Source: a virus
Length of the DNA stretch: 64,000 nucleotides
Reading direction: 5' to 3' (one strand)
Virus record (IMG/VR): IMGVR_UViG_3300037502_002993
Coordinates: 124,001 to 188,000 of that record
Numbering within the stretch: the stretch's first letter is position 1; every line of letters begins with the position of its first letter. Below are positions 1 to 64,000 of this stretch, in pieces. The position numbers and the translations under genes were made by a program. Below the pieces are notes generated by a model. It had not been told where the DNA came from, searched no databases, and was given only the letters and a program-made list of their open reading frames with translations.

Positions 1-1573
1 CGGCATCACCCTTGCCCCTCACTCCGACTACATCGCCACCTACTACTACGAAGACGCGTCGACGATGAGCGGCCTTGAGGTATGTGCGGCGATTGTCGTC
101 CTCAATCCGAACATCCCCTCCCCCGTCTCCATTGACTATCAAGTGGTGGGGGGTGACCATGCGTTCTCCACTACCGCACTTGCAGAAGTCCTGGAAACGC
201 TCCGTGACAACGAACAGCCCGTCCAGTGGGCCAGCATTGTCGGTAAGCCCACCATGTTCCCTCCTGGTGGTCACCTACACGCCCTGTGGGAGCTGTATGG
301 CTTTGAATACGTCACTATCCAGCTGGAGCGGATGGTCCGTGCCATTCTGGTGGGTGATCAAGCGACGATGGATGAGATCCGCGCCTACGCCCTACGTCTC
401 CATGAAGACGGCATTGACTACACCGACGCGCTTGATTCGCGTTTCCAGGATCACTTAGCTGATAGTAGCAATCCCCACAGTGTTACCAAAGCACAAGTGG
501 GTCTTGGGAGCGTACCGAACTGGCCTGGTGCTAACCAAACCGAGGCACAGCAAGGAGACCGCAATGACCGCATTATGACACCCCTGCGGACCGCTCAGGC
601 GATTACCACGCAAGCCCTGACGCCTCTTAATGCCCACGTTAATAACACCAACAATCCCCACAGTGTTACCAAAGCACAAGTGGGTCTTGGTAGTGTTCCC
701 GACTGGCCAGGGGCCACTCAAGCTGAGGCCGAGTCCGGCACACGCAATGACCGCATCATGACCCCACTGCGGACTGCCCAAGCGATCTCCACCCAGGCAC
801 TGGCTCCTTTGAACTCGCATGTTCAGAACACCAACAATCCCCACAGTGTTACCAAAGTCCAAGTCGGGTTAGGGAGTGTTCCCGACTGGCCAGGGGCCAC
901 TCAAGCTGAGGCCGAGTCCGGCACACGCAATGACCGCATTATGACTCCCCTACGTAATGCCCAAGCCTTCCCGAGGCGATTTAATGAGCAGGTGCAGAAT
1001 GGCTTTTCCATGCCCAGAAACCAAGACAACTCCACCTTGTCTTTTGGGTCGTGGAATAATGACGGTGCGTTTATACGTCACCGGTCCCCAGATAACAATA
1101 GTGCGTTTTTAGACCTTTCCTGTGGTAATACTACAACGGGCACAAGTCGTAAACTTCAGTTTGGTGGCGGTACCACCAATAATTTTTCCTCCTGGTTAAC
1201 CCTTGATCACGACCTCGCATATTTCACCGGACGTATTAACGCCGTTGATTATTATGTCCGTTCTGATGAACGTTATAAAACTAACCTACGGCCCATTGAC
1301 GATCCACTTGGACGACTTGCTGGGATTGAGGGACTGTTTTATGAGTTCATTGACGACGAAAGTCACGCGGCGGGGTTGAGTGCACAACAACTACAGAAGG
1401 TTCTTCCACAGGCAGTTCGATCGGTTATCGACGATGATGGAAAAGATCGATTACATATCAACCATGGCGGACCTATTGCCCTTTTGGTTAGTTCAGTTAA
1501 CGCACTTCGTGAGATAGTAGATAAACAGAGTGCAGAAATAGACCGTTTGAAAGAGTCAGTGGGGGAACGGTAG
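1..1573 (+). CDS. tail fibre with C-terminal S74 chaperone, 5' end outside window
   Basis: The reading frame is open from base 2, so the protein begins upstream and the first ATG here (65) is probably not the start. The middle holds three copies of a 61-residue repeat containing NPHSVTK, VGLGSVP and RNDRIMTPLR, a type common in phage fibre shafts. The C-terminal 100 residues (from about YYVRSDERYKTN, with LAGIEGLFYEF and a terminal coiled coil) match the intramolecular chaperone of endosialidase (peptidase S74). In that family the domain trimerises the fibre and then cleaves itself off; the SDERYKTN serine is the usual cleavage residue. Inferred role: receptor-binding fibre on the virion surface. 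Fibre identity is well supported; the receptor is unknown. Confidence 0.88.
   Translation, partial: GITLAPHSDYIATYYYEDASTMSGLEVCAAIVVLNPNIPSPVSIDYQVVGGDHAFSTTALAEVLETLRDNEQPVQWASIVGKPTMFPPGGHLHALWELYGFEYVTIQLERMVRAILVGDQATMDEIRAYALRLHEDGIDYTDALDSRFQDHLADSSNPHSVTKAQVGLGSVPNWPGANQTEAQQGDRNDRIMTPLRTAQAITTQALTPLNAHVNNTNNPHSVTKAQVGLGSVPDWPGATQAEAESGTRNDRIMTPLRTAQAISTQALAPLNSHVQNTNNPHSVTKVQVGLGSVPDWPGATQAEAESGTRNDRIMTPLRNAQAFPRRFNEQVQNGFSMPRNQDNSTLSFGSWNNDGAFIRHRSPDNNSAFLDLSCGNTTTGTSRKLQFGGGTTNNFSSWLTLDHDLAYFTGRINAVDYYVRSDERYKTNLRPIDDPLGRLAGIEGLFYEFIDDESHAAGLSAQQLQKVLPQAVRSVIDDDGKDRLHINHGGPIALLVSSVNALREIVDKQSAEIDRLKESVGER
469..968 (+). repeat. tandem 183-bp coding repeat in tail fibre
   Basis: Three direct repeats begin at 469, 652 and 835, an exact 183-bp spacing (61 codons). 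Each opens with CAATCCCCACAGTGTTACCA; the third is cut short near 968. Copies 2 and 3 are most alike, suggesting a recent duplication. They encode the fibre shaft repeat. Confidence 0.9.
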
Positions 1574-1590
1574 TCATTTGAGGGTTTGTC

Positions 1591-2838
1591 ATGTATCAAA
1601 TCACACGAACTTTTCGACGTACTAATCGACAACAGGGAAGGTGGGAAGAGTATCCGCTCGCTGATGAACCAGTTCTCACCTTAACAGAAACACATGGCGA
1701 CGTTTGGATTTTCCTCACCTACCCGATGCTCCAGGGTGAGGAGCGCGCACTGCGCTTTGACAAGGTAAGGAATCTACTGGTAAACACCGCCCCCACCACC
1801 ACCGTCCAGGAGTGGCTTACGTCACTGGGAAACCAAACCCTGCCCGTTGAAGCCAGCCTACCGGAATTCAAAGAGCGGTTTGTGACCTACGCGTCTGCCT
1901 GGCATGCGGGTTATGAGGTTATCGCCATCGGCCGCGGAGCGAGTGCGGATCAGAATGCGTCTAAGTTCAATAAGGAGGACTTAAGGCTCACTAAGGACGA
2001 TGTCACCCCCGAGTACCTCCGTAAACATGCCATGGTTTCCGTCAATGGGTTTTTCCACATGACGGAATACGACCACCAAGGTGTCTATGTACGGGAGGGA
2101 AACCGTTCGGTGCGTCATGCCAATGAGAACCAGGTGGGGGTTCACTCCTTTGCCGACATTGGTGAGATCAACTACGTCCCGATCACCGAGGCAATGATCA
2201 CCTCGAAACGGGAAGATACCCCTCTTAGAGAAGGGTGCTATATCACGCTACCCGGTACGGTTGACCTCACGGGAAAGACCGCCCTGCTCGTAGCGGGGGG
2301 ATACCTTCAGGTCATGGACCGCACCTACCAACGCGTGGGGGACCGTACCTGGCGTATCCACTTGGGCCGCCTGTCCCTGGTGGAGCGGTACTACGACTCC
2401 AAGGACTGGATCGACCTATCGGCGTTAAACTTCACGGAGTATGAAAATAACCCCAGTCTGATCTCTCTGACTGAGATGTTTAAGGACGAGACCATTATCG
2501 CTTATCTGACCCTCCCGCAAAGCTTTGTGGTGCTGGTCAATACCGATAACCTCTTCCAGGAATATCTCCCTATTGAGCATGCTGGTGTTCCCGGTCGCTG
2601 GCTGGAGTACCAGTTCAATCAGTATCCCGCTATTGGTGCCTATGGAAAAGCCCTGGAGTATCACCCCACGCAAGAAGGGGAGATCACTGTGGTCAATGGG
2701 ATGGAGTCGAAAATGCATGCCTACGACTTCCAGACGCGCCCGTGGCGAAAGAAACCTGGGTTAGATGGGTCACGCTACCCGGCAAAGCCCTTCGAACACA
2801 CACAGGCCTTCTGGCGCGTTCTCGGCACCATTCGTTAA
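1591..2838 (+). CDS. unknown protein, probable virion component
   Basis: A 415-residue protein that starts 17 bp after the fibre gene, so the two are probably cotranscribed. It has no signal peptide, membrane segment or recognisable motif. The sequence is mixed alpha/beta with many aromatic and acidic residues, for example VSVNGFFHMTEYDHQGVYV in the middle, which resembles a receptor-tip or baseplate-associated domain more than an enzyme. The start is the ATG in the MYQITRTFRR context. Position between a fibre gene and a small thioredoxin-like gene suggests a fibre-associated or hinge protein. This is an inference; I recognise no family. Confidence 0.6.
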   Translation: MYQITRTFRRTNRQQGRWEEYPLADEPVLTLTETHGDVWIFLTYPMLQGEERALRFDKVRNLLVNTAPTTTVQEWLTSLGNQTLPVEASLPEFKERFVTYASAWHAGYEVIAIGRGASADQNASKFNKEDLRLTKDDVTPEYLRKHAMVSVNGFFHMTEYDHQGVYVREGNRSVRHANENQVGVHSFADIGEINYVPITEAMITSKREDTPLREGCYITLPGTVDLTGKTALLVAGGYLQVMDRTYQRVGDRTWRIHLGRLSLVERYYDSKDWIDLSALNFTEYENNPSLISLTEMFKDETIIAYLTLPQSFVVLVNTDNLFQEYLPIEHAGVPGRWLEYQFNQYPAIGAYGKALEYHPTQEGEITVVNGMESKMHAYDFQTRPWRKKPGLDGSRYPAKPFEHTQAFWRVLGTIR

Positions 2839-2863
2839 TGACAATAAAAGGGGAAGTCAGGGT

Positions 2864-3226
2864 ATGGGTCAGGTAGTCGGAGTGAGTGAAGCCTACTTGC
2901 AGAAACTTCTTCATGAGACGCCTTATTCACTGGTGTGTTTTCATAATGGCGATCGACACGCCAGTGCGTTAATGCGGGTTGTCCGTGAGAGCCTCCCGCC
3001 ATTGGCGTTCGACGATCTATTGATCGAAGTTGACGTATCGCGGCTATCCCACCGCGTGGTGCAGTGGATGGATCTAATGGGGTTGCCCGTCGTAGGGTTC
3101 TTTCACTTTCACCGCGAGGTCAGTCGGTTGGACGGGGACATCACCTCAGGGCGGGTGTTAAGGGAATGGGAGCGCTTGAAGCGGCGCTACCCACCCTCCC
3201 TGAAAACGCCACGTAAGCTTCTGTGA
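2864..3226 (+). CDS. small thioredoxin-fold-like protein without CxxC
   Basis: A 120-residue protein; the ATG at 2864 follows AAAAGGGGAAG and is preferred to an upstream ATG that overlaps the previous gene. The pattern fits a thioredoxin fold: a strand YSLVCFH, then HNGDRHA where the CxxC would be, a second strand LLIEVDV, and GLPVVGFFHF, which looks like the cis-proline loop and following strand. The redox cysteines are absent, so it would be a structural or binding version rather than an oxidoreductase. It is the last gene of the + strand unit and is followed by a terminator. The fold is a guess from pattern. Confidence 0.5.
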   Translation: MGQVVGVSEAYLQKLLHETPYSLVCFHNGDRHASALMRVVRESLPPLAFDDLLIEVDVSRLSHRVVQWMDLMGLPVVGFFHFHREVSRLDGDITSGRVLREWERLKRRYPPSLKTPRKLL

Positions 3227-3351
3227 CAAGTGTTGGTGTCAACTGGTACCTAGTTACCTCTTTTTGAATAACGTGGCTTAGAGGGGCTTACAGAGCGTTC
3301 TAGAGGGTATTGTAGTAGTGTGTAGAGAGTGATGGTGGTATCGGAGCAGAC

Positions 3352-3388
3352 GACATACCTCCCCTCCCGTTGTGGGAGGGGATATGCC
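3352..3388. terminator. bidirectional hairpin terminator with TATGCC tag
   Basis: GACATA, then an 8-bp stem CCCCTCCC/GGGAGGGG (3361-3368 with 3374-3381), then ATATGCCG. It sits between convergent genes (ends at 3226 and 3407). It belongs to a recurring family in this genome (see findings). Confidence 0.75.
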
Positions 3389-3406
3389 GTGAACATCACA
3401 ATTAGA

Positions 3407-4393
3407 CTACAGGGCAATTAAGGGATACATCTGTCGAGCGAGTTGCCGGTGATCATGCAGGCGATAGTGGGGAGCGGCGATCACGCCACCGACCAGTTCT
3501 GGATCGGTACACAATACCAGCTGCGCATCCTCTGAGCAGAGGGCCAGTACCTGGAAATTAAAGGCGCTCTCCCCCCGGCGCTCTAAATACAGCCAGTCGG
3601 ATTTAATTTGTGTCATCACTGAGATTAGATCCTGGCGCAGCTCGGGGTAGTGAGACGCATCTTTCCCATCGGGGATACTAAAACGCTGGAGAAACTGCTG
3701 GACAAACTGCGGATTGGTGGACAGCAGTACGCTACCATTCACGTGCTTAAGTAGCACTTTTAACCCTTCAAGATCGGCTGTCCCTGCCAGACGCGTAGCA
3801 GCACCTCGGACTACCTGATCTTTTACGTCTTGAGGTGATCCCCCCAGGTAATCCATCAGCTCATCAAGTAGCTCAGGCACTTCCCATTTAGCGAGCTCTT
3901 CTAGGCCGACTTGGATAACCCCAATAACAGGACCTAATCCGATGGCATCAAAGACAGGGTTACCGGTGAGTCCCCCCAACACTCCCATAATGCCCTCAGC
4001 ACTTCGGTAGTCGCCGTTTTTAATCACATACTCAAGGTCGTTGATCTTTCCGACCATGTAGTTGTGTTCGGGACTGCCCACCCCACTCTGTTCGATAAAC
4101 CGTGAGCGTAGGTTATCCGGGAGATCATTTAGTTCACGAATGCTCCCCCCGATGGACTCCTGCAGGCGCTTGCGGGCAGTGTTTAATCCAATCTCTTTAT
4201 TCCGTACGCCCGAGGCGAGGTCGGACAGGGAGGTGCGGGTTGCCCCTAAGCGTGAGGTTAGCCCTTCACTGAAGGCACTGTAGCTGGACTGGAAGGCATT
4301 GCGGGTTTCTGGGGTGACCTCGGTATAGACATCCACCGCAGCGAGTTCATCATCGGGTCCAGCAAGGAAGGTACTGCGGGCGGCTTTTCCCAT
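3407..4393 (-). CDS. unknown, probable virion protein
   Basis: A 328-residue protein. The ATG at 4393 follows AAGGAG with good spacing and is preferred to an upstream in-frame ATG. The N-terminal third is charged and helical (NTARKRLQESIGGSIRELND). A hydrophobic stretch GVLGGLTGNPVFDAIGLGPVIGVIQVG lies near residues 120-150 and could be membrane-active or buried. The C-terminal part is mixed, with two cysteines. It is the last gene of a minus-strand run from 6342. I do not recognise it. Confidence 0.6.
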   Translation of the reverse strand: MGKAARSTFLAGPDDELAAVDVYTEVTPETRNAFQSSYSAFSEGLTSRLGATRTSLSDLASGVRNKEIGLNTARKRLQESIGGSIRELNDLPDNLRSRFIEQSGVGSPEHNYMVGKINDLEYVIKNGDYRSAEGIMGVLGGLTGNPVFDAIGLGPVIGVIQVGLEELAKWEVPELLDELMDYLGGSPQDVKDQVVRGAATRLAGTADLEGLKVLLKHVNGSVLLSTNPQFVQQFLQRFSIPDGKDASHYPELRQDLISVMTQIKSDWLYLERRGESAFNFQVLALCSEDAQLVLCTDPELVGGVIAAPHYRLHDHRQLARQMYPLIAL

Positions 4394-4432
4394 GAGGGAA
4401 CTCCTTAGCAACAAAAAAGAAAAGGTATTGAC

Positions 4433-4452
4433 GGGGGTGGTTGCCCACCCCC
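4433..4452 (-). terminator. hairpin with GCAA tetraloop
   Basis: An 8-bp stem GGGGGTGG/CCACCCCC with a GCAA loop as read on the minus strand, followed by a T-rich run. It lies between the minus-strand genes ending at 4465 and starting at 4393. A GNRA loop of this type recurs at 30702. Confidence 0.65.
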
Positions 4453-4464
4453 TGGATCACACCA

Positions 4465-4905
4465 TTACCGATTCTCTACCTGAAGGTCATGAATGACCTG
4501 CTTCACTACCCGCAACCAGCGTTTCTCGGCATTCTTCAACGCATGAAAGGGTTCAAGCCAGACAATCGGAAGTGAGTTATCTCTTACCCACTGAAGGGCT
4601 ACCGGATTGATCTTCAGATTATGCTTTAAGGCATAACCCAGTTTGATCTCAAGGCCCTTAACATTTTCCCAGTGGTAGCGTTTGCTTGCCGCCAACTCCT
4701 CTTTGGTGGCGGCTTTGAGAAAGCGCCGATTGTCCCCTTCAGTGATCAGGTAGTAATGTAAGCCGGCATAGGTACGAAACCCATACCCATCTGGGTGAGT
4801 CTTGGGGAAGTCCCGATACCACCCAAGTTGCTTACCAATGGCGGTGGTGGCCCCACTGCCAATGTCGATATAGGTGATGCCATCGCGTTCAGGAGGGTGC
4901 ACCAT
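4465..4905 (-). CDS. unknown protein
   Basis: A 146-residue basic protein. The likely ATG is at 4905, one base after the TGA of the upstream gene; an alternative ATG at 4917 overlaps that gene by 11 bp. The sequence contains GITYIDIGSGATTAIGKQLGW at the start, GFRTYAGLHYYLI in the middle, and ends in a helical, lysine/arginine-rich region (ALKNAEKRWLRVVKQVIHD). No catalytic motif is recognised. Tight coupling to the 254-residue gene upstream suggests coordinated expression. Confidence 0.6.
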   Translation of the reverse strand: MVHPPERDGITYIDIGSGATTAIGKQLGWYRDFPKTHPDGYGFRTYAGLHYYLITEGDNRRFLKAATKEELAASKRYHWENVKGLEIKLGYALKHNLKINPVALQWVRDNSLPIVWLEPFHALKNAEKRWLRVVKQVIHDLQVENR

Positions 4906-4906
4906 G

Positions 4907-5671
4907 TCATGCCTCATCTGCCGGGTCCTGTTTCAGGAGAAGTGCATTGGGGTTGGGGGGTGTGCAGCGATGGGTGCTCTTCTCCCCCGTTCGTGCGTTC
5001 CAGAGCAGTTCGAGATAATAGGTCACTTTCTCGGCATCTAGAACGTCAATCCCCAATCGAAACTTCTTCCAACTTAAGTCATCACTGAGTAGTGACCGAT
5101 GAAGTTGGGTGACCTGATCCCGTACACTGCGCTTGGAGACCGCATGTTGCGAGATGGGGGAGGTCGCATGGTTATGGAGCAGCTGCTCCCACTTCTCCAT
5201 GTCAATCCCTTCTTTGGCGATGATTGTCCGGTAGAGTTTAGCCAGTGAGCTAATCGCCGGAGGTCGGCTATAAAGCACCTCATTCTCAGCAGGCACCTCA
5301 CCTTCCGTTAAGACGTCAGTGTCCCATTCCTGAATCGCGGGATCGATCTTAAAGGAGTAGGTGCTGGTGTGTCCATCCTTCCAGGTTAGCTCCACGCCAA
5401 AGGTGGCACTGACGGGATTGAGGAAATCTACCGCCTCACGAAAGTTCGTCCAGGTGAACTCATCACGGACCAACTTCTTATTGAGGTTCCCAATGTCTCG
5501 GTTTTTGAGATTGTGGGGTTTCTCCGCAAACTTCTTTGCGCGATCCTTCCAGTTAAACTGGTTGATCTGGCGCCAAGAGAGTACGTGGCGAAACAGGTAG
5601 GTCAATACCCCTTTGGATTTGTAAAGGCCCTTGTACTGATCCGACAAGAGTTCCTTAACAGCGTCGCTCAT
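4907..5671 (-). CDS. unknown protein
   Basis: A 254-residue protein starting at an ATG preceded by AAAAGGATATAACAC. It is rich in charged and aromatic residues. Two segments look like versions of the same module: LSWRQINQFNWKDRAKKF/FTWTNFREAVDFLNPVSATFGVELTWKDG and LSWKKFRLGIDVLDAEKVTYYLELLWNARTG. The shared pattern is W-x-x-F-R-x-x-x-(D)-x-L followed by a strand ending ELxW. This suggests an internal duplication. Function unknown. Confidence 0.6.
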   Translation of the reverse strand: MSDAVKELLSDQYKGLYKSKGVLTYLFRHVLSWRQINQFNWKDRAKKFAEKPHNLKNRDIGNLNKKLVRDEFTWTNFREAVDFLNPVSATFGVELTWKDGHTSTYSFKIDPAIQEWDTDVLTEGEVPAENEVLYSRPPAISSLAKLYRTIIAKEGIDMEKWEQLLHNHATSPISQHAVSKRSVRDQVTQLHRSLLSDDLSWKKFRLGIDVLDAEKVTYYLELLWNARTGEKSTHRCTPPNPNALLLKQDPADEA

Positions 5672-5700
5672 GTGTTATATCCTTTTAGCTTCAACGAAGC

Positions 5701-5738
5701 CGTCCCCCACGGGGACGCGTAGTCCTGTTAATCAGGAC
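5701..5738. other. paired hairpins in intergenic leader
   Basis: Two consecutive hairpins, CGTCCCC-cac-GGGGACG (5701-5717) and GTCCTG-ttaat-CAGGAC (5722-5738), lie in the 180-bp gap upstream of the gene starting at 5671. They could end the transcript of the gene ending at 5851 or regulate the downstream leader. Near 5836 the 12-bp sequence TAAGTCTCAAAT is repeated directly. Confidence 0.5.
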
Positions 5739-5850
5739 GCGGCAGCGAAGTGACGTGGGTGATGGTTCACATCGACGTTCTCCTTGTTCAGATGTAATGA
5801 AAGGGGGTCCTTGGTATTACTCAAGGACATGATGTAAGTCTCAAATCGAG

Positions 5851-6342
5851 TTAAGTCTCAAATAGGGTATAGGTGAGTTCTGTAAGGTCCCGATAGAGCG
5901 GTACCGACACCCGTTTGATAAAGTCTGCCTCACCCGCCCTCACGGATGCTCCATGGAGGAGAATCAACAGCTGTAACTCCCCTAACTGAGCTAGGGTATC
6001 GACAGGCATACCATCGCCATCCACCAGGTAGGTGTCCAAGGTGCGCTCTACGGGAGTAGGTTGGTTCTTTAAGTTAACCTCAAGGACCGTTTCTTTATCT
6101 AGCCTCACTAACCGGTCATGTTCTTTTAACTTAGTGACCAGCTCAGTGATGTTAGTGCTGTGAGTGGTGAGGCGTCGATAGCGGCGTTCCTCAATAACGG
6201 CACTGACATCCGACACCCTGATGTAGCGCCAGTGATAAAGGAGGTGGGTGAGAATTGTCGGCAGGTGAGTGGGTGTCAATGGGCGGGACTGCAGGAGCTG
6301 ATGATACCGTGTCAACCGCCATTGGGTAATTAGGTGTTTCAT
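5851..6342 (-). CDS. unknown protein
   Basis: A 163-residue protein. The ATG at 6342 (MKHLITQWRLTRYHQLL) is chosen over an ATG 24 bp upstream because AAGG precedes it. The N-terminal half is rich in His, Arg, Thr and Leu; the C-terminal half is a more ordinary alpha/beta sequence (LGELQLLILLHGASVRAG). No family is recognised. It diverges from the + strand gene at 6449 across a 106-bp intergenic region that should hold promoters for both. Confidence 0.55.
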   Translation of the reverse strand: MKHLITQWRLTRYHQLLQSRPLTPTHLPTILTHLLYHWRYIRVSDVSAVIEERRYRRLTTHSTNITELVTKLKEHDRLVRLDKETVLEVNLKNQPTPVERTLDTYLVDGDGMPVDTLAQLGELQLLILLHGASVRAGEADFIKRVSVPLYRDLTELTYTLFET

Positions 6343-6448
6343 GGAGAATGCCTTAGCCGGCCACACTGGCAGGGCCTACGGCAGGGAATTGTATAGACCA
6401 CTGATGTAACCCCTGTTCTATTTAACATATTGTCATGGAGATGCGTAA

Positions 6449-6964
6449 ATGTCCCAGCACCCCACTCTCGACGATAACCTCCAGTACCCCGAGCCCGAAG
6501 AGCAACAGGTGTTCGATGACCCACCCCCCGCTATTGAGGACCAAGAAGACCTCTCTTACGGGGAGACTCTTAATTACAGTCAGCGCATTCGGCGTCAGAT
6601 TGTGGACTCCCGTATGGTAAAGGGCGTTCCTGAGGATGATGACTCTGTCAAGTTGGTCCTCACTGCCCTGAAGGACATGGACAAGACGGCCCTTGACCGC
6701 CGCCGTAATGAGATCGATGCTGATAGCGGGGAGAGTGCCAAGGAGATCGCACAGGCCATGCAGGCGTTTATCGCCATGCAGGGAAATGGTAACCCGTTTA
6801 TGGGAGAGGGTGGTGGTAAGATCCCCTCTCTGACAGAGCAGGACCTGGGAGAGTATGACATCCCAGCCGGTGAGATGGAAAGTGGTGTGATCGAAGAGAC
6901 CTCGGAGGAGTTCCAGGCACGTATGGAGCAGCGTAAAGCCGACGCTGCGGACACCTCCTCTTAA
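6449..6964 (+). CDS. unknown acidic protein, possible virion or scaffold component
   Basis: A 171-residue acidic protein with a disordered N-terminus (PEPEEQQVFDDPPPAIEDQ) and a helical centre (KLVLTALKDMDKTALDRRRNEID). It ends in an acidic helix plus Ser/Thr tail. An ATGGAG sequence upstream serves as ribosome binding site. Low complexity, small size and acidity resemble small structural or scaffold-like proteins of large phages, but there is no firm family match. It stands alone on the + strand and is followed at once by a bidirectional terminator. Confidence 0.6.
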   Translation: MSQHPTLDDNLQYPEPEEQQVFDDPPPAIEDQEDLSYGETLNYSQRIRRQIVDSRMVKGVPEDDDSVKLVLTALKDMDKTALDRRRNEIDADSGESAKEIAQAMQAFIAMQGNGNPFMGEGGGKIPSLTEQDLGEYDIPAGEMESGVIEETSEEFQARMEQRKADAADTSS

Positions 6965-6968
6965 TGAG

Positions 6969-7009
6969 GACATAAACCGCCCTCCCAACCAGGGAGGGCA
7001 CTTATGCCG
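6969..7009. terminator. bidirectional hairpin terminator with TATGCC tag
   Basis: GACATAA, stem GCCCTCCC/GGGAGGGC (6979-6986 with 6992-6999), then TTATGCCG. Convergent gene ends flank it at 6964 and 7010. Confidence 0.75.
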
Positions 7010-7279
7010 TTAGGGGGGTGTTGAGGTAAGAGGGTAGTGGATGTGGTCCTCTTTGATCTCGGTGTTGTCCTTAGTGATAATCCGGATGGTCACTCGAATG
7101 CCATGGCGCCGTGCCATCATCATGATGGGAAGATCAGCCAGGATCGCCCGGTAGGGCCTTGGATTATTTACAAACAGAGTGATCTCCCGCCGTTCCGTTC
7201 CTGGGGAGAACTCTGCGATCACCTCGACCATCCGCTCAAGTGTCGTGATCAGTTCACGTGCCTTCAGTCGGTCTCTCAC
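7010..7279 (-). CDS. small unknown protein, start uncertain
   Basis: The reading frame is open far into the upstream gene, but the only starts outside it are a GTG at 7279 (89 residues) and an ATG at 7231; neither has a convincing ribosome binding site. The protein has KARELITTLERMVEVIAEF followed by EITLFVNNPRPYRAILADLPIMMMARRHGIRVTI, a plausible alpha/beta fold. The frame overlaps the preceding gene for about 145 bp, so fusion by frameshifting is possible, though no slippery site is visible. Confidence 0.45.
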   Translation of the reverse strand: MRDRLKARELITTLERMVEVIAEFSPGTERREITLFVNNPRPYRAILADLPIMMMARRHGIRVTIRIITKDNTEIKEDHIHYPLTSTPP

Positions 7280-7295
7280 GTGGGTCAGGTTCTTG

Positions 7296-8003
7296 TTATA
7301 AGGAAAGTACGTCGGGAGGTACGGCTGAGAAGTAGCGTGGTTCAATGAAGTCAATGTCAATATGCTCCAATAGCCAGAGTTTAAAGGTGAAGAACTCGCG
7401 CTTCTTTTCTTCCTGACTGAGCGTATCGGGGTCTTTCTCAAACAGTCGAGGAACGATCAAGTTAAAATCACGCCCCTTTAAACGTCCGAGTTCCCAACAA
7501 TGGGTCTTTAACCACCCTGGGAAGTCATAGATCAGTGCTCCGCTGTAGTGCTGAAACCAAAAGGTTGGGGTAAGCTCTTTTAATGGACGCGATATAAAGG
7601 TTACCATGAGCTCTGGGAACAGTAACTCCTTCAATACCCCAGTGAGGGTTTCAATCTCATCTGAATTCAGGTTGTAAGGATGGACGTTCACCTCAAGACG
7701 TAAGTCACTTTTGGTAAGCCCTTCCATGTTGATCAGATGGAAATCCCCAAAGAGCTGATTGAGTACCAAAAAGAGCTGGCTTGCCACACTGCTCTTTAGT
7801 ACCTCAATCCCCCGTACTGCCCAAGCTGCCTTAAAGGCCTCTTGAGTGATCTTCCCTTGAGTCAACCGCTCCCAATCATCCTGCTCCCGATCCCAGTACG
7901 TCTTTTGTTTTACCAGGGATTGGGCGGCTCCTGGGTCGAGCGTGGCCATCACCCCGAGACGTGTATCTAAGAGGCTATCTAGGTCGGTATACAACACCTT
8001 CAT
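7296..8003 (-). CDS. unknown protein
   Basis: A 235-residue protein. The ATG at 8003 lies four bases after the upstream stop and is preceded by AAGGGG. The N-terminus, MKVLYTDLDSLLDTRLGVMATLD, looks superficially like a nucleotidase or HAD phosphatase (DLDS), but the later HAD motifs are not evident. The middle has LRLEVNVHPYNLNSDEIETLTGVLKELLFPE. It is part of a compact minus-strand operon from 9993 to 7010 with overlaps or spacings of a few bases. Function unknown. Confidence 0.6.
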   Translation of the reverse strand: MKVLYTDLDSLLDTRLGVMATLDPGAAQSLVKQKTYWDREQDDWERLTQGKITQEAFKAAWAVRGIEVLKSSVASQLFLVLNQLFGDFHLINMEGLTKSDLRLEVNVHPYNLNSDEIETLTGVLKELLFPELMVTFISRPLKELTPTFWFQHYSGALIYDFPGWLKTHCWELGRLKGRDFNLIVPRLFEKDPDTLSQEEKKREFFTFKLWLLEHIDIDFIEPRYFSAVPPDVLSL

Positions 8004-8006
8004 GGA

Positions 8007-8501
8007 TCAGGCCCCTTTAGTGGGTTTACCTGAGATGACACCCCACCCCGTAATGCCTAACAGTCGGGTATGGCTCAACAGGAACAGTAACCATACAAGC
8101 CAGCCGTTTTGTTGAAGAAGGGGTTCGATATCCCGACTGCGACTGAGGTGGGCGAAGAAGTCCTCATCCACCACGTCAGAACTTGCTATTCCCCGGTAGC
8201 TCGACTTCACGGCATTCGTGAGGAGCTCAAAGCCCTCTTCCTCATCAATCTCCACCAACTGACGAAAAGTCATCATGGTGCTGAACAGGAAATGCAGTAC
8301 AATTTCCTCTTCATTACGCAGTGACGGCCAAAGGGAATCCCTGACGTAGGCGGTATTGAGCATGTAGGGACGCAGTGATACGTGGCGAGAGGTGAAGAAT
8401 AGCTTCAGGTACTGAACGTCGTCTTGACTGAGGTAGTTCAGTTCTTCAGCTAATGCCCGCTTGGCTTTTTCTAACACAGCTGTCAGGAGGTGGTTATCCA
8501 T
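8007..8501 (-). CDS. unknown protein
   Basis: A 164-residue, helix-rich protein beginning MDNHLLTAVLEKAKRALAEELNY, with AAGG upstream of the ATG. The C-terminus has a hydrophobic segment, NGWLVWLLFLLSHTRLLGITGWGVI, that could be one membrane span. It is three bases from the next gene, so the two are likely translationally coupled. No family is recognised. Confidence 0.6.
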   Translation of the reverse strand: MDNHLLTAVLEKAKRALAEELNYLSQDDVQYLKLFFTSRHVSLRPYMLNTAYVRDSLWPSLRNEEEIVLHFLFSTMMTFRQLVEIDEEEGFELLTNAVKSSYRGIASSDVVDEDFFAHLSRSRDIEPLLQQNGWLVWLLFLLSHTRLLGITGWGVISGKPTKGA

Positions 8502-8510
8502 GAGGGTGCC

Positions 8511-9182
8511 TTACAGGTTGTTATCAAGGTGCATGGCTTTCAGATAGACCGACAGTGTCTCCGTGGCCTTTACGGTCCCTGGGAGTTGCTTCTCCAATGC
8601 AGAGACATCCACGTGTCCGGTTTCTTCAATCTGCTTATTCATCTCGTGGTACAATTTGGCATGTCCGCCTCTGGCCTTAATCAACTCAAGGAGCATGTTA
8701 TCAAGACCCTTAGCGGCATTGATCTGCGTTTCCGGGTAGGACATCGAGGCCCCTTTCGATTCACCCGTGACTTGTCCTGTGCGCTCATCGATGACTCGGT
8801 TGTTCTCAGGGATCGAGACTTTCTTTGACAACATCTGAACCTGACGTCTCACGGGTAGATCCACGACAATGTGGGGCACCTCAGTGCGGTAGGTCTTTCC
8901 GGTATCAGGGTCAGTGAGATGAAGATAGTGGAAGAAGTTATAACCCAGTTGATCGGCAATCTGAAAATTGCGTGCCATGTCAATTTTGTGCTCTGACAAA
9001 TTAGGTGCAAAGAGGGCCAGTACCTCCTCTCCCTGCTCCAGGCGGGTCATAAAGGCCTCAAAATCCTTATTGGACATGGCCTTCAAGCGCTTCTCATAGA
9101 TCTCTCGATTAGGCGACCCAGGTAAGAACTGATCGATAAAGTACAGAAGCTCAGCTGTAGCCTCTTCTCTAGGTGTTGTCAT
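8511..9182 (-). CDS. conserved-looking phage protein of unknown role
   Basis: A 223-residue protein; the ATG is preceded by AGGAGC. After a helical N-terminus it has a strand region (YRTEVPHIVVDLPVRRQVQ) and then RTGQVTGESKGASMSYPE followed by the helix INAAKGLDNMLLELIKARGG. This glycine/serine-rich turn followed by a long helix looks like a conserved functional motif, and the wording recalls proteins of giant phages linked to transcription or the virion. I cannot name the family with confidence. It ends in a helix (VKATETLSVYLKAMHL). It lies in the same operon as its neighbours. Confidence 0.6.
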   Translation of the reverse strand: MTTPREEATAELLYFIDQFLPGSPNREIYEKRLKAMSNKDFEAFMTRLEQGEEVLALFAPNLSEHKIDMARNFQIADQLGYNFFHYLHLTDPDTGKTYRTEVPHIVVDLPVRRQVQMLSKKVSIPENNRVIDERTGQVTGESKGASMSYPETQINAAKGLDNMLLELIKARGGHAKLYHEMNKQIEETGHVDVSALEKQLPGTVKATETLSVYLKAMHLDNNL

Positions 9183-9224
9183 GGGGTGGATGCTCCTGTT
9201 AACTCAAAGCCCCCACGCCATGCC

Positions 9225-9662
9225 TCACACCAACATGATTTTAGTGGGACGCTTAGGACGAGGGGAGTGATAGAGGTAGTGCTGAATGGGGGGGAAGCGC
9301 CCATTATCGAGTACAATGACGTGGGTAGCGTAATGAGCGGCCCTTAGGTAGACTTCAAGCCAGGGGGAGGGGACCTCCCAATCAATTTGCTGATAGGTGA
9401 TGTGCGGGTAGTATTCATTACGGAACAGATCATCTAAAAAGTGATCGTCCATCAACTTGGTGTGGAGAAGCACCCATTCGGCATTCTTCTCCCACCAATG
9501 GGGTTGGTCTAAGAACATGGTGACCAACCCCGCTTCATCCGTGTACCCCTCAGGGTGAAGAATCGCAATGCGTGGAGAATGAAGAACCAACTCGTTCCCC
9601 ACGGCGACTTCAATCAGTGAACGAGTCCCCTTAGACAGGCTGGGGGTTTCCTTGGGGTGCAT
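9225..9662 (-). CDS. unknown protein
   Basis: A 145-residue protein whose ATG follows GAGGATTTCT with good spacing. The start overlaps the end of the upstream gene by 32 bp in another frame. Aromatic and histidine-rich stretches occur (FLDQPHWWEKNAEWVLLH, RAAHYATHVIVLDNGRFPP). The C-terminus is basic (SPRPKRPTKIMLV). No family is recognised. Confidence 0.58.
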   Translation of the reverse strand: MHPKETPSLSKGTRSLIEVAVGNELVLHSPRIAILHPEGYTDEAGLVTMFLDQPHWWEKNAEWVLLHTKLMDDHFLDDLFRNEYYPHITYQQIDWEVPSPWLEVYLRAAHYATHVIVLDNGRFPPIQHYLYHSPRPKRPTKIMLV

Positions 9663-9993
9663 AGAAATCCTCAGTAAAGGGACGGGTCACGGTGGGGAAA
9701 CGATGACGCTGGAGGAGTGGGAGAATCTCCCACTCGAACATGGTCAGCCATCCGCGCGGACTGTCAATCGTATCGTCCAGACACACTCTCGCTTCCATTG
9801 AAGGCGCATCAATCTGCGCCAACATGTCACGGAAGAAGTGATTCATGGCACGAATCTCACCCTTGACATGATCGTGCTGAATGCCAGCACTTGGGTGCTC
9901 CTGATAGAACCGGTAGAAGGTATCAGCGAGTTCGGGATCGTAGTGTCGAATCAAGGAGTAGGCCTGAGAGGCCATAAAATTTAACGTTTTCAT
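9631..9993 (-). CDS. unknown protein
   Basis: A 120-residue protein with AAGAGG upstream of its ATG, 11 bp after the stop of the RecA-fold ATPase gene. It is helical with several histidines (QEHPSAGIQHDHVKGEIRAMNHFF). It overlaps the following gene by 32 bp. The close link to the ATPase gene suggests a role in DNA metabolism, but that is only context. Confidence 0.58.
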   Translation of the reverse strand: MKTLNFMASQAYSLIRHYDPELADTFYRFYQEHPSAGIQHDHVKGEIRAMNHFFRDMLAQIDAPSMEARVCLDDTIDSPRGWLTMFEWEILPLLQRHRFPTVTRPFTEDFYAPQGNPQPV

Positions 9994-10004
9994 CTGAAAG
10001 CCTC

Positions 10005-11444
10005 TTATTTCTTTGAACCCTCAGCAAAGCCCAAAGGTTTGATGGTCGCCTTTTGTTCTTCACTAAACCAATAGGGGATGTAAACACCCTGACGCATGCG
10101 TAACAGATCAACAATGGAAAGGAAAGGAAGATGATTTGCCTCGTCCTTAACCGGCACCCAGTAATCTCGGGTATCAAGCAGGACCTCCCAATCATACCCC
10201 ATCTTGATGAGGTCTTGATAAAGCTCTTCCGGGGTACAGAGGATCTCTCCCCACTTCGTGGACTGTAATTGCCACAGCTGGAGAAGGTCTGAGGTGAACT
10301 TTACCGCCTTTCTGAGTTTGGGATCATCATCCAGCTTACGACGCACCTTAGTACGTTGTAATTTAACATCAGGACGCAGGACCATGGCATAGCTTTGCAG
10401 GTTGCCCTCAATACCAAAGCGCCCATTCTCCTTACAGTAATCAAACTCAGTTAATGAGGGTTGGACGCCTTCTGACTGACTGACGATAATGTTGAACGGT
10501 AGTCCCGTCACGCCATTCTTACCGCGCAGGTTTTTGATGGTCAGTTTGACCAAATCCGTATCGCCCTGTACCGCATTGCCATTATCACGGGGGTACTCGG
10601 GGGTCTTGTCTTTGGTCTGCATGGGTTTGTTGGAGAACACCATCCACAGGTTCGTGGGGAGGTCAAAGAACCCCTTGGACACCCCTGCCAGTGTGGTGTC
10701 CTTTTCAAGGAAGGTCAATGGACGCTTGTCCTTGGCATACATCTCCATGTTGATCACATCGGTCACGTGGGCCGTCATGAACATGTAGATACCACCCCGC
10801 GGTACCAGCTGAGTGAGCTGATTGAACATCTGCTTCTTGGCTTTACCGCTGTTCATCGCTTCGGTGTTCAGGTCAGACTCACCGATCTTACCCTTGTCGT
10901 AAATGGTCTCAGTGGTTGAGATATTGAACTTCGACAGGGAGTCGATATCCACCTGAGCTGGATAGATGGCTTTATGGACCTCACTGTCCTTACCAACAAA
11001 CGGGGTTTCGTACAGGTGTTTGTCTTGTTCCTTACCGCGCTGCTTGACGACCTCTTTAAAGATATTGAAGAACTCATCCCCGTTATAGCGAGACACATCC
11101 GTAAAAGCAAAGGAGTCGTCTTCATAAAAGTCGATTGACGCAAGGTAGCTGTCCATCTTCTGGTACTTCGTCAGCCGCTGGATCGGGAACAGGGTGGCCT
11201 CACTGTCATAGATCAGGGTATCGGTTTCACGGAATGCCCGCTTGACCATGCTATTCATGTACATCAGGAGTTCTGACTTAAAGTTGTTCGGCCGTGCCAC
11301 GATCCCAGTGATGCCTGCAACCCCACCATTGAGGATATACTCCCCATGGCGACCGGGTTGATAGTGCCCAGATGAAATATCAAACAGACACCCTACATTG
11401 ATGGCCGGGCGGTAGATGGGCGGCAGAAAACGATTCTTAAACAT
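10005..11444 (-). CDS. RecA-fold ATPase (RecA/RadA-like)
   Basis: A 479-residue protein. Near residues 47-60 a strand GITGIVARPNNFKSELLMYM occupies the place of a RecA-type P-loop. The expected G-K-S/T is altered to F-K-S, with the lysine and serine kept. A later strand, GIYMFMTAHVTDV, resembles RecA/KaiC motif region 3, and a preceding aspartate-containing strand (TLIYDSEATL) is compatible with the core fold. Likely role: recombination, or an ATPase that acts on DNA. It begins a minus-strand operon down to 7010 and diverges from the + strand gene at 11598. The same NFKS P-loop variant occurs in the DnaB-like helicase at 62621. Fold likely; exact function open. Confidence 0.6.
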   Translation of the reverse strand: MFKNRFLPPIYRPAINVGCLFDISSGHYQPGRHGEYILNGGVAGITGIVARPNNFKSELLMYMNSMVKRAFRETDTLIYDSEATLFPIQRLTKYQKMDSYLASIDFYEDDSFAFTDVSRYNGDEFFNIFKEVVKQRGKEQDKHLYETPFVGKDSEVHKAIYPAQVDIDSLSKFNISTTETIYDKGKIGESDLNTEAMNSGKAKKQMFNQLTQLVPRGGIYMFMTAHVTDVINMEMYAKDKRPLTFLEKDTTLAGVSKGFFDLPTNLWMVFSNKPMQTKDKTPEYPRDNGNAVQGDTDLVKLTIKNLRGKNGVTGLPFNIIVSQSEGVQPSLTEFDYCKENGRFGIEGNLQSYAMVLRPDVKLQRTKVRRKLDDDPKLRKAVKFTSDLLQLWQLQSTKWGEILCTPEELYQDLIKMGYDWEVLLDTRDYWVPVKDEANHLPFLSIVDLLRMRQGVYIPYWFSEEQKATIKPLGFAEGSKK

Positions 11445-11597
11445 GAAGGTTCTTTTCCCTATAGGTAACGTTAGGTGACTTGGTCAATGGATGAAGGATG
11501 TCAGTAGCGCACGTAGGTGATTTCACATTCTTGGAATTCTATGACGACGACGCCATGGTTGAACGTTGGTCTTATCCACTCCAAGAGGAACGCCTTA

Positions 11598-12443
11598 ATG
11601 ACCCAACACACTTTCCGTCAGCTGTACACTGCATTAGAAGAGTTTCGAGAGGTTGGCAATAACGAAACCGTCTCCAACGAAAGTATTCGTCAGTTCCTCA
11701 CTAACCGAGCTCCTAAGTTGGTCTCTTTATTGAGCGATGTGTTCCGCACCCTATCCACTTGGGATTATAGCCAGCCCGAAGTGCTCAATGTGCGTTCGAT
11801 CGAAGGGGTGCTCAGGAAAGCGGATTTCCAGGAGCTTGAAGGGGTGCTGATGATGAAGCCGGTGGGCTTCAATACCAAGCAGGGTCCTCTTGATGTGTAT
11901 GCCCAACAACTGCTTGACAGACAGGTGGACTCTCTGGTATTGACCAAGGATGTCCTGTCTCGTGTACAGGATGTGCTGAGTGGGTACGTGAGTGACCCTG
12001 AGGCACTCAAGGAGAGGGCTAGGGAGCCGCGAGTACTCAAGGAGCAACTCACTGCCCTTGCTCGGTACAAAGAGCGTGAGGCGCCCTGGTTGGTCGAGGG
12101 AAACCGCACCCACGAGGCTGACTTCACCGTCCTGTTCCATAACCTTAAAGCTTTCAGTGAAACCGCACGACTGGTCAATGCCGTGAACGCCAAACGCTGG
12201 TCAGTGGCCCCACCGAAAGAGGTGGCTATGCGCGGCCAATCCCTTAGTCGAGTAGCAGAAGCCCTTCAGCAGATAATGGAAGGGGGCGGTGTAGTGCCTC
12301 ATCGGGATACCCTTCTTCTTCTGGCCAGTGAGATCGAACTCGCTGCGCTTTGGCTTGAATGGTATTCCGTCCTCACTACTCGCATCATGGACCTGACGGC
12401 GGCTATGAAAACCAATGAACGTAAACTCATGAGGGTTCTGTAA
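11598..12443 (+). CDS. unknown helical protein upstream of lectin-like fibre gene
   Basis: A 281-residue, mainly helical protein. The ATG at 11598 (MTQHTFRQLYTALEEF) is preceded by AAGAGGAA and is preferred to an upstream start at 11517. Long amphipathic helices dominate (FSETARLVNAVNAKRW, GQSLSRVAEALQQIMEG). Its TAA overlaps the ATG of the next gene, giving strong translational coupling to the hypervariable fibre protein. It could therefore be a fibre-attachment or chaperone protein, by context only. A comparable gene is not immediately upstream of the other two paralogues. Confidence 0.6.
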   Translation: MTQHTFRQLYTALEEFREVGNNETVSNESIRQFLTNRAPKLVSLLSDVFRTLSTWDYSQPEVLNVRSIEGVLRKADFQELEGVLMMKPVGFNTKQGPLDVYAQQLLDRQVDSLVLTKDVLSRVQDVLSGYVSDPEALKERAREPRVLKEQLTALARYKEREAPWLVEGNRTHEADFTVLFHNLKAFSETARLVNAVNAKRWSVAPPKEVAMRGQSLSRVAEALQQIMEGGGVVPHRDTLLLLASEIELAALWLEWYSVLTTRIMDLTAAMKTNERKLMRVL

Positions 12444-13276
12444 TGAGGAATCGTCATTTAAGGGGCACTAGCTCACAGCTGAATCAGTTGAACATGGAGG
12501 CCGGTTCGTTAGCTATTGATACCGAAAAGAACGCTCTGCGCTTCTATGATGGAGAAACCCAAGGCGGGTTTGAGGTGTTAGGCACCCGGGCCTATGAACC
12601 CCCGCCTTTACCAGGGCCTCAAACACTGGTAGGAGGAGACCTCCAGGCGGGGTTCTATGGAGAAACCACTCCTGAGGAGTTCATCTCCTACGGTGCGTTA
12701 AGCACTTTGGTAGGGCTCTCCGCGGGGACCCTCCAGCATGATGCTGAATCCTTCTGGCTGAAGTTCAGTCTCGATGGGTCCCCGCTGTACGTCATGAAGA
12801 AGCCTGCACGACACACGGTGTCGTGGGATCAGCTGCACGCGGCGGGCCTGGTCTTTGGGACCAACACTGTGGAGATTGATGGACTCACCTACCAGGTCCG
12901 CCTCCTCAAAGGGGCCAACTCCGACCCCACCACCGATGCCACGGGCTGGGACATCCCCACCAGCCATGGGTCGGAGTGGAACCGACTCATCTACCCCGTG
13001 CACTCAGGCGTACACACCGACACCCGCAACCCCAGTGTGCACAGTGACCCCACGGCCGCGCCCTTCGGCGCCTGGGCGCAGTACAGTGACGCGGATCTGG
13101 TATTGCGTGGTACCGACAATGGTCGCGCCAACTGGTGTCAGGAAACCCCCGCCACCAGCACCAATCGCGTGCCTCGTGGTGCTTCTGGTGTTACGCGCTT
13201 GGATCGCGCTCCCTCTTCGTTTACGAATTCGACTTACGGTTGGAGAGCGGTACTCGTCCCCATCTTAGACAACTGA
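12443..13276 (+). CDS. lectin-like fibre protein with hypervariable C-terminus (copy A)
   Basis: A 277-residue protein, one of three paralogues (others at 27452 and 47740). The N-terminus (RGTSSQLNQLN...GSLAIDTEKNALRFYDG) is a short attachment module. The middle has the pattern W-LKFSLDGSPLYVMKKPARHTVSWDQLHAAG, YQVRLLKG and GSEWNRLIYPVHSG. I associate this pattern with the C-type-lectin-like domain of phage receptor-binding proteins diversified by retroelements. The C-terminus, from residue 229 to GWRAVLVP, holds the variable codons. Inferred role: host receptor recognition. It is translationally coupled to the gene before it and followed by 120-bp tandem repeats and a terminator. Confidence 0.78.
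   Translation: MRNRHLRGTSSQLNQLNMEAGSLAIDTEKNALRFYDGETQGGFEVLGTRAYEPPPLPGPQTLVGGDLQAGFYGETTPEEFISYGALSTLVGLSAGTLQHDAESFWLKFSLDGSPLYVMKKPARHTVSWDQLHAAGLVFGTNTVEIDGLTYQVRLLKGANSDPTTDATGWDIPTSHGSEWNRLIYPVHSGVHTDTRNPSVHSDPTAAPFGAWAQYSDADLVLRGTDNGRANWCQETPATSTNRVPRGASGVTRLDRAPSSFTNSTYGWRAVLVPILDN
13127..13237 (+). other. hypervariable region A (DGR-like VR)
   Basis: 37 codons between conserved GACAATGGTCGC and GGTTGGAGAGC. Against copies B (27491-27601) and C (48421-48531), about 15 codons differ. The changes sit almost wholly at codon positions 1 and 2, with a pyrimidine third base retained (GCT/CTT/AAT, CGC/TTC/ACC, TTT/GGT/ACT). The codons between them are identical in all three. This is the pattern left by adenine mutagenesis of AAY codons. 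Confidence 0.75.
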
Positions 13277-13430
13277 TGGGCACTCACACCGCTCACCGAT
13301 GGAGGCGTGCAGTCCTCGTGCCGGTATAACGCCACCGTCACACGGACCGCCCACCACTGGGGGAGAGCAGTCCTCGTCCCCATCCTAAACGACTGATGAG
13401 CACTCACACCGCTCACCGATGGGGGCGTGC
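13247..13430. repeat. 120-bp tandem repeats after hypervariable region A
   Basis: The last codons and stop of copy A (T1, around CTCGTCCCCATCTTAGACAA) recur 120 bp later, at 13367-13430. In between is a second tail, T2 (GCAGTCCTCGTGCCGGTATA, 13309-13328). Each T1 is itself an imperfect inverted repeat GCGGT...CACCGC. The same module follows copy B, and it is rearranged after copy C. Confidence 0.8.
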
Positions 13431-13455
13431 TGTCCTTCAGTTAGTTATCTAAAGT

Positions 13456-13490
13456 GACATAAACCCCTCCCGTAATGGGAGGGGTTCTTT
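13456..13490. terminator. bidirectional hairpin terminator
   Basis: GACATAA, stem AACCCCTCCC/GGGAGGGGTT (13462-13471 with 13477-13486), then TTCTTT. It lies between convergent gene ends at 13276 and 13526. It lacks the TATGCC tag of most relatives. Confidence 0.75.
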
Positions 13491-13525
13491 CTACGTTTAC
13501 GCAGAGTCGGTCTTCGGACCGACGT

Positions 13526-13966
13526 CTATGCTGTACCTTTAGAGTACTGACTCGTCTCTGGGTTTTGATACTGTTCTCTTAACCAAACCACTAACCGTTC
13601 AATGTCTTCTCGCCGCTGCTCAGCATCTGCATACCAAAGCCAACACGGGGTTTTCTTCACGAGGCGGTGCACATAGTGATCCTCGTTTTTCAGACAGACT
13701 CGGTAGATGGGTAGTAGGCGCTTCCACACCCAGCGTGATACCAATGCGGGAAACTTCATCTCCTTGGCCCTTGAGTTCAGTTCAAACTCCTGACTGAACG
13801 TCTGTAGGCGTTGGAGACTCATGTCTTCATCGTCGGTTAATCGCGCGTAGAGGGAAGTTAACACAAACATCCGTTTTAGTGAATCGGGTGTTCGGTACCA
13901 AAAGACAAACCAAATGATGACCAGGGGGTTATAGGTCTTGGTGTATGCTGTATGTATCAGCAACAT
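13526..13966 (-). CDS. unknown small protein downstream of RNase H
   Basis: A 146-residue basic protein. The ATG at 13966 lies 8 bases after AAAGGAG, and that ribosome binding site overlaps the end of the RNase H gene, so the pair is coupled. An in-frame GTG at 13975 is the alternative. The sequence is helical and arginine-rich (RAKEMKFPALVSRWVWKRLLPIY), with TPCWLWYADAEQRREDIERLVVWLREQ. No family is recognised. It may assist the nuclease, but only position suggests this. Confidence 0.58.
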   Translation of the reverse strand: MLLIHTAYTKTYNPLVIIWFVFWYRTPDSLKRMFVLTSLYARLTDDEDMSLQRLQTFSQEFELNSRAKEMKFPALVSRWVWKRLLPIYRVCLKNEDHYVHRLVKKTPCWLWYADAEQRREDIERLVVWLREQYQNPETSQYSKGTA

Positions 13967-13971
13967 GGAGA

Positions 13972-15489
13972 TCACTCCTTTGGGATTAAGAAGTTGGTGT
14001 AAGGGGATTGGTACAAGATGTCACCCACTTCCGTTTCAATGATAAAACCGAAGCTGTAGCTAAAGGGCCCCCCTGCAATCAAAAACAGGGTGACTTTTGG
14101 CTTGTGATCCGCTAACCGCGCTAAGGTATTGCGTTCAGGAAGATCCACCCCAAGAAGTGCGGGGAGTTGTCGTGCCTTCCCTTTGTGCTCAAACCGAAAA
14201 ATCCATTTGGCCAGGCCATTGACGATCTCAGGCTTGAGCTTTAGTACGGGCTTAGGATCTTTTTTGCCCTTTAGCTCCTCAACGTAAAGTTGATCGGTAA
14301 CATCCACCTTCATTATCCCGCGTCCTTCCTTCCCTGCGAGGTGGTCTGTCAGTTGCCTTTGCATCCCATTGAACACATCAACCCCTTCCATGGCAAGCCC
14401 TGGGGGGTCAATGGTGATAGAAACCAACTCGTCTTGAACCGTTGTGATACTGCGGTTCATCGGGTTAACGATCAACCCCGTTGTCCCAAGGGTTAGGATG
14501 CGCTGTTTCACAGCTGGTTTAAATGCATGGTCGAGTCTCACTTTAACGAGGTCCACCACGTCCCTTACATGCGCTTGCTCGTGCTGCGTTTTTAGTAGTT
14601 CCAAAAACACATCAGGTTCATCAAGGCGCATGACACAGAAGGATGCATCCGCAATACGCCGTCCGAGAAGTAAGTCAGTTTTCGCATGACGCGTTAACAA
14701 ACTGTCTTCTTTCTTATGGGCGTAGTTTGACATGGCTCCCAGATGGTAGAAGTAATAGAACTGCCCCATGTCATTAGGTAGTGACTTCCCACCGATGGAA
14801 AATACCATACGGGTTTTCAAGATCAGAGGGTTATGGTCATTCTTGGGGTTGTGATAACCTTGGGGGTCGGATTCGCGCTTGATAAACGGGGCGGTCACCC
14901 CACCGCCGTTCTTTGCGTTAAGATCGGCCTGATCATTTCCAGGACACCCTGAGTGACCTTTTACCCACGTCCAAGTGATCTTACCGCCAATGGCCTGAAA
15001 GTCCGCTTCCTCTTTCTGGAGCGCCTCCCACAATTCACGATTGGCAACGTCGTTACCGGTTGTGGTTTTCCAGCCGTTCTTTGCCCAACGCTTAACCCAA
15101 CCCGTAATGCCCTTTCGGACGTACTCACTGTCGAGGCGTAAGGTAAGGGTCTTTACTTCGTAGTGGCGCGCTAATCGAATGCCCTCGACCGCCGCTTGCA
15201 GCTCTCCGACGTTGTTGGATTGACTTCCATTGACTCTGCCGAAAGCGTCAATGTAAAACAACGGCGTGACGGTTCCTGGGTACTCAACTTTATCATACCC
15301 TTCTTTGGTGGGAAGTGATTTGATACCGATCCCACGGGTTAATGGGGTGGCTTTGTACGCATAGCCGTGAATGCCCCATCCTGTCACTTGACGTCTAAAG
15401 CTGCCATCGATGTAGAGTACGAGCCCTTCCGCTTCTGACAGGGCAGATTCGAACGCTGAGCCTACCGTGTATTCTTTACGTACCGTCAT
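13972..15489 (-). CDS. RNase H domain protein with long C-terminal extension
   Basis: A 505-residue protein. Residues about 22-195 are a type 1 RNase H: LYIDGSF (first Asp), NNVGELQAAVEGI (Glu), TLRLDSEYV (second Asp), and WVKGHSGCPGNDQAD (His loop and last Asp). All four acidic catalytic residues are present. The enzyme cuts the RNA of RNA-DNA hybrids, for example replication primers. The remaining 300 residues are not recognised; E. coli RNase HI is about 155 residues, so two thirds of this protein is extra. The extension is alpha/beta, includes ELVSITIDPPGLAMEG, and may bind a partner or nucleic acid. The gene lies just upstream of the small gene ending at 13526. Confidence 0.85.
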   Translation of the reverse strand: MTVRKEYTVGSAFESALSEAEGLVLYIDGSFRRQVTGWGIHGYAYKATPLTRGIGIKSLPTKEGYDKVEYPGTVTPLFYIDAFGRVNGSQSNNVGELQAAVEGIRLARHYEVKTLTLRLDSEYVRKGITGWVKRWAKNGWKTTTGNDVANRELWEALQKEEADFQAIGGKITWTWVKGHSGCPGNDQADLNAKNGGGVTAPFIKRESDPQGYHNPKNDHNPLILKTRMVFSIGGKSLPNDMGQFYYFYHLGAMSNYAHKKEDSLLTRHAKTDLLLGRRIADASFCVMRLDEPDVFLELLKTQHEQAHVRDVVDLVKVRLDHAFKPAVKQRILTLGTTGLIVNPMNRSITTVQDELVSITIDPPGLAMEGVDVFNGMQRQLTDHLAGKEGRGIMKVDVTDQLYVEELKGKKDPKPVLKLKPEIVNGLAKWIFRFEHKGKARQLPALLGVDLPERNTLARLADHKPKVTLFLIAGGPFSYSFGFIIETEVGDILYQSPYTNFLIPKE

Positions 15490-15559
15490 GTGGCTATTCC
15501 ATTCCCTTAATGGTTAATCAAACTATTCCCTTCAGGCGTAGAAGATGACATAGGCCACA

Positions 15560-15982
15560 TTAACAGTCCTGTAGGTACTGGCGGTAGGCTTCCTCGTACT
15601 CCGCCCTGACTTCTGAGATGTAATGGCGTAGCTGGAGGATGTGTTCCACCAGTAACGCTTCCGATTCCTGATAACTTAAAGTGTCGATGCTTTCAGGTCT
15701 GGCAATCTCAGGAATGGGTGGAAAGGGTGGTTGATCATAAAACGAACAAGTGGTGTGGTCAGCGTCCGGCGCAGACACCGACTCGGGCACCAATACCCGC
15801 TCCACCACCGGTGGTTGGGGCAGTGGCTCTGGCGCAATGGTTTGCTGATCCACCATTACCGTCGTGTTGACTTCTGGGGACTTCACTACAATGGGAATTA
15901 CCAGAGGGGGTGGGGTATCTACTATGACAACACACCCTGACAAGCTCGCGCCCATCAATGCCCCCACCCAACCGCTCCTCAT
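15560..15982 (-). CDS. outer-membrane lipoprotein spanin (Rz1-like)
   Basis: A 140-residue protein. The ATG at 15982 follows a perfect AAGGAGG. The N-terminus MRSGWVGALMGASLSGC has a lipoprotein signal with lipobox LSGC. After it comes a proline-rich linker (PPPLVIPIVVKSPE, PEPLPQPPVVERV), as in o-spanins, and then a C-terminal coiled coil (ALLVEHILQLRHYISEVRAEYEEAYRQYL). The i-spanin candidate ends 11 bp upstream. Together they should fuse the inner and outer membranes in the last step of lysis. It is longer than lambda Rz1. Assignment rests on topology and pairing. Confidence 0.72.
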   Translation of the reverse strand: MRSGWVGALMGASLSGCVVIVDTPPPLVIPIVVKSPEVNTTVMVDQQTIAPEPLPQPPVVERVLVPESVSAPDADHTTCSFYDQPPFPPIPEIARPESIDTLSYQESEALLVEHILQLRHYISEVRAEYEEAYRQYLQDC

Positions 15983-15993
15983 GGTAAACCTCC

Positions 15994-16329
15994 TTATCGA
16001 AACAGTTCGCGCATTCTTCGATCGGCATCCCAATCGCCCGTCGCGGCACACTCGCCGCGCACGGTCTCGATCTCTTGGGCAATCACCGAAAGGCGCGCTT
16101 CCTGCCGCTCACTCTCACGTATCAGTTGACGATTCTCAGTCTGGAGGGCCGATACGTGTTTCATGGACACGAAAAAAGAGTAGGTCATCAGCAGGAACAG
16201 ACAGAACATGATCAGAAACAGTCGGTTCTTGGCTAAGACATACGTAACGGGGCGACCTCCGAAAACAACACGACCGACGAACGGCCATGCCCAGGTCAAC
16301 AACTTAAACGCTATCTTCAGGTATGTCAT
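15994..16329 (-). CDS. inner-membrane spanin (Rz-like)
   Basis: A 111-residue protein starting at 16329 (GAGGTAAGC before the ATG). A membrane segment, RLFLIMFCLFLLMTYSFFVSM, lies at about residues 35-55. It is followed by a periplasmic coiled coil, ALQTENRQLIRESERQEARLSVIAQEIE, and a cysteine. This is the layout of an i-spanin. The lipoprotein gene follows after 11 bp. In lambda the two genes are nested; here they are in tandem. It diverges from the + strand gene at 16511 over a 180-bp region. Confidence 0.7.
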   Translation of the reverse strand: MTYLKIAFKLLTWAWPFVGRVVFGGRPVTYVLAKNRLFLIMFCLFLLMTYSFFVSMKHVSALQTENRQLIRESERQEARLSVIAQEIETVRGECAATGDWDADRRMRELFR

Positions 16330-16510
16330 GCTTACCTCGGTTGTCTCGTAGCTCGGTGGGCTGTATAGGCCCCGACACAGCATACTTCTTGAGACAACCC
16401 CACGTATTACACACTTGTCTTCTGTGGGATTTCCCTGCGTAATGCTAACTCCGGGCGATTTTATGATGGCTTAGGTGAATTGACTGACTCAACAACGGAG
16501 TATTGTCACT

Positions 16511-17848
16511 ATGTATCAACTGAAAGGCTTTTTCAAGTTCATCCCCCTGATCGACAATACCCGAGATCAGGTAGCACCTTTCGGGGAGATTTCAGATGAT
16601 GGGTTAACGTACGCCAAGGACAAGACCTACCACTCCTCCAATGCCCATCCCCAGACGGTACTGATCGGTTTCCACTCCAGTGAGGATGGTGACTACGCTC
16701 CCGTCTCAAATAGTGTAGCGGAGCGCGCCGTTCAGATCGGGCAGTGGCTGCTGGATCGTGCCCTGAATGGTCAGATCTCGGGAGACGTTCATCAGGTCCG
16801 TAATAGCCTGCAAAACGAATTCTCCTCAATGATCTCTCACGTGACCACAGGCGCACTGCTTGAAGAGGACGATCTACGTCTGCCTGAGTGGATCGGATAT
16901 CGTGATATAGCCCTTGGTGATGAGAATCAGATCCAGATCTGGCTTGCCGATGCCTCCTTCCGTCGTCAATATGACGAGTATGACATTGAGATCATCCCTC
17001 CGTTTGAGCCGCTCGATGATTTCTTTCAAGACCCCATCTTGGTGATCGGGAAGATCAACGACATTGACTTCGTTGAGAAGATGGAAGAGGTACAGGCCCG
17101 CCGTGGGGAGTATCCTTATACCCAACTGTTAGCGCAGCGCTATGATTACGTCCATCCAGCGGACCCCAATAACCGGACCCCCACCAAGTGGGTCGTGTTG
17201 GTATACGGTCAAGCGGGCAATAACCCTGACCTGATCCGCAATGAGATCATCGACTACGTACTTGAGAACAGCACCCGGGACCGTGAAGAGTGGGCAGTCA
17301 TTTTGCCCGACCTGTTCATGGCAACCGAGTACGTCATCACGCCCTTCTGGCACCAGTACAGCGTCCCTAACCGTGAGATGCAGGCAGGCATCCACTCCCC
17401 CATCATCAAGCCCCAGGAAAGCCTTGAGCTGTTAAAGCGCACCACACGAGGCAGTGGCTTTGATGACGCTTGGGTAGCCGCAGAACACCAATACAGCATG
17501 GTGATCTATAAGTCCCTGGCTTTCGGGGCGGTGGGCAATGCCCAGAACCGTGATGGGATCTATGGCCTGAAAGAGCGCTTTACCGATTACATGGTTGTGA
17601 CCAACCAGAGTGCGGATTTCAACCGCATGAGCGTTAGGACCCAGGACTTTATCAACCTACTCAACTCCCTGATCCAGATCGCTGAGACTCTCACCCCCAC
17701 CAGTGATGTCCCGGTGGGGTACGCGCGCCTGGTCCGTGATGGGGTGGTCTATATCACCCGGCAGTATGAGCAGGTGCTCTACCTGGTAGCGGGACGACGC
17801 AGTGTGGAGCTTGCTTATGATGAGGTAGTGGAGGCAATGAATGGCTAA
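16511..17848 (+). CDS. unknown virion protein at head of fibre cluster
   Basis: A 445-residue protein and first gene of a + strand cluster to 20410. It has no signal or membrane segment and is acidic and mixed alpha/beta. Notable stretches are DIEIIPPFEPLDDFFQDPILVIGKIND and a C-terminal region of helices (INLLNSLIQIAETL) and strands. The stop overlaps the start of the next gene by 8 bp. Context of fibre-like genes suggests a baseplate or fibre-attachment protein; I do not recognise the family. Confidence 0.6.
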   Translation: MYQLKGFFKFIPLIDNTRDQVAPFGEISDDGLTYAKDKTYHSSNAHPQTVLIGFHSSEDGDYAPVSNSVAERAVQIGQWLLDRALNGQISGDVHQVRNSLQNEFSSMISHVTTGALLEEDDLRLPEWIGYRDIALGDENQIQIWLADASFRRQYDEYDIEIIPPFEPLDDFFQDPILVIGKINDIDFVEKMEEVQARRGEYPYTQLLAQRYDYVHPADPNNRTPTKWVVLVYGQAGNNPDLIRNEIIDYVLENSTRDREEWAVILPDLFMATEYVITPFWHQYSVPNREMQAGIHSPIIKPQESLELLKRTTRGSGFDDAWVAAEHQYSMVIYKSLAFGAVGNAQNRDGIYGLKERFTDYMVVTNQSADFNRMSVRTQDFINLLNSLIQIAETLTPTSDVPVGYARLVRDGVVYITRQYEQVLYLVAGRRSVELAYDEVVEAMNG

Positions 17849-18956
17849 TCTCAGCGATGCGCTGGTGGGGTTTGGTCAGGCAGTGCGGGCACGGTTTCGC
17901 ACGCCCTTTAATACCCAGAACCAACTCCTCACAGGGGGAGAGCAGGGGTTCGCTGCGCGCCCCACTGCGTTAACCGTAGGGTTTGTGCAGACCGATGAAG
18001 AGTTAGCGTTTCAGCAGGAGCAGGAAGAGTCGTTCGGTACGGTGTTCAACGAGTGGACCCGTATCTCACGGATGACGGCTGAGCGTGATACGCTACATGC
18101 TAACGGCGACAGTAATAGCGATGCAGCACTGCCGAGTGAATTAAACGCCTGGGACTTCAACCCCACTACCGAACGCATCACCTGTACGATCAACTCCGAG
18201 ACCCTGCTTGGGTTTATCTCCAATGAACGCTATAATAACTACACTCTAGAGGTGAGACTAAACTCCAACAACAGCGACGATGACTTCATCGGACTGTGTA
18301 TCGCGCACGCCCAGGACAGCTCAGGGAAGACCCACATTCTAACGGCCATTCGTGGGTATAATGCCCGTGCCCCACTGGTGATCGATAAGAACTACTGGGC
18401 ACACACAGCGGACAATTGGATTGATAATCCGAGTGAATATGAGGTAGCGCGAGTGTACAGTGGCCTTCAGTGGGCCGACGGTACCACCACCACCACCCCC
18501 ATAGCCAACGGCAGTCGTGGTGGGTGGAATGCAGTCTCTAATGGAGTGCTCTTAAAGATCACCCGAGAGGATGATCTTATCACCGTGGAGACCAGTCTCA
18601 ATAATGGGACCAGTTATCACGAACCCGCTAAGCGAGTGATTGATCTGTCCATGGACCCAGAGCTTGAGGTCTTTCGAGGGCCTCAGCGGTATGGGTACGT
18701 GTGTCACTCACAAAACGCCAGTACGTTTGATGTGTTAGATCGTGTCACTGAACGACACCCCATTGTCGACACCCGCAATTATCGTCTGTATGTGTTTGAA
18801 GGGGGTAATTGGGTCGTCAAATCGGATGGACTGCCAGCACTTATCGCCAGTGGCGTTTTAGTGCCCAATCAACTCCACATGAACCCCATCACTGGTCGGT
18901 TCTATTACATGCGGGGTGAGGAGAGCCTAGACCTGATCACCGCCCCCAGCGAGTAA
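17841..18956 (+). CDS. putative fibre protein with jelly-roll-like middle
   Basis: A 371-residue protein. The N-terminus (MANLSDALVGFGQAVRARF) is probably the attachment end. Residues about 100-290 form a beta-rich region (NYTLEVRLNSNNSDDDFIGLCIAH, GVLLKITREDDLITVETSLNNG) that looks like a concanavalin-type lectin/glucanase or LamG fold. The last 60 residues (NYRLYVFEGGNWV...MNPITGRFYYM) form a module shared with the next two proteins. Likely a carbohydrate-binding fibre component. Confidence 0.6.
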   Translation: MANLSDALVGFGQAVRARFRTPFNTQNQLLTGGEQGFAARPTALTVGFVQTDEELAFQQEQEESFGTVFNEWTRISRMTAERDTLHANGDSNSDAALPSELNAWDFNPTTERITCTINSETLLGFISNERYNNYTLEVRLNSNNSDDDFIGLCIAHAQDSSGKTHILTAIRGYNARAPLVIDKNYWAHTADNWIDNPSEYEVARVYSGLQWADGTTTTTPIANGSRGGWNAVSNGVLLKITREDDLITVETSLNNGTSYHEPAKRVIDLSMDPELEVFRGPQRYGYVCHSQNASTFDVLDRVTERHPIVDTRNYRLYVFEGGNWVVKSDGLPALIASGVLVPNQLHMNPITGRFYYMRGEESLDLITAPSE

Positions 18957-18966
18957 GGAGCGACCC

Positions 18967-19374
18967 ATGGCCTTGGATGTATTAACACAGGGTGTCCGTA
19001 CCTACCTGGACAGCTTTAAGGAGACCTTTTTGGGCTTTAAAGCACCGCGTGGGTATGGCTACTACATCAATAACAACGATGGGCTATTCCAGTTTGACCT
19101 AGAACCTCTGGTAACTCCTTTCGTGGTGGTCAACACCGCAGGTGATTTGACGTTCTGCCGCGACCGTATCCAGGTGGAAGGGTCTTCAGGGGACACGGTA
19201 TTGGACCTTCGTGATAATCGACTTTGGACGTATCAGTCGGGAACCACGTGGACAAACACCATCGTCAATATCGACAGCTACATGAAACCGGGAAGGATGT
19301 ATTTCTCTCCCTACACACGTAAGGTGTTTATTGTCGATACCCTACGGCGCATCGAACAACTTCTTGGGGGGTAG
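18967..19374 (+). CDS. small fibre-module protein
   Basis: A 135-residue protein with AAGGAG before the ATG. The N-terminus, MALDVLTQGVRTYLDSFKETF, resembles those of its neighbours. The C-terminal module is NRLWTYQSGTTW...MKPGRMYFSPYTRKVFIVD. It has the same plan as the end of the preceding and following proteins: a strand, GxxW, a linker, then MxFSPxTxKVFxVD. These appear to be three tandem paralogues of a small virion domain. Function unknown. Confidence 0.6.
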   Translation: MALDVLTQGVRTYLDSFKETFLGFKAPRGYGYYINNNDGLFQFDLEPLVTPFVVVNTAGDLTFCRDRIQVEGSSGDTVLDLRDNRLWTYQSGTTWTNTIVNIDSYMKPGRMYFSPYTRKVFIVDTLRRIEQLLGG

Positions 19375-19378
19375 GGCA

Positions 19379-19786
19379 ATGACACTTAATGCGTTTATGC
19401 AGGCGGTCGAGGAGTACCTGGATCAGTTTCTGTGGCGATTTCGCCAACTGCCCAGTGACGGCAGTGTACTTGTGGTCGATGATCCGGAGACGTCGTTCTC
19501 AGTACGGGGGGCTAACCCCATCAGTAACGTAGCAGTAGCTCGCCCTGCAGGGGTCACTGTGACCACGTTGAAAGCGAATCATGACCGCGTCTATGATCTC
19601 AGCACTAATGAGTTCCATCGCCAGGTAGAAGGCGTATGGGAGGTGATGGACCCTGAGGTAGAGGATGATGTTAACCTGGTCCCCAACTCACTGATCTACT
19701 CCCCGCATGATGGGCGGTTCTACTACGTTGATGAATCCTTTGAATTAACTGACGTTAATCTCACGACCGATACTCCGGGGAACTAA
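19379..19786 (+). CDS. small fibre-module protein
   Basis: A 135-residue protein; the ATG at 19379 is four bases after the previous stop, so an upstream in-frame start at 19331 is unlikely. The N-terminus MTLNAFMQAVEEYLDQFLWRF parallels that of its neighbour. The shared C-terminal module reads NEFHRQVEGVWEVMD...NSLIYSPHDGRFYYVDE. The tandem arrangement indicates duplication and divergence within the fibre cluster. Confidence 0.6.
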   Translation: MTLNAFMQAVEEYLDQFLWRFRQLPSDGSVLVVDDPETSFSVRGANPISNVAVARPAGVTVTTLKANHDRVYDLSTNEFHRQVEGVWEVMDPEVEDDVNLVPNSLIYSPHDGRFYYVDESFELTDVNLTTDTPGN

Positions 19787-19789
19787 ACC

Positions 19790-20410
19790 ATGCGCTCACC
19801 CGCACCCCCCATCGGCACGCGTGGGCGCTATGAACTAAAAGCGCCCTTTCAGGCACGTCCTGATCGTGTCTACACCTGCAGTGCCATTCGTAAGTTTGTT
19901 GATCTTGAGAACCAAGGGATCAACATCTTTCTCCGTTATTACGACCCTTTGGGATTGGAAGACAGTGACTTTGCTCAGGACAAACGCAACGGAGAGCTTC
20001 TGCTGACCCTTACGTCAGAGACCGAAGCCCCCATCTACGTCCCAACAAGTTATCTTCTCTCCTTTCCCAACCAATCCGGCCGGCGCTATCACCATGTGGT
20101 GCTCTCCGCCTCAATGGGACCGATCCCGGATTATATAGACCTGACTCACGTCAGGGTGGAAATGGCGAATGTCATTTCCGATGCCATTGGTCATGTTCCT
20201 GAAGTACACGTTGGAGTCTCTCCCCTGACACAGGACGTGACCCCTGAGGAGCATGAATCATTGGAGGCGGCGCGGGTTGCTGCCATCACCAATCGTACGA
20301 CGGACTACACCCGCTTCCTTGCGGAGCGACAGAAAGTTGCGCGTTTGGAAGCCAAGCTCGCGGCCCTGGAAGAGATCCTGAGGGTTAATGGTCTCATTCC
20401 ATCCACTTAA
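19790..20410 (+). CDS. unknown virion protein with C-terminal coiled coil
   Basis: A 206-residue protein, 4 bp after its neighbour. The first 130 residues are beta-rich (INIFLRYYDPLGLEDSD, LLLTLTSETEAPIYVP, HVVLSASMGPIPDYIDLTHVRVEMANVI). The last 60 form a coiled coil (LAERQKVARLEAKLAALEEILRVNG). A beta domain plus C-terminal coiled coil fits a trimeric or hexameric virion part. It closes the fibre cluster. Confidence 0.6.
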   Translation: MRSPAPPIGTRGRYELKAPFQARPDRVYTCSAIRKFVDLENQGINIFLRYYDPLGLEDSDFAQDKRNGELLLTLTSETEAPIYVPTSYLLSFPNQSGRRYHHVVLSASMGPIPDYIDLTHVRVEMANVISDAIGHVPEVHVGVSPLTQDVTPEEHESLEAARVAAITNRTTDYTRFLAERQKVARLEAKLAALEEILRVNGLIPST

Positions 20411-20456
20411 AGTTCCTGGCCAGGAATTTTGTTTATCCCAAATGGAGAAATCTCCC

Positions 20457-21152
20457 ATGCTGAATGATTGGATCAAGCCGTCTCTGGAAGACAACGGGCA
20501 AGAAATCGACCTGCACAAAGCCAAGAGCGACGGTGACGACGCGGCAAGCTCCCTGAACCACGACATCGACTCTGAGGCTGAGGCGAAGAAGGAAGGCACT
20601 GTTGGGGCTGAGCTGGAACCGGCGTCCACTGGCGTCGATGACACCACCACCAAGAAGCCTGATGACCATCTGGAGGTTAAGGCCTCTAATGAGGATGGTG
20701 ACAAGGAAGCGGGTGACCAGGGTGACCAGCCCAAGGTGGAAGGTGAGCTCGATGCCGGTGGTGATGAAGTGGAAACCGGTGAAGAGACCACCGTGAAAGA
20801 CGGTGAGGAGAACGGCGACGTCGATAATGATGCTGAGCCTGAGGTGAAGGAAGCCGAAGCGGCCATGGAATCCTTCAAGGTCATGCACACGGCCATCGAA
20901 GCGTTCCGGGAGACCCTTGAGGTGACCCATGACCCGCGTGTAGTAGGAGCGATCAAGACTGCGGTTGAAAGCTTCGATGAAGATTTCAGCTGCGACACCG
21001 TGATTCCCTCTGTGGAGCACTTCGGTGATGCCGACAAGCGCGAGCGCGCAGTAGGGATCGCTCGGGAAGGTCTGGAGAAAGCCAGTGAGAAGCTCAAGAC
21101 CTCGATGGAAAACATCGACAAGTTCCTGAAGGTCAAAGGTGTGGTCAAGTAA
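20457..21152 (+). CDS. acidic internal head protein, protease-processed type
   Basis: A 231-residue protein. The start at 20457 has GGAGA eight bases upstream and avoids overlap with the previous gene; an ATG at 20442 is the alternative. Residues about 1-130 are extremely acidic and repetitive, like a scaffold or propeptide. The C-terminal part contains AMESF, AIEAF, AVESF and SVEHF. These fit the S/A/G-x-E cleavage consensus I recall for the phiKZ prohead protease. It shares the module IKTAVESFDEDF...VIPSVEHFG with the protein at 21247. Inferred role: inner-body/scaffold protein processed in the prohead. A longer Ser-rich frame on the opposite strand is a shadow. Confidence 0.72.
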   Translation: MLNDWIKPSLEDNGQEIDLHKAKSDGDDAASSLNHDIDSEAEAKKEGTVGAELEPASTGVDDTTTKKPDDHLEVKASNEDGDKEAGDQGDQPKVEGELDAGGDEVETGEETTVKDGEENGDVDNDAEPEVKEAEAAMESFKVMHTAIEAFRETLEVTHDPRVVGAIKTAVESFDEDFSCDTVIPSVEHFGDADKRERAVGIAREGLEKASEKLKTSMENIDKFLKVKGVVK

Positions 21153-21184
21153 CACCACGCTGAAAACACCATGCTGTAGTGACT

Positions 21185-21218
21185 CGGGGACTCCTTCTTG
21201 GGGTCCCCGTTTTCTTTG
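21185..21218 (+). terminator. rho-independent terminator
   Basis: Stem CGGGGAC/GTCCCCG (21185-21191 with 21203-21209) followed by TTTTCTTTG. It lies between the two internal head protein genes and lacks the TATGCC tag. It could lower downstream expression or mark separate units. Confidence 0.75.
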
Positions 21219-21246
21219 TTAGCTCTGTGAATGTGGGGATGCGGAA

Positions 21247-22539
21247 ATGAAGAAGGTTGGATTCTGGGCGACCAATGATGTCGCTGAAAAGATCACACAG
21301 GCCAAGCATGTCGCTAATCCCGATGTTGGTATCGAAGATTTCAATGCGGTACTGGCGGATATCGACCGCCTGGAGATGATGGCAACTGCCCTGGAGTCCT
21401 ATGAGGGGATTCTGGAGGCCAGCCTTGAGCGGGGCGGGGCGGATGATGCCACCATCCGTGTGATCAAGACCGCAGTTGAGAGTTTCGATGAGGACCTCGC
21501 TGGTGGGAAGGTCATCCCGTCCATTGAGGCCTTTGGTCAGACCAACTCCCGCAAGGGCGCCACCCTGGTCAGCGTGGAGTCGCTGGGCGACAAGCTGAAG
21601 GCCACGGGGGAGGCCATCAAGAAGGCCATCGCCAAGCTGTTTGATATCCTGCTGGACCTGTGGAACATCCTGACCGATGGTCTTGGTCGTGCTGAGAAAC
21701 GCCTGCTGAAACTGAAGGGTGAGCTGAAGTCCCTTAAGAGCAGTGCAGGTAGCAAGGTGTCGGTGAGCAATCGGCGTTTGATGGCAGAAGGGAAATTCGT
21801 GGGTAATGATCCCGCGTCTATCACCATTCTTCAAGAAGTGGCATCTGACATGTGGGGGGGTTACCTGAAGAACTCTTTGACCGCCGCCAAAGAGTTCGCG
21901 GCGGCAGCCAAGCGCGACGGCGCGCCGTCAAACGTTTTCCTGCATAAGAATCTGACCAGCTCCACCAACACACACTACACAGCGCATGATCGCACACTGC
22001 CGTCATTTGTTCGTCGCCATGCTGATGAGCTGAACTCCACCATCAAAGCATCTAAGGTGCTGCCAGGTGATTATGCGCTGATCGAGTTCCGTCACAAGAC
22101 CAGCACCACCCGCCAAGAAGGGTCAAGTGTCTACTCCTATACAGGCTACGCCAAGAAGGTGATGTTCACGCCGCTGAGCGAGGTGAGTTCTCCCCAGGTC
22201 ATGGAGGTGCCGGTTCCCTCTCGTCACGAAATGGAAGCGGTAGTGGATGCCCTACTTAAGGTCACCGCACTTCGTAAGCAACAGCAGAGTGGTTCCCGCA
22301 CTGCCCGTGAGATCCGTCAAGTATTGTCTGAGGTCTCGCGTAGCTCGGATGATCGAGAAGTGGCCACTCGGGCAATGTTCATGGCCCGTACCTTTACTCA
22401 GCCATCCGGTCAGTTCTCCGCCTACATGGCAAAGACCGTGAATGCCTATGTGAGTCATCTTCGCGCGATGGTGGAGGTTCATGAGACCTCAGGTAGTGCG
22501 GTGACCACCAGTACACCCACGAGTGTTGTTCCAGCGTAA
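21247..22539 (+). CDS. internal head protein, paralogue of preceding gene
   Basis: A 430-residue protein. The N-terminal 110 residues repeat the preceding protein's module: ATALESYEGILEASLE, IKTAVESFDEDLAGGKVIPSIEAFG. It has candidate protease sites ALE-S, AVE-S, SIE-A and SVE-S. Then follows a helical region (KLFDILLDLWNIL, coiled coil AEKRLLKLKGELKSLK) and an alpha/beta C-terminal domain with DYALIEFRHKTSTTRQE. Removal of the N-terminus by the phage protease is inferred. This matches the paralogous internal head proteins of phiKZ-like phages. A tagged terminator follows directly. Confidence 0.7.
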   Translation: MKKVGFWATNDVAEKITQAKHVANPDVGIEDFNAVLADIDRLEMMATALESYEGILEASLERGGADDATIRVIKTAVESFDEDLAGGKVIPSIEAFGQTNSRKGATLVSVESLGDKLKATGEAIKKAIAKLFDILLDLWNILTDGLGRAEKRLLKLKGELKSLKSSAGSKVSVSNRRLMAEGKFVGNDPASITILQEVASDMWGGYLKNSLTAAKEFAAAAKRDGAPSNVFLHKNLTSSTNTHYTAHDRTLPSFVRRHADELNSTIKASKVLPGDYALIEFRHKTSTTRQEGSSVYSYTGYAKKVMFTPLSEVSSPQVMEVPVPSRHEMEAVVDALLKVTALRKQQQSGSRTAREIRQVLSEVSRSSDDREVATRAMFMARTFTQPSGQFSAYMAKTVNAYVSHLRAMVEVHETSGSAVTTSTPTSVVPA

Positions 22540-22550
22540 CTGTGCGTTAG

Positions 22551-22590
22551 GTCATAAGTGCCCTCCCGCTCGGGAGGGCGTTTTATGCCG
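22551..22590. terminator. bidirectional hairpin terminator with TATGCC tag
   Basis: GTCATAA, stem GCCCTCCCG/CGGGAGGGC (22560-22568 with 22571-22579), then TTTTATGCCG. It lies between convergent gene ends at 22539 and 22595. Confidence 0.8.
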
Positions 22591-22594
22591 TTCC

Positions 22595-23599
22595 CTACAG
22601 GTTAGGGGCACTGACACTGTTACTGGCCACCAACCTCACGCAGTTGATGGTTTGTGCCGTAACCGTACCACTGAAGGTCAGGCTACCGTCGAAGGTGCCA
22701 TTACCACTAATGTGGATATCACCACCTCCTCCTCCACCTCCGCCAACGGACATGTTCCCTCCAACTCCTAAATTAGCCCCTACATTGAGATTCCCACTGT
22801 AAGAGCTATTAGGTGACGTGTGGCTAATCTCACTGGCCTCACTGGTAATGCTGCTTGCTTTACTGCTGATGGTGGGCGCCTCCATGTAGATCTGATTCCC
22901 TGCTTTAAGGGTGATCCCCGTACCCGCGGTAAGGTCGATGTTGGTGGGGGCTTTGATCAGGATGTTCTTTCGATCCAATCGATAGTGACTGCCATCTGCA
23001 TTTTTCATCTCCCAGAGACCCGACCCACTGTTAAGGTAGAGATGATCACCGATATCGTCCTCCAGCACAAACTCACCCGTCCCCGTGTTAAACTGCGCGG
23101 TATACGCAAAAGGCTCTCCATTCGCCTTGGAGGTCCCTAAGGTGACCATCTTGTCATGGGAAGAGACTTCGATGAAATAGCATTTACTGATATCCAATCC
23201 CTCACTATTAGGATTAGGATCGGCACTGATGGCAAAGATCACAGTTTCTAAGCGCCGTAAGTCATCGCGTAGTCCCAAGCACTCCCAGAAGTAGCGATCT
23301 GAATCCGCCATGCGGTAGATCAAGATCGGCTCTCCACGGCGGATGTCCGGAGGGGTTACGCGGTTACTGCCAAAGGGTAGCCATTCGGCGTTCAGCGATA
23401 CGTCCTTGTTGACCGCGACCTCGTAAGGGTCGCCCTTACTGTCGACACCACTGAAGGTCTCTCGTTGGGGGTTAAAGTTAATCTCTCCATCCAAGGCTGG
23501 AAGGGCCTCTGTCGGTGTGATGTTTAAGTGACGTGCGCTGCGGGGTTTATTCTCAGCCGCGATGCCCAGTGAGTATGGGCGCAGTTGACTGGTTTGCAT
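22595..23599 (-). CDS. probable baseplate/tail spike protein with beta-helical tip
   Basis: A 334-residue protein with AGGAG upstream. Residues 1-180 are beta-rich (GEPILIYRMADSDRYFWECLG), suggesting an OB-fold-like domain as in gpV/gp5-type spikes. From about 210 the sequence becomes repetitive, in short strands typical of a trimeric beta-helix: KNILIKAPTNIDLTAGTGITLKAG, then ISSKASSITSEASEISH. There is a run of eight glycines near residue 290. The C-terminus (FSGTVTAQTINCVRL) is again beta. The central spike pierces the outer membrane in contractile tails. The role fits the sequence pattern but no family is certain. Confidence 0.6.
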   Translation of the reverse strand: MQTSQLRPYSLGIAAENKPRSARHLNITPTEALPALDGEINFNPQRETFSGVDSKGDPYEVAVNKDVSLNAEWLPFGSNRVTPPDIRRGEPILIYRMADSDRYFWECLGLRDDLRRLETVIFAISADPNPNSEGLDISKCYFIEVSSHDKMVTLGTSKANGEPFAYTAQFNTGTGEFVLEDDIGDHLYLNSGSGLWEMKNADGSHYRLDRKNILIKAPTNIDLTAGTGITLKAGNQIYMEAPTISSKASSITSEASEISHTSPNSSYSGNLNVGANLGVGGNMSVGGGGGGGGDIHISGNGTFDGSLTFSGTVTAQTINCVRLVASNSVSAPNL

Positions 23600-23655
23600 T
23601 GAGGAATACTCCTGAACAAGATACCATGTCTAAGACCATGCAATAGGAGAGGTCA

Positions 23656-26142
23656 GTGTTCATTACACGACTGCGACTTGAAGGGTATAAGCGGTTGATG
23701 CTTGCTTCTATCAAGGTATTTGAGATTACCCCTCGCCACAGTTTACAGATCATTCTGGGTACAAATGGGTCGGGAAAATCTTCCGTGTTGGAGGAGATGT
23801 CCCCCGTTCCCGGGAACAAAGGGGACTATATCAAAGGGGGAAAGAAGATCTTCGAGTGTCAACACAATGGACATGCCTACGTACTAACCAGCCATTATGT
23901 CCATGGTAGTGGGAAGCACTCCTTTCTCAAGGACGGAGAAGAACTCAACAAAGGGGAAACCCTTCAGATTCAAAAAGAGCTCGCCTTTCAAGAGTTTGGC
24001 CTTAACAAAGAACGCTTAGATGTTCTACTGGGCATTACCCGTTTTACCTCCATGAGCGTGGCCAAGAGGCGGGAGTGGCTGACGGAGTTAAGTCCGGTGG
24101 ACCTCAATTACGCCTTTTCCATTCTGAAGACCGTTAAAGGAGCCAAACGGGATGCTGATGGGGTGGTCAAGCACACCGCACAGCGCATCCATCGGGAAGC
24201 CCAGGACTTTCCTGGTGAGAGTGAACGTCAAGCGCTGAAACAGCGGGTTGCGAAACTCACCGAGCAGCTTAACTTACTGTTTCAACACAGTCGAGTGCAG
24301 GGGCAGGGCACCACGTACACGCATATGTCCTTTGTGGACTCCCTTACATCGTCCTGTGAGGCCCTCAAGGGCATTTTAAAGGGTTACCCAGAGCTACCCC
24401 CCACCCTTCAGGTGAAAACCGCCCAGGAGGCCTCTGAGGCTGTTTTAGGCCTATCTAGGGATTACGGCCATCTAGCGGAACAACTGAAAGCCAAACAAGC
24501 GCAGTATCTGGAGTTAGAGAAACAACAACCCCAGGACCAGGTGACTTACACCGCTGAAGACATTGCGTCGCTGAAAACACGCAAGGAGGAACTAAGACGT
24601 ACATTAGAGGCATTACCGACCCCTTCAGGTACGGAACACTTCCCTCTGATTGAGCTCTCTGACTTCCCCGACGCCTCTAGCTACCTTAAAGGAGTGTTGG
24701 ATGAGTGGGAGGGGCTGATGGTGACCATTCCTGATAATAGCACTGGGCGCTTCTCTCGTGAGTTGTTACAACGCACAGTAGAGCGTCACCGAGCGCTATC
24801 GGCCATGAACAGCCAAAAAGAGGACCGCTGTGTTACCATCCGACGGCGCATGCAAAGCCTAAAGGCCTGTGAGGCCGTGGAGTGTCCTAAGTGTCAGCAC
24901 AGTTTCCGTCCTGGGGTCGACCCGAATGAAGTGGCGGCATTAAAAGCCGAATACAAAACCCTCATCGAAACCCTAGAGAAGGACAAGGTGGCGGTAGAGA
25001 AAGACCAGGGGTACATCGAGGCATGTCAAGAGTACCTGGAGTACCGCAAACGCTTCCATCACCTTAGTCGCATGCACCCGCGCCTGAGGGACTTCTTTGT
25101 GGTGTGGGTCGAGAAAGGGTTAATCCAAGCCCCTCTTACTTATCAGTCCGAGTATGCCCAGTGGCGAGAGCAGATGTTCCTCGCCTTAAAGCGGGCAGGG
25201 GAGGAGAAGGCCCTCAAGACGGTAAGTGAACAGCTGAAGATGGCGGAAGACACTCAGCGCTACCAGAACCATCACCTGAAACAACAACTTAACCACCTCC
25301 AGGGGGAGATTGAAACCCTCACAGGTCGAGTGAGGGATGTTCAACAGCAACATCAAGCACTCAAGCGGACGGTGGAGCACATGCGTCAGCATGAAGGCCG
25401 ACTCAACCATGCGATTCGTGAACTGGAAGTGCTGTTGACTGCCCCACCACAACTACTGGAGTCCTCTCTGGTACAGTTGGTACAAGAGCGCATTAAAGAA
25501 CTCCAACTGCAGCTTGCACAAGCCCAGGAACGTTTGTCTAAGTCTGACATTCAGGAGGGCATCCTCCGTGATCTAGAGGCGCAGCATCAAGCGGTGCTGG
25601 AGTCTCAGGGGGACTATGCATTACTGGTGAAAACCATGAGTCCCAATGAAGGGTTGATTGGTCGTTACCTGATGGGCTTCATGCAGATTGTGGTAAAGTT
25701 CATGAATGCCGTGATCGCACGCGTATGGACCCACTCCCTGGAGATCCTTCCCTCTAAGGTAGACCGAGATGAGCTGGATTACCGGTTTCCCTTAGACGTG
25801 CAGAACGGAGCGGTCACTCCACCCGATATTGCATTGGGGAGCAGTGCTCAGCGTGATATCGTAGATTTTGCCTTTCGTCTGCTGATGATGAAGTTCCTCA
25901 AAATCGAACACCTGCCCTTGTACTTGGATGAGATGGGGAACATGTTCGATGAAGAACACCGGGTTAACCTCGTTCGTTTGATCGAGAACATGTTGGAGGT
26001 AGGACACACCTCACAGGTGTTCTTTATCTCCCACTACATGTCCACTCACGGGGCATTGGAGAAAGCAGCAGACGTCTGTGTGGTGGACGACACCAACATC
26101 ACTGTCCCACAACGCTACAACGAACACGTCATTATTCAGTAA
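23656..26142 (+). CDS. sbcC: SbcC/Rad50-like ATPase subunit of recombination nuclease
   Basis: An 828-residue SMC-type protein with a GTG start preceded by TAGGAGA. The Walker A is GTNGSGKS at residues 35-42. Two long coiled-coil arms flank a zinc-hook motif CPKC near residue 410. The Walker B/D-loop region LYLDEMGNMFDEE is near 755, preceded by a signature-like segment GSSAQRDIVDFAF, and the switch histidine is in FFISHYMS. In the family this ATPase pairs with an Mre11/SbcD nuclease to process DNA ends; T4 gp46 is the phage analogue. No nuclease partner is seen here. It is the first gene of a three-gene + strand unit with dUTPase. Confidence 0.88.
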   Translation: MFITRLRLEGYKRLMLASIKVFEITPRHSLQIILGTNGSGKSSVLEEMSPVPGNKGDYIKGGKKIFECQHNGHAYVLTSHYVHGSGKHSFLKDGEELNKGETLQIQKELAFQEFGLNKERLDVLLGITRFTSMSVAKRREWLTELSPVDLNYAFSILKTVKGAKRDADGVVKHTAQRIHREAQDFPGESERQALKQRVAKLTEQLNLLFQHSRVQGQGTTYTHMSFVDSLTSSCEALKGILKGYPELPPTLQVKTAQEASEAVLGLSRDYGHLAEQLKAKQAQYLELEKQQPQDQVTYTAEDIASLKTRKEELRRTLEALPTPSGTEHFPLIELSDFPDASSYLKGVLDEWEGLMVTIPDNSTGRFSRELLQRTVERHRALSAMNSQKEDRCVTIRRRMQSLKACEAVECPKCQHSFRPGVDPNEVAALKAEYKTLIETLEKDKVAVEKDQGYIEACQEYLEYRKRFHHLSRMHPRLRDFFVVWVEKGLIQAPLTYQSEYAQWREQMFLALKRAGEEKALKTVSEQLKMAEDTQRYQNHHLKQQLNHLQGEIETLTGRVRDVQQQHQALKRTVEHMRQHEGRLNHAIRELEVLLTAPPQLLESSLVQLVQERIKELQLQLAQAQERLSKSDIQEGILRDLEAQHQAVLESQGDYALLVKTMSPNEGLIGRYLMGFMQIVVKFMNAVIARVWTHSLEILPSKVDRDELDYRFPLDVQNGAVTPPDIALGSSAQRDIVDFAFRLLMMKFLKIEHLPLYLDEMGNMFDEEHRVNLVRLIENMLEVGHTSQVFFISHYMSTHGALEKAADVCVVDDTNITVPQRYNEHVIIQ

Positions 26143-26151
26143 GGGGAACCC

Positions 26152-26574
26152 ATGAAGATCCAGTGGCCATGTTGGTTACACGCTCTTAAGTCCTGGGAGT
26201 TAGTGGATCAATATTACCAGATCACTGAGAAAGGCAAGTGGCACAAAGCCGGGGAGTGGTACCGTCCTGATGTGCACGACTGGCAACAGGACATTCACTT
26301 TGAACGTAAGGTGTCAGTGTGGCGCACTCACCTCATGGTGGCGCGCGTTGAGCGGGTGGGGCAGTTGGTGTATCGCAGACGGGCACTTAAGTGGTGCCCG
26401 CTGTTCTCCAGGAAAGACCGATTCATCCACGTGAGGGTCATTGAAAAGGCTTATGGGGACGCTGTGCTGGAAGAAGGGGTCTCCATGTCACTGCCTTTAC
26501 TTCGAGGCCTCACCGTGGTGGAGTCGGTTAAGTGCGGTCTACAGTACCGCTATCATTGGAACCTTAAAGTATAG
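26152..26574 (+). CDS. unknown small basic protein
   Basis: A 140-residue protein with AAGGGGAA before the ATG, 9 bp after the SbcC-like gene. It is rich in Trp, His, Arg and Lys (WHKAGEWYRPDVHDWQQDIHF, VYRRRALKWCPLFSRKDRF) and ends with beta strands. A nucleic-acid-binding role is possible from charge and context, but no family is recognised. It sits between a recombination ATPase and dUTPase. Confidence 0.6.
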   Translation: MKIQWPCWLHALKSWELVDQYYQITEKGKWHKAGEWYRPDVHDWQQDIHFERKVSVWRTHLMVARVERVGQLVYRRRALKWCPLFSRKDRFIHVRVIEKAYGDAVLEEGVSMSLPLLRGLTVVESVKCGLQYRYHWNLKV

Positions 26575-26588
26575 TAAGGAGTTTAATC

Positions 26589-27173
26589 ATGAAAGTCAAT
26601 ACGTTAGGTCAGTCGATCATCAGTGAGGCTGTGGAGATTATAGCTAAAGCACATGGTGGGGAAGTGGGGGCAATTCAACTTCAAGTAAGTAATCCCATCG
26701 AAGTGAAATTTGTGGAAGAGAGCTTTGACCTCCTGCCCGATGAGGTGGTGGAGCATGTACGTGGTGAATACCTTAAGGCAGCGACTGAGGGAAGTGCTGG
26801 CATTGATCTGCGCTATCTGGGAGCCGAACCTTTGGTATTGGCTCCGGGTGAAACACGCTTAATTCCTACGGGACTTGCGATCTTCCTTCGCGATCCTGAA
26901 TATGTCGGGAAGGCCTACCCCCGCAGTGGACTTGGTGTGAAAGGACTGGTGCTCGGGAACCTAACAGGCATCATCGACTCCGACTATCAGCAAGAAATTA
27001 AACTTTGTCTGTGGAACCGCAATCCTGAAGGAGGTCAGGTGTTTGAGATTAACCCCGGTGAACGCGTAGCTCAGTACGTGATAGAACGTAAAGTGATTGT
27101 GAACTTCGAAATAGTGGAAGGGTTTAGTAGTAATACAGGGCGTGGTGGATTTGGTAGCAGTGGCCTGAAGTAA
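26589..27173 (+). CDS. dut: dUTP diphosphatase
   Basis: A 194-residue trimeric-type dUTPase, which converts dUTP to dUMP and pyrophosphate and so keeps uracil out of phage DNA. All five motifs are in order: GSAGIDLR (I), PRSGLG (II), GIIDSDYQQEI (III, with the catalytic Asp and a Tyr platform), PGERVAQYV (IV), RGGFGSSG (V, C-terminal P-loop-like arm). The N-terminus carries about 45 extra residues compared with the usual 150. AAGGAG precedes the ATG. It is the last gene of its unit, with a tagged terminator three bases after the stop. Confidence 0.95.
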   Translation: MKVNTLGQSIISEAVEIIAKAHGGEVGAIQLQVSNPIEVKFVEESFDLLPDEVVEHVRGEYLKAATEGSAGIDLRYLGAEPLVLAPGETRLIPTGLAIFLRDPEYVGKAYPRSGLGVKGLVLGNLTGIIDSDYQQEIKLCLWNRNPEGGQVFEINPGERVAQYVIERKVIVNFEIVEGFSSNTGRGGFGSSGLK

Positions 27174-27175
27174 AT

Positions 27176-27217
27176 GACATAAAGTCCCCCTCCCACTGTG
27201 GGAGGGGGCTATGCCAT
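27176..27217. terminator. bidirectional hairpin terminator with TATGCC tag
   Basis: GACATAA, stem CCCCCTCCC/GGGAGGGGG (27186-27194 with 27200-27208), then CTATGCC. It lies directly after dut and faces the end of the minus-strand fibre gene. Confidence 0.8.
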
Positions 27218-27298
27218 CATCTATTTTTTCAACGCGTTTCGTCCGGGCGTTACCATCCCTCAACGCGTATTCTCATTAGACCACGGGGGTCAAAGCGG

Positions 27299-27486
27299 CA
27301 CGCCCCCACTGGTGGGCGGTGTGAGTGCCCATCAGTTGTCTAAGATGGGGACGAGTACCGCTCTCCCCCAGTGGTGGGCGGTCCGTGTGACGGTGGCGTT
27401 ATACCGGCACGAGGACTGCACGCCTCCATCGGTGAGCGGTGTGAGTGCCCATCAGTTGTCTAAGATGGGGACGAGTACCGCTCTCC
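27299..27486. repeat. 120-bp tandem repeats after hypervariable region B
   Basis: Read on the minus strand, the tail of copy B is followed by T1, T2, T1. The block 27311-27370 is nearly identical to 27431-27490, a 120-bp period. It is almost identical to the flank of copy A 14 kb away, including untranslated bases, which argues for recent copying or gene conversion. Confidence 0.82.
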
Positions 27487-28288
27487 AACCAAAATGCGAA
27501 TTCGTACCCGAAGAGGTACTGCGACCCAAGAACGTAACACCAGAAAGACCACGATGCACGCGCTGGGTGCTGGTGGCGGTGGTTTCTTGACACCAGTTGG
27601 CGCGACCATTGTCGGTACCACGTAATACCAAATCACTGTCACTGTACTGCGCCCAGGCGCCGAAAGGCGCGGCAGTGGGGTCGGTGTGCACCGTGGGGTT
27701 ACTGGTGTCGGTGTGCACACCGGAGTGGATGGGGTACAACAACCGGTTCCACTCCGACCCGTGGCTGGTGGGGAGGTCCCAACCCGTGGCATCGGTGGTG
27801 GGGTCGGAGGCAGCACCGCGCAGCAGGCGGACCTGGTAGGTGAGTCCATCAATCTCCACAGTGTTGGTCCCAAAGACCAGGCCCGCCGCGTGCAACTGGT
27901 CCCACGACACACTGTGTCGTCCCGGTTTCTTCATGACGTACAGCGGGGACCCGTCAAGGGAGAACTTGAGCCACGCCGACTCGGCATCATGTTGCAGGGT
28001 CCCCGCGGAGAGCCCTACTAGGGTACTCAGGGTACCGTAGGAGATCAACTCTTCAGGAGTAGTTTCACCGTAGAACCCCGCCTGGAGGTCTCCTCCAATC
28101 AAGGTTTGGGGACCCGGTCCCGTAAATACCGGCTCATACGCCCTAGTCCCCAGGATTTCAAAACCACCCTGTATGTCGTCGAGGTGAAAGCGTAACGCTT
28201 TCTTCTCTAAATCGACAGCCATCATCCCTTCAGGTAGATTGAGTGTGTTGTTAAAGGCGGTATCGCCATGAGTAAGTTTTGTCTTCAT
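27452..28288 (-). CDS. lectin-like fibre protein with hypervariable C-terminus (copy B)
   Basis: A 278-residue paralogue of the proteins at 12443 and 47740, with a perfect GGAGG before the ATG. The N-terminal 50 residues differ (MKTKLTHGDTAFNNTLNLPEGMMAVDLEKKALRFH). From FEILGTRAYEP onward it is close to copy A: LKFSLDGSPLYVMKKPGRHSVSWDQLHAAG, YQVRLLRG, GSEWNRLLYP. The variable segment then ends in the invariant GWRAVLVPILDN. Inferred role: alternative receptor-binding tip. It lies alone between dut and the small gene at 28349, with terminators on both sides, as expected for a mobile or duplicated unit. Confidence 0.78.
   Translation of the reverse strand: MKTKLTHGDTAFNNTLNLPEGMMAVDLEKKALRFHLDDIQGGFEILGTRAYEPVFTGPGPQTLIGGDLQAGFYGETTPEELISYGTLSTLVGLSAGTLQHDAESAWLKFSLDGSPLYVMKKPGRHSVSWDQLHAAGLVFGTNTVEIDGLTYQVRLLRGAASDPTTDATGWDLPTSHGSEWNRLLYPIHSGVHTDTSNPTVHTDPTAAPFGAWAQYSDSDLVLRGTDNGRANWCQETTATSTQRVHRGLSGVTFLGRSTSSGTNSHFGWRAVLVPILDN
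27491..27601 (-). other. hypervariable region B (DGR-like VR)
   Basis: 37 codons aligned without gaps to regions A and C. It differs from A at about a dozen codons (CAT for CCT, CTT for GCT, TTC for CGC, GGT for GAT, AGT for GCT, GGT for TTT, CAT for ACT). The interspersed codons do not change. Confidence 0.75.
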
Positions 28289-28309
28289 GTTTCCTCCATA
28301 AAAAGAGCA

Positions 28310-28340
28310 CGAGGACCTTTAGGGGTCCTCGCTTATGCCT
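28310..28340 (-). terminator. hairpin terminator with TATGCC tag
   Basis: Stem CGAGGACC/GGTCCTCG (28310-28317 with 28324-28331), next to CTTATGCC. Read on the minus strand it is followed by CTCTTTTT. It ends the unit of the gene at 28349 before fibre copy B. Confidence 0.75.
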
Positions 28341-28348
28341 TTTTGAAA

Positions 28349-28588
28349 TTAACCCTGACGGGCACGATACACCAACACGCCCAACTCCACCATGGCATTG
28401 ATTGCCGATTGCGTCAGCTGTGGATCGCGCTCTTTGATGGCCCGGTACACAAAGCCGCGTTTGGCCATGTTGTTGGTGTGTTCGGCATCGGCTTGAATGA
28501 CCAGAGCGAGGATGTCACGAAAGCGGGTGTGGTCGGCAAGAAGCGCCACCAGTAGACGCAGTGCAGCCTGCAGCAGTAGGGTTTTCAT
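28349..28588 (-). CDS. unknown small helical protein
   Basis: A 79-residue protein with AAAAGGAACC upstream. It is almost wholly helical: ALRLLVALLADHTRFRDILALVIQ, then AKRGFVYRAIKERDPQLTQSAINAMVELGVLVYRARQG. It is 22 bp from the large virion gene upstream and may be a small structural or accessory protein. No family is recognised. Confidence 0.6.
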   Translation of the reverse strand: MKTLLLQAALRLLVALLADHTRFRDILALVIQADAEHTNNMAKRGFVYRAIKERDPQLTQSAINAMVELGVLVYRARQG

Positions 28589-28610
28589 TTAAAGGTTCCT
28601 TTTGGTTAGG

Positions 28611-30674
28611 TTAAAAACGGTCGGTGGTCTGAGCCAACCCCTGTAGGGCACGAGCTGAAGGCATGTCCATCAGCTGACTCATGAAGTTACTGGGACTCTT
28701 CCAATGTTGGAAGGCTTGTAGCGTACGGGTCATGTTGAGATTAAGTCGTCTCCTTGCATAGAAAATGTCCTCAGGAGGAAGTCCCCCAAGAACCGCCATG
28801 TAATCGGAAAAGGTACTCTGCTCATCCCAGGTGGCACCCCCGAATACGGCCCCTGTGGCGGCGGTGGTCAACCCCATGGCCTGAGTGGTGGTTTCAGACC
28901 CATCCTCTCCCCGAATTGCCGTGGTGACGGTACCTAGCAGTGACACTTGTTGTAGGGTAGCAGCACTGGCTGCCGTACCAATCATACTCCCCCCACCGAA
29001 CGCCCCTTTAACGGGAACATGCAGTACGTTGGACAGATCAATTACAGAAAAAGAGATCTCGGCACCCAACATCTCATTCTCGGCATTCCACCCCACGTTC
29101 CCACTCCCTCGGGTAATGGTGATGGAATCAATCATGCCCAACTGACACAGTACCCGCCCTTGGTGCATGATCTGGCAGAGAAACGGACTCCCATAGGACG
29201 ATCTCCCTGTACTTAAAGGTAGTCCCCCAGCAAGGATCATGGCAATGGGGATATACATGTTGATAAAGCGTGACAGCTTATTTCCGTAGGGACTGTAGAG
29301 GGGGATGGTGTATTCAGCTCGTGGAAGATTGGCGGTGGAGTCCTCCCAATGTTTGGGGGCATCAATGAATGCACTCCCCCACAGGAAGGACAATCCCCCT
29401 AACTGCACACTGTCTAACAAGCCATCAGCAAAACTGGCAAAAGCACTACCCGCCTCTTGAACTGCTCGACTAATCCCAAACCCCATGGTGGAGAAGTTAA
29501 TCGATTTAAACCGATTGGCTTTGGCGTTAAGGGTATTAACCATGGCCGAATCGGTGGTGCTATTGGAGAAACTTTCCGATACCGCACCACGATGGTTAAC
29601 CCGGAAACTCGCCCAATGGGCCCCTTTACGTAGATTCGCTTTAAGAAAGTTCCCAACACCTTCTAGGTCACTCCATTCAGAAAACGACTCTGAAGCCGTC
29701 CCCCGATCATCATCCTCGATCTCCCCCTCCGCCATTACCGCCTCATAAAAATACTCCCTGGCATCCACGCCGGGTTCCGGATCGGTGGGGAGGCTATTGA
29801 CATAGTCTCGCATGCGTCCATGAAGGGCATCGATATTTCTGACCTGACTGGCGATCAGCCGCTCTTGTTCGCGTTGGTTATTGGCAATGCGTTGAGATCG
29901 ATTGGCCAGCGCCATGACATCAATACCGCCTCCCGGACGAAACAGATCCGGCATGTTCAGATGCGCCATTTGGTACAGTCGATTAAACTCTCCGGGATCA
30001 ACCTCAGCATTGTCTTCATTAAAGGCGCTGTCTGCGCCACCACTGAACACCCGGGGCGTAATGCCCATGTTAATGGAGAGTTCATTGGCGATGGTGTTAA
30101 CCGCACTCCAGTAGGTGTGCATTGAGGGTTTAAAGTAGTACCACTTACTGGGACGATTTCCCTGAAGGAAATTCGTTACCCGGGAGACCATTGAGGCCCC
30201 CAAGATAAATGGCTGTAAAGGGAGACTGACAATGAACCCCCCCACCAGCCCCACTTCGTACATGGTACGACTTCCACGGCCCGTATTGACTAGACGTGCC
30301 GTCTGGGCGTCATAGAACCCATTGAGGAAATTAAACCAGGTGTTAAAGCGCGGTACCCCAAAAGTCATATGGACGATCTGCTTGGGATCGTCAAACATTT
30401 CTGAATAGGCCCGCCCCATTCCTTCATCGGCATTTTCTGCCGTCCGTCCGATCCCCGGATAACGGACATCGGCATTACGGGTGAATTGGGGTGGGTTATT
30501 AATCGCAAAGTTACCCCCTAAGGAGGCATTGGTGAATTTATATTCCGCACTGGTGGGATAGCGCAGACGCTGTCCGCTACTGTATCCCCGACGGGTTTGG
30601 CTTGGAGGGAGGAGAAATGCCCGCCGGAGCCAATCACCATCAGTTCGGGTATTAGGATTTGTTGCTGTTGCCAT
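28611..30674 (-). CDS. large virion protein adjacent to transglycosylase
   Basis: A 687-residue protein with AAAAGGAG before the ATG. The N-terminus is polar; a hydrophobic segment GLVGGFIVSLPLQPFILGASMVS lies near residues 145-170. The C-terminal 200 residues include YIPIAMILAGGLPLSTGR, a beta-strand region with GAEISFSVIDLSNVLHVPVKG, and Ala/Gly/Thr-rich loops. It lies next to the giant transglycosylase protein, where phiKZ-like phages carry a structural gene (gp182 as I recall). Inferred: tail or injected virion protein. Confidence 0.62.
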   Translation of the reverse strand: MATATNPNTRTDGDWLRRAFLLPPSQTRRGYSSGQRLRYPTSAEYKFTNASLGGNFAINNPPQFTRNADVRYPGIGRTAENADEGMGRAYSEMFDDPKQIVHMTFGVPRFNTWFNFLNGFYDAQTARLVNTGRGSRTMYEVGLVGGFIVSLPLQPFILGASMVSRVTNFLQGNRPSKWYYFKPSMHTYWSAVNTIANELSINMGITPRVFSGGADSAFNEDNAEVDPGEFNRLYQMAHLNMPDLFRPGGGIDVMALANRSQRIANNQREQERLIASQVRNIDALHGRMRDYVNSLPTDPEPGVDAREYFYEAVMAEGEIEDDDRGTASESFSEWSDLEGVGNFLKANLRKGAHWASFRVNHRGAVSESFSNSTTDSAMVNTLNAKANRFKSINFSTMGFGISRAVQEAGSAFASFADGLLDSVQLGGLSFLWGSAFIDAPKHWEDSTANLPRAEYTIPLYSPYGNKLSRFINMYIPIAMILAGGLPLSTGRSSYGSPFLCQIMHQGRVLCQLGMIDSITITRGSGNVGWNAENEMLGAEISFSVIDLSNVLHVPVKGAFGGGSMIGTAASAATLQQVSLLGTVTTAIRGEDGSETTTQAMGLTTAATGAVFGGATWDEQSTFSDYMAVLGGLPPEDIFYARRRLNLNMTRTLQAFQHWKSPSNFMSQLMDMPSARALQGLAQTTDRF

Positions 30675-30701
30675 TAGGCACTTGCTCCTTTTGTTAACAA
30701 A

Positions 30702-30719
30702 GGGGGAGTTGCCTCCCCC
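30702..30719 (-). terminator. hairpin with GCAA tetraloop
   Basis: Stem GGGGGAG/CTCCCCC with loop GCAA on the minus strand, followed by TTTGTTAAC. It lies between the giant virion gene and the next minus-strand gene. Same design as the hairpin at 4433. Confidence 0.7.
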
Positions 30720-30727
30720 AAATGGGA

Positions 30728-33700
30728 TTACACGAGATCACGAGATAGCGCCGTCAGTCGTGATGCGGTATTAACCGCTGGGTTTTGCTGACCCACGGTC
30801 CGCTCGGCGCGTGGGGGGTTAGCTGGGGGGGTCACCTCACTAGGACGACTGGTGTCGTTAGTGTGTTGACGACCCTCCTCGCCTGCGGTGGCTGCGGTAT
30901 TACCACCCACCTGGAAACGCTCAGCGATCACACGTAGGTATTCGCGCATCTCGCGTTGCACTTCCAGTTGGTGTTCTGCAATCCGTCCCATGGCGTGGGT
31001 CTCCCCTTCCTGGGCCTGCGTCCTTGCACGCTGTTGGACATCCGCCATCCGCGCTTGTTGCTCGCGATACTGCCTGGCTTCCGTCACTGGGTCTGCAGAG
31101 ACACCAGCGCCGCCTCCATAACCACCACTGGACGACACTGTGGTCTGCCCGTCATACCCCTCAGCACTGGTATACTCACCTCCACCAGTCCCACCATACC
31201 CAGACGTGACCGGATCACGTGATGACTGAGATAGGTTTGCAAGGTTCATAGGGGCGGGACCGTCTGGTATATCACCCTCGCCTACTGCCTCTTCACTGGT
31301 AAGGAGAAGATCAACGGCCTCGTGACCTGCGCCGCCAAATACCGCTGGCGCTTGATGGCTATTGGGGTCAGGCACCTCCTGTGCCGAAAAGTCCCCCGCT
31401 GTCGATCCCGCAGGTAAATGCTCACGGATCTTGTTATTGACGTACTCGTAAATCTCGGCGAGTGTACGTGGCGCTCCCCGCCCACGATCCTTACGGAACA
31501 CCCCGGGATTACTTCCTGCTTCCCGTGAGAACATCTGTGTCCCAAGGCGACTCCCATCTTCTGCTAATGCTCTCAGGAAACTACGAGCACCCCCCACGCC
31601 TAAGAAGTGAGCCATGTAAAGGTCAGAGAAGGTCAGGGCTCTACCCAGTGCATTTTTCAAGCCATTGTAGTTCTCCCTTGTAAACTCCGCTGCCATCAAT
31701 GCCGCGATACGTGGGTCGCGACGCAGGGCTAACGTACGGTTTTCGTCACCGGGGTGAGGAATGCCGTACTTACTGGCAAACCGATCGAACACCCCACGTC
31801 CATTTTTGGTCCAAGTCCCTTTAATGAACTGGAACCACCCTAGAGCGCTTGAGGTGTCAGGTCCCACGTTAAACCGCCAGGTGGACTCTGTCCCGGCTAC
31901 TGCAAACAGGTACTCCCAGGGAATTCCCGTCATGGCACCAACAGCGCGCAGGGTCGGTGCAGCATGCTGTCGCCCTTCCCCTTCGGGGGCCGGGATCTCC
32001 TCCCATACACCACCCGTTCCCTCCATGGAGACAAAGTCCCCCGTTCCACGGCCAGTATGTGGCTGTGGGTTCACATTGGTATCAAAACCTCCAACATGAC
32101 CCCCAATGCCTGGGGTTTCCGAGCTGCGATACCGCACCCCGCTTCCCATGGGCTGGTACTGATACCCCTGGAGGTTGGCGCTCTCATGCAGACGACGCAT
32201 CACACTTTGTCGGGCCCTCTCCTGTGATGCTTCAGCACTCTGCGTTGACCCATCTGAGGAGGGTAACTCCTGGCGTGATGTGGTCTCAGAACTCTGCTGC
32301 TCCATGGCCTCAAAATGCGCCATAAGAATCTGTGCCTGCTGGTGGGCCACTGAGCCACTGTGGCCTGGCAGATCAACTCCCGCCTCAAACACCGACTCAC
32401 GAGAACGGGGCTCTAATGCCGCAAAGATTGCACGAGCTACCGCTGCACGCTTGAAGCGATCCAACACCCCTTCCGGGTTAGCTGGACGGGCATCCGGTGC
32501 CACACTCTTAAGGGCAGTCAGGTAATCTGCCAGTACCGGGATAAAGCGTTGCTGCAACCACTGCGCCCAGTAACGATAGTCGCGACTGGAGCGGTTCACC
32601 CCAAACAGTGCCCCAAACTCTTCAAAGAAGTGGCGTGGGGAAACGCTGTAGGTCGCCTTTCCATCCTCCCAAGTAAAACGTGAGTAGAGTTCGTCTTCGA
32701 TGGTGAGGATCGCCCGGGTCAAACTACTTTCCAGGTTTTCCACCCCGTAGGTCCGAAGTCTCAACTGCTGTAGACGGGTATACCCCGTATCCCGCGTTGG
32801 GAGCGCTACCCCACCACGTCCTTGGACGGTGAGAAGATCCCGTGGGTTAATCGCTCGTGATGCTTCAATGGTTGCAGTTGATACCGTGGGGGTATCGCGT
32901 CTTGATGCAGCGCGCTGGCGCTGTTCCCGTTCACGTTCCTCCTGTGTCAGTCCAGCCTGTGCAGCCACCACGGGACTCATTGCCGCTGCCTGATGACGAC
33001 GACGTTCCTCTCGCAGATTGCCCCGAATGCGCTCAAGGTAAGTCTGGACAAGATCCCTACCGGTAAGGTCATTTCCCCCTCCAAAGGGATCGACTGTGAA
33101 GGTGTACGGCTCCTCCCCAACGGCTCTTACCATGTCGTCCAGATAGTCCCGCATGGTCTCATCGTCCAATTGGGTATCTAGCTCATGGAAATCACTATTG
33201 GGGGAGTGGGTCTTCCAGGCATTGAGGTGGGCAAGCAGTACGGGATTGAAGCGGTTAATGGCCCAGGTATTCCATTGCTCAAAGTGGGCCTCATCCTCAC
33301 TATCCACTGAGAGACCAAATGGCTCCAGCAGGTGTTGGGGGTTAATCGCTCCCGTATTGATGGTAACCTCTCCATCAACTACCCGGACGTGCTCAAGTAG
33401 GGCAGCCTCCATGCTCAGGGCAGCCTTGACTTGAGAGTGGCTGTCGGGATCAAAACCGTACTGCACCATTCTCAGCTGCTGCAGATCCCCTTTAGTGCTT
33501 TGATAACGCCGCCAAAGATGACGCCCCAGAAAGAAGGCCCCAGTGGCAGCCGCTGCCCCCAATACCACAGGCCAGCCTAAGGTCGCCACTAATCCCTTAC
33601 CGGCGATCAATCCCCCCTTAAGAGCCCAGCCCGCAGGACGCATCAGTAGGTTCCTTGCCCCCCACTTAGCCCCTCGTCCTAGTGCTCTCGCCCCACGCCC

Positions 33701-36700
33701 CAGGAGTGACCCACCCGCGGCACCTGCCGCTGCACCCGCAGCCGCACCCCCAGGACCAGTGAAGAGCTCCTTGATCCGGTTCAGGATGCTCCCACCGGGG
33801 ATCAGTCCCATTAAATCCTCAAGGAAACTGGTGGTTTTCTCCTTCTCTTGCGGGGCGCCCTCTTTATCGCCTTCCTCCTTATCTCCCTTCTCACGTGAGA
33901 ACAGATCCTGCCAAGATCCCCTACGATGCGCCTCAGGTGGGAGTCGACGATCTAGCTTATCCAACATCCGTGACAACAGGCCTTCAGTTGGATTGGAAAA
34001 ACTCTCCTCATCGATCTCCTTCTTCGGGTCTCTTAACCACCGCATCGTTCTTGGTAGTACGCCCTCTTTCTTTGGTTCCTTATCGCGGTCAATATTGAAG
34101 AAGGTCTTGGCCGCCCCCAATGCCTTACCGCCCAACCAACCATAGTAACGTTTCGTCAGGTTCCAATACCCACGCGCCGCGCGGCGACTCCACCGGGAGA
34201 GGAAACTGCGATTCTTACGGATGGGGTGTGGGGTACCTTCCGCGGTAATGGTTTTCTCAATCTCCTCAAAGGAGAGGACTTCATTGCCCTCTTCCGTGAC
34301 CAGAGACCCCTTAATGTCCTCGGGGTTGGTGACAGGCTCCCCCGACTCCCGATCAAAAAATCGTCCTTTAAGGAGATCTGCCATCCTGACACGCGGTCTT
34401 TCTTCCCCTTCAACAAAGATATCCTTTCTCAGGTTATTGAAGGTGTCAACGACCTTATTCTTCACCCGAGTGGCCAGCGGAGCAATGCGCGCTTTCACAG
34501 CCGTAACTTGAGGCGTTTCAGCAAACTGCTCGATATGACGACGAAGTGAACTTACCGTACGGCCTTCATTATCGACCAATCCGTCCTTCCACTCTTGTGC
34601 GGTGATGACGGTATTACCAAACCGGTCTACCACCCGTCCTTTGATATCACCAAACGACTCAATGAGTTTTCCTGTCTCGGCATCAAAATAATGCCCTTCC
34701 TTGAGACGGTGATAGAGGAGTCGGGGATTGCGCAGGTTGTCCTTGGTGAAAAGGTCAGTCTTAAGACGCTCCCACTCCTCACGTCGCTTAGCCCGATCGG
34801 CCCGCCGTTGCATCTCCTGCATGATGCGCTCACGCGCATCATCACTACGGTCTCCCGCTAAATGACCCAAATGGTCAGAGGTACGGTCTGTCCATTTCTC
34901 TTTGAGTCGATCAATTTGAGATTCAGCCTGCTCACGCACTTCTGCCAGCTGCGACTTGACGCCGGATCTTTCCAGCTCGTCATTAATGCGTGCTTTGGTT
35001 TCGTTGACGCGTTGCTGGGCCTTCTCCTTAAACGCGTTGAACCGCTCGACATCCTGAGGACGGTTTTCTTTAAACCATGTCTTAAGGCGATCAGTTTCTT
35101 CCTTGATGTAGTCACTCGTGGTGGGACCCACCTCTTCCGCGTCCTGCTGTGGCGCCCGGTCACCTGCCCCACGGTACATTTCCCAGATGGAGGGGTGGTT
35201 AACAAAGTCCTGACCAATTTCATCACGCACCAAGCCGAGCCCGCGCAGAAGCTCTTGACTGCCAGTTCCGTAGATGCGCTGAATGGCTGCCCTGGAATCA
35301 GGCACCACATCACGCAAACGCAAGAACTCTGAGGAGCTCTCCTGAAGACGACGCATGTTGTCCACATTACGGACCAGCTTGTCCCCTTCATCGAACTCAA
35401 AGCGTTCACGGAAGAACTGCTCCAGTTCATTGAGCGTGTCATCGGGGGTGTCTTTATCGTAACCCCCCCACTGCAGGTACTGCTCAGGATCAAAGCGTCC
35501 ACCCGTGGCACTGTCGCGCATCAAGCGCTCACGCAGGGCGGTACGGGCTTCATCGGAAAGGACGTTCTCAGGATCGTACTGCTGGACAACCCGATCCAGT
35601 TCCCGTCCTACGTTCTCACGCATAGCAGGAGAGAACAGGGTATCTCTCAAGGCATTGCGGGCAGCCCCCTCCCCGGTAAAGCGTCCTGAGGTGATGTCAT
35701 ATACCTCACGCTCCACCGATACATCCCCAGTACGCAGGATGCGCATCTCATGAAGAATGCGTGAGAGGTACCCAGGGATGATCTCCACGATACTGCGTTG
35801 GGTCAGGTGATTAAAAGCACTCTCTTGATCAATCGTGTGGAAGCCCCCATCGGTCAGTTTGCCTTCCAGACCGAAGGTGGGGAATATGTTACGCGCGGCA
35901 TTCTGCAGGATACCCCGCCAGCCATAGCTCTGTTCAGGATCATTGACGTAGTCCTGAATCAGTGAGGGGGCATTGGCAAGGCCGTACGCCAGGAGGTGGT
36001 TACGTCCCCCTAGGCGCTCATTGAGGCGATCAGTATGGGGACGTAGACGATCTCCAAGCTTAGGTGCCAGACGTGACATCGCCCAACTGCTGGCGCCGCT
36101 CCCAGCGAGCATCCCAGCGGTGTTGACCCTATCGCCCATTCCTGCCATGTCTGCCATCATTTCGGCAGAGCTGGCGGAGCTGTCCAGGCCCTGCAGGCCG
36201 CGGGTCATGGCATCGACTAGATTACGGCGTACCTGGGGCCCATAGGTCCTTAAATGGGAGTGCAGGCTCTCACTGGCCATCTGCGAGGCCTGGAGTGTTA
36301 AGGCATGCCCCAAGTGCTCTCTCTTAAAGATCGCATTGCGTCCCGCATTCGGGTCAAAACCACTGCTGCCGATCAGGTCATTAAACTGCTGGGAATCCAG
36401 CACGGTAACGGCATGCTTGCGCTTGGCATGTTCTGGCAGTGATGAGTTATGAATCAGTGATTCAAACGCATTGCGACTCAGTGCTAGTTGAGCGCCGGCT
36501 AGACGACGCATATCCCGCAACATAAACAGGGAGCGGAACTGAAGCTCCAACCCCTTCTTGCCGATCTGGTGACCTACGGTATCCTGATAGGCCACCTGAC
36601 GGTGTTGTGCATTGCGAATGTCGGTAAGGATCTCATGGGTCAGCTCAAAACGACCCGCCTCTACCCGGTCACGAATTCCCTCTTCGACCTTCTCCTGGCT

Positions 36701-37243
36701 ATCGCGCTCTTCTTCACGTCTCTCCTGTTGCACTGACGAAGAGGCATGGAGACTCGCCATCATCTCCGCGAGTTCACTGTTCTCGCGATCTCGCTCTGAT
36801 CCGGTTTGACTGCGGTTGCGATCAATCTGGTACTGGAGGCTCTCCTTACGCCGAGCAATGGCCTGTTCCAACTGGTCATAACGCTTACTGGAGAGTCGAT
36901 CCTTTAGACGGGGAAGCTGGCGTTCAGCCTGCTCTGTGATATTGAGTAAGGATGATGCATTCTCCCGAACGACCTGATCACGAGCCTCTCGCGCAAAGCT
37001 AATGCCCCGACGCCCTTCATCGATTAGGGCATTATACCCATCGGGCAAGGCGCGATCCAGTACCAGGTTCAGAGAGGTCTGTGATTTCACCCCACCTAAG
37101 AATCCACGCTTGAACCCAGCAGTAAACCGCTTCAGTTTAGATTGTTGGGTTTCCCCTCCATCAATATCGAACAGGGCATCGAGATCATCCAGTTCAGGAA
37201 GATCCCAATCATCATTATCCAGCTTATGGTGTTTCTTTGCCAT
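30728..37243 (-). CDS. giant virion-associated lytic transglycosylase (phiKZ gp181-like)
   Basis: A 2171-residue protein. The ATG at 37243 is preferred to a GTG one codon earlier. Residues 1-1100 are long charged helices and coiled coil. A Gly/Ala-rich hydrophobic segment lies at about 1190-1245 (WPVVLGAAAATGAFFLG), a likely membrane-inserting region. Near 1770-1900 is an SLT-type transglycosylase: AGTESTWRFNVG with catalytic Glu about 1786, then SALGWFQFIKGTW and YMAHFLG. The C-terminus is a Gly/Ser/Gln-rich coiled tail. The enzyme cuts the glycan backbone of peptidoglycan during DNA entry. Size, domain and place beside the polymerase genes match phiKZ gp181 (about 2240 residues, from memory). 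Confidence 0.88.
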   Translation of the reverse strand: MAKKHHKLDNDDWDLPELDDLDALFDIDGGETQQSKLKRFTAGFKRGFLGGVKSQTSLNLVLDRALPDGYNALIDEGRRGISFAREARDQVVRENASSLLNITEQAERQLPRLKDRLSSKRYDQLEQAIARRKESLQYQIDRNRSQTGSERDRENSELAEMMASLHASSSVQQERREEERDSQEKVEEGIRDRVEAGRFELTHEILTDIRNAQHRQVAYQDTVGHQIGKKGLELQFRSLFMLRDMRRLAGAQLALSRNAFESLIHNSSLPEHAKRKHAVTVLDSQQFNDLIGSSGFDPNAGRNAIFKREHLGHALTLQASQMASESLHSHLRTYGPQVRRNLVDAMTRGLQGLDSSASSAEMMADMAGMGDRVNTAGMLAGSGASSWAMSRLAPKLGDRLRPHTDRLNERLGGRNHLLAYGLANAPSLIQDYVNDPEQSYGWRGILQNAARNIFPTFGLEGKLTDGGFHTIDQESAFNHLTQRSIVEIIPGYLSRILHEMRILRTGDVSVEREVYDITSGRFTGEGAARNALRDTLFSPAMRENVGRELDRVVQQYDPENVLSDEARTALRERLMRDSATGGRFDPEQYLQWGGYDKDTPDDTLNELEQFFRERFEFDEGDKLVRNVDNMRRLQESSSEFLRLRDVVPDSRAAIQRIYGTGSQELLRGLGLVRDEIGQDFVNHPSIWEMYRGAGDRAPQQDAEEVGPTTSDYIKEETDRLKTWFKENRPQDVERFNAFKEKAQQRVNETKARINDELERSGVKSQLAEVREQAESQIDRLKEKWTDRTSDHLGHLAGDRSDDARERIMQEMQRRADRAKRREEWERLKTDLFTKDNLRNPRLLYHRLKEGHYFDAETGKLIESFGDIKGRVVDRFGNTVITAQEWKDGLVDNEGRTVSSLRRHIEQFAETPQVTAVKARIAPLATRVKNKVVDTFNNLRKDIFVEGEERPRVRMADLLKGRFFDRESGEPVTNPEDIKGSLVTEEGNEVLSFEEIEKTITAEGTPHPIRKNRSFLSRWSRRAARGYWNLTKRYYGWLGGKALGAAKTFFNIDRDKEPKKEGVLPRTMRWLRDPKKEIDEESFSNPTEGLLSRMLDKLDRRLPPEAHRRGSWQDLFSREKGDKEEGDKEGAPQEKEKTTSFLEDLMGLIPGGSILNRIKELFTGPGGAAAGAAAGAAGGSLLGRGARALGRGAKWGARNLLMRPAGWALKGGLIAGKGLVATLGWPVVLGAAAATGAFFLGRHLWRRYQSTKGDLQQLRMVQYGFDPDSHSQVKAALSMEAALLEHVRVVDGEVTINTGAINPQHLLEPFGLSVDSEDEAHFEQWNTWAINRFNPVLLAHLNAWKTHSPNSDFHELDTQLDDETMRDYLDDMVRAVGEEPYTFTVDPFGGGNDLTGRDLVQTYLERIRGNLREERRRHQAAAMSPVVAAQAGLTQEEREREQRQRAASRRDTPTVSTATIEASRAINPRDLLTVQGRGGVALPTRDTGYTRLQQLRLRTYGVENLESSLTRAILTIEDELYSRFTWEDGKATYSVSPRHFFEEFGALFGVNRSSRDYRYWAQWLQQRFIPVLADYLTALKSVAPDARPANPEGVLDRFKRAAVARAIFAALEPRSRESVFEAGVDLPGHSGSVAHQQAQILMAHFEAMEQQSSETTSRQELPSSDGSTQSAEASQERARQSVMRRLHESANLQGYQYQPMGSGVRYRSSETPGIGGHVGGFDTNVNPQPHTGRGTGDFVSMEGTGGVWEEIPAPEGEGRQHAAPTLRAVGAMTGIPWEYLFAVAGTESTWRFNVGPDTSSALGWFQFIKGTWTKNGRGVFDRFASKYGIPHPGDENRTLALRRDPRIAALMAAEFTRENYNGLKNALGRALTFSDLYMAHFLGVGGARSFLRALAEDGSRLGTQMFSREAGSNPGVFRKDRGRGAPRTLAEIYEYVNNKIREHLPAGSTAGDFSAQEVPDPNSHQAPAVFGGAGHEAVDLLLTSEEAVGEGDIPDGPAPMNLANLSQSSRDPVTSGYGGTGGGEYTSAEGYDGQTTVSSSGGYGGGAGVSADPVTEARQYREQQARMADVQQRARTQAQEGETHAMGRIAEHQLEVQREMREYLRVIAERFQVGGNTAATAGEEGRQHTNDTSRPSEVTPPANPPRAERTVGQQNPAVNTASRLTALSRDLV

Positions 37244-37322
37244 CACACACCTCGTTATCTCACATCGGGGCTTGGTCGGAAACCCCTGAAATCATAGCAT
37301 CCAGCGAATCCGGAGTCACCTT

Positions 37323-38993
37323 ATGTCGTCGGTACTTCCTAAGCGAGCAGAAATCCCCTTAAACCTCTCTCTGTTGATCCCCACAAAGGAGCAGCTTCGA
37401 ACCATTCGTGAAGTGAAAGTGACGGATGTCTTTGATGGCCCTGGAGGGAACTTTCACGACGAGGGTCTCTACTCTACCCTAATCTTCGGTAAGGTGGGGG
37501 ATGACCTTCGTGATAAACGCTTTGGGTATATCCGCTTAAAGCTGCCCATTCTTCATCCGGTGATCTATTCTCAATTGATCAAGCTCAGGGGCTTCTACAA
37601 GGAGATCCTCTCGGGAACCGGCTACGCCACCTGGGATGAAAAACAAAAGGACTTCGTCTTAAGTGATGCCCTCTCTGGCCAGACGGGCTATCACTTCTTT
37701 ATGTCTCACTGGAAGGATCTGGTGTTTAAGCGTTCAGGCTCTGATATTCGGGATGTGCGTATTAAGTCCATTGAGACCTATCGGGATCGAGCTCAGTTGA
37801 CGGAACTGCTGGTATTGCCAGCCGGACTTCGTGACATTGATCTTGAAGCGGATGGTCGGGCTAAAAGTGATGCGATTAATGAGCTCTACCATTCCGTACT
37901 GTCCCTGGCACGAACCATTCCCGACCCCCCACCGAGAGGGAACGATGTTGAGATCTACGATCGGGTACGGTTTAACCTTACTCTGAAGGTGGGTGAGATC
38001 TACACCTACATCGAGAATCTGGTCAGTGGTAAGCGGGGACTGATTCAGAACTACTGGGCCAGTCGGCGTGTGTTCAATGGCACCCGGAATGTCATCTCCT
38101 CACTCAACACCGCAGCCAACGACCTAGGGGCGCCCAATCGTCCTTCCTTTAAGGACGTGGTCATCGGGACCTATCAAGCCGCCAAGTGTGTGCTCCCCCA
38201 TACCAAGTTCTTTATGACTCAGTGGTTACTTGGGGATGTCTTTGACACTACCTCCAATCGGGTTCAGTTGGTAGACCCCAAGACCAAGAAGTTGGTCTGG
38301 GTAGAGGTAGGTAATGAGGAGGTGGATCGTTTTACTACATCAGAAGGCCTTGAAGGTCTGATCAATGAACTCTCGGTAGTGGAGAAGCGCCATCGTCCGA
38401 TCGTGGTTAAAGGTCACTATCTGGCTCTGATGTATCTGGATGAGGCTCAGGGATTTAAACTGATCCGTGATATTGACGAGCTCCCCGATGGGGCAGACCC
38501 GGATAGAGCACAGCCGTTAACCTATATCGAGTTGGTTTACCTCTCAGGTATACATCGCTGGCGGGACTTCCCTTGTTTTGTAACGCGTTATCCCGTGGAG
38601 AATTTTAACTCCTCCATTCCGATGATGATGTACGTCAAAACCACCACTCGGGGAGAGTTACGTTATCCCATCAATGACGATTGGACAGGATACGACGAAG
38701 GACCCATTGCCTTGGAATACCCGAAGCTCCGTGACGGGAGAGTGCCAGACTACCATGACAGCACCAGCGTGAGTCCCTCTACCCTGGATGCCTTCGGAGG
38801 GGACTTTGATGGCGACATGGTAAGTGTTATTGCAGCTTATGCTGATAACAGTATCGAAGAGGCAAAGGCGTATTTCAAGCGACGTGAAGCGCACATTCAA
38901 GCAGGGGGTGGGTTGGCGTTCTCAACCAATATCCACACCTTGAAACTGACCATGGCTTTCTTAACAGGCGAGCCGGTGGACGAGGTCACTTAA
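37323..38993 (+). CDS. virion RNA polymerase beta-prime subunit, N-terminal half (phiKZ gp180-like)
   Basis: A 556-residue protein. GLYSTLIFG near the start matches the GLFxxxIFG of bacterial beta-prime. SGKRGLIQNYWASRRVFNGTRNVIS corresponds to the [23 protein letters not shown] region. DFDGD at residues 494-498 is the metal-binding catalytic loop. The chain stops 58 residues later, so bridge helix and trigger loop must be on another gene, as in phiKZ where beta-prime is split. The beta gene starts two bases after its stop. It diverges from the transglycosylase gene. In the model phage this enzyme is carried in the virion and transcribes early genes. Confidence 0.9.
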   Translation: MSSVLPKRAEIPLNLSLLIPTKEQLRTIREVKVTDVFDGPGGNFHDEGLYSTLIFGKVGDDLRDKRFGYIRLKLPILHPVIYSQLIKLRGFYKEILSGTGYATWDEKQKDFVLSDALSGQTGYHFFMSHWKDLVFKRSGSDIRDVRIKSIETYRDRAQLTELLVLPAGLRDIDLEADGRAKSDAINELYHSVLSLARTIPDPPPRGNDVEIYDRVRFNLTLKVGEIYTYIENLVSGKRGLIQNYWASRRVFNGTRNVISSLNTAANDLGAPNRPSFKDVVIGTYQAAKCVLPHTKFFMTQWLLGDVFDTTSNRVQLVDPKTKKLVWVEVGNEEVDRFTTSEGLEGLINELSVVEKRHRPIVVKGHYLALMYLDEAQGFKLIRDIDELPDGADPDRAQPLTYIELVYLSGIHRWRDFPCFVTRYPVENFNSSIPMMMYVKTTTRGELRYPINDDWTGYDEGPIALEYPKLRDGRVPDYHDSTSVSPSTLDAFGGDFDGDMVSVIAAYADNSIEEAKAYFKRREAHIQAGGGLAFSTNIHTLKLTMAFLTGEPVDEVT

Positions 38994-38995
38994 TC

Positions 38996-41900
38996 ATGGC
39001 ACAGCAGAAGTTTGATATCTTTTTTCGACGTGTGGGGATTCGTGATCGGGCCCACCTTGCCCGACCGCGTCTGTTCCCATTTGGGGAGTTCGCCTTCCCG
39101 TTTGAGAGTATCTATCACTTTAACCAGAGCAATGTGCACAATGGACCGACCCGAAACGACCCTGTACTGCAGAGCGTGGCCGGTCGTGTGTTCATTGAAC
39201 ACGTCACTGAACTCTCCGCTACCGAGGGGAACCCCCGTAAGACTTCGATCAACGTTAGAATGTTGGAGAATGACTTCCGGCGCCGTAGTCGGGGCCTTCG
39301 CCCCTTGCGTCGTGATGAGGCACTGGCGATCAACCCCCGTAATCTGCTTGTTGTGAACTATGCCATGCTTTATCCGACCTACCGCTATACGGTGTCGTTT
39401 AAGGCGGAGTACTATCGCTGGGTTAACATCGCCAGTACCTTCTGGCAGCGGGTAGCGGATCTCCATCAGCGTTTCCGCTGGCATCAGTTCGTGGAGGTGG
39501 GTGTCCCTGAGCGGGTGCCTGGGTATGAGGATTTTCTTCGTATCAGTAATGGCATCACGGCAAAGTCGCTCGATGCCTTTGCCGAACCCGGTGCCTTAGA
39601 CCTAGTGGATCTGTGGCAGTGGATGGGGGAGTCCCGTGAGGCGTCAAACCTCGCCAAGGTGAAAGACCCCAGTCTGGTGAACCTGATCTTCCGGGTACGG
39701 GGTCATTTCTGTCTCATGAACCTGGGACTGATCGACCAGTGGCGCAAAGCCCCAGAGGGGGAGTTGGCCCTTGAAGGGTTTGGATTGGAAGAGTGGGAGG
39801 AGGTTGGTCAGGAGATCGCCTCACTGGAGAGTGTGCAAAGTGATATCTTAGCGCCCACTCAACTGCAACGGCTGTTTCTCGCCCTGCTAAGGCGTCTTGG
39901 GAAGGTACAGAGTGGAGAAGAGGGGGTAGCGGACCCTGAAGAGGAAGCGCCCGTAGAGCGCGCCCAGGAGGCACCTAAGCGCATTACCGTCGATCAGGGG
40001 GATGACGATCCTGAAGGTGCAACTTCATCAAGCGGTACTGTAGGGGAGGTCAGTTCGAAAAAAGAGGACGATGTTCTCTCACTGCCACCTTTAGACGATG
40101 CGCTTAAGTTCCCTGATTTCGATCAGGAACCCGAACCCCCTGCTGAGCCTGACCCGAAAAGTGTGACCTACCGACCAGAGCGAGTCACACCCCCGCGAGA
40201 AGAGCGCCCGGTAGTGGAGAGTGATGACACTGAGGGCGATTACAGTACGGCACTTAAGGCGTATGCCGATCAGCAACTAGAAGCGGGACTGATCACGGCA
40301 GGTGCGCATAAACGGATACTGGCCGAGGCAGAACACTACAAGACGCTACCCAACCCATACGGGGATGAAGGGACCTTAGGGGAGAGTCTTGAGATCACTC
40401 AAGAAGACCTCTCACTTGAGGATCGTGAGACCTTCCCTGACCGCGATACCATCATTGACAAATCCATGCTGAAGAGCTCTCCACGGGAAATGACCCGGAA
40501 GTACGTGGAAAAGACCCTTAAGAAAGACGTCATGAATGCCGTGTTGGCAGCGACTCAGCACCAACAGGTGGTGATCAAGCGGTATAACGTGGAAGTGGTT
40601 CATGACAACATGAATCACTTTGAGGTCCACACGCTAACCTTGAAGCCCATTCATGGTCGGCAGTCCACTGTGCGGTTTCGTCTCCCCGTGGTAGATAAAG
40701 ACGGGCGTTTCATGGCAAATGGCCAGCGAAATCGGCTTCGTTTCCAGCGTGCGGATTAAAACTCTACCCTACTGTATAGTTTTTTCAGTAGAGGTAAGTG
40801 ATAATGGGACAACCACTTAAGTATACAACTGAAGATTTTATTGACACAGCTACCATGATGTTCGGTGACCACCTTAGCTACGAGAAAGCCGTTTATAGGG
40901 GTAAACGTCAGCGCCTTATTGTAACATGTACGCACCACGGGGAGTTCGATGTAAACCCACTGGTGTTTCTGATGAGTACCCACGGCTGCGCCAATTGTGC
41001 TAGGGATGAAACAAAAGAACGCTTCATACGTCGTTCTTTGGAACTTCATGGTGATCGTTACGACTATAGTCTCGTTGAAGTGGACGGATATACAGACCCT
41101 GTTACGGTTGTCTGTAAAACCCACGGTGCATTCGAAACATCTATTTACGGACATTCTGTAAGGGGCAATCAGTGTCCTAAATGTTCACGAGAACGCGACC
41201 GTACCTGCCCTAACGAGTGGATTAAAAAAGTTAAGAAGATCCACAAGGGTAAGTACGACTATAGTAAGGCAGTCTACATTCACGGTAAGTTGCCAGTTAC
41301 GATTATCTGTCCGCACCACGGGGAGTTCACCCAGCCAGCACGCTCCCACTACGCGGGACATGGATGTAAGCAGTGTCATATTCAGTTTGTTGCTAGGTCG
41401 AATAAAGAGAGATTTGTTAGGCAGGCCAAAGAAAAACATGGTGTTCAGTATGATTACAGCCGCGTAGTGTTTTTGACGACAAAGGAAAAGGTTGAGATAC
41501 TCTGTCGTAAACACGGACCGTTCTGGGTAACCCCGAACGCGCACGCATCTAGTGGCGCGGGCTGTCCACGCTGCATTGAGTCAAAGGGTGAACGAAGAAT
41601 TAGATTATTCCTAGGGAACCATAAAGTTCGGTTTATTCAGGAATATCGGATCGAACCCTTCAGGTATAGATACGATTTCTTCTTACCTGATTACAACTGC
41701 GTAATAGAACACCATGGTGGTCAGCACTACATGCCTGTTAAACGTTTTGGAGGGGAAAAAGCCTTTAAGCAATGTGTGCAGCGAGATAAGAACAAAAAAC
41801 ACATCGCAAAAAGGAAAGGGATTACTTATCGAGTCACTAACTACAAAATGATGAACAACAGCAAACTCGAAAAGAATTTAACCCGCATCCTTCTAGAACT

Positions 41901-44900
41901 CGGTCACTCTCTCGACCACTAACCCATTATTACCTATGGTCCGCTTAAAACCCCCCTAACTGCGGGAACCTGCTAATGATGCTGTTACTACCACTTGTCG
42001 GGGGAAACCCACGGCAACACCCACTCCAGTAATGGAAGTAGTGGGCAGGGTAAAAACGTAACAGCTAGGCACAACCGACGCAACGAAGTCCCTACGTTGG
42101 TCAATCGACCAATATGGGATGTGTTCAGAGGCCATCGAAAACTACAGCTTGTTTAATGCAAGCCTAATGACACAGGTATAGAACCCTGTGGTCTCCACGG
42201 AGATTAAAGTGAGTAGAGTAGCTGATTTCTATATCGGCGAAACGGGGGGCTTCTGTTTGCTATTCACGAACCAGAAGAAGATATGGTCCAATTTGAATTG
42301 ATTGCTTCCAATTCGTAAGATCTCTCCAAGCAGGGTTGCTCTCACCTCTTACTATAATAAAACGTTTGTCGACCGCTCTTCTCGCTCTACGAATAACTTT
42401 GCTCAATGGGTCACACGCCAAATGACCCAGATCGGACTTGATCCGGATAACGACCAGATCACTAACCTGAAGTTAGGTAATGCGTTTGATCAGTCCATTG
42501 AAGTGCCAAGGGTTTACTCCTTGCTCTCAGCGCGCTTTACGCAATTTGCCGTAGGGCCACTACAGTTCTACTTGAGCTACCATAAACGAGCTGCTCATTT
42601 TGAACAACATGGGATACGGGTAGAACAGGTAGAGAAAGAAGGGCGAACGGTAATCGGGATGGATCGTGAGTCATTAAGTCCCATCACGGTAGATGCCAGT
42701 GACACTTTCTATCTGGGCGATGAGCCCTTAGGTACTCTGTGTCAGGTAGTGGGACTTCCCGAAGCCAAAGCACCGCTGGATATCGCGGAGGTAGGGGTTT
42801 CCAATAAGGTCATCCCGGTGGGGTTGGTGCTGGCTTACCAGATGGGGCTGTCTAAACTCATCGAGAAACTTAATTGTGATGTGGCCAGACACCGACGGGG
42901 CAGTCGGTTTGAAATGGCCGATGATGAGTACAGTGTGGTCTTTCAGGATGAGGTGCTTGTCTTCTCGCGGTTGGATCGACGGGCCTCACTGGTGTTGGCG
43001 GGACTGAATCGCTATCACCGCGCCCTACGGCAATTCAGTGTCTGGGACTTTGATCGTAAAGACGTCTACCACAACGTCCTTCTGGATCAGGGCCTTGGGG
43101 TGCGCTACCTGCGGGAAATCGATACCCTCTTTAATGTCTGGGTTGATCCCATCACAAAAGGACTCCTGGAGGAGATGGGGGAACCCACTGACTTTGGAGG
43201 ACTGCTCCTCAGAAGTGCTGACCTACTGCTACACGACCACGCTCCCAATGAGGTAGAAGGGGAGTACATGCGCTATCGGGGGTATGAGCGCATGGCAGGG
43301 ATGGTCTATGGGGAGCTGGCGAGGGCCTGCAAAGCCTATCACGCGCGCAGTCACTACGGTGATGCTGCAGTGGATCTAAATCCCCACCAGGTGTGGCAGC
43401 GCATTGTGGGTGACCCCTCATCCATGATCGTGGAGGAAGCCAACCCCTTTACGGTGGTCAATGAACAGGAAATCATGACCTATCGTGGAGATGGCGGTCG
43501 TAGTGGTAAGTCCATGGTGAAGCGGACGCGTATCTACTCTGACACTGATGTCGGGGTAGTGAGTGAATCCACCCTAGATTCGGGAGATGTCGGGGTAGTG
43601 GCGTACCTGGCCCCTGATGCGAACTTCACCTCCACTCGGGGATTGACCCGACGTTACGATAAAAGTAAGGATGGCGCAGCAACCCTCCTATCCACTGCTG
43701 CACTCAATGCCCCTTGTGCGGACAGAGATGACGCCAAGAGAATCCGATAAGTTGGTTCCCCCAGCAGGTAACTGTTGGGTAAACACTCCTCTAATTGCTG
43801 GGACCTCTCGTAAGACCTTAGGTACGATCCCGTTCCGAAAGGAAGCCATGGATAGCCGGGCCTGTAAGAATCCTAAGGATAGAGACAACCATGCAGCGAA
43901 GTCCCTAAGCCTACTCAACGAGTAGGGATGGGATGTGTTCATCGACTATCGAAAGGCGCCCATTAGGGCGAACTGAGTAGAGTAGGGCCAAGCGGTAGGC
44001 CGCTAACGTGGAATGGCGTTAGTTATAAGTCCTTTAAACCGAAACGGGGAGCTTCCTACTTGTTAAGAGAGGAAGAAGATATAGTCAGTCCTTTAGCGAG
44101 AGTTAAAGGTAACCATGGAGTGGTTAGCTCGATCTAGCGAATCGGGTTTGGAAAGGGAAGGAGGATTTCACCCAATTAGGGTGATCTTCATCTGTGTACA
44201 GCGCAACTTTATCTCAGTGCAAGCAAGACAGGGCATTTGGGCGGAAGGGTATACGGTCACGCCACTAAGGACGGGGTATGAACAGGTACTGGCCTCACGG
44301 GTAACAGATCTGTTCGCGACCATGGCACAGCAAGATGGGAAGGTTACGTCAGTGGAAGAGAATTCCATTGTGGTGACCTATAAGGATGGGACGCAGGAGA
44401 AGGTCCTTCTTGGGAAGCGCTACGGTAAAGCCGCTGGGTATACCTACCCACAGACCTTGGTAACGGATCTAAAGGTAGGGGATAAGGTTAAGTCAGGTGG
44501 GGTGATTGCGTATAATCGTAACTATTTCATGCCTGATACCTTTAATCCCGGTCATGTGGTATTGAAAGCGGGGGTAATGTGTAAGGTGGCCCTGATGGAC
44601 CCCATCGATGCTTTGGAAGATGGGTCTGTTATCTCTGAGGAGATCGCCAAGCAGTTCACCACGCAAACCAGTGAGGTCAGGACCCTGCAAGCGCGTTTTG
44701 ATCAGTCTGTCAGGGACCTAGTGAAAGTCGGCGATCATGTGGACTTGGATTCCATTCTATGCATTATTGAAGACCCGGAGATCCGCGATAATCCCCTGTT
44801 CAATGACATTGCCATGGATACCTTAAGAAAGCTCTCTTCCCACACCCCACGAGCAAAAGTGACAGGGGTGGTGAGCCGAGTTGAGGTGTTCTATCATGGT

Positions 44901-45332
44901 GAGTTTGAGGACATGTCAGAGTCCCTTCAAGGTGTGGCGGGTCAATCCAATCGTCGTCGCCGTCAAGAGGCCAAGGCCTCAGGGCAGCCCGCTTTCGATG
45001 GTCAGGTGGATACGGGCTTTCGTATCCGTGGGGCCGCCCTTGATCCGGATAGCGTGGCCATTCAGGTGACCATTGATCATGACGTGGGGGTAACTGCGGG
45101 GGATAAGTTGGTGTACGCCAGCCAGCTGAAGTCCGTCATTTCTCGTGTCATGACGGGTCGTAATGAAACCGAAAGCGGTGAAGCCATCGATGCCCTCTTT
45201 GGTAACACCTCTGTGGAGGATCGGATGGTGTTGTCCCCCAAACTCATGGGCACCACCAATACCCTACTCCGGGTCCTTTCCCAACATATCGCATCTGTCT
45301 ATCGAGGACGTAGTGATGTCAAGAGACCGTAA
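38996..45332 (+). CDS. virion RNA polymerase beta subunit, split by two group I introns
   Basis: Exons 38996-40756, 42305-43743 and 44204-45332 join in frame to a 1442-residue protein (E. coli beta is 1342). Exon 1 ends at GRFMANGQRNRLRFQRAD, equivalent to the beta G-F-INGxERV region; exon 2 resumes with LPIRKISPSRVALTSYY. Exon 2 has the fork-loop region NPFTVVNEQEIMTYRGDGG and ends ADRDDAKRI; exon 3 resumes NFISVQARQG. GDK at 1367-1368 and Lys 1376 in exon 3 keep the 8-residue spacing of E. coli Lys1065/Lys1073. An acidic linker lies at about 305-420. The frames opening at 42302 and 44115 are exon pieces, not genes. Splice points are inferred from frame, alignment and P1 pairing. Confidence 0.85.
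40757..42304 (+). ncRNA. group I intron 1 in RNA polymerase beta gene
   Basis: 1548 nt. The 5' exon ends GCGGAT; an internal guide GTCCGC at about 41940-41945 pairs with it over six positions, with the expected U-G wobble at the splice site. The last intron base is G, and joining at 42305 restores the beta frame. The endonuclease gene fills the loop between exon and guide (P1 loop). The conserved core (41935-42304) includes CTGCGGGAACCTGCTAAT, CGAAGTCCCTA, TGGGATGTGTTCA, CGAAACGGGG and GAAGAAGATATGGTCC, most of it shared with intron 2. Confidence 0.85.
40804..41922 (+). CDS. intron homing endonuclease, Vsr-like (EDxHD type)
   Basis: A 372-residue protein. The ATG at 40804 lies six bases after GAGGTAA; an in-frame GTG at 40798 is the alternative. 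Four zinc-finger-like repeats of form C-x2-HGxF...GCxxC occur (CTHHGEF, CKTHGAF, CPHHGEF, CRKHGPF, each closed by CxxC). Next comes a nuclease domain, IQEYRIEPFRYRYDFFLPDYNCVIEHHGGQHY, with the Asp, Glu and His arrangement of Vsr-like homing nucleases such as I-Bth0305I. It should cut intronless beta genes. The DNA is richer in A+T than its neighbours, consistent with transfer. The ribosome binding site lies in a potential hairpin. Confidence 0.85.
   Translation: MGQPLKYTTEDFIDTATMMFGDHLSYEKAVYRGKRQRLIVTCTHHGEFDVNPLVFLMSTHGCANCARDETKERFIRRSLELHGDRYDYSLVEVDGYTDPVTVVCKTHGAFETSIYGHSVRGNQCPKCSRERDRTCPNEWIKKVKKIHKGKYDYSKAVYIHGKLPVTIICPHHGEFTQPARSHYAGHGCKQCHIQFVARSNKERFVRQAKEKHGVQYDYSRVVFLTTKEKVEILCRKHGPFWVTPNAHASSGAGCPRCIESKGERRIRLFLGNHKVRFIQEYRIEPFRYRYDFFLPDYNCVIEHHGGQHYMPVKRFGGEKAFKQCVQRDKNKKHIAKRKGITYRVTNYKMMNNSKLEKNLTRILLELGHSLDH
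43744..44203 (+). ncRNA. group I intron 2 in RNA polymerase beta gene, no ORF
   Basis: 460 nt. The 5' exon ends AAGAGAAT; GGTTCCC at about 43753-43759 pairs with GAGAATC with one mismatch and a U-G wobble at the splice site. The intron ends in G at 44203, and joining restores AKRI-NFISVQ. It shares CGAAGTCCCTA, GGGATGTGTTCA, ATCGAAA, GAGTAGAGTAG, CGAAACGGGG and GAAGAAGATATAGTC with intron 1, so the two have a common origin. No endonuclease gene is present. Confidence 0.8.
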
Positions 45333-45525
45333 GAAGATCAGTCCCGATCTCCTCTACACGCAAAACCTGGCCGTGGTCAGTGCCGCCCTTGAATTGGGCG
45401 GCTGTGTCCTGTGTGAGGTCGCCGGTGGCGAAGAGCTCTCCAATCGCCTCAATGATAAAACCCATGAGAAGAAGGACTTCCAGGAACTCCTGGCAGCCCG
45501 CCTGATGGTCAAACTGGGAGTCTGA
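45316..45525 (+). CDS. small unknown protein downstream of beta
   Basis: A 69-residue protein whose ATG lies inside the last 17 bases of the beta gene in another frame. It is helical and charged: DLLYTQNLAVVSAALELGGCVLCEV, then KTHEKKDFQELLAARLMVKLGV, with two cysteines four residues apart. Translation is probably coupled to beta. It is small enough to be a structural adaptor or polymerase accessory; nothing in the sequence decides. Confidence 0.6.
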   Translation: MSRDRKKISPDLLYTQNLAVVSAALELGGCVLCEVAGGEELSNRLNDKTHEKKDFQELLAARLMVKLGV

Positions 45526-45528
45526 ATC

Positions 45529-47001
45529 ATGCTGTCACCCTGTACTATCCATAATGCCCGTCAGGTAGCCACCTCACTGACGGAAGCCAAACGTGAAGCC
45601 CGCGCTAAATCCAGCCACTACCCACTAGGGCAGTTGACCGACCGCCTTGAAGTCGGGGCCCCGATGCTCAAGCGCAGTGTGAACTATGAGGGGTATGAAA
45701 AACTCACCCAGCGTTTTAAAGAAGTCAATGAGGTGACCAGTGCGCAGAGCGAAGAGTTCTTTCGTGATCTGGTGAAGGTGACCAGTGACGGGGTGAACAA
45801 CATGCTCCACCTGTCGCGTAATGTGGTGGTTCCGCTGATCAAGCGCTGCGCGCAAGATGTTCAGTACTACTTTGAGGACCGCCATCCGGAACTCAAAATC
45901 CAGCCGGTCTCACTGACCCCCTTGTTGCAGTCTGACGTCCTGCTGCAGCACCTTCAGGATTATCCAAAACAATACGGGGTTAAGGAAGAGTACAAGACCT
46001 TTATCCTGGCACCCCCCACCATTGAGCAACTGCGCGAATGGGCCGCCCAGACCCCGCACATTGAGAGTGATCTCATCAAGCGCTGGCTTGGGAAGGTGGA
46101 GGATGAGGATCTGCTTGGGGTATTCAGTACCCTCTTCAATGACAAACGCGTACTGAATGTGGACGACCTTTACTTTGCGCGTCCCCACACTCTGGTATGG
46201 CATGCCGATCTCCTGCTCTTTGCCTACTTCCTGACCAGCTACCTGCGGGATAACCCCCAGGACACCGTTGATGATGGAGCCAGTCTTGCAGAGTGGGAAA
46301 CCGCACTGGGAGACCTTCACGGTTATATGGGTCTGCGCCTGATTGAGCTTAATGAGCGCCGGGCTCGTCTGAAACGCGAAGGGCGCCTGGTCCTGAATTA
46401 TGATGATCGGGTAGCGGGTGATGGCATGCATGTGTACATCAACCCCGATCTGGTGGATGAGTGGCAGGCCAAAGGGGGCACCGCTGGCATGTTGCTGGCG
46501 GCGGGTTACGTCGACCCCATGCTGACCCGCATCGATGCACTCATGGCAGAGAAGGACGCCCTGGAGGCCTTTTGGGCACGCAAACACAAAGCCCTGAAGA
46601 TGCATTCCAACGCCGCCAATAAAGCCAATCGTCGTGGTCACTATCGCATGATCATGGAAACCACGTCAGGTGATGGGGAAGACGGTCTCCCTAAGGTGGG
46701 GCATGACGTGTGGAAGGAGCGTCTTAACGACTCCCTGGCAGCGCTCTCTGAAGATGACATGGAGAAGCCCTATTACGCCATCACGGAGTTGGTGTGTGAC
46801 TGCTACTTTCCTGGAACGGCCATTAAGGACTTCCTGAGGACCATGGAACGTTGTGGGGTGGATATCCATGCCCGTGAAGCAGCTACATTCGCTACCGTTG
46901 AGGTACTCGCCTCCTGGATGGCAGAGCAGATCAAGGTGGAGGCGGTTGAGCTTGACCTTGCAGGGGAAGAGAACGGCAAGCAAGTGCTCGCCAACGCTTA
47001 A
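45529..47001 (+). CDS. unknown virion protein in polymerase-protease block
   Basis: A 490-residue helical protein starting three bases after its neighbour. It contains helix-rich stretches (GDLHGYMGLRLIELNERRARLKREG, LTRIDALMAEKDALEAFWARKHKALK) and an acidic middle. No signal or membrane segment. In phiKZ the genes between beta (gp178) and protease (gp175) encode virion proteins, so a head or tail component is likely by position. I do not recognise the domain. Confidence 0.6.
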   Translation: MLSPCTIHNARQVATSLTEAKREARAKSSHYPLGQLTDRLEVGAPMLKRSVNYEGYEKLTQRFKEVNEVTSAQSEEFFRDLVKVTSDGVNNMLHLSRNVVVPLIKRCAQDVQYYFEDRHPELKIQPVSLTPLLQSDVLLQHLQDYPKQYGVKEEYKTFILAPPTIEQLREWAAQTPHIESDLIKRWLGKVEDEDLLGVFSTLFNDKRVLNVDDLYFARPHTLVWHADLLLFAYFLTSYLRDNPQDTVDDGASLAEWETALGDLHGYMGLRLIELNERRARLKREGRLVLNYDDRVAGDGMHVYINPDLVDEWQAKGGTAGMLLAAGYVDPMLTRIDALMAEKDALEAFWARKHKALKMHSNAANKANRRGHYRMIMETTSGDGEDGLPKVGHDVWKERLNDSLAALSEDDMEKPYYAITELVCDCYFPGTAIKDFLRTMERCGVDIHAREAATFATVEVLASWMAEQIKVEAVELDLAGEENGKQVLANA

Positions 47002-47015
47002 TGGGAGTGTGACCG

Positions 47016-47738
47016 ATGGATGTGACCACCCTAGTGCGTGATCCGGATTATATCACACGCCACCTGGTCGTAACTGATGGGGGTGGGGTGGTCACTCGCC
47101 GCCCCACCAAGATCATGATTCCTGAACGCTACGCTGAACGCCATCTCGCCTCCCTAGGGGGCGAGACGTATATTCTCGGACTGTTTGGGATCATTATGGA
47201 TGAGAAGTACTATGGGGTTTCCTTTGTGAACGCCATGGTGCGCATTACCCCAAGCTCCACCACCACAGTAGATGTTGGCGGAGATGCCTATTTGGAGTTT
47301 TCATTTGAACCAGGGGACCAGGTCATCTATAGTTTAGACCTGGTGAAGAACGACATTCTGACCTTTTACATCTACGATGAACATGTGGCGAAGGGCAGAA
47401 TCCCTTGGTACATGAATTACCTAGATCTGGCCTATCTGTTTGACAGCGCCAAAGAGCATGCTGGGATGAACTTGGGTAACCGTGCTGTATTGGAGCTGAT
47501 GCTCTCCACCATTGCCCGCGACTCCAATAATGTCGGGGCGTTGTATCGCCACATCATGCAGGGTCTCACTTACGTTTACCAAATCCCCCCGAAATGGATA
47601 CCATTTAGAAGCGTGATCTGGAACACCAGTGATACCACGAGTAAATTGATCGGGGGGTATTTCAGTGATGCCGTAACGTCAGCCCTGGTCAACCCTAGTG
47701 AGCGGGTAGAGCGGATTGAGGGACTTTTGAGGACGTGA
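47016..47738 (+). CDS. unknown virion protein in polymerase-protease block
   Basis: A 240-residue protein with GGGAGTG upstream. The N-terminal half is beta-rich (KIMIPERYAERHLASLGGETYILGLFG, DAYLEFSFEPGDQVIYSLDLVKND). The C-terminal half is helical (NRAVLELMLSTIARDSNNVGALYRHIM). It contains PPKWIPFRSVIWNTSDTTSKLIGGYF. It is probably the counterpart of phiKZ gp176, from gene order only. Fibre copy C starts two bases after its stop, as if inserted between this gene and the protease. Confidence 0.62.
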   Translation: MDVTTLVRDPDYITRHLVVTDGGGVVTRRPTKIMIPERYAERHLASLGGETYILGLFGIIMDEKYYGVSFVNAMVRITPSSTTTVDVGGDAYLEFSFEPGDQVIYSLDLVKNDILTFYIYDEHVAKGRIPWYMNYLDLAYLFDSAKEHAGMNLGNRAVLELMLSTIARDSNNVGALYRHIMQGLTYVYQIPPKWIPFRSVIWNTSDTTSKLIGGYFSDAVTSALVNPSERVERIEGLLRT

Positions 47739-47739
47739 T

Positions 47740-48561
47740 ATGAAAACACGCTATTTGAGGGGCACTCGTGCACAGTTAAATGCCCTAAATCTCCCTGAGG
47801 GGAATTTAGCTATTGATGTAGAAACCAAGGCTTTACGGTTCTTTGATGGAGAAACCCAAGGCGGCTTTGAGGTCCTGGGAACACGGGCCTATGAGCCCTC
47901 ACCTCCTGGACCCACTGAGTTAATTGCGGGTGATTTAACCACTGGTTTTTATGGCGAGGTGGGGCCTGAGGAGTTCATCACCTACGGTGCCCTGAGTACC
48001 TTGGTTGGGTTGAGTGCGGGGACCCTCCAGCATGATGCTGAATCCCTCTGGCTGAAGTTCTCCCTCGATGGGTCCCCGCTGTACGTCATGAAGAAGCCTG
48101 CACGACACACGGTGTCGTGGGATCAGCTGCACGCAGCGGGCCTGGTCTTTGGGACCAACACGGTGGAGGTCCAAGGACTCACCTACCAGGTCCGCCTGCT
48201 GCGCGGTGCTGCCTCCGACCCCACCACCGATGACATCGGCTTCGACATCCCCACCAGTCATGGGTCGGAGTGGAACCGGTTACTGTACCCCATCCACAGT
48301 GGGGTCCACACCAACACCAATAACCCCACGGTGCACACTGACCCCACTGCTGCGCCTTTTGGGAGCTGGGCACAGTACAGTGACAGTGATTTGGTATTAC
48401 GTGATACCGACAATGGTCGCCTCACCTGGTGTCAAGAAACCGCCGCCACCAGCACCCAGCGCGTGTATCGTGGTAATCCTGGTGTTACGACCTTGTTTCG
48501 CAATACCTCTTCGACTACGCGTTCGGATGTCGGTTGGAGAGCAGTCCTCGTGCCGGTATAA
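47740..48561 (+). CDS. lectin-like fibre protein with hypervariable C-terminus (copy C)
   Basis: A 273-residue paralogue of the proteins at 12443 and 27452. The first 80 residues diverge (TRAQLNALNLPEGNLAIDVETKALRFF, then PTELIAGDLTTGFYGEVGPEEFITYG). From about SALSTLVGLSAG to GSEWNRLLYP it is nearly identical. The variable part follows, and the end is GWRAVLVPV: it uses tail T2 instead of T1. It sits between two genes that are neighbours in phiKZ order, so it is an insertion into a conserved block. Inferred role: receptor-binding tip. Confidence 0.78.
   Translation: MKTRYLRGTRAQLNALNLPEGNLAIDVETKALRFFDGETQGGFEVLGTRAYEPSPPGPTELIAGDLTTGFYGEVGPEEFITYGALSTLVGLSAGTLQHDAESLWLKFSLDGSPLYVMKKPARHTVSWDQLHAAGLVFGTNTVEVQGLTYQVRLLRGAASDPTTDDIGFDIPTSHGSEWNRLLYPIHSGVHTNTNNPTVHTDPTAAPFGSWAQYSDSDLVLRDTDNGRLTWCQETAATSTQRVYRGNPGVTTLFRNTSSTTRSDVGWRAVLVPV
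48421..48531 (+). other. hypervariable region C (DGR-like VR)
   Basis: 37 codons aligned with regions A and B without gaps. It has private codons CTC, ACC, TAT, AAT, CCT, ACC, TTT, ACT, CGT, GAT and GTC at the variable positions. Unchanged blocks include TGGTGT, GCCACCAGCACC and GGTGTTACG. Confidence 0.75.
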
Positions 48562-48743
48562 CGTCACCGTCACACGGACCACTCACCAGTCCGGGAGAGC
48601 GGCGTGAGTGCCCATCAGTTATCTAAGATGGGGACGAGTGCCGCTCACCAGTGGGGGCGTGCCGCATCGGGTCACTGGCGTGCCCCGCGTAAGCGTGGGG
48701 TCCCTGTGACCTGTTAACATCAACAACCACCGTAGGGGGTGGT
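48537..48743. repeat. rearranged tail module and hairpins after copy C
   Basis: T2 (48537-48590) follows region C directly. T1 follows in the opposite orientation at 48598-48644, bounded by GAGCGGC and GCCGCTC. Next comes a nested hairpin with outer stem GGTCAC/GTGACC (48670-48675 with 48706-48711) and inner CCCCGCG/CGTGGGG-type stem (48683-48700). A further hairpin is ACCACC/GGTGGT (48726-48743). No ORF is seen in this stretch before 48799. Confidence 0.7.
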
Positions 48744-48798
48744 CGAGGACTCAAGTGACGCCTTGATCCGGCCACCCTGCTCTTTGGGAGACTTGGTA

Positions 48799-49566
48799 AT
48801 GTCTATTCAGAAAAGCCCAGTGATGGGCTGTACGATGTTAGTGGGGACGACCAAGAAAGGTATCCTCGCTCCAGATGCCGACGGTTATTACCGTGTGGTA
48901 CTCGGCGCTTATGGTGCGTATAACAGCGTTAACATGTTTTACGATCTCGATTCCGCCAAGCTTCTTTTCCAGTCCGGTTCCCCTTTGATGCGGATGTTGG
49001 AGAAAGGGGTATTGCGTGGAGAGTACAAGCACCCCGAGATGGAACGGGGGATGACAGAAGCTGAGTACATTCGCCGCATTCGTCAGATCGATGCGGATCG
49101 TGTCTCCCACCATATCCGTAAGGTGTGGTTGGAGGGGGGACATAGCGATGAGAAGGGTCGTCCGGTGACGCTGGTCATGGGAGAGGTCAAACCCGATACC
49201 GAGTGCGAACACGGACGTAGACTGAAGGCCGCACTGGACAACCCCCATGAGAACGTCTACTTCTCAGTGCGTTCACTGACTATGGACGACATGATGCGGG
49301 GAATTAAGTACACCCGTGAGATTGTCACTTGGGACTACGTCAACGAGGGGGGTATCTACAGTGCCAACAAGTACAACAGTCCGTCACTGGAAAGCTTCAC
49401 TGAAGTCCGTCTGACGCAAGAGATGGTTTATCAAGCAGTGGCGATGGAACCCAAGGCCGTTGGTATGGAGAGCGCTGACACCACCTGGAGGGGGTTGATC
49501 CAGGAGATGGGGTGGGAGTTATCTCCCTGTAATGCCCCTGAGGTGCCGAACTATACGCAATGGTAA
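48799..49566 (+). CDS. prohead protease (phiKZ gp175-like)
   Basis: A 255-residue protein. The ATG at 48799 (MSIQKSPVMGCTMLVG) has GGGAG upstream and is preferred to an upstream in-frame start. RVSHHIRKVWLEGG and GRPVTLVMGEVKPDTECEHGRRLKAAL lead into VYFSVRSLTMDD. A histidine followed by a strand and a Ser in F-S-V-R fits the S80/U9-type prohead proteases with a herpesvirus-protease fold. It should cleave the internal head proteins and capsid at S/A/G-x-E sites. Gene order relative to beta and beta-prime matches gp175 as I recall. The exact catalytic residues are inferred. Confidence 0.75.
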   Translation: MSIQKSPVMGCTMLVGTTKKGILAPDADGYYRVVLGAYGAYNSVNMFYDLDSAKLLFQSGSPLMRMLEKGVLRGEYKHPEMERGMTEAEYIRRIRQIDADRVSHHIRKVWLEGGHSDEKGRPVTLVMGEVKPDTECEHGRRLKAALDNPHENVYFSVRSLTMDDMMRGIKYTREIVTWDYVNEGGIYSANKYNSPSLESFTEVRLTQEMVYQAVAMEPKAVGMESADTTWRGLIQEMGWELSPCNAPEVPNYTQW

Positions 49567-49580
49567 ACAAAAAAGAAAGC

Positions 49581-49620
49581 GACATAGTTGCCCTCCCGTA
49601 ATGGGAGGGCGGTTATGCCG
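49581..49620. terminator. bidirectional hairpin terminator with TATGCC tag
   Basis: GACATAG, stem GCCCTCCC/GGGAGGGC (49590-49597 with 49603-49610), then TTATGCCG. It lies between convergent gene ends at 49566 and 49631. Confidence 0.8.
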
Positions 49621-49630
49621 GAGTTTGCAG

Positions 49631-50101
49631 TTAATGGAAGGTAAAGGTCCACTCACCACGGTTAGAGTTCACATCCACTTCCAAGATGTCCGTAGGACGA
49701 CACCCGGTATTGACTCCCACCTTCTGGCCGAAGTTAAGAGAGATACCGCCGTTGATGGGGACTGTTTCACAGTTACCGCGATTAACCACCACGCCAGTAA
49801 CGACCAGATCATCCGTGGCGGATTGGATGTTCACCGTAGCAAAGTTCATGGAGACGGGGTGGTGGGTCAGTTCTATCCGAAACCCAGGGGAGTCGTAAAC
49901 CTGTGGGATGGGCTCAGCTCCTCCCAGTTCCGCCTCACACTCTTCTTGGGTCATGCGCCAATCCATCATGGCAGCGGTATCGGGGTCAATGCCCCGGGCA
50001 TCAAACTTATCGGCCACACAGTCCATCACGGTGGAGGCGTGGGTGGTAACTGAGAACAGCGAGAGCAGAGCCACAGATGCGAGCGTAATGAATGTTTTCA
50101 T
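49631..50101 (-). CDS. exported protein with signal peptide
   Basis: A 156-residue protein with AAAGGATA upstream. The N-terminus MKTFITLASVALLSLFSVTTHA is a classic Sec signal peptide with cleavage after THA. The mature part has four cysteines (MDCVADKF, EECEAEL, GNCETV, GCRPTD), likely two disulfides, and a beta-rich C-terminal half (FATVNIQSATDDLVVTGVVVNRG, ILEVDVNSNRGEWTF). A periplasmic or secreted host-modifying protein is likely, for example acting in superinfection exclusion or lysis. No family is recognised. Confidence 0.7.
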   Translation of the reverse strand: MKTFITLASVALLSLFSVTTHASTVMDCVADKFDARGIDPDTAAMMDWRMTQEECEAELGGAEPIPQVYDSPGFRIELTHHPVSMNFATVNIQSATDDLVVTGVVVNRGNCETVPINGGISLNFGQKVGVNTGCRPTDILEVDVNSNRGEWTFTFH

Positions 50102-50221
50102 AAGAGGATATCCTTTAAATGCACGTGGTGGTTAAAACGCCTTATAGACCTCTGTAAGCGCTTTTGTGTAGTGGGGGTAGGGCTATGTACCCCCTAACGT
50201 TTTAAAAAGCGTAGAAGTGCC

Positions 50222-50791
50222 TTACAGGCTCTTCTCGGTACGGAGTTTCAGCAGGAACTCCTTTAGTCGATCACGATCCTCCTCTACGGCGATATTGTAG
50301 CACGGTACACTGTTTTGCTTGGCGAGTTGCCAGGCAGTATTGGTTCCCCCTTTTACCGAACCATCGGCATTAGGAGGGGCATAACAAACCAGTAAGTCAG
50401 ACGGTCGGTCTAATGCCGATCCAAGTACCTGATAGGCGTTTCGGGTGTGGGCCCTTAACGCGAAATCACTCCTGCTGTTAACCACTGCGTTCCAGTTGGG
50501 ATGAACACTCGCTGCTAGGGCCTGTGCCTCTGGCCAGTTGGGAAACTGGGTGGCGTCAAAGAACTCTACTTCATCAGCGAGCTGTTCGTTGAGGAACACC
50601 CCAGGAAGAAAGCTTTCGATACGCCCCCCGCCTCGTTTTGTTCCTTGTTCAAAGGCACAGTCGCTGTTCGGGGCGTGCCCACTGCGACAGGTGGCCCCCA
50701 ACTGCCCGAAGCGCACGCCGATTTGATAGCAGTCTTTTAAGTAGTGGTGTGGAATATCACGACTTCCTACTCCAGTAAAAATGAGGTCCAT
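50222..50791 (-). CDS. DprA/SLOG-like Rossmann-fold protein
   Basis: A 189-residue protein starting at 50791 (MDLIFTGVGSRDIPHHY), with AAGGAC upstream; frames reaching further upstream run through the terminator hairpin. GVGSRD, then LGATCRSGHAPNSDCAFEQGT match the start of the SLOG/DprA superfamily, where a glycine-rich SGxAxGxD loop binds nucleotide or DNA. Later, DLLVCYAPPNADGSVKGGTNTAWQLA is the second conserved Gly-rich segment. Phage members are common but poorly understood, with possible nucleotide-sensing or DNA-handling roles. Confidence 0.75.
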   Translation of the reverse strand: MDLIFTGVGSRDIPHHYLKDCYQIGVRFGQLGATCRSGHAPNSDCAFEQGTKRGGGRIESFLPGVFLNEQLADEVEFFDATQFPNWPEAQALAASVHPNWNAVVNSRSDFALRAHTRNAYQVLGSALDRPSDLLVCYAPPNADGSVKGGTNTAWQLAKQNSVPCYNIAVEEDRDRLKEFLLKLRTEKSL

Positions 50792-50804
50792 GGTTGGGTC
50801 CTTA

Positions 50805-50838
50805 CGGCATAAAAGGCCCTCCCGAAGGAGGGCAAGGC
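50805..50838 (-). terminator. hairpin terminator with GGCATAA tag
   Basis: Stem GCCCTCC/GGAGGGC, with CGGCATAAAA on its left; read on the minus strand it ends CCTTTTATGCCG. It separates the minus-strand genes 50869-52893 and 50222-50791. Confidence 0.75.
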
Positions 50839-50868
50839 AACACACCAGCCTGGTGTTGGGGGTGCGGA

Positions 50869-52893
50869 TCAGGCCCGCTTGATCAAAAGGGCGTTGTCGA
50901 CAAGCCACCCTTTGAAGATCTCATAGTAGACGCCGTCAAGACTGATCAGACGAACGTTACGCCCCTCCAGGGTACCGGCATCCTGATGACGATCCAGCAG
51001 ACCGCGCACCAACTTGTGGAGTTTCGGGTGGTAGGTCTGACTGATCAGTACTGGCTCTTCATCCATGACCACGGATTCGAGCTGCTCACTGCGCCAATTC
51101 ACCTGTACGTTGAGGAACACATCAACGAGGTCACACGCCTCGATCACAGTGTTGTCTTCGTTCCACTCCACCTCCATCATGAAGGGGCGCTTTAGGATCT
51201 GGTGGCTGCGGGACTTGATCACCGTCACCACGTCCGCTTTCCCTTTCCCCTGTAAGTAAGTGTACAACTCCTTGATGTCTTCGCAGAAGTCATCAACCTG
51301 CACTGACATGGAGAGGTTGTCCTTCAAGATGCGGTTAAGCTCTCGCGTCAGGCGCTGATTGAGGACCCGGTAATGCCGCAGTGACAAGATGCCATCACTC
51401 AGGGCTTCTTTCAGTCCTCGGGCAACCGCTGGGAGACTATCGGCCGTGGCCAGCATCTCAATGCGCTCCACGCACTCCTTGTTGGTGCAGAACGGATACG
51501 CTTTGACGCTCTGGTACTCATGAGCGGGTAGGGGGGCATCAGCCGACAAGGTCAGGGCTTCACGGATCAACTCCCGAGCACGCTCCTCATTTTCCTCATC
51601 TGTACTTCCCAGTAGGATCTCCTCGATCAATACCGGAGTCTCATCACTGAGCTTACCGTCTTTACTCAGGTCGATGACCTCCCCCAACCCCACTGTCTCA
51701 TCGGCGTCGTAGTTGAGCACTTTGATATTATTTGCCACTAACTTATCTGTGGACTTCAGTTTCACACGACGCAGCTTCTCATCGATTTCATGTTTCAGGT
51801 AATCCATCCCCAGACTCCAGGCAACGGGGTGTTCTTCCACCCAACCATCGGGCCATTTGACGTGGTACAGGCAATACTGCATCGGGTCATAAGACTCACT
51901 CCACGGGTGTTCGTCATTACGCACGCTCTTCCACCCGGACAGATGGGCAGGTCTGCACTCCACACCGCCCGGTGCATAGATCACATCCCAAGGCCGCTCC
52001 TCGTTGATCTCTACCCCAAACGGCTGGAAGTGATCCGGATCAAACTCGATGTCCTCGATACTGCGTGGGGTGTTCTCATCGTACGTGGGTTGAGTCGCCA
52101 TGTGAGCACTCTCCTGTCCCTGTTGAACGGGTTGTGTGTGGGTGGAGTGTTGTGTGCTCCAACTCTCCTGGTGGGGCGGCTCTTCAGCGGGGGTCTCATG
52201 ATATCGACCCGAAGAGCCCTGGAAAGAACCACCGCCTCCAGGGGCTGACTGACCACCCATGGACGGTTGAGCTACCTGAGCCTGACCGTGGACATTATAC
52301 CCGTGGAAGCTCTGATTAACTACGGTGTTCTGGGGCTGCTGCTGGAACTGCGGCGGGTTGCGGCCATTGCGCAGAAAGGCCTCCACGTCAATGTGAATGG
52401 CTTCGAGGTCTTGACTGGCTTTCACCAAGCCCTGCATCAGTTGTTGATTACCGGATACCATCTGAGCCACAGCGGGGTATTGGGCGGCCATAGAGGCCAC
52501 CAGTCCGGCATAGCACATCCCAACGGCTTTATCCGCTGCAACCTGAGGTGGGTTGCTGTTGCCCTGACAGACCACTAGGTAATCTGCAAAATCCACCGCC
52601 AGCTGTACCCACTGGGTAAAGAGCGGGTTGGCAAACCAGTTATTGGAGACCAGGTTATAGGTGAATATGTGCAGCGGTGATCCTGGACGCTCTGCCCGGT
52701 CCTGGAGCAGTTGACGAAACGTGGTGGTGATGTAGTCGGTCAGATTCCCCGGCAGTCCCCGCGGGGGGGTGAGGCGTGGCCAGACGTTGTTCTGACCGGG
52801 GGCCATGAACGTGGAGCGCTCCGGCACATCCGTCCGTGCGGGAAGTGGCTGGCCGTACCCACCATGTGGCTGGCCTTGCTGGTAGTGTTGCAT
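50869..52893 (-). CDS. unknown protein upstream in the second RNA polymerase operon
   Basis: A 674-residue protein with AGGAACTG upstream. The first 45 residues are Gln/Gly/Pro-rich. A helical domain runs to about residue 180, followed by a Gln/Ser/His-rich linker of about 90 residues. From about 290 there is an ordered C-terminal half (WDVIYAPGGVECRPAHLSGWKSV, YCLYHVKWPDGWVEEHPVAW, LTRELNRILKDNLSMSVQVDDF). The layout of two domains and a disordered linker resembles a virion or DNA-associated protein. It follows the non-virion polymerase beta gene by 28 bp. No family is recognised. Confidence 0.6.
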   Translation of the reverse strand: MQHYQQGQPHGGYGQPLPARTDVPERSTFMAPGQNNVWPRLTPPRGLPGNLTDYITTTFRQLLQDRAERPGSPLHIFTYNLVSNNWFANPLFTQWVQLAVDFADYLVVCQGNSNPPQVAADKAVGMCYAGLVASMAAQYPAVAQMVSGNQQLMQGLVKASQDLEAIHIDVEAFLRNGRNPPQFQQQPQNTVVNQSFHGYNVHGQAQVAQPSMGGQSAPGGGGSFQGSSGRYHETPAEEPPHQESWSTQHSTHTQPVQQGQESAHMATQPTYDENTPRSIEDIEFDPDHFQPFGVEINEERPWDVIYAPGGVECRPAHLSGWKSVRNDEHPWSESYDPMQYCLYHVKWPDGWVEEHPVAWSLGMDYLKHEIDEKLRRVKLKSTDKLVANNIKVLNYDADETVGLGEVIDLSKDGKLSDETPVLIEEILLGSTDEENEERARELIREALTLSADAPLPAHEYQSVKAYPFCTNKECVERIEMLATADSLPAVARGLKEALSDGILSLRHYRVLNQRLTRELNRILKDNLSMSVQVDDFCEDIKELYTYLQGKGKADVVTVIKSRSHQILKRPFMMEVEWNEDNTVIEACDLVDVFLNVQVNWRSEQLESVVMDEEPVLISQTYHPKLHKLVRGLLDRHQDAGTLEGRNVRLISLDGVYYEIFKGWLVDNALLIKRA

Positions 52894-52920
52894 GGTGCAG
52901 TTCCTATTGTAGCGGGGTGA

Positions 52921-54546
52921 TTAGTCGATCAACTCTTGAACGCCATCAATGAGTTCTTGTAGTTCTGGACGACGCTCTACCACGCCGTTGGCTTTCAAGC
53001 GCAAATAGGGATTCACGCGTGTCCGTCCATCGGGATGGGTCTTGGGTTGATTGTTAAACTGGCCAACTTCTGCAATGCTGGCATGCAGGCGTTTGGTGGG
53101 GTCGGTGATAAACCCTTTGTCGCTGTTGGGACTCTTCTTGGACTTCTCCTGGGGCACCGCCATGCAAGTGATGCGAAAGCACTTGTTATCCCCAGGGTAG
53201 GCGACGGTGTTGATCTCCCCGTGTTTACGAGTGAGATAACGCATCGCCGTTTTGGGTTTGATGTGTTTATTGAGCTCTTTATTGAGCTCCTCAAGCGTCC
53301 ACTGTTTATCCCTTTGCGATTGAAACCGAAACGCAAAGTAGTTGATTGCGGCATTGAGCTCCTCTAGGACATAGCGCAGCACCGTATAGCGCTTGTTGTA
53401 CATGGAGGCCTCTTCGCTGGACCGATGGAAGAAGTGCGGGGCCAGATCCGTCATGATCTTAAACAGCAACTCCCAGAAGTCCTTCACGTCGACATTAGCG
53501 TCCCGGAGCTCCTTACGAGTCAGGGAGTCCAGCATGTGCGACACACTGTCCAGGTGAACCGCAACGTTCTCAAGTGCTCGACCGCGGTGTTCAAAGTCAC
53601 CGGAGATCAAACGCCCAAGGAGCCACTGCCACAGTTCCACATTGTCAACGTCTTGCGGGTGACGAAAGTCACTGGGGAAGGTATCCACCACGTAGAAGAA
53701 ACCTGCCACGAAACGTCGCACGGCTTCTGAATCGTCATCGCGCTTTACCATCAACACGATATCGCCCGTGGGGTGTTTCCCACTCAATACCAGGGATTCG
53801 TAAACCACCCAGCGTTCCCTAGGATATTTCTTACTGTCGAAGTCCTTGGCATAGCCCACCTTGACGTCGACCTTCAACCACTCCTTAAAGGTCTTCTTCA
53901 CTCCCGACATGCAGTAGAAGTAATGCGGCAGGCAGGAGTTGATCTTACGTCGATTGTCAATTTGTGAGCTCTTGACATTTTTCATCTGGTAGTGGATAAG
54001 ACTCCAGAAGACGTGTGAGATCTCGCGCTTGCCGTTGACAAAGAAGTGGTAGTCCTCTCGACGGAAGGTGAGTTTGGTGCGCTGGAAGCGTACGAACAAA
54101 CTTCCCTGTGCCACAGAGTACCCCACATCGGCCATTACGGGAGCGATGTTGTACAGTGCCCCATTCAGCCAAAGTATACCCCCTGGTCTGACAAACGGCA
54201 AGATGATGCGCTTGTCATAAAGGTCTTGTCCCTTATAGCGAAACCGCAGCTTGATCATAAACTCATCACTTTGAGCGATGTTGGCTTTGCGTTTGGACTT
54301 GTACTCCTTGGTGACTTCTTCAAACTGTTCCTGGGGACTGCAGGGTGCTGACCCCACATACTCAAATCCTTCAGGAAAGAAGTCGGTGTTGATACGAACC
54401 AGTTCATCAATGTACTTGATCATCGAGAGGGTAAAGTCATCGTCAGATGCCTTTCCCATCATGTGCTCGACAGCGAGGCCATTGGTGATTGTCCGGTTAA
54501 AGTCTGGGGTAAGTCGATCGATCTGTTCGAGTAGATAGCGATCCAC
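52921..54546 (-). CDS. non-virion RNA polymerase beta subunit, N-terminal part (phiKZ gp123-like)
   Basis: A 541-residue protein. The GTG at 54546 (VDRYLLEQIDRLTPDF) follows AGGAGAG; upstream codons overlap the preceding gene in another frame. The stretch PFVRPGGILWLNGALYNIAPVMADVG has the shape of the beta P-xxxxGxFxINGxExV region. QGSLFVRFQRTKLTF follows it. The rest corresponds to the lobe/protrusion with much divergence. The remaining beta parts would be on other genes. Position near the capsid gene matches phiKZ gp123 (capsid is gp120, from memory). The non-virion enzyme transcribes late genes in that model. Confidence 0.72.
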   Translation of the reverse strand: MDRYLLEQIDRLTPDFNRTITNGLAVEHMMGKASDDDFTLSMIKYIDELVRINTDFFPEGFEYVGSAPCSPQEQFEEVTKEYKSKRKANIAQSDEFMIKLRFRYKGQDLYDKRIILPFVRPGGILWLNGALYNIAPVMADVGYSVAQGSLFVRFQRTKLTFRREDYHFFVNGKREISHVFWSLIHYQMKNVKSSQIDNRRKINSCLPHYFYCMSGVKKTFKEWLKVDVKVGYAKDFDSKKYPRERWVVYESLVLSGKHPTGDIVLMVKRDDDSEAVRRFVAGFFYVVDTFPSDFRHPQDVDNVELWQWLLGRLISGDFEHRGRALENVAVHLDSVSHMLDSLTRKELRDANVDVKDFWELLFKIMTDLAPHFFHRSSEEASMYNKRYTVLRYVLEELNAAINYFAFRFQSQRDKQWTLEELNKELNKHIKPKTAMRYLTRKHGEINTVAYPGDNKCFRITCMAVPQEKSKKSPNSDKGFITDPTKRLHASIAEVGQFNNQPKTHPDGRTRVNPYLRLKANGVVERRPELQELIDGVQELID

Positions 54547-54569
54547 GAAGCTCTCCTGCGATTCTTGGG

Positions 54570-55817
54570 TTACGCCTGTCGTCCCCGTAGGTATTTGATG
54601 GCACTGGCGACCAGTCCACTGACGATGATGATGCCTGCAATCAACTCCTTGGAGTTTTTCAGGAACTCCCCGACCTGACGCCATCTGGCATTGCGTTGGT
54701 CGCGTTCCATTTGTAATAATCGAAACTGACGATCCTTCTCTTTCAATTCCTCTTCCTTCTCCCGCATGCGCTCTTTGAACTCGCGTTCGCGCTCCTTCTC
54801 CTGGTATTCACTTTCCCGCCGCTTGTCTTCAAGATCCCGTCGCTCTAACTCCCACTCCCGCTTGTCTTTCTCATACTGGATTTTTCGTTCCAGTTCTTCG
54901 CGTTCCAAGCGTTTGAGGCGCTGTTTCAGCTCAAGCTCTTCAATCTTCTCGCGGCGTTTCATCACCTCATCGGGACTGCCCAGGGTCTCCGCTTGTGCCT
55001 TGGTGGCATAGAACCCGTTATCAGGTGTGATCTCACGAAAGTGTACCGTGTGGTTACGTTTCGGGTTAACCCCGCCATCTGTTACCGTACGGTATACCCC
55101 ATCCTCAAGAGTGGGGTCTGCCGTGGGGATGAGTTCTCGCACCTCTCGACCATCATGCAGCCACACACTGCCGCACATACCACGATTGTCCACGTAGTAG
55201 TACTGTGTCGTGACTTCATTGTAGCGTTTGGTGATATCCAGAAGTCGTTTTGCCTGACCCTCACGTGAATAGGGATGCGGTACCTCATGGAGGAGCTCAG
55301 AAACCCCCACGATCAAGTCCAGGTCTTTCAGATAGATCACGCCATCGGCTTCCAGTATCATGGCCAGTGGGACAAAGAGTTCGTACTCAAATCCCGCTGA
55401 CGCACTCACCCTCCGGGCATTGGGGTGATTGGGGTACCCCCCGTACTCGCTTGGGGCTCCGATGGTGTATACCGTTCCAATGATGCGATTGATCTCTGAC
55501 TTGAGGCGTTTGTTCTCCTCATTGGTTCTGAAGTGTTTAGTGCGGTCTATCTCATTCAGTAGTCCCTCAGGGTGAACTACCGCATGGGAGGCGAAGCTAT
55601 AGCTGACTCGAATGACGATTCCCTCGTCACCAAAACAGCCTGCGACGCCGTCCATCATAACGGCCATACCTAAAGCATTCTTCCAGAACAGCTGTCGTCT
55701 TGCGGTGCTCCAGATAGAAAGGGTGTGTCCGCATTGGTTCCAAGTTCCCCTTGCCGTCTCCCCCCCAATGCGGGGGGGGACCGATACCGTCGGGAAGCGA
55801 TGGTTGATGTTACGCAT
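54570..55817 (-). CDS. coiled-coil membrane-anchored protein
   Basis: A 415-residue protein with AGGAGCG upstream. Residues 1-270 are a globular domain with GMAVMMDGVAGCFGDEGIVIRVSYSF and AMILEADGVIYLKDLDLIVG. Residues 285-385 form an uninterrupted, highly charged coiled coil (Glu/Arg/Lys). A C-terminal hydrophobic segment, ELIAGIIIVSGLVASAIKYLRGRQA, is a probable membrane anchor. A globular head, coil and membrane tail suggest a virion or host-membrane tether. Function unknown. Confidence 0.62.
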   Translation of the reverse strand: MRNINHRFPTVSVPPRIGGETARGTWNQCGHTLSIWSTARRQLFWKNALGMAVMMDGVAGCFGDEGIVIRVSYSFASHAVVHPEGLLNEIDRTKHFRTNEENKRLKSEINRIIGTVYTIGAPSEYGGYPNHPNARRVSASAGFEYELFVPLAMILEADGVIYLKDLDLIVGVSELLHEVPHPYSREGQAKRLLDITKRYNEVTTQYYYVDNRGMCGSVWLHDGREVRELIPTADPTLEDGVYRTVTDGGVNPKRNHTVHFREITPDNGFYATKAQAETLGSPDEVMKRREKIEELELKQRLKRLEREELERKIQYEKDKREWELERRDLEDKRRESEYQEKEREREFKERMREKEEELKEKDRQFRLLQMERDQRNARWRQVGEFLKNSKELIAGIIIVSGLVASAIKYLRGRQA

Positions 55818-55838
55818 GACGTCGCTCCTGACGGTCAG

Positions 55839-56792
55839 TTAGTAAAAGAGACTCTCTCCGTTATAGCGGACATTGAGGAGGTGGAGTTCGTCGAGGCCAA
55901 CCGTTTGAATCGCCCGGCGTTTCTTCTTGCGCTTTTGGCTTTTTGAAACTGGCGACTGAACACCGCCTTTGGAGTGTCCTCCAGCCGGTCCGACCTTGGG
56001 TCGAGTGGGGCGGCTGGTATTATCCCCTCCCGACCGGGGGCTTTTTTGCTGATCTTCCCCGGACGGAGATACGGGGCTTGACTGCGTTCCGCTCTCCAGC
56101 GCATGCACGTCTCCGGTAGTAACTGGCTGGGGGGAGGGTTGGCTCTCCTGGGAGTCGGTCCGCACACTGTGGATGGTAGCGTGGGACCGATCGACAAAAG
56201 GGCCAACATCGTCCGTGTAGACGATCTCAGGGGTGATCTCGGCCACCTTGGCGTGAGCACAGTAGGCCCAGGTGGCGTAGTGGACCTTAAGGGTCTCTCC
56301 AGTAGCCAAGCTGCGGCACTTGCGCTTCCATTCCTTGATGACGACCTTAGGGATACCAAAGGCCTTACCTAACTCGTCCCCCAGTACCGCAATGTCACGC
56401 CGGGTGGTCTTTGCTTTGGTAGTGAGTGTCCAGGTAACCCCTTTAAGGATGGTGATGGAGCGGCGGGCATCATCCACCTTACGGAAAGGCTCTCGCTGGA
56501 TGTGCCAATCCAAATGGGCCAGAAGCTCCTCATCCCGCACCGCTTTCTTTTCACACTCCTGCGCCTGCGGGACTTCCTCTTCCTTAGGGGACTCTTCAGC
56601 CGGTGTCACCTCCCCATCACCCGCCGTTGGGGTAGATGGAGGTGGCGTAGGGCCCTGACCTCCATCCTCGTTGTCATCCCGACGGTAGGTGCCAATGGCA
56701 ATGCCATCCGGTCCCTGGGGGCGTTTTATATACCCCACTGCCAGGGTACCCAGCGCTACTGCACCTAATGCGAGTTTTGCATAGAGGTTCAT
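55839..56792 (-). CDS. membrane-anchored protein with disordered linkers
   Basis: A 317-residue protein with GGAGATG upstream. The N-terminus MNLYAKLALGAVALGTLAVGYIKR is a membrane anchor. A Pro/Thr/Glu-rich linker reaches residue 70. A compact domain spans about 80-200 (LLAHLDWHIQREPFRKVDD, RRDIAVLGDELGKAFGIPKVVIKEWKRKC). Then comes a long Ser/Gln/Pro linker, a basic stretch KSQKRKKKRRAIQ, and a C-terminal peptide VGLDELHLLNVRYNGESLFY. It is 22 bp from the coiled-coil membrane protein gene, and the two could act together. No family is recognised. Confidence 0.6.
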   Translation of the reverse strand: MNLYAKLALGAVALGTLAVGYIKRPQGPDGIAIGTYRRDDNEDGGQGPTPPPSTPTAGDGEVTPAEESPKEEEVPQAQECEKKAVRDEELLAHLDWHIQREPFRKVDDARRSITILKGVTWTLTTKAKTTRRDIAVLGDELGKAFGIPKVVIKEWKRKCRSLATGETLKVHYATWAYCAHAKVAEITPEIVYTDDVGPFVDRSHATIHSVRTDSQESQPSPQPVTTGDVHALESGTQSSPVSPSGEDQQKSPRSGGDNTSRPTRPKVGPAGGHSKGGVQSPVSKSQKRKKKRRAIQTVGLDELHLLNVRYNGESLFY

Positions 56793-56825
56793 GGTCTACA
56801 TCTCCAAGACATATTGATTGACACT

Positions 56826-56843
56826 CCCCCTACTTTAGGAGGG
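56826..56843. terminator. hairpin upstream of membrane protein gene
   Basis: Stem CCCCCT/AGGGGG (56826-56831 with 56838-56843), preceded by GACATA and followed by TTTTACGGCC. It is a variant of the tagged hairpin family at the left edge of the long non-coding region. Confidence 0.5.
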
Positions 56844-57040
56844 GGTTTTACGGCCACAACTGATAAAGGGAACTGATCAGGTTCCCATAGCTCCTGGATG
56901 ATGTAGATGTGAAATCTGTTTCCATGCATAGGGCATAATACCAGCCCTTTAGAGGCTGGCTTCTATTGGTTTGCTTCTATTCAGTAAAATACTGCTATGT
57001 TTCCATCATAAGAGGGGGGTTTATTTATAAAAGAATAAAA

Positions 57041-57059
57041 GGGGGCCCTCCAGGCCCCC
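57041..57059 (-). terminator. G/C hairpin with T-run on minus strand
   Basis: Stem GGGGGCC/GGCCCCC (57041-57047 with 57053-57059); on the minus strand it is followed by CTTTTATTCTTTTA. No coding gene ends nearby on that strand (nearest stop 57587), so it may end a non-coding transcript. Confidence 0.6.
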
Positions 57060-57415
57060 CGAAACAGGGCTCTCCTTCGCTTTCGCTCAGTCGGCTTTTA
57101 TCCAAATTATAAATATTTTCAGTATTTTTCTACATCAAAAGAAAAACGAATAAGGAGGATTGAGCATAAAGCTCAATCGAATCTAGAAGGTCAAAAGCCT
57201 GTACGGTGTCTTCAACAACGGATTGTCCTCAAAGATGGGATCAACCCAATGAGGACAATCCGATTGTTTATTCATCGAAACCCCTTAGTTGTGCTAACGC
57301 ACCTTACCAAGGGCTGGGAGTGACGCCGCGGCCCGGCGCGCGGATTTTCAGGCTAAAGTAAGGACAGTGCTATAGTCCAATGATATCCCCCCTGACTGAT
57401 AAGGATTATGTTGTT
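57060..57415. ncRNA. structured non-coding region, candidate RNA
   Basis: No ORF with a ribosome binding site is visible. It contains a perfect 8-bp hairpin GATTGAGC-ataaa-GCTCAATC (57158-57178). It also contains a perfect 12-bp hairpin CGGATTGTCCTC/GAGGACAATCCG (57219-57230 with 57251-57262) with a 20-base loop. A short, very GC-rich stretch at 57326-57344 (CCGCGGCCCGGCGCGCGG) stands out in AT-rich surroundings. Whether it is transcribed is unknown. Confidence 0.4.
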
Positions 57416-57493
57416 ATGAATGAGAGCGGGTTGACGTTTGCCACTATTGAAGATCTGGCTAAGGCACTCGATGAGGCCTTACGGGAGTATTAA
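57416..57493 (+). CDS. possible 25-residue microprotein
   Basis: ATG AAT GAG to TAA encodes MNESGLTFATIEDLAKALDEAL plus REY, mostly one amphipathic helix. AAGGA lies 10-11 bases upstream. It is the only + strand candidate gene between 49566 and 62621. A bidirectional terminator of the type used between convergent genes stands just after it, which supports a real + strand transcript. Function unknown. Confidence 0.4.
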   Translation: MNESGLTFATIEDLAKALDEALREY

Positions 57494-57545
57494 GACACTG
57501 TTGGCTCAGTAGCTGTTATAGTAAACAAAAAAGAATAGCAAGCAT

Positions 57546-57577
57546 CAGGGGACCCCGAAGGGTCCCTGTTTATGTCG
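57546..57577. terminator. hairpin terminator with TATGTC tag
   Basis: Stem CAGGG(g)ACCC/GGGTCCCTG with one bulged G and loop CGAA, followed by TTTATGTCG. It lies between the microprotein frame and the minus-strand gene ending at 57587. Confidence 0.7.
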
Positions 57578-57586
57578 TCGATGTGA

Positions 57587-57805
57587 TCACTCTTCTGACT
57601 GGATTGCCTCGCTAAAACAGACGCCAGCTAAGGCTACACCCACCACCCCACTTACCCCTGTCAGGACATAACCTTTAATCGCTTCTGTGCGAGTGATGAG
57701 GCCAGCCTTTTGCATTTTGTGGATGCGCTTGGCAGCCATGCCGGACATACCAACCAAACCCAGGCTACCGATACCGGTTGCCGCATTCGTGATACGATTC
57801 AACAT
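57587..57805 (-). CDS. small two-segment membrane protein
   Basis: A 72-residue protein with AAGGAAGGAG before the ATG. Two hydrophobic segments (GIGSLGLVGMSGMA and IKGYVLTGVSGVVGVALAGVCF) flank a basic loop, KRIHKMQKAGLITRTEA. It is a paralogue of the protein at 57852: same length, same K-A-G-(L/V)-I-(T/S)-R-T-E-(A/G) loop, and a shared upstream sequence GAAAAATCAAAA. Such pairs suggest small membrane effectors. Function unknown. Confidence 0.65.
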   Translation of the reverse strand: MLNRITNAATGIGSLGLVGMSGMAAKRIHKMQKAGLITRTEAIKGYVLTGVSGVVGVALAGVCFSEAIQSEE

Positions 57806-57851
57806 GATACTCTCCTTCCTTTTGATTTTTCGAAAGTGTTCAGGGGATGGA

Positions 57852-58067
57852 TCAATCCCCGTTCACCATGTCCTTAATGGACACCACCACACCTGTCGCA
57901 TTGGCCACGGTCAGTGAGCCAAAGGTGGCGTAGAGAAGGACCCCCTCCGTCCGACTGATCACGCCTGCTTTACGCAACTTGCGGGTGCGGCGTACACCGT
58001 CGACAGACAGTGCAGTGCAGACAGAACCGATGGTGATGCCGATGGCATTTCCGATGACGTTGTTCAT
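57852..58067 (-). CDS. small two-segment membrane protein (paralogue)
   Basis: A 71-residue protein with CTGGAGAG before the ATG. Hydrophobic segments IGNAIGITIGSVCTALSV and LLYATFGSLTVANATGVVVSI flank the basic loop RRTRKLRKAGVISRTEG. It is clearly related to the protein encoded 46 bp downstream, including the leader GAAAAATCAAAA, so gene and leader were duplicated together. Confidence 0.65.
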   Translation of the reverse strand: MNNVIGNAIGITIGSVCTALSVDGVRRTRKLRKAGVISRTEGVLLYATFGSLTVANATGVVVSIKDMVNGD

Positions 58068-58290
58068 GGTAACTCTCCAGGACTTTTTGATTTTTCGTGG
58101 TGGGATTTCACATTCAGGATATAGATGTGAAAAACGTTTGGATTAAGCTAATAAAGGGAAATGTATCCTACACTACCCTCTATATCGCTCTATACGCCGT
58201 TTTGAGACGTTTTAATGGGGTTACCTGAACCAAGGTACTGGGTTGGGTAAATGAAGGCTTAGGAGCGAGTATACGAGGTATTTGATAAGT

Positions 58291-58320
58291 ACGGCATAAA
58301 AGCCCCCAGAGGGGGCTAAC
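58291..58320 (-). terminator. hairpin terminator with GGCATAA tag
   Basis: ACGGCATAAA then stem AGCCCCC/GGGGGCT (58301-58307 with 58311-58317). It lies 45 bp after the stop of the holin-like gene on the minus strand. The rest of the gap 58068-58290 shows no ORF or clear structure. Confidence 0.72.
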
Positions 58321-58364
58321 TTGGGTTGTATAGCGACTTTAACAGATTATAGTGTCATGAGATC

Positions 58365-58808
58365 TCACTGCGAAGCTTTCTCTTCATGTCGTCCACCTGT
58401 TCCTGTGACGTTGGGTGTCCTCACCCGCTCGACAATACCTTCCACTACCCCACCGCCAAAGTACAGTGACAGCACAAGAATGGCAGGCCACTCTAAGGTA
58501 TCGCGGTTGAGGTTTGCAATCTCAACAGCCACCTCACGAATAGTGTCACCAAGCTCACTCCCCATAAAGAAAACAGAGCTCACCATCAACATGGCACAGA
58601 TAGCCCACACCCCTACATAGGTGAGGCTTACCAGCAGTGCGAGGAAACGTTGGATGAGCTTAAAGGGTTCATAGCTTCTAAACAAAGCTCTGGCACTTTC
58701 GGCCCTTTCGGTGGTCGTAAAGTGTTCTGCTTTACTGCCCGCGAGTTTCTCATACACCTCACGCACTATCTCTTCATGACCGAAGAGACGTTTTAGTAAC
58801 GTCCTCAT
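58365..58808 (-). CDS. holin-like membrane protein
   Basis: A 147-residue protein. The ATG at 58808 is two bases after the HNH gene stop; an ATG at 58826 overlaps that gene. Segments FLALLVSLTYVGVWAICAMLMVSSVFFMG and WPAILVLSLYFGGGVVEGI give two to three membrane spans, with a charged N-terminal helical domain. The arrangement resembles the three-TM holin family known from gene transfer agents and large phages. It would permeabilise the inner membrane at lysis. The lysis role is inferred. Confidence 0.58.
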   Translation of the reverse strand: MRTLLKRLFGHEEIVREVYEKLAGSKAEHFTTTERAESARALFRSYEPFKLIQRFLALLVSLTYVGVWAICAMLMVSSVFFMGSELGDTIREVAVEIANLNRDTLEWPAILVLSLYFGGGVVEGIVERVRTPNVTGTGGRHEEKASQ

Positions 58809-58810
58809 AT

Positions 58811-59209
58811 CTACCACTCCACCCAATTGGGGTTAGAATAACCCTCCTTACCGGTAGTGGGCTGACGAAGTCCCCGAACGTAGGTGTCTTTAATGTTCTT
58901 GGATTGCGTTTCCCACTTGAGGTTACTCTTGGCATTATTCAACCGATCGTCATCTTGATGACATCCTACCTCGCCCGCTTTAGGGGGACCATAGAACGCA
59001 CGACAGACTAAATCATGCACATAGCAGAGTTTCCTTCCTTCCCCTACCTTCACACTCACACGACGATACTGCCCCGCAACTCCCCCCAATGTAATCTTCT
59101 CACTCTCCTTAAGAAACACCTCTCCCTTTTTATTGACCAGTACCTGGGGATAGCCCGGCACTGTGTAAAACCCTTTGGGCTTCTCTACCGCCTTGGGTGT
59201 GAAGGCCAT
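58811..59209 (-). CDS. HNH homing endonuclease, free-standing
   Basis: A 132-residue protein with AAGGGGGAG upstream. The N-terminal part (GFYTVPGYPQVLVNKKGEVF) is a NUMOD4-like DNA-recognition start. The nuclease domain is VHDLVCRAFYGPP...GCHQDDDRLNNAKSNLKWETQSKNI. It has the HNH_3 pattern with V-H-x-L-V, H-x-D/x-D, N-N-xxx-N-L-x-W and N. Nickases of this type spread themselves into related phages. Its position directly downstream of the capsid gene is typical of free-standing homing genes beside conserved targets. Confidence 0.88.
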   Translation of the reverse strand: MAFTPKAVEKPKGFYTVPGYPQVLVNKKGEVFLKESEKITLGGVAGQYRRVSVKVGEGRKLCYVHDLVCRAFYGPPKAGEVGCHQDDDRLNNAKSNLKWETQSKNIKDTYVRGLRQPTTGKEGYSNPNWVEW

Positions 59210-59234
59210 GTCTCCCCCTTGTTCTTAACGGCAG

Positions 59235-59260
59235 AATGGCCGCCCCGGAGGGCGGCCATT
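59235..59260 (-). terminator. strong hairpin after capsid/Ig-like region
   Basis: A perfect 11-bp stem AATGGCCGCCC/GGGCGGCCATT with a 4-base loop (59246-59249). It lies after the Ig-like frame, not directly after the capsid stop, so both are on one transcript. The HNH gene starts just downstream. Confidence 0.75.
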
Positions 59261-59277
59261 CCATGGCACCACTCATC

Positions 59278-59565
59278 TTAGAGTTCCGAATACCGAGGAG
59301 TGCCGTCTTCCGTTGTTCGCATCTCCCCGTCTTCGGTTAACCGAAGCTCTACCACAGTCACCTCGGCTTCCAGTCCAGCCACCCGCAGCGTAACACTACC
59401 AGGCGCCAGTGCAGTGACCACCCCACTGGAGTCGACAATGGCGGTACCATCATCAGGTTCCAACATCCAAGTAACATCACTCGGAGTGTTTCCCACCTCA
59501 TCGGTAAGGGAGAACGCTTGGCTCTCCCCAACGGTCAATGTTACTGCTGTGGGCTCTAAGGTGAG
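59278..59565 (-). CDS. Ig-like (BIG2) domain in frame after capsid stop
   Basis: 95 codons follow the capsid TAA in the same frame. LTLEPTAVTLTVGESQAFSL, VTWMLEPDDGTAIVDSSGVV and TALAPGSVTLRVAG form a complete bacterial Ig-like group 2 domain, ending with RLTEDGEMRTTEDG. The domain's first strand begins immediately after the stop. The only possible start is a TTG ten codons in (59538), which has no ribosome binding site and would cut off that strand. Readthrough would give a capsid protein of about 849 residues with an Ig decoration. Alternatively it is a relic of a split fusion. Confidence 0.7.
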   Translation of the reverse strand, partial: LTLEPTAVTLTVGESQAFSLTDEVGNTPSDVTWMLEPDDGTAIVDSSGVVTALAPGSVTLRVAGLEAEVTVVELRLTEDGEMRTTEDGTPRYSEL

Positions 59566-61827
59566 TTAACCCGCAGGCGGCTCTTCTACCGGCTCTTCCG
59601 GAGTGGTCGGAGCTGCGCTGCCACCGCCGATACGGGCGTTGAACTGCGACAGGCTCATGACCTCTTCCAGACCTTCCACGTCGATCTCCAGCGCGAACGG
59701 GATGTTGTTGACGTGCAGGTTGAAGGGCACGGCGGCGATCTCACGAGAGATCTGACCATGACGAGAGATCGGCAGGTCGGCCACGATGGTCGGCACGTAG
59801 TAGAAGGTACCCCAGTTCAGGATATCGTTCTCCACGGGCTTCTCACGGGTCAGGATGACCACGATCTTACCGTCCATCCGCTCGTTGTTGGTGGCAACGA
59901 TGTCGTACTTCAGGTAGGCACCGAGGGCACGGTCGTCACCAGAGTGCATCAGGTAGTTGGCGATATCAGAAGAGGTCAGGATGACCGCCTTCGGACGCTC
60001 GTCAGCATTGCCGGTGATGGTCTGGAACGCCGCCTGGATGTTCGAGTCGCGATAAGCGGTGAACATCATGGAGCGGATCACGTTCAGGATGGACTCACAG
60101 ACATCCTTGAAGCGGTCTTGGCTCTTGATGGAGTCGACTGCATCACGCAGATCCAGAGACGCATGACGGTAGGTCGGACGCATCACGGCGGACAGAGCCC
60201 CTTCCACCTGACCGAACTTCGGACGGGTGAAACCAGCACCTACGTACTCACGCAGCTGGGCACAGTAGTTCAGCAGGCGAGTCACGGCGTTGGCGGAGTT
60301 GCGCACGTTGGTGGCGGCGGTCAGGAACTTGACCACATCGCCCGGACCGGCTTCGTCCATGGTGGACATCGGCAGGGTGATCGGCGCATGCATCGGGATC
60401 GGGTAGCGGAACTGCAGGGCACGGGTCTGCAGCAGCTGACCGCGGTTACGACGGTTGGTGTTGGTGAAACGGGCGTCGAGCTCGTAGCCCACCACAGCCA
60501 TGTCACCGAGGGCAGTGATCATAGCGGCAACCGCACCGCCGGTCAGGGCCAGAGAGGTACCTTCCTCGTCGTACACGCGGCTGACTTCCACCGGGCTCGG
60601 GGAGAGGTACAGGCTGCCCTTGGACAGGGACACAGTACCGGACATCTGCACGGACACACGAACGCTCCAACCAGCCGGAACGTTTGCCAGGGCAGTGCCT
60701 TCCACGGTGGTGGTGTCGGCAGTGATCAGCAGGTCGTCTGACATGAACGCCAGGTTGGCGTTACGGGTATCAGACTGCAGGGCCGGTTGGAAGACAGCGG
60801 TCGGCATACGGCGCACGTTGAAGCGCACCACGCCATCGCCAGTCTGCACATACAGGCTCTTCAGCCACATGGCGCTGTCCAGGGTATCGGAGATATCCAG
60901 GTAGTGGCCATTCAGCAGCTGCTGCTGGTTGGAGATACCGATCAGGTTCAGCTTGGTGTTCGGACGCAGCGGAGCAGTGCGCACCGGGCCGGTGTTGGGG
61001 TGCTCGACTTCGATCGGCGCGACCAGGCCTGCCGGGATGAAGTACTGGGTGTTGTCATCCTGCTCGTTGACCACCGGGATACAGGCAGTGCTGAAGTCTT
61101 CCAGAATGGACGGATCACGGAAGGCTTCGACCAGGTTGACTTCCTGGGTGTCGAACAGCGCGCCAGTGGTCTGGTGATAGACATCACGCATCACGGCGAC
61201 GTAGGTCAGGTTCTGGGTCACACCACCTTCGGTCGGGTTCACGACCACGGTCGGGTAGGCGGCTTCACCGAAGGCATCCTGACGGGCGGCGGTCAGGCTG
61301 TAGCCGACAGAGACCACACGGAAGTCACGCTGGGACTTCTCGTTGTAGTTCTCCATGGCGGCTTTGGCATCGGAAACGGTCATCAGAGAACCAGCCGGGC
61401 CATCCAGCATCGGACGCACGTTGATCACGTTCGGATCAGCGGATTCCACAGCCACGGCCATCTTGGCCATGTTGTTGCGCCACTGGCGGGCGTTGGTCAG
61501 CGCCGCTTGGGTCAGCAGGGCGGCAGTGATCTGGTTGGAGGCCACGCGATCGGCATCAGCACCACGACCCTGGTTGTAGTGCTCAAAGCCCACGCTCGGA
61601 TCACCGAGGATGTCTTCCAGCGCACGGTACATACCCTGGATCTCTTCACCCAGGTGACCATCGACGTCGCCGAAACCTTCCAGGGCGGCGGAGAAGTGCT
61701 CAGCGCCAACGCTCAGTTGACCGGCTTGGGTGCCGTCGATCTGCTCGTAGGACTTGGCGAAGGCGCTCAGGTTAAAGTGGGCAGACGTGCGATCCCGCTT
61801 GCCCATCAGGAAGTTCTTGATGCTCAT
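59566..61827 (-). CDS. major capsid protein (phiKZ gp120-like)
   Basis: A 753-residue protein. The ATG at 61827 (MSIKNFLMGKRDRTSAHF) has AAAGG upstream; an ATG six codons earlier lacks one. Size and sequence fit the phiKZ-type capsid (about 747 residues, from memory): an HK97-like fold with NVRPMLDGPAGSLMTVSDAKAAMENY, SQDRFKDVCESILNVIRSMMFTAYRDSNIQAAFQTI and VPTIVADLPISRHGQ. The N-terminal region has candidate protease sites AALE-G and AVE-S. The C-terminus is a proline-rich linker (APTTPEEPVEEPPAG) leading to the stop. Base composition is more G+C-rich and codon use more regular than neighbours, as expected for high expression. Several long frames on the other strand are shadows. Confidence 0.9.
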   Translation of the reverse strand: MSIKNFLMGKRDRTSAHFNLSAFAKSYEQIDGTQAGQLSVGAEHFSAALEGFGDVDGHLGEEIQGMYRALEDILGDPSVGFEHYNQGRGADADRVASNQITAALLTQAALTNARQWRNNMAKMAVAVESADPNVINVRPMLDGPAGSLMTVSDAKAAMENYNEKSQRDFRVVSVGYSLTAARQDAFGEAAYPTVVVNPTEGGVTQNLTYVAVMRDVYHQTTGALFDTQEVNLVEAFRDPSILEDFSTACIPVVNEQDDNTQYFIPAGLVAPIEVEHPNTGPVRTAPLRPNTKLNLIGISNQQQLLNGHYLDISDTLDSAMWLKSLYVQTGDGVVRFNVRRMPTAVFQPALQSDTRNANLAFMSDDLLITADTTTVEGTALANVPAGWSVRVSVQMSGTVSLSKGSLYLSPSPVEVSRVYDEEGTSLALTGGAVAAMITALGDMAVVGYELDARFTNTNRRNRGQLLQTRALQFRYPIPMHAPITLPMSTMDEAGPGDVVKFLTAATNVRNSANAVTRLLNYCAQLREYVGAGFTRPKFGQVEGALSAVMRPTYRHASLDLRDAVDSIKSQDRFKDVCESILNVIRSMMFTAYRDSNIQAAFQTITGNADERPKAVILTSSDIANYLMHSGDDRALGAYLKYDIVATNNERMDGKIVVILTREKPVENDILNWGTFYYVPTIVADLPISRHGQISREIAAVPFNLHVNNIPFALEIDVEGLEEVMSLSQFNARIGGGSAAPTTPEEPVEEPPAG

Positions 61828-61929
61828 GTGGTATACCTTTTGCAAAAGGATTGGTATGTTGAAGAAACGTTTGAGTTTGCTTACCGTTCTCTGTAATCAC
61901 CACCTTTATGTCAGTATCAAGGAATGACC

Positions 61930-62529
61930 TCAATCCAACGGCAGGGATTTCAGATAATAGGAAAACAAATTGGTCTTGCTCATTCGTTCAAAGGAGAACG
62001 TGTGCAGGACCTGAGCGATCATCGCATCGAAGAACGCTCGATTGTACGAGAGCTGCATGCTGTCAGGATCGCCTTCTTCATGGCGTGACCTCTGCCACAC
62101 CACGACCCAGAACGTCTCGTCTACCACATCCAGGGAGTATACAGGAATGGTTACCGCATCTCCCATTTGGAAATCTGTTTCATACCGTAGTTGCAGGGTT
62201 TCTACCCGCTGTTGAACACGATCCTTAAGCGGCTCGTCATCCAGCAGTTGTTTCAGTGGTGAGGGCACCAACTGAATGTCCAGTTCTCGATCAAACGAGA
62301 AGGGGAAGTAACGCATCCCGAGTTCAATATCCGCTAGATCATCCGCACTGAGGACCTTGGTCATGCGGTTGATGGAGCGGAGTTCTTGGAGTGACACCCC
62401 TTCGTCTTTAAGACTTCGGTAGGTGTCATCAGAAATCACCAAGACCTGTGGCATGGCCAAGACTCCCATCGGGGCACCTGCCCCAGTGCATGAAAAACAA
62501 CAGTTGTCATCATACAGTAAGGATTTCAC
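61930..62529 (-). CDS. unknown protein upstream of capsid
   Basis: A 199-residue protein with GTG start at 62529 and AGGAA upstream; an internal ATG (MPQVLVISDDTYRSL) is the alternative. The N-terminus has a cysteine cluster, DDNCCFSCTGAGAP, possibly metal-binding. The body contains LLDDEPLKDRVQQRVETLQLRYETDFQMGD and a beta segment, IPVYSLDVVDETFWVVVWQR. It diverges from the helicase gene across 91 bp. No family is recognised. Confidence 0.58.
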   Translation of the reverse strand: MKSLLYDDNCCFSCTGAGAPMGVLAMPQVLVISDDTYRSLKDEGVSLQELRSINRMTKVLSADDLADIELGMRYFPFSFDRELDIQLVPSPLKQLLDDEPLKDRVQQRVETLQLRYETDFQMGDAVTIPVYSLDVVDETFWVVVWQRSRHEEGDPDSMQLSYNRAFFDAMIAQVLHTFSFERMSKTNLFSYYLKSLPLD

Positions 62530-62620
62530 CCATGGTAGTTTCCTGCGCTTTGGATAAAATACGCTCTGCTGTGATAGTCTGCTAAAGGGGTCCGTCTATT
62601 GCATAAGGAGAGTCCACTTG

Positions 62621-64000
62621 ATGTTTTCCCCCAAACAATTGCTGGTTCACTGCATTACACTGGCATGCTTTGAACACCGGGAAGGGGTATCGACCTCTCC
62701 CTCGAAAGAACTCGTTGAAAATGTGATTGCCTCACTCCCCATTCCTGAGGCCACCGTAGACCACGATCATGGACGCCAGACCTTTTTGGAGCTACGTGGG
62801 TATGTAATGTGGCTAAACGCGAGAGGGAAAGGGGACTTCCCCACTGAACAGGAGGTGTTACAAAACGTTCAGATTGCCTGTCGTGAAGAGACCTACCTGT
62901 ACGAGGCCATTGCCTCTCCGTTGCTTGAGAAACACAAGAACGTCAAAGAAACCGTTAAGATCATCCAGAGTTACCGTAATAAGCTTAGCCAATACCTGAA
63001 TGAAGAGAAGATCCGTCAACTGATCAAAGAGTACCAAGGGAAGCTGCTCTTTAAACGCGACCAGTATGACGTAACAGAAACCGTCAGAGAACTCCAAGAG
63101 AAGCTAGAGCCACTGATTGCCATTCGCGGTAAGCAGTCTCACCCCTCACTGATGGGGGAGATCGACTTTGGGAACGGAGAGTCTCTTACAGAAGGGTTTA
63201 ATGAAGTCAAGGTCGCGGTATCCCCTGAAGGCGCCTTTAAGACCGGGTGGAAAGCACTCAATCGGATGCTGGGGCCCACTGGCGCAATCAAGCGGGGTGA
63301 GTGTGTGGTAGTGGGGGCGCTACAGCACAACTTCAAGTCCGGCTTTATGATGCTAATGTTCATCTTCTTTGCGATGTTCAATAAACCCTACATGCGCGAT
63401 AAGACCAAAAAACCCCTGTTATACTTTATTTCCTTTGAGAACTCGATCTCTGAGAACCTGTTAACCATCTATAAGTACCTCAAAGAGAATGAGACAGGGG
63501 TGGCGGTGGTGGATAGCCAAGTCAACCCCGATGAAGCAGCAAAGTACGTAGCGGAACAGTTGCGTAAGACGGGGTATGAGCTACGCATGGATCGGTTTGA
63601 TCCCACTGAGTTTACCTGCAGTTCATTGATCGCGACACTGGATGGTCTGTCGGCTGATGGGTATGAGATCCACGCGCTCTTTATTGATTACTTGAACATG
63701 ATCAATAAGGCAGGCCTTGAAGCCAAAACCATCGGGGAAGATATCCGTCTGGCATTTCGTCGCGTCAGAAACTTTTGTGCGCCTAGAGGCATCACCTTTA
63801 TTTCTCCTCACCAGCTCAGTACAGAGGCACTTCAGCTCACCCGTGAGAATGTGGAAGACTTCGTTAAGGTGGTAGCCAACAAGGGGTATTACGACGGCTC
63901 TAAACGCTTGACACAGGAACCAGATCTGGAGATTTTCCTCCACATCGTCGAAGTCAACGGAGAGAAGTTCTTAACCGTTGCACGGGGTAAACACCGTGGG
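62621..64000 (+). CDS. DnaB-like replicative helicase, 3' end outside window
   Basis: At least 460 residues; open at the right edge. The ATG at 62621 follows AAGGAGA. The N-terminal 180 residues are helical, like the DnaB N-terminal domain and linker. The RecA-fold core has ECVVVGALQHNFKSGFMM in the P-loop place, with GK(S/T) altered to FKS. Further motifs are LLYFISFENS (motif 1a, Glu), EIHALFIDYLNMI (Walker B) and ITFISPHQLSTEAL (motif 3, sensor Gln). It would unwind DNA at the phage fork. It is the first gene rightward after the capsid cluster. Confidence 0.8.
   Translation, partial: MFSPKQLLVHCITLACFEHREGVSTSPSKELVENVIASLPIPEATVDHDHGRQTFLELRGYVMWLNARGKGDFPTEQEVLQNVQIACREETYLYEAIASPLLEKHKNVKETVKIIQSYRNKLSQYLNEEKIRQLIKEYQGKLLFKRDQYDVTETVRELQEKLEPLIAIRGKQSHPSLMGEIDFGNGESLTEGFNEVKVAVSPEGAFKTGWKALNRMLGPTGAIKRGECVVVGALQHNFKSGFMMLMFIFFAMFNKPYMRDKTKKPLLYFISFENSISENLLTIYKYLKENETGVAVVDSQVNPDEAAKYVAEQLRKTGYELRMDRFDPTEFTCSSLIATLDGLSADGYEIHALFIDYLNMINKAGLEAKTIGEDIRLAFRRVRNFCAPRGITFISPHQLSTEALQLTRENVEDFVKVVANKGYYDGSKRLTQEPDLEIFLHIVEVNGEKFLTVARGKHRG

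What the first reader, a model, noticed from the sequence alone, without database searches (positions are those of the whole stretch)
13127..13237. Three lectin-like fibre genes carry a DGR-type hypervariable segment, with no reverse transcriptase in the window
Seen: regions A (13127-13237), B (27491-27601, minus) and C (48421-48531) align gap-free over 37 codons. About 15 codons differ, almost only at positions 1 and 2, with the third base kept as C or T. Only one synonymous change is found (CAG/CAA). Invariant codons alternate with variable ones, and flanks are near-identical. Known: diversity-generating retroelements copy a template repeat into such lectin-fold C-termini while randomising adenines, typically in AAY codons. 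Inferred: one off-window template and reverse transcriptase diversify three receptor-binding genes of this jumbo phage. The reconstructed template would read AAY at the variable codons.
Basis: partly seen in the sequence, partly recalled or inferred. Interest (0 to 1): 0.9.

Follow-up and report, generated by a model that had tools for sequence, protein, structure and literature searches.

The report
Retroelement-written phage genes lacking their retroelement
A giant phage carries five copies of a receptor-type gene whose tips were scrambled by a known mutation machine (a diversity-generating retroelement), yet its apparently complete genome lacks the reverse transcriptase and a usable template, so the machine was either lost or is borrowed from another genetic element.

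Summary
The 220,598-bp record has five, not three, dispersed genes with the hypervariable segment. In that segment codon positions 1-2 vary and position 3 hardly does, the reverse of the flanks. The record has a 120-bp exact terminal repeat, so it is probably complete. No reverse transcriptase and no matching template repeat were found in it. A divergent Avd gene follows one target, and a decayed template-like stretch follows the Avd gene.

The mechanism is a DGR. The template reconstructed by writing A at every variable site matches a real DGR template in a Halomonas plasmid, between Avd and RT. Its nine AAY codons are exactly the nine fully variable codons here (P = 7.6e-7). A siphovirus homolog with a full DGR agrees.

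An isolated jumbo phage, Salicola SCTP-2, shows the same pattern in three genes, also with no RT, Avd or template found. Verdict: DGR-written genes in phiKZ-related jumbo phages without the writing machinery; loss is somewhat likelier than supply in trans.

The parts
12443..13276 (+). target gene A, phiKZ-type virion structural protein with a lectin-like C-terminal domain (277 aa)
   Evidence: ORF; phrog_1062 5e-41, phrog_16120 9e-39; AlphaFold/Foldseek
13166..13243 (+). VR core of A (CGC GTG ... GGT TGG), nine fully variable and three partly variable codons
27452..28288 (-). target gene B (278 aa)
27485..27562 (-). VR core of B
47740..48561 (+). target gene C (273 aa)
48460..48537 (+). VR core of C
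13241..13422 (+). three ~60-bp imperfect palindromes directly behind VR A, at the place where DGRs carry a recognition hairpin; the first overlaps the stop codon
   Evidence: the canonical GRNA-loop hairpin is not present
27311..27487 (-). three palindrome units behind VR B
48536..48650 (+). two palindrome units behind VR C, the second inverted relative to A, B and D

Best explanation
The five variable segments are DGR variable repeats. A reverse transcriptase copied a non-coding template repeat carrying AAY at nine codons, misreading adenines, and the cDNA replaced the 3' end of each target gene. This overwrote the invariant skeleton and randomised positions 1 and 2 of the AAY codons. The targets are receptor-binding-type lectin-like tips of phiKZ-type structural proteins (receptor binding is inferred). 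Shown by sequence: the VR signature, the match of the reconstructed template to a real DGR template, an Avd-like gene behind target D, and no RT or matching template found in the record. Inferred: the phage descends from one with a cis DGR (target D - avd - TR - RT) that lost RT and most of the TR. I rate later loss at about 0.5 and writing by an RT plus template supplied in trans from another replicon at about 0.3. The confidence given is for 'DGR-written, machinery missing from this genome'.
For: Codon-position pattern 76/64/12 against 22/28/52 upstream and 17/11/40 downstream. Fully variable codons are exactly the AAY codons of the Halomonas DGR template (P = 7.6e-7), which only the reconstructed template found, in non-coding DNA between Avd and RT. 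L026: homologous target, bAvd, TR and RT; its AAY/TAY codons cover eight of the nine variable codons. Avd behind target D: NF033474 E = 3e-9, PF22296 1.5e-5, Halomonas Avd 3.8e-7. Template remnant behind it: 23/28, best non-VR match in the record; gapped match reached by 1 of 5000 shuffles. 120-bp terminal repeat. RT searches negative with RVT_1, Brt, L026 RT and Halomonas RT. Same pattern in SCTP-2.
Against: Writing itself was not seen: there are no reads. The true template is unknown. The Avd scores are below curated cut-offs. The remnant template differs from the VR skeleton at non-A bases, so it did not write the present VRs. The canonical GRNA-loop hairpin is absent. One VR codon (AAT/CAG) and two T/C third bases do not fit pure adenine mutagenesis.
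Confidence: 0.87

Rival explanations
1. Recent loss: an ancestor had a complete cis DGR at target D. RT and most of the TR were deleted, leaving avd and frozen VRs in five genes, some of which received their C-terminal end by recombination.
For: Avd and a template-like remnant sit in canonical order behind D and no RT follows. D is a mosaic: its C-terminal part is nearly that of the others while the rest differs.
Against: The remnant has decayed while VR skeletons show almost no synonymous change (3 codon pairs). SCTP-2 would need a separate loss. The Avd-like ORF is intact.
Confidence: 0.5
2. Supply in trans: RT and a cognate template sit on another replicon in the host (prophage, phage-plasmid or chromosome) and write the phage VRs during infection, perhaps with the phage's own Avd.
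For: VRs look freshly homogenised compared with both flanks. Two jumbo phages lack RT and TR but keep VRs. DGRs occur on a Halomonas plasmid and in a Chromohalobacter phage. BPP-1 DGR parts act on a VR placed on another replicon (PMC3240598, PMC12875486).
Against: No donor with a matching skeleton was found in species genomes, plasmids, phages or viral contigs. The Halomonas template matches only 34 of 50 non-A positions.
Confidence: 0.3
3. The RT and template are present in the phage population but missing from this assembled consensus (deletion variant or assembly fault).
For: The record is a metagenome assembly; no reads were available to check it.
Against: 120-bp terminal repeat. The avd-to-next-gene junction holds no long repeat of the VR that would force a misjoin. 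The isolate SCTP-2 lacks them too.
Confidence: 0.15
4. Ordinary diversifying selection or gene conversion among paralogs, with no retroelement.
For: The genes are paralogs that clearly recombine; such loops evolve fast.
Against: Third bases at variable codons stay C/T, except at the NCG site and the CAG codon, across very different amino acids. Conversion would also homogenise the variable sites. The variable codons coincide exactly with AAY codons of a real DGR template.
Confidence: 0.03

Closest known systems
DGR of Halomonas qaidamensis XH36 plasmid NZ_CP080628.1 (target, Avd, TR, RT)
   Same: Homologous target domain; its TR has AAY at exactly the nine fully variable codons found here; Avd homologous to the phage ORF
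   Different: Complete cis cassette with RT, one target found by the searches; non-A skeleton only 34/50 identical, so it is not the writer of these VRs
DGR of siphovirus contig IMGVR_UViG_2585427699_000002 (L026)
   Same: 37%-identical target, VR sites line up, bAvd homologous
   Different: Complete cassette with RT and an 89-bp TR in a 33.9-kb record
Bordetella phage BPP-1 DGR (mtd, avd, TR, brt)
   Same: Works like it: adenine-directed VR diversity at the 3' end of a receptor-binding gene (PMC3240598)
   Different: BPP-1 has RT, TR and a GRNA-loop hairpin; here none of these was found. No Brt homolog
Salicola phage SCTP-2 (MF360958.1) genes at 66.7, 345.6 and 400.1 kb
   Same: Same domain and site pattern, also no RT, Avd or TR found; not described as such in the papers found here
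   Different: Isolated phage, 440 kb; three targets; different VR skeleton and 3' flank

Membership tests
Complete diversity-generating retroelement (DGR) | Reverse transcriptase | tested here: not met
   RVT_1, Brt, L026 RT and Halomonas RT all negative in the record
Complete diversity-generating retroelement (DGR) | Template repeat matching the VR at non-A positions | tested here: not met
   Only the five VR copies; a decayed 28-nt remnant with non-A mismatches behind avd
Complete diversity-generating retroelement (DGR) | Accessory protein Avd | tested here: met
   115-aa ORF behind target D: NF033474 E = 3e-9, PF22296 1.5e-5, both below curated cut-offs; Halomonas Avd 3.8e-7
DGR variable repeat (target side only) | Variation confined to positions that are A in the template, typically AAY codons | tested here: met
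   Indirectly, through homologous templates: nine of nine AAY codons coincide; eight of nine for L026; the cognate template itself is unknown
DGR variable repeat (target side only) | C-type lectin / formylglycine-generating-enzyme fold presenting the variable residues | tested here: inconclusive
   Best PDB hits TvpA (E 9e-3) and FGEs, low TM-scores; strong matches to phiKZ-type virion proteins
DGR variable repeat (target side only) | Short hairpin with a GRNA loop 4-34 bp behind the VR (PMC3240598) | tested here: not met
   Larger imperfect palindromes with other loops instead; the L026 control has a GAGA loop
DGR variable repeat (target side only) | Adenine-site diversity arising in a live population | not testable with these tools
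   No reads or passage data

The most novel reading that the evidence does not exclude
A standing trans-acting arrangement: jumbo phages carry many DGR target genes but no RT or template, and are diversified during infection by a DGR resident in the host cell (prophage, phage-plasmid or chromosome), perhaps with a phage-encoded Avd.
Probability: 0.28. Interest if true: 0.85.

Novelty: new variant of a known kind. Interest (0 to 1): 0.64.

Why it matters
[quoted passage not shown] A comparative overview of 224 jumbo phages found no FGS-type (DGR-type) lectin domains in them (PMC7824862). Here two jumbo phages carry multi-gene DGR variable repeats without an RT, one of them an isolate, so the question of trans writing versus loss is directly testable. 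Searching with a reconstructed template also offers a way to find RT-less DGR targets and their possible donors.

Tried and rejected
Exact VR-skeleton scans of IMG/VR viral contigs (SCTP-2 skeleton): none. TR-skeleton scans of genome contigs: the first pattern gave none; the second gave six loci that are unrelated sequence by translation. VR A against plasmids and phages by distant blastn: none. Avd homologs in viral contigs or phage records: none. A possible SCTP-2 template at 361,759: only 20 bp with no further match, rejected. A TR-like hit at record 67,039-67,062 lies inside a coding gene, rejected as chance. SCTP-2 reconstructed TR in plasmids: none. A kinship search from the Halomonas record was not possible. 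Ordinary diversification was considered and rejected on the third-base pattern.

Full report
OBSERVATION. The window is positions 124,001-188,000 of a 220,598-bp virus record. Searching the record with 191 bp around A gives five full copies: A, B, C, plus D (115,284-115,474, minus) and E (43,899-44,059, plus, one codon shorter). In a codon alignment of the five genes, the 25-codon variable stretch has pairwise differences 76/64/12 at codon positions 1/2/3, with 91 nonsynonymous and 3 synonymous codon-pair differences. The 30 codons upstream show 22/28/52 (28 nonsynonymous, 49 synonymous), and from GW to the stop 17/11/40. Variable sites by codon position are 12/9/2 in the segment and 25/23/49 in the flanks, P = 0.00027. 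So the segment has a skeleton more conserved than either flank, with hypervariable codons set in it. A block overwritten from a common template gives this pattern; drift plus selection does not.

TARGET PROTEINS. A, B and C match phiKZ-group virion structural families (phrog_1062, phrog_16120) and PhiPA3, SCTP-2 and RisingSun proteins. The window also encodes an RNA polymerase beta-type subunit (phrog_2986), which fits a phiKZ-related jumbo phage. An AlphaFold model of A (mean pLDDT 77) has as best PDB matches TvpA, the Treponema DGR variable protein, then formylglycine-generating enzymes; E-values are weak (9e-3 and above) and TM-scores low. Against predicted viral structures the matches are phiKZ-group structural proteins, down to 1e-20. 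A receptor-binding role is inferred.

DGR ORIGIN. Three independent comparisons bear on this. (1) L026, a 33.9-kb viral contig, has a 37%-identical target followed by bAvd, an 89-bp non-coding copy of the target's end, and an RT. VR and TR differ at three sites, all A in the TR. Its AAY/TAY codons fall on eight of the nine fully variable codons here (P = 0.0001). (2) I wrote A at every variable position 1 and 2 of the jumbo-phage VR and searched plasmids with this 105-nt reconstruction. One record matched, a Halomonas qaidamensis plasmid, 75.6% over 78 bp, E = 1e-5. The match is non-coding and lies between a four-helix-bundle gene and an RT gene, behind a homologous target. VR A itself found nothing there. 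The AAY codons of the Halomonas TR are exactly the nine fully variable codons of the jumbo phage (chance 1 in 1.3 million), and 12 of its 13 VR/TR differences are at A. (3) Salicola phage SCTP-2 has three dispersed paralogs with the same pattern: 23/22/6 differences by codon position in the segment against 12/8/15 just upstream, at sites that coincide with ours.

MACHINERY. The record starts and ends with the same 120 bp, the usual sign of a complete circular or circularly permuted assembly; the tool's own wording on the ends is ambiguous. RVT_1, Brt, the L026 RT and the Halomonas RT all fail to find an RT in it. No further copy of the VR skeleton exists outside the five genes. The same RT searches fail in SCTP-2, and so do the template and Avd searches. 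One part does exist. Directly behind target D, at record 114,687-115,034 (minus), a 115-aa ORF matches DGR Avd (NF033474 E = 3e-9; PF22296 1.5e-5; Halomonas Avd 3.8e-7; L026 Avd 1.6e-6 at Z = 10,000), below curated cut-offs but in the canonical place. About 36 nt after its stop begins the best non-VR match in the record to the reconstructed template: CCTGCGTATGAACTGTGGTAATACTGGT, 23/28, E = 0.017, with A at the five predicted A positions of the first three variable codons. A gapped match over the intergenic stretch is reached by 1 of 5000 shuffles. Beyond the 28 nt the similarity is poor, and the next gene follows soon after. I read this as a decayed cis DGR: target D - avd - template remnant - RT lost. 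The remnant differs from the VR skeleton at non-A bases, so it did not write the present VRs.

LOSS OR TRANS. For loss: the decayed cassette in cis. For trans: the VR skeletons look younger than the remnant, an intact Avd-like ORF persists, two jumbo phages show the same lack, DGRs occur on a Halomonas plasmid and in a Chromohalobacter phage, and trans writing of a VR on another replicon works for BPP-1 (PMC3240598, PMC12875486). No donor with a matching skeleton was found in species genomes, plasmids, phage records or viral contigs; metagenome contigs could not be scanned. I give loss 0.5, trans 0.3, assembly or population variant 0.15.

KNOWN CONTEXT. In 60 rows evenly spread over the 158 phage records that match the Halomonas RT, no record exceeds 134 kb. 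An overview of 224 jumbo phages reports no FGS-type lectin domain in them (PMC7824862). The literature searches found no description of RT-less DGR targets in jumbo phages, but only open-licence papers are held, so absence from these results is weak evidence of novelty.

DOWNSTREAM PALINDROMES. A and B (three units each), C and D (two each) carry ~60-bp imperfect palindromes right after the VR, one inverted in C; E has none. They occupy the place of the DGR recognition hairpin but lack its form. Their role is open.

Noticed in passing
window 13241-13422, 27311-27487 (minus), 48536-48650; record 115,198-115,313: Arrays of ~60-bp imperfect palindromes, each encoding a 'WRAVLVP' end plus a stop, inserted between the VR and what looks like the native gene end; two or three units per gene, one unit inverted behind C, none behind E. 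They look like mobile palindromic units.
   Followed up: partly
L002 1495-2424 (minus), record target D: Target D is a mosaic: its C-terminal part is nearly identical to A, B, C and E, while its N-terminal two thirds is much more diverged, so the variable end has moved between genes.
   Followed up: partly
window 469-1017: Three head-to-tail copies of a 183-nt unit (100, 77 and 63% to the reference copy) inside a tail-fibre-like ORF.
   Followed up: no
window 23656-26142: A gene matching an SbcC-like subunit of a palindrome-specific endonuclease (phrog_77) lies near target B, whose end carries palindromes.
   Followed up: no
window 12443-12560 and 47740-47860: Very weak similarity of the N-termini of A and C to the Mtd N-terminal domain of BPP-1 (PF18454 E = 0.15 and 0.48; tblastn of Mtd 0.01 at A).
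   Followed up: no
L016 12650-12700 and the other two SCTP-2 loci (L036, L037): About 50 bp of non-coding DNA behind the stop codon is nearly identical in all three SCTP-2 target genes, as expected for a DGR recognition site, but folding gave no significant structure.
   Followed up: partly
L010 2720-6625 (minus), record 108,220-112,125: A 1301-aa protein made of repeated collagen-like and 'SAYxVAVxxGFxGTxxEWLxSLKG' units.
   Followed up: no
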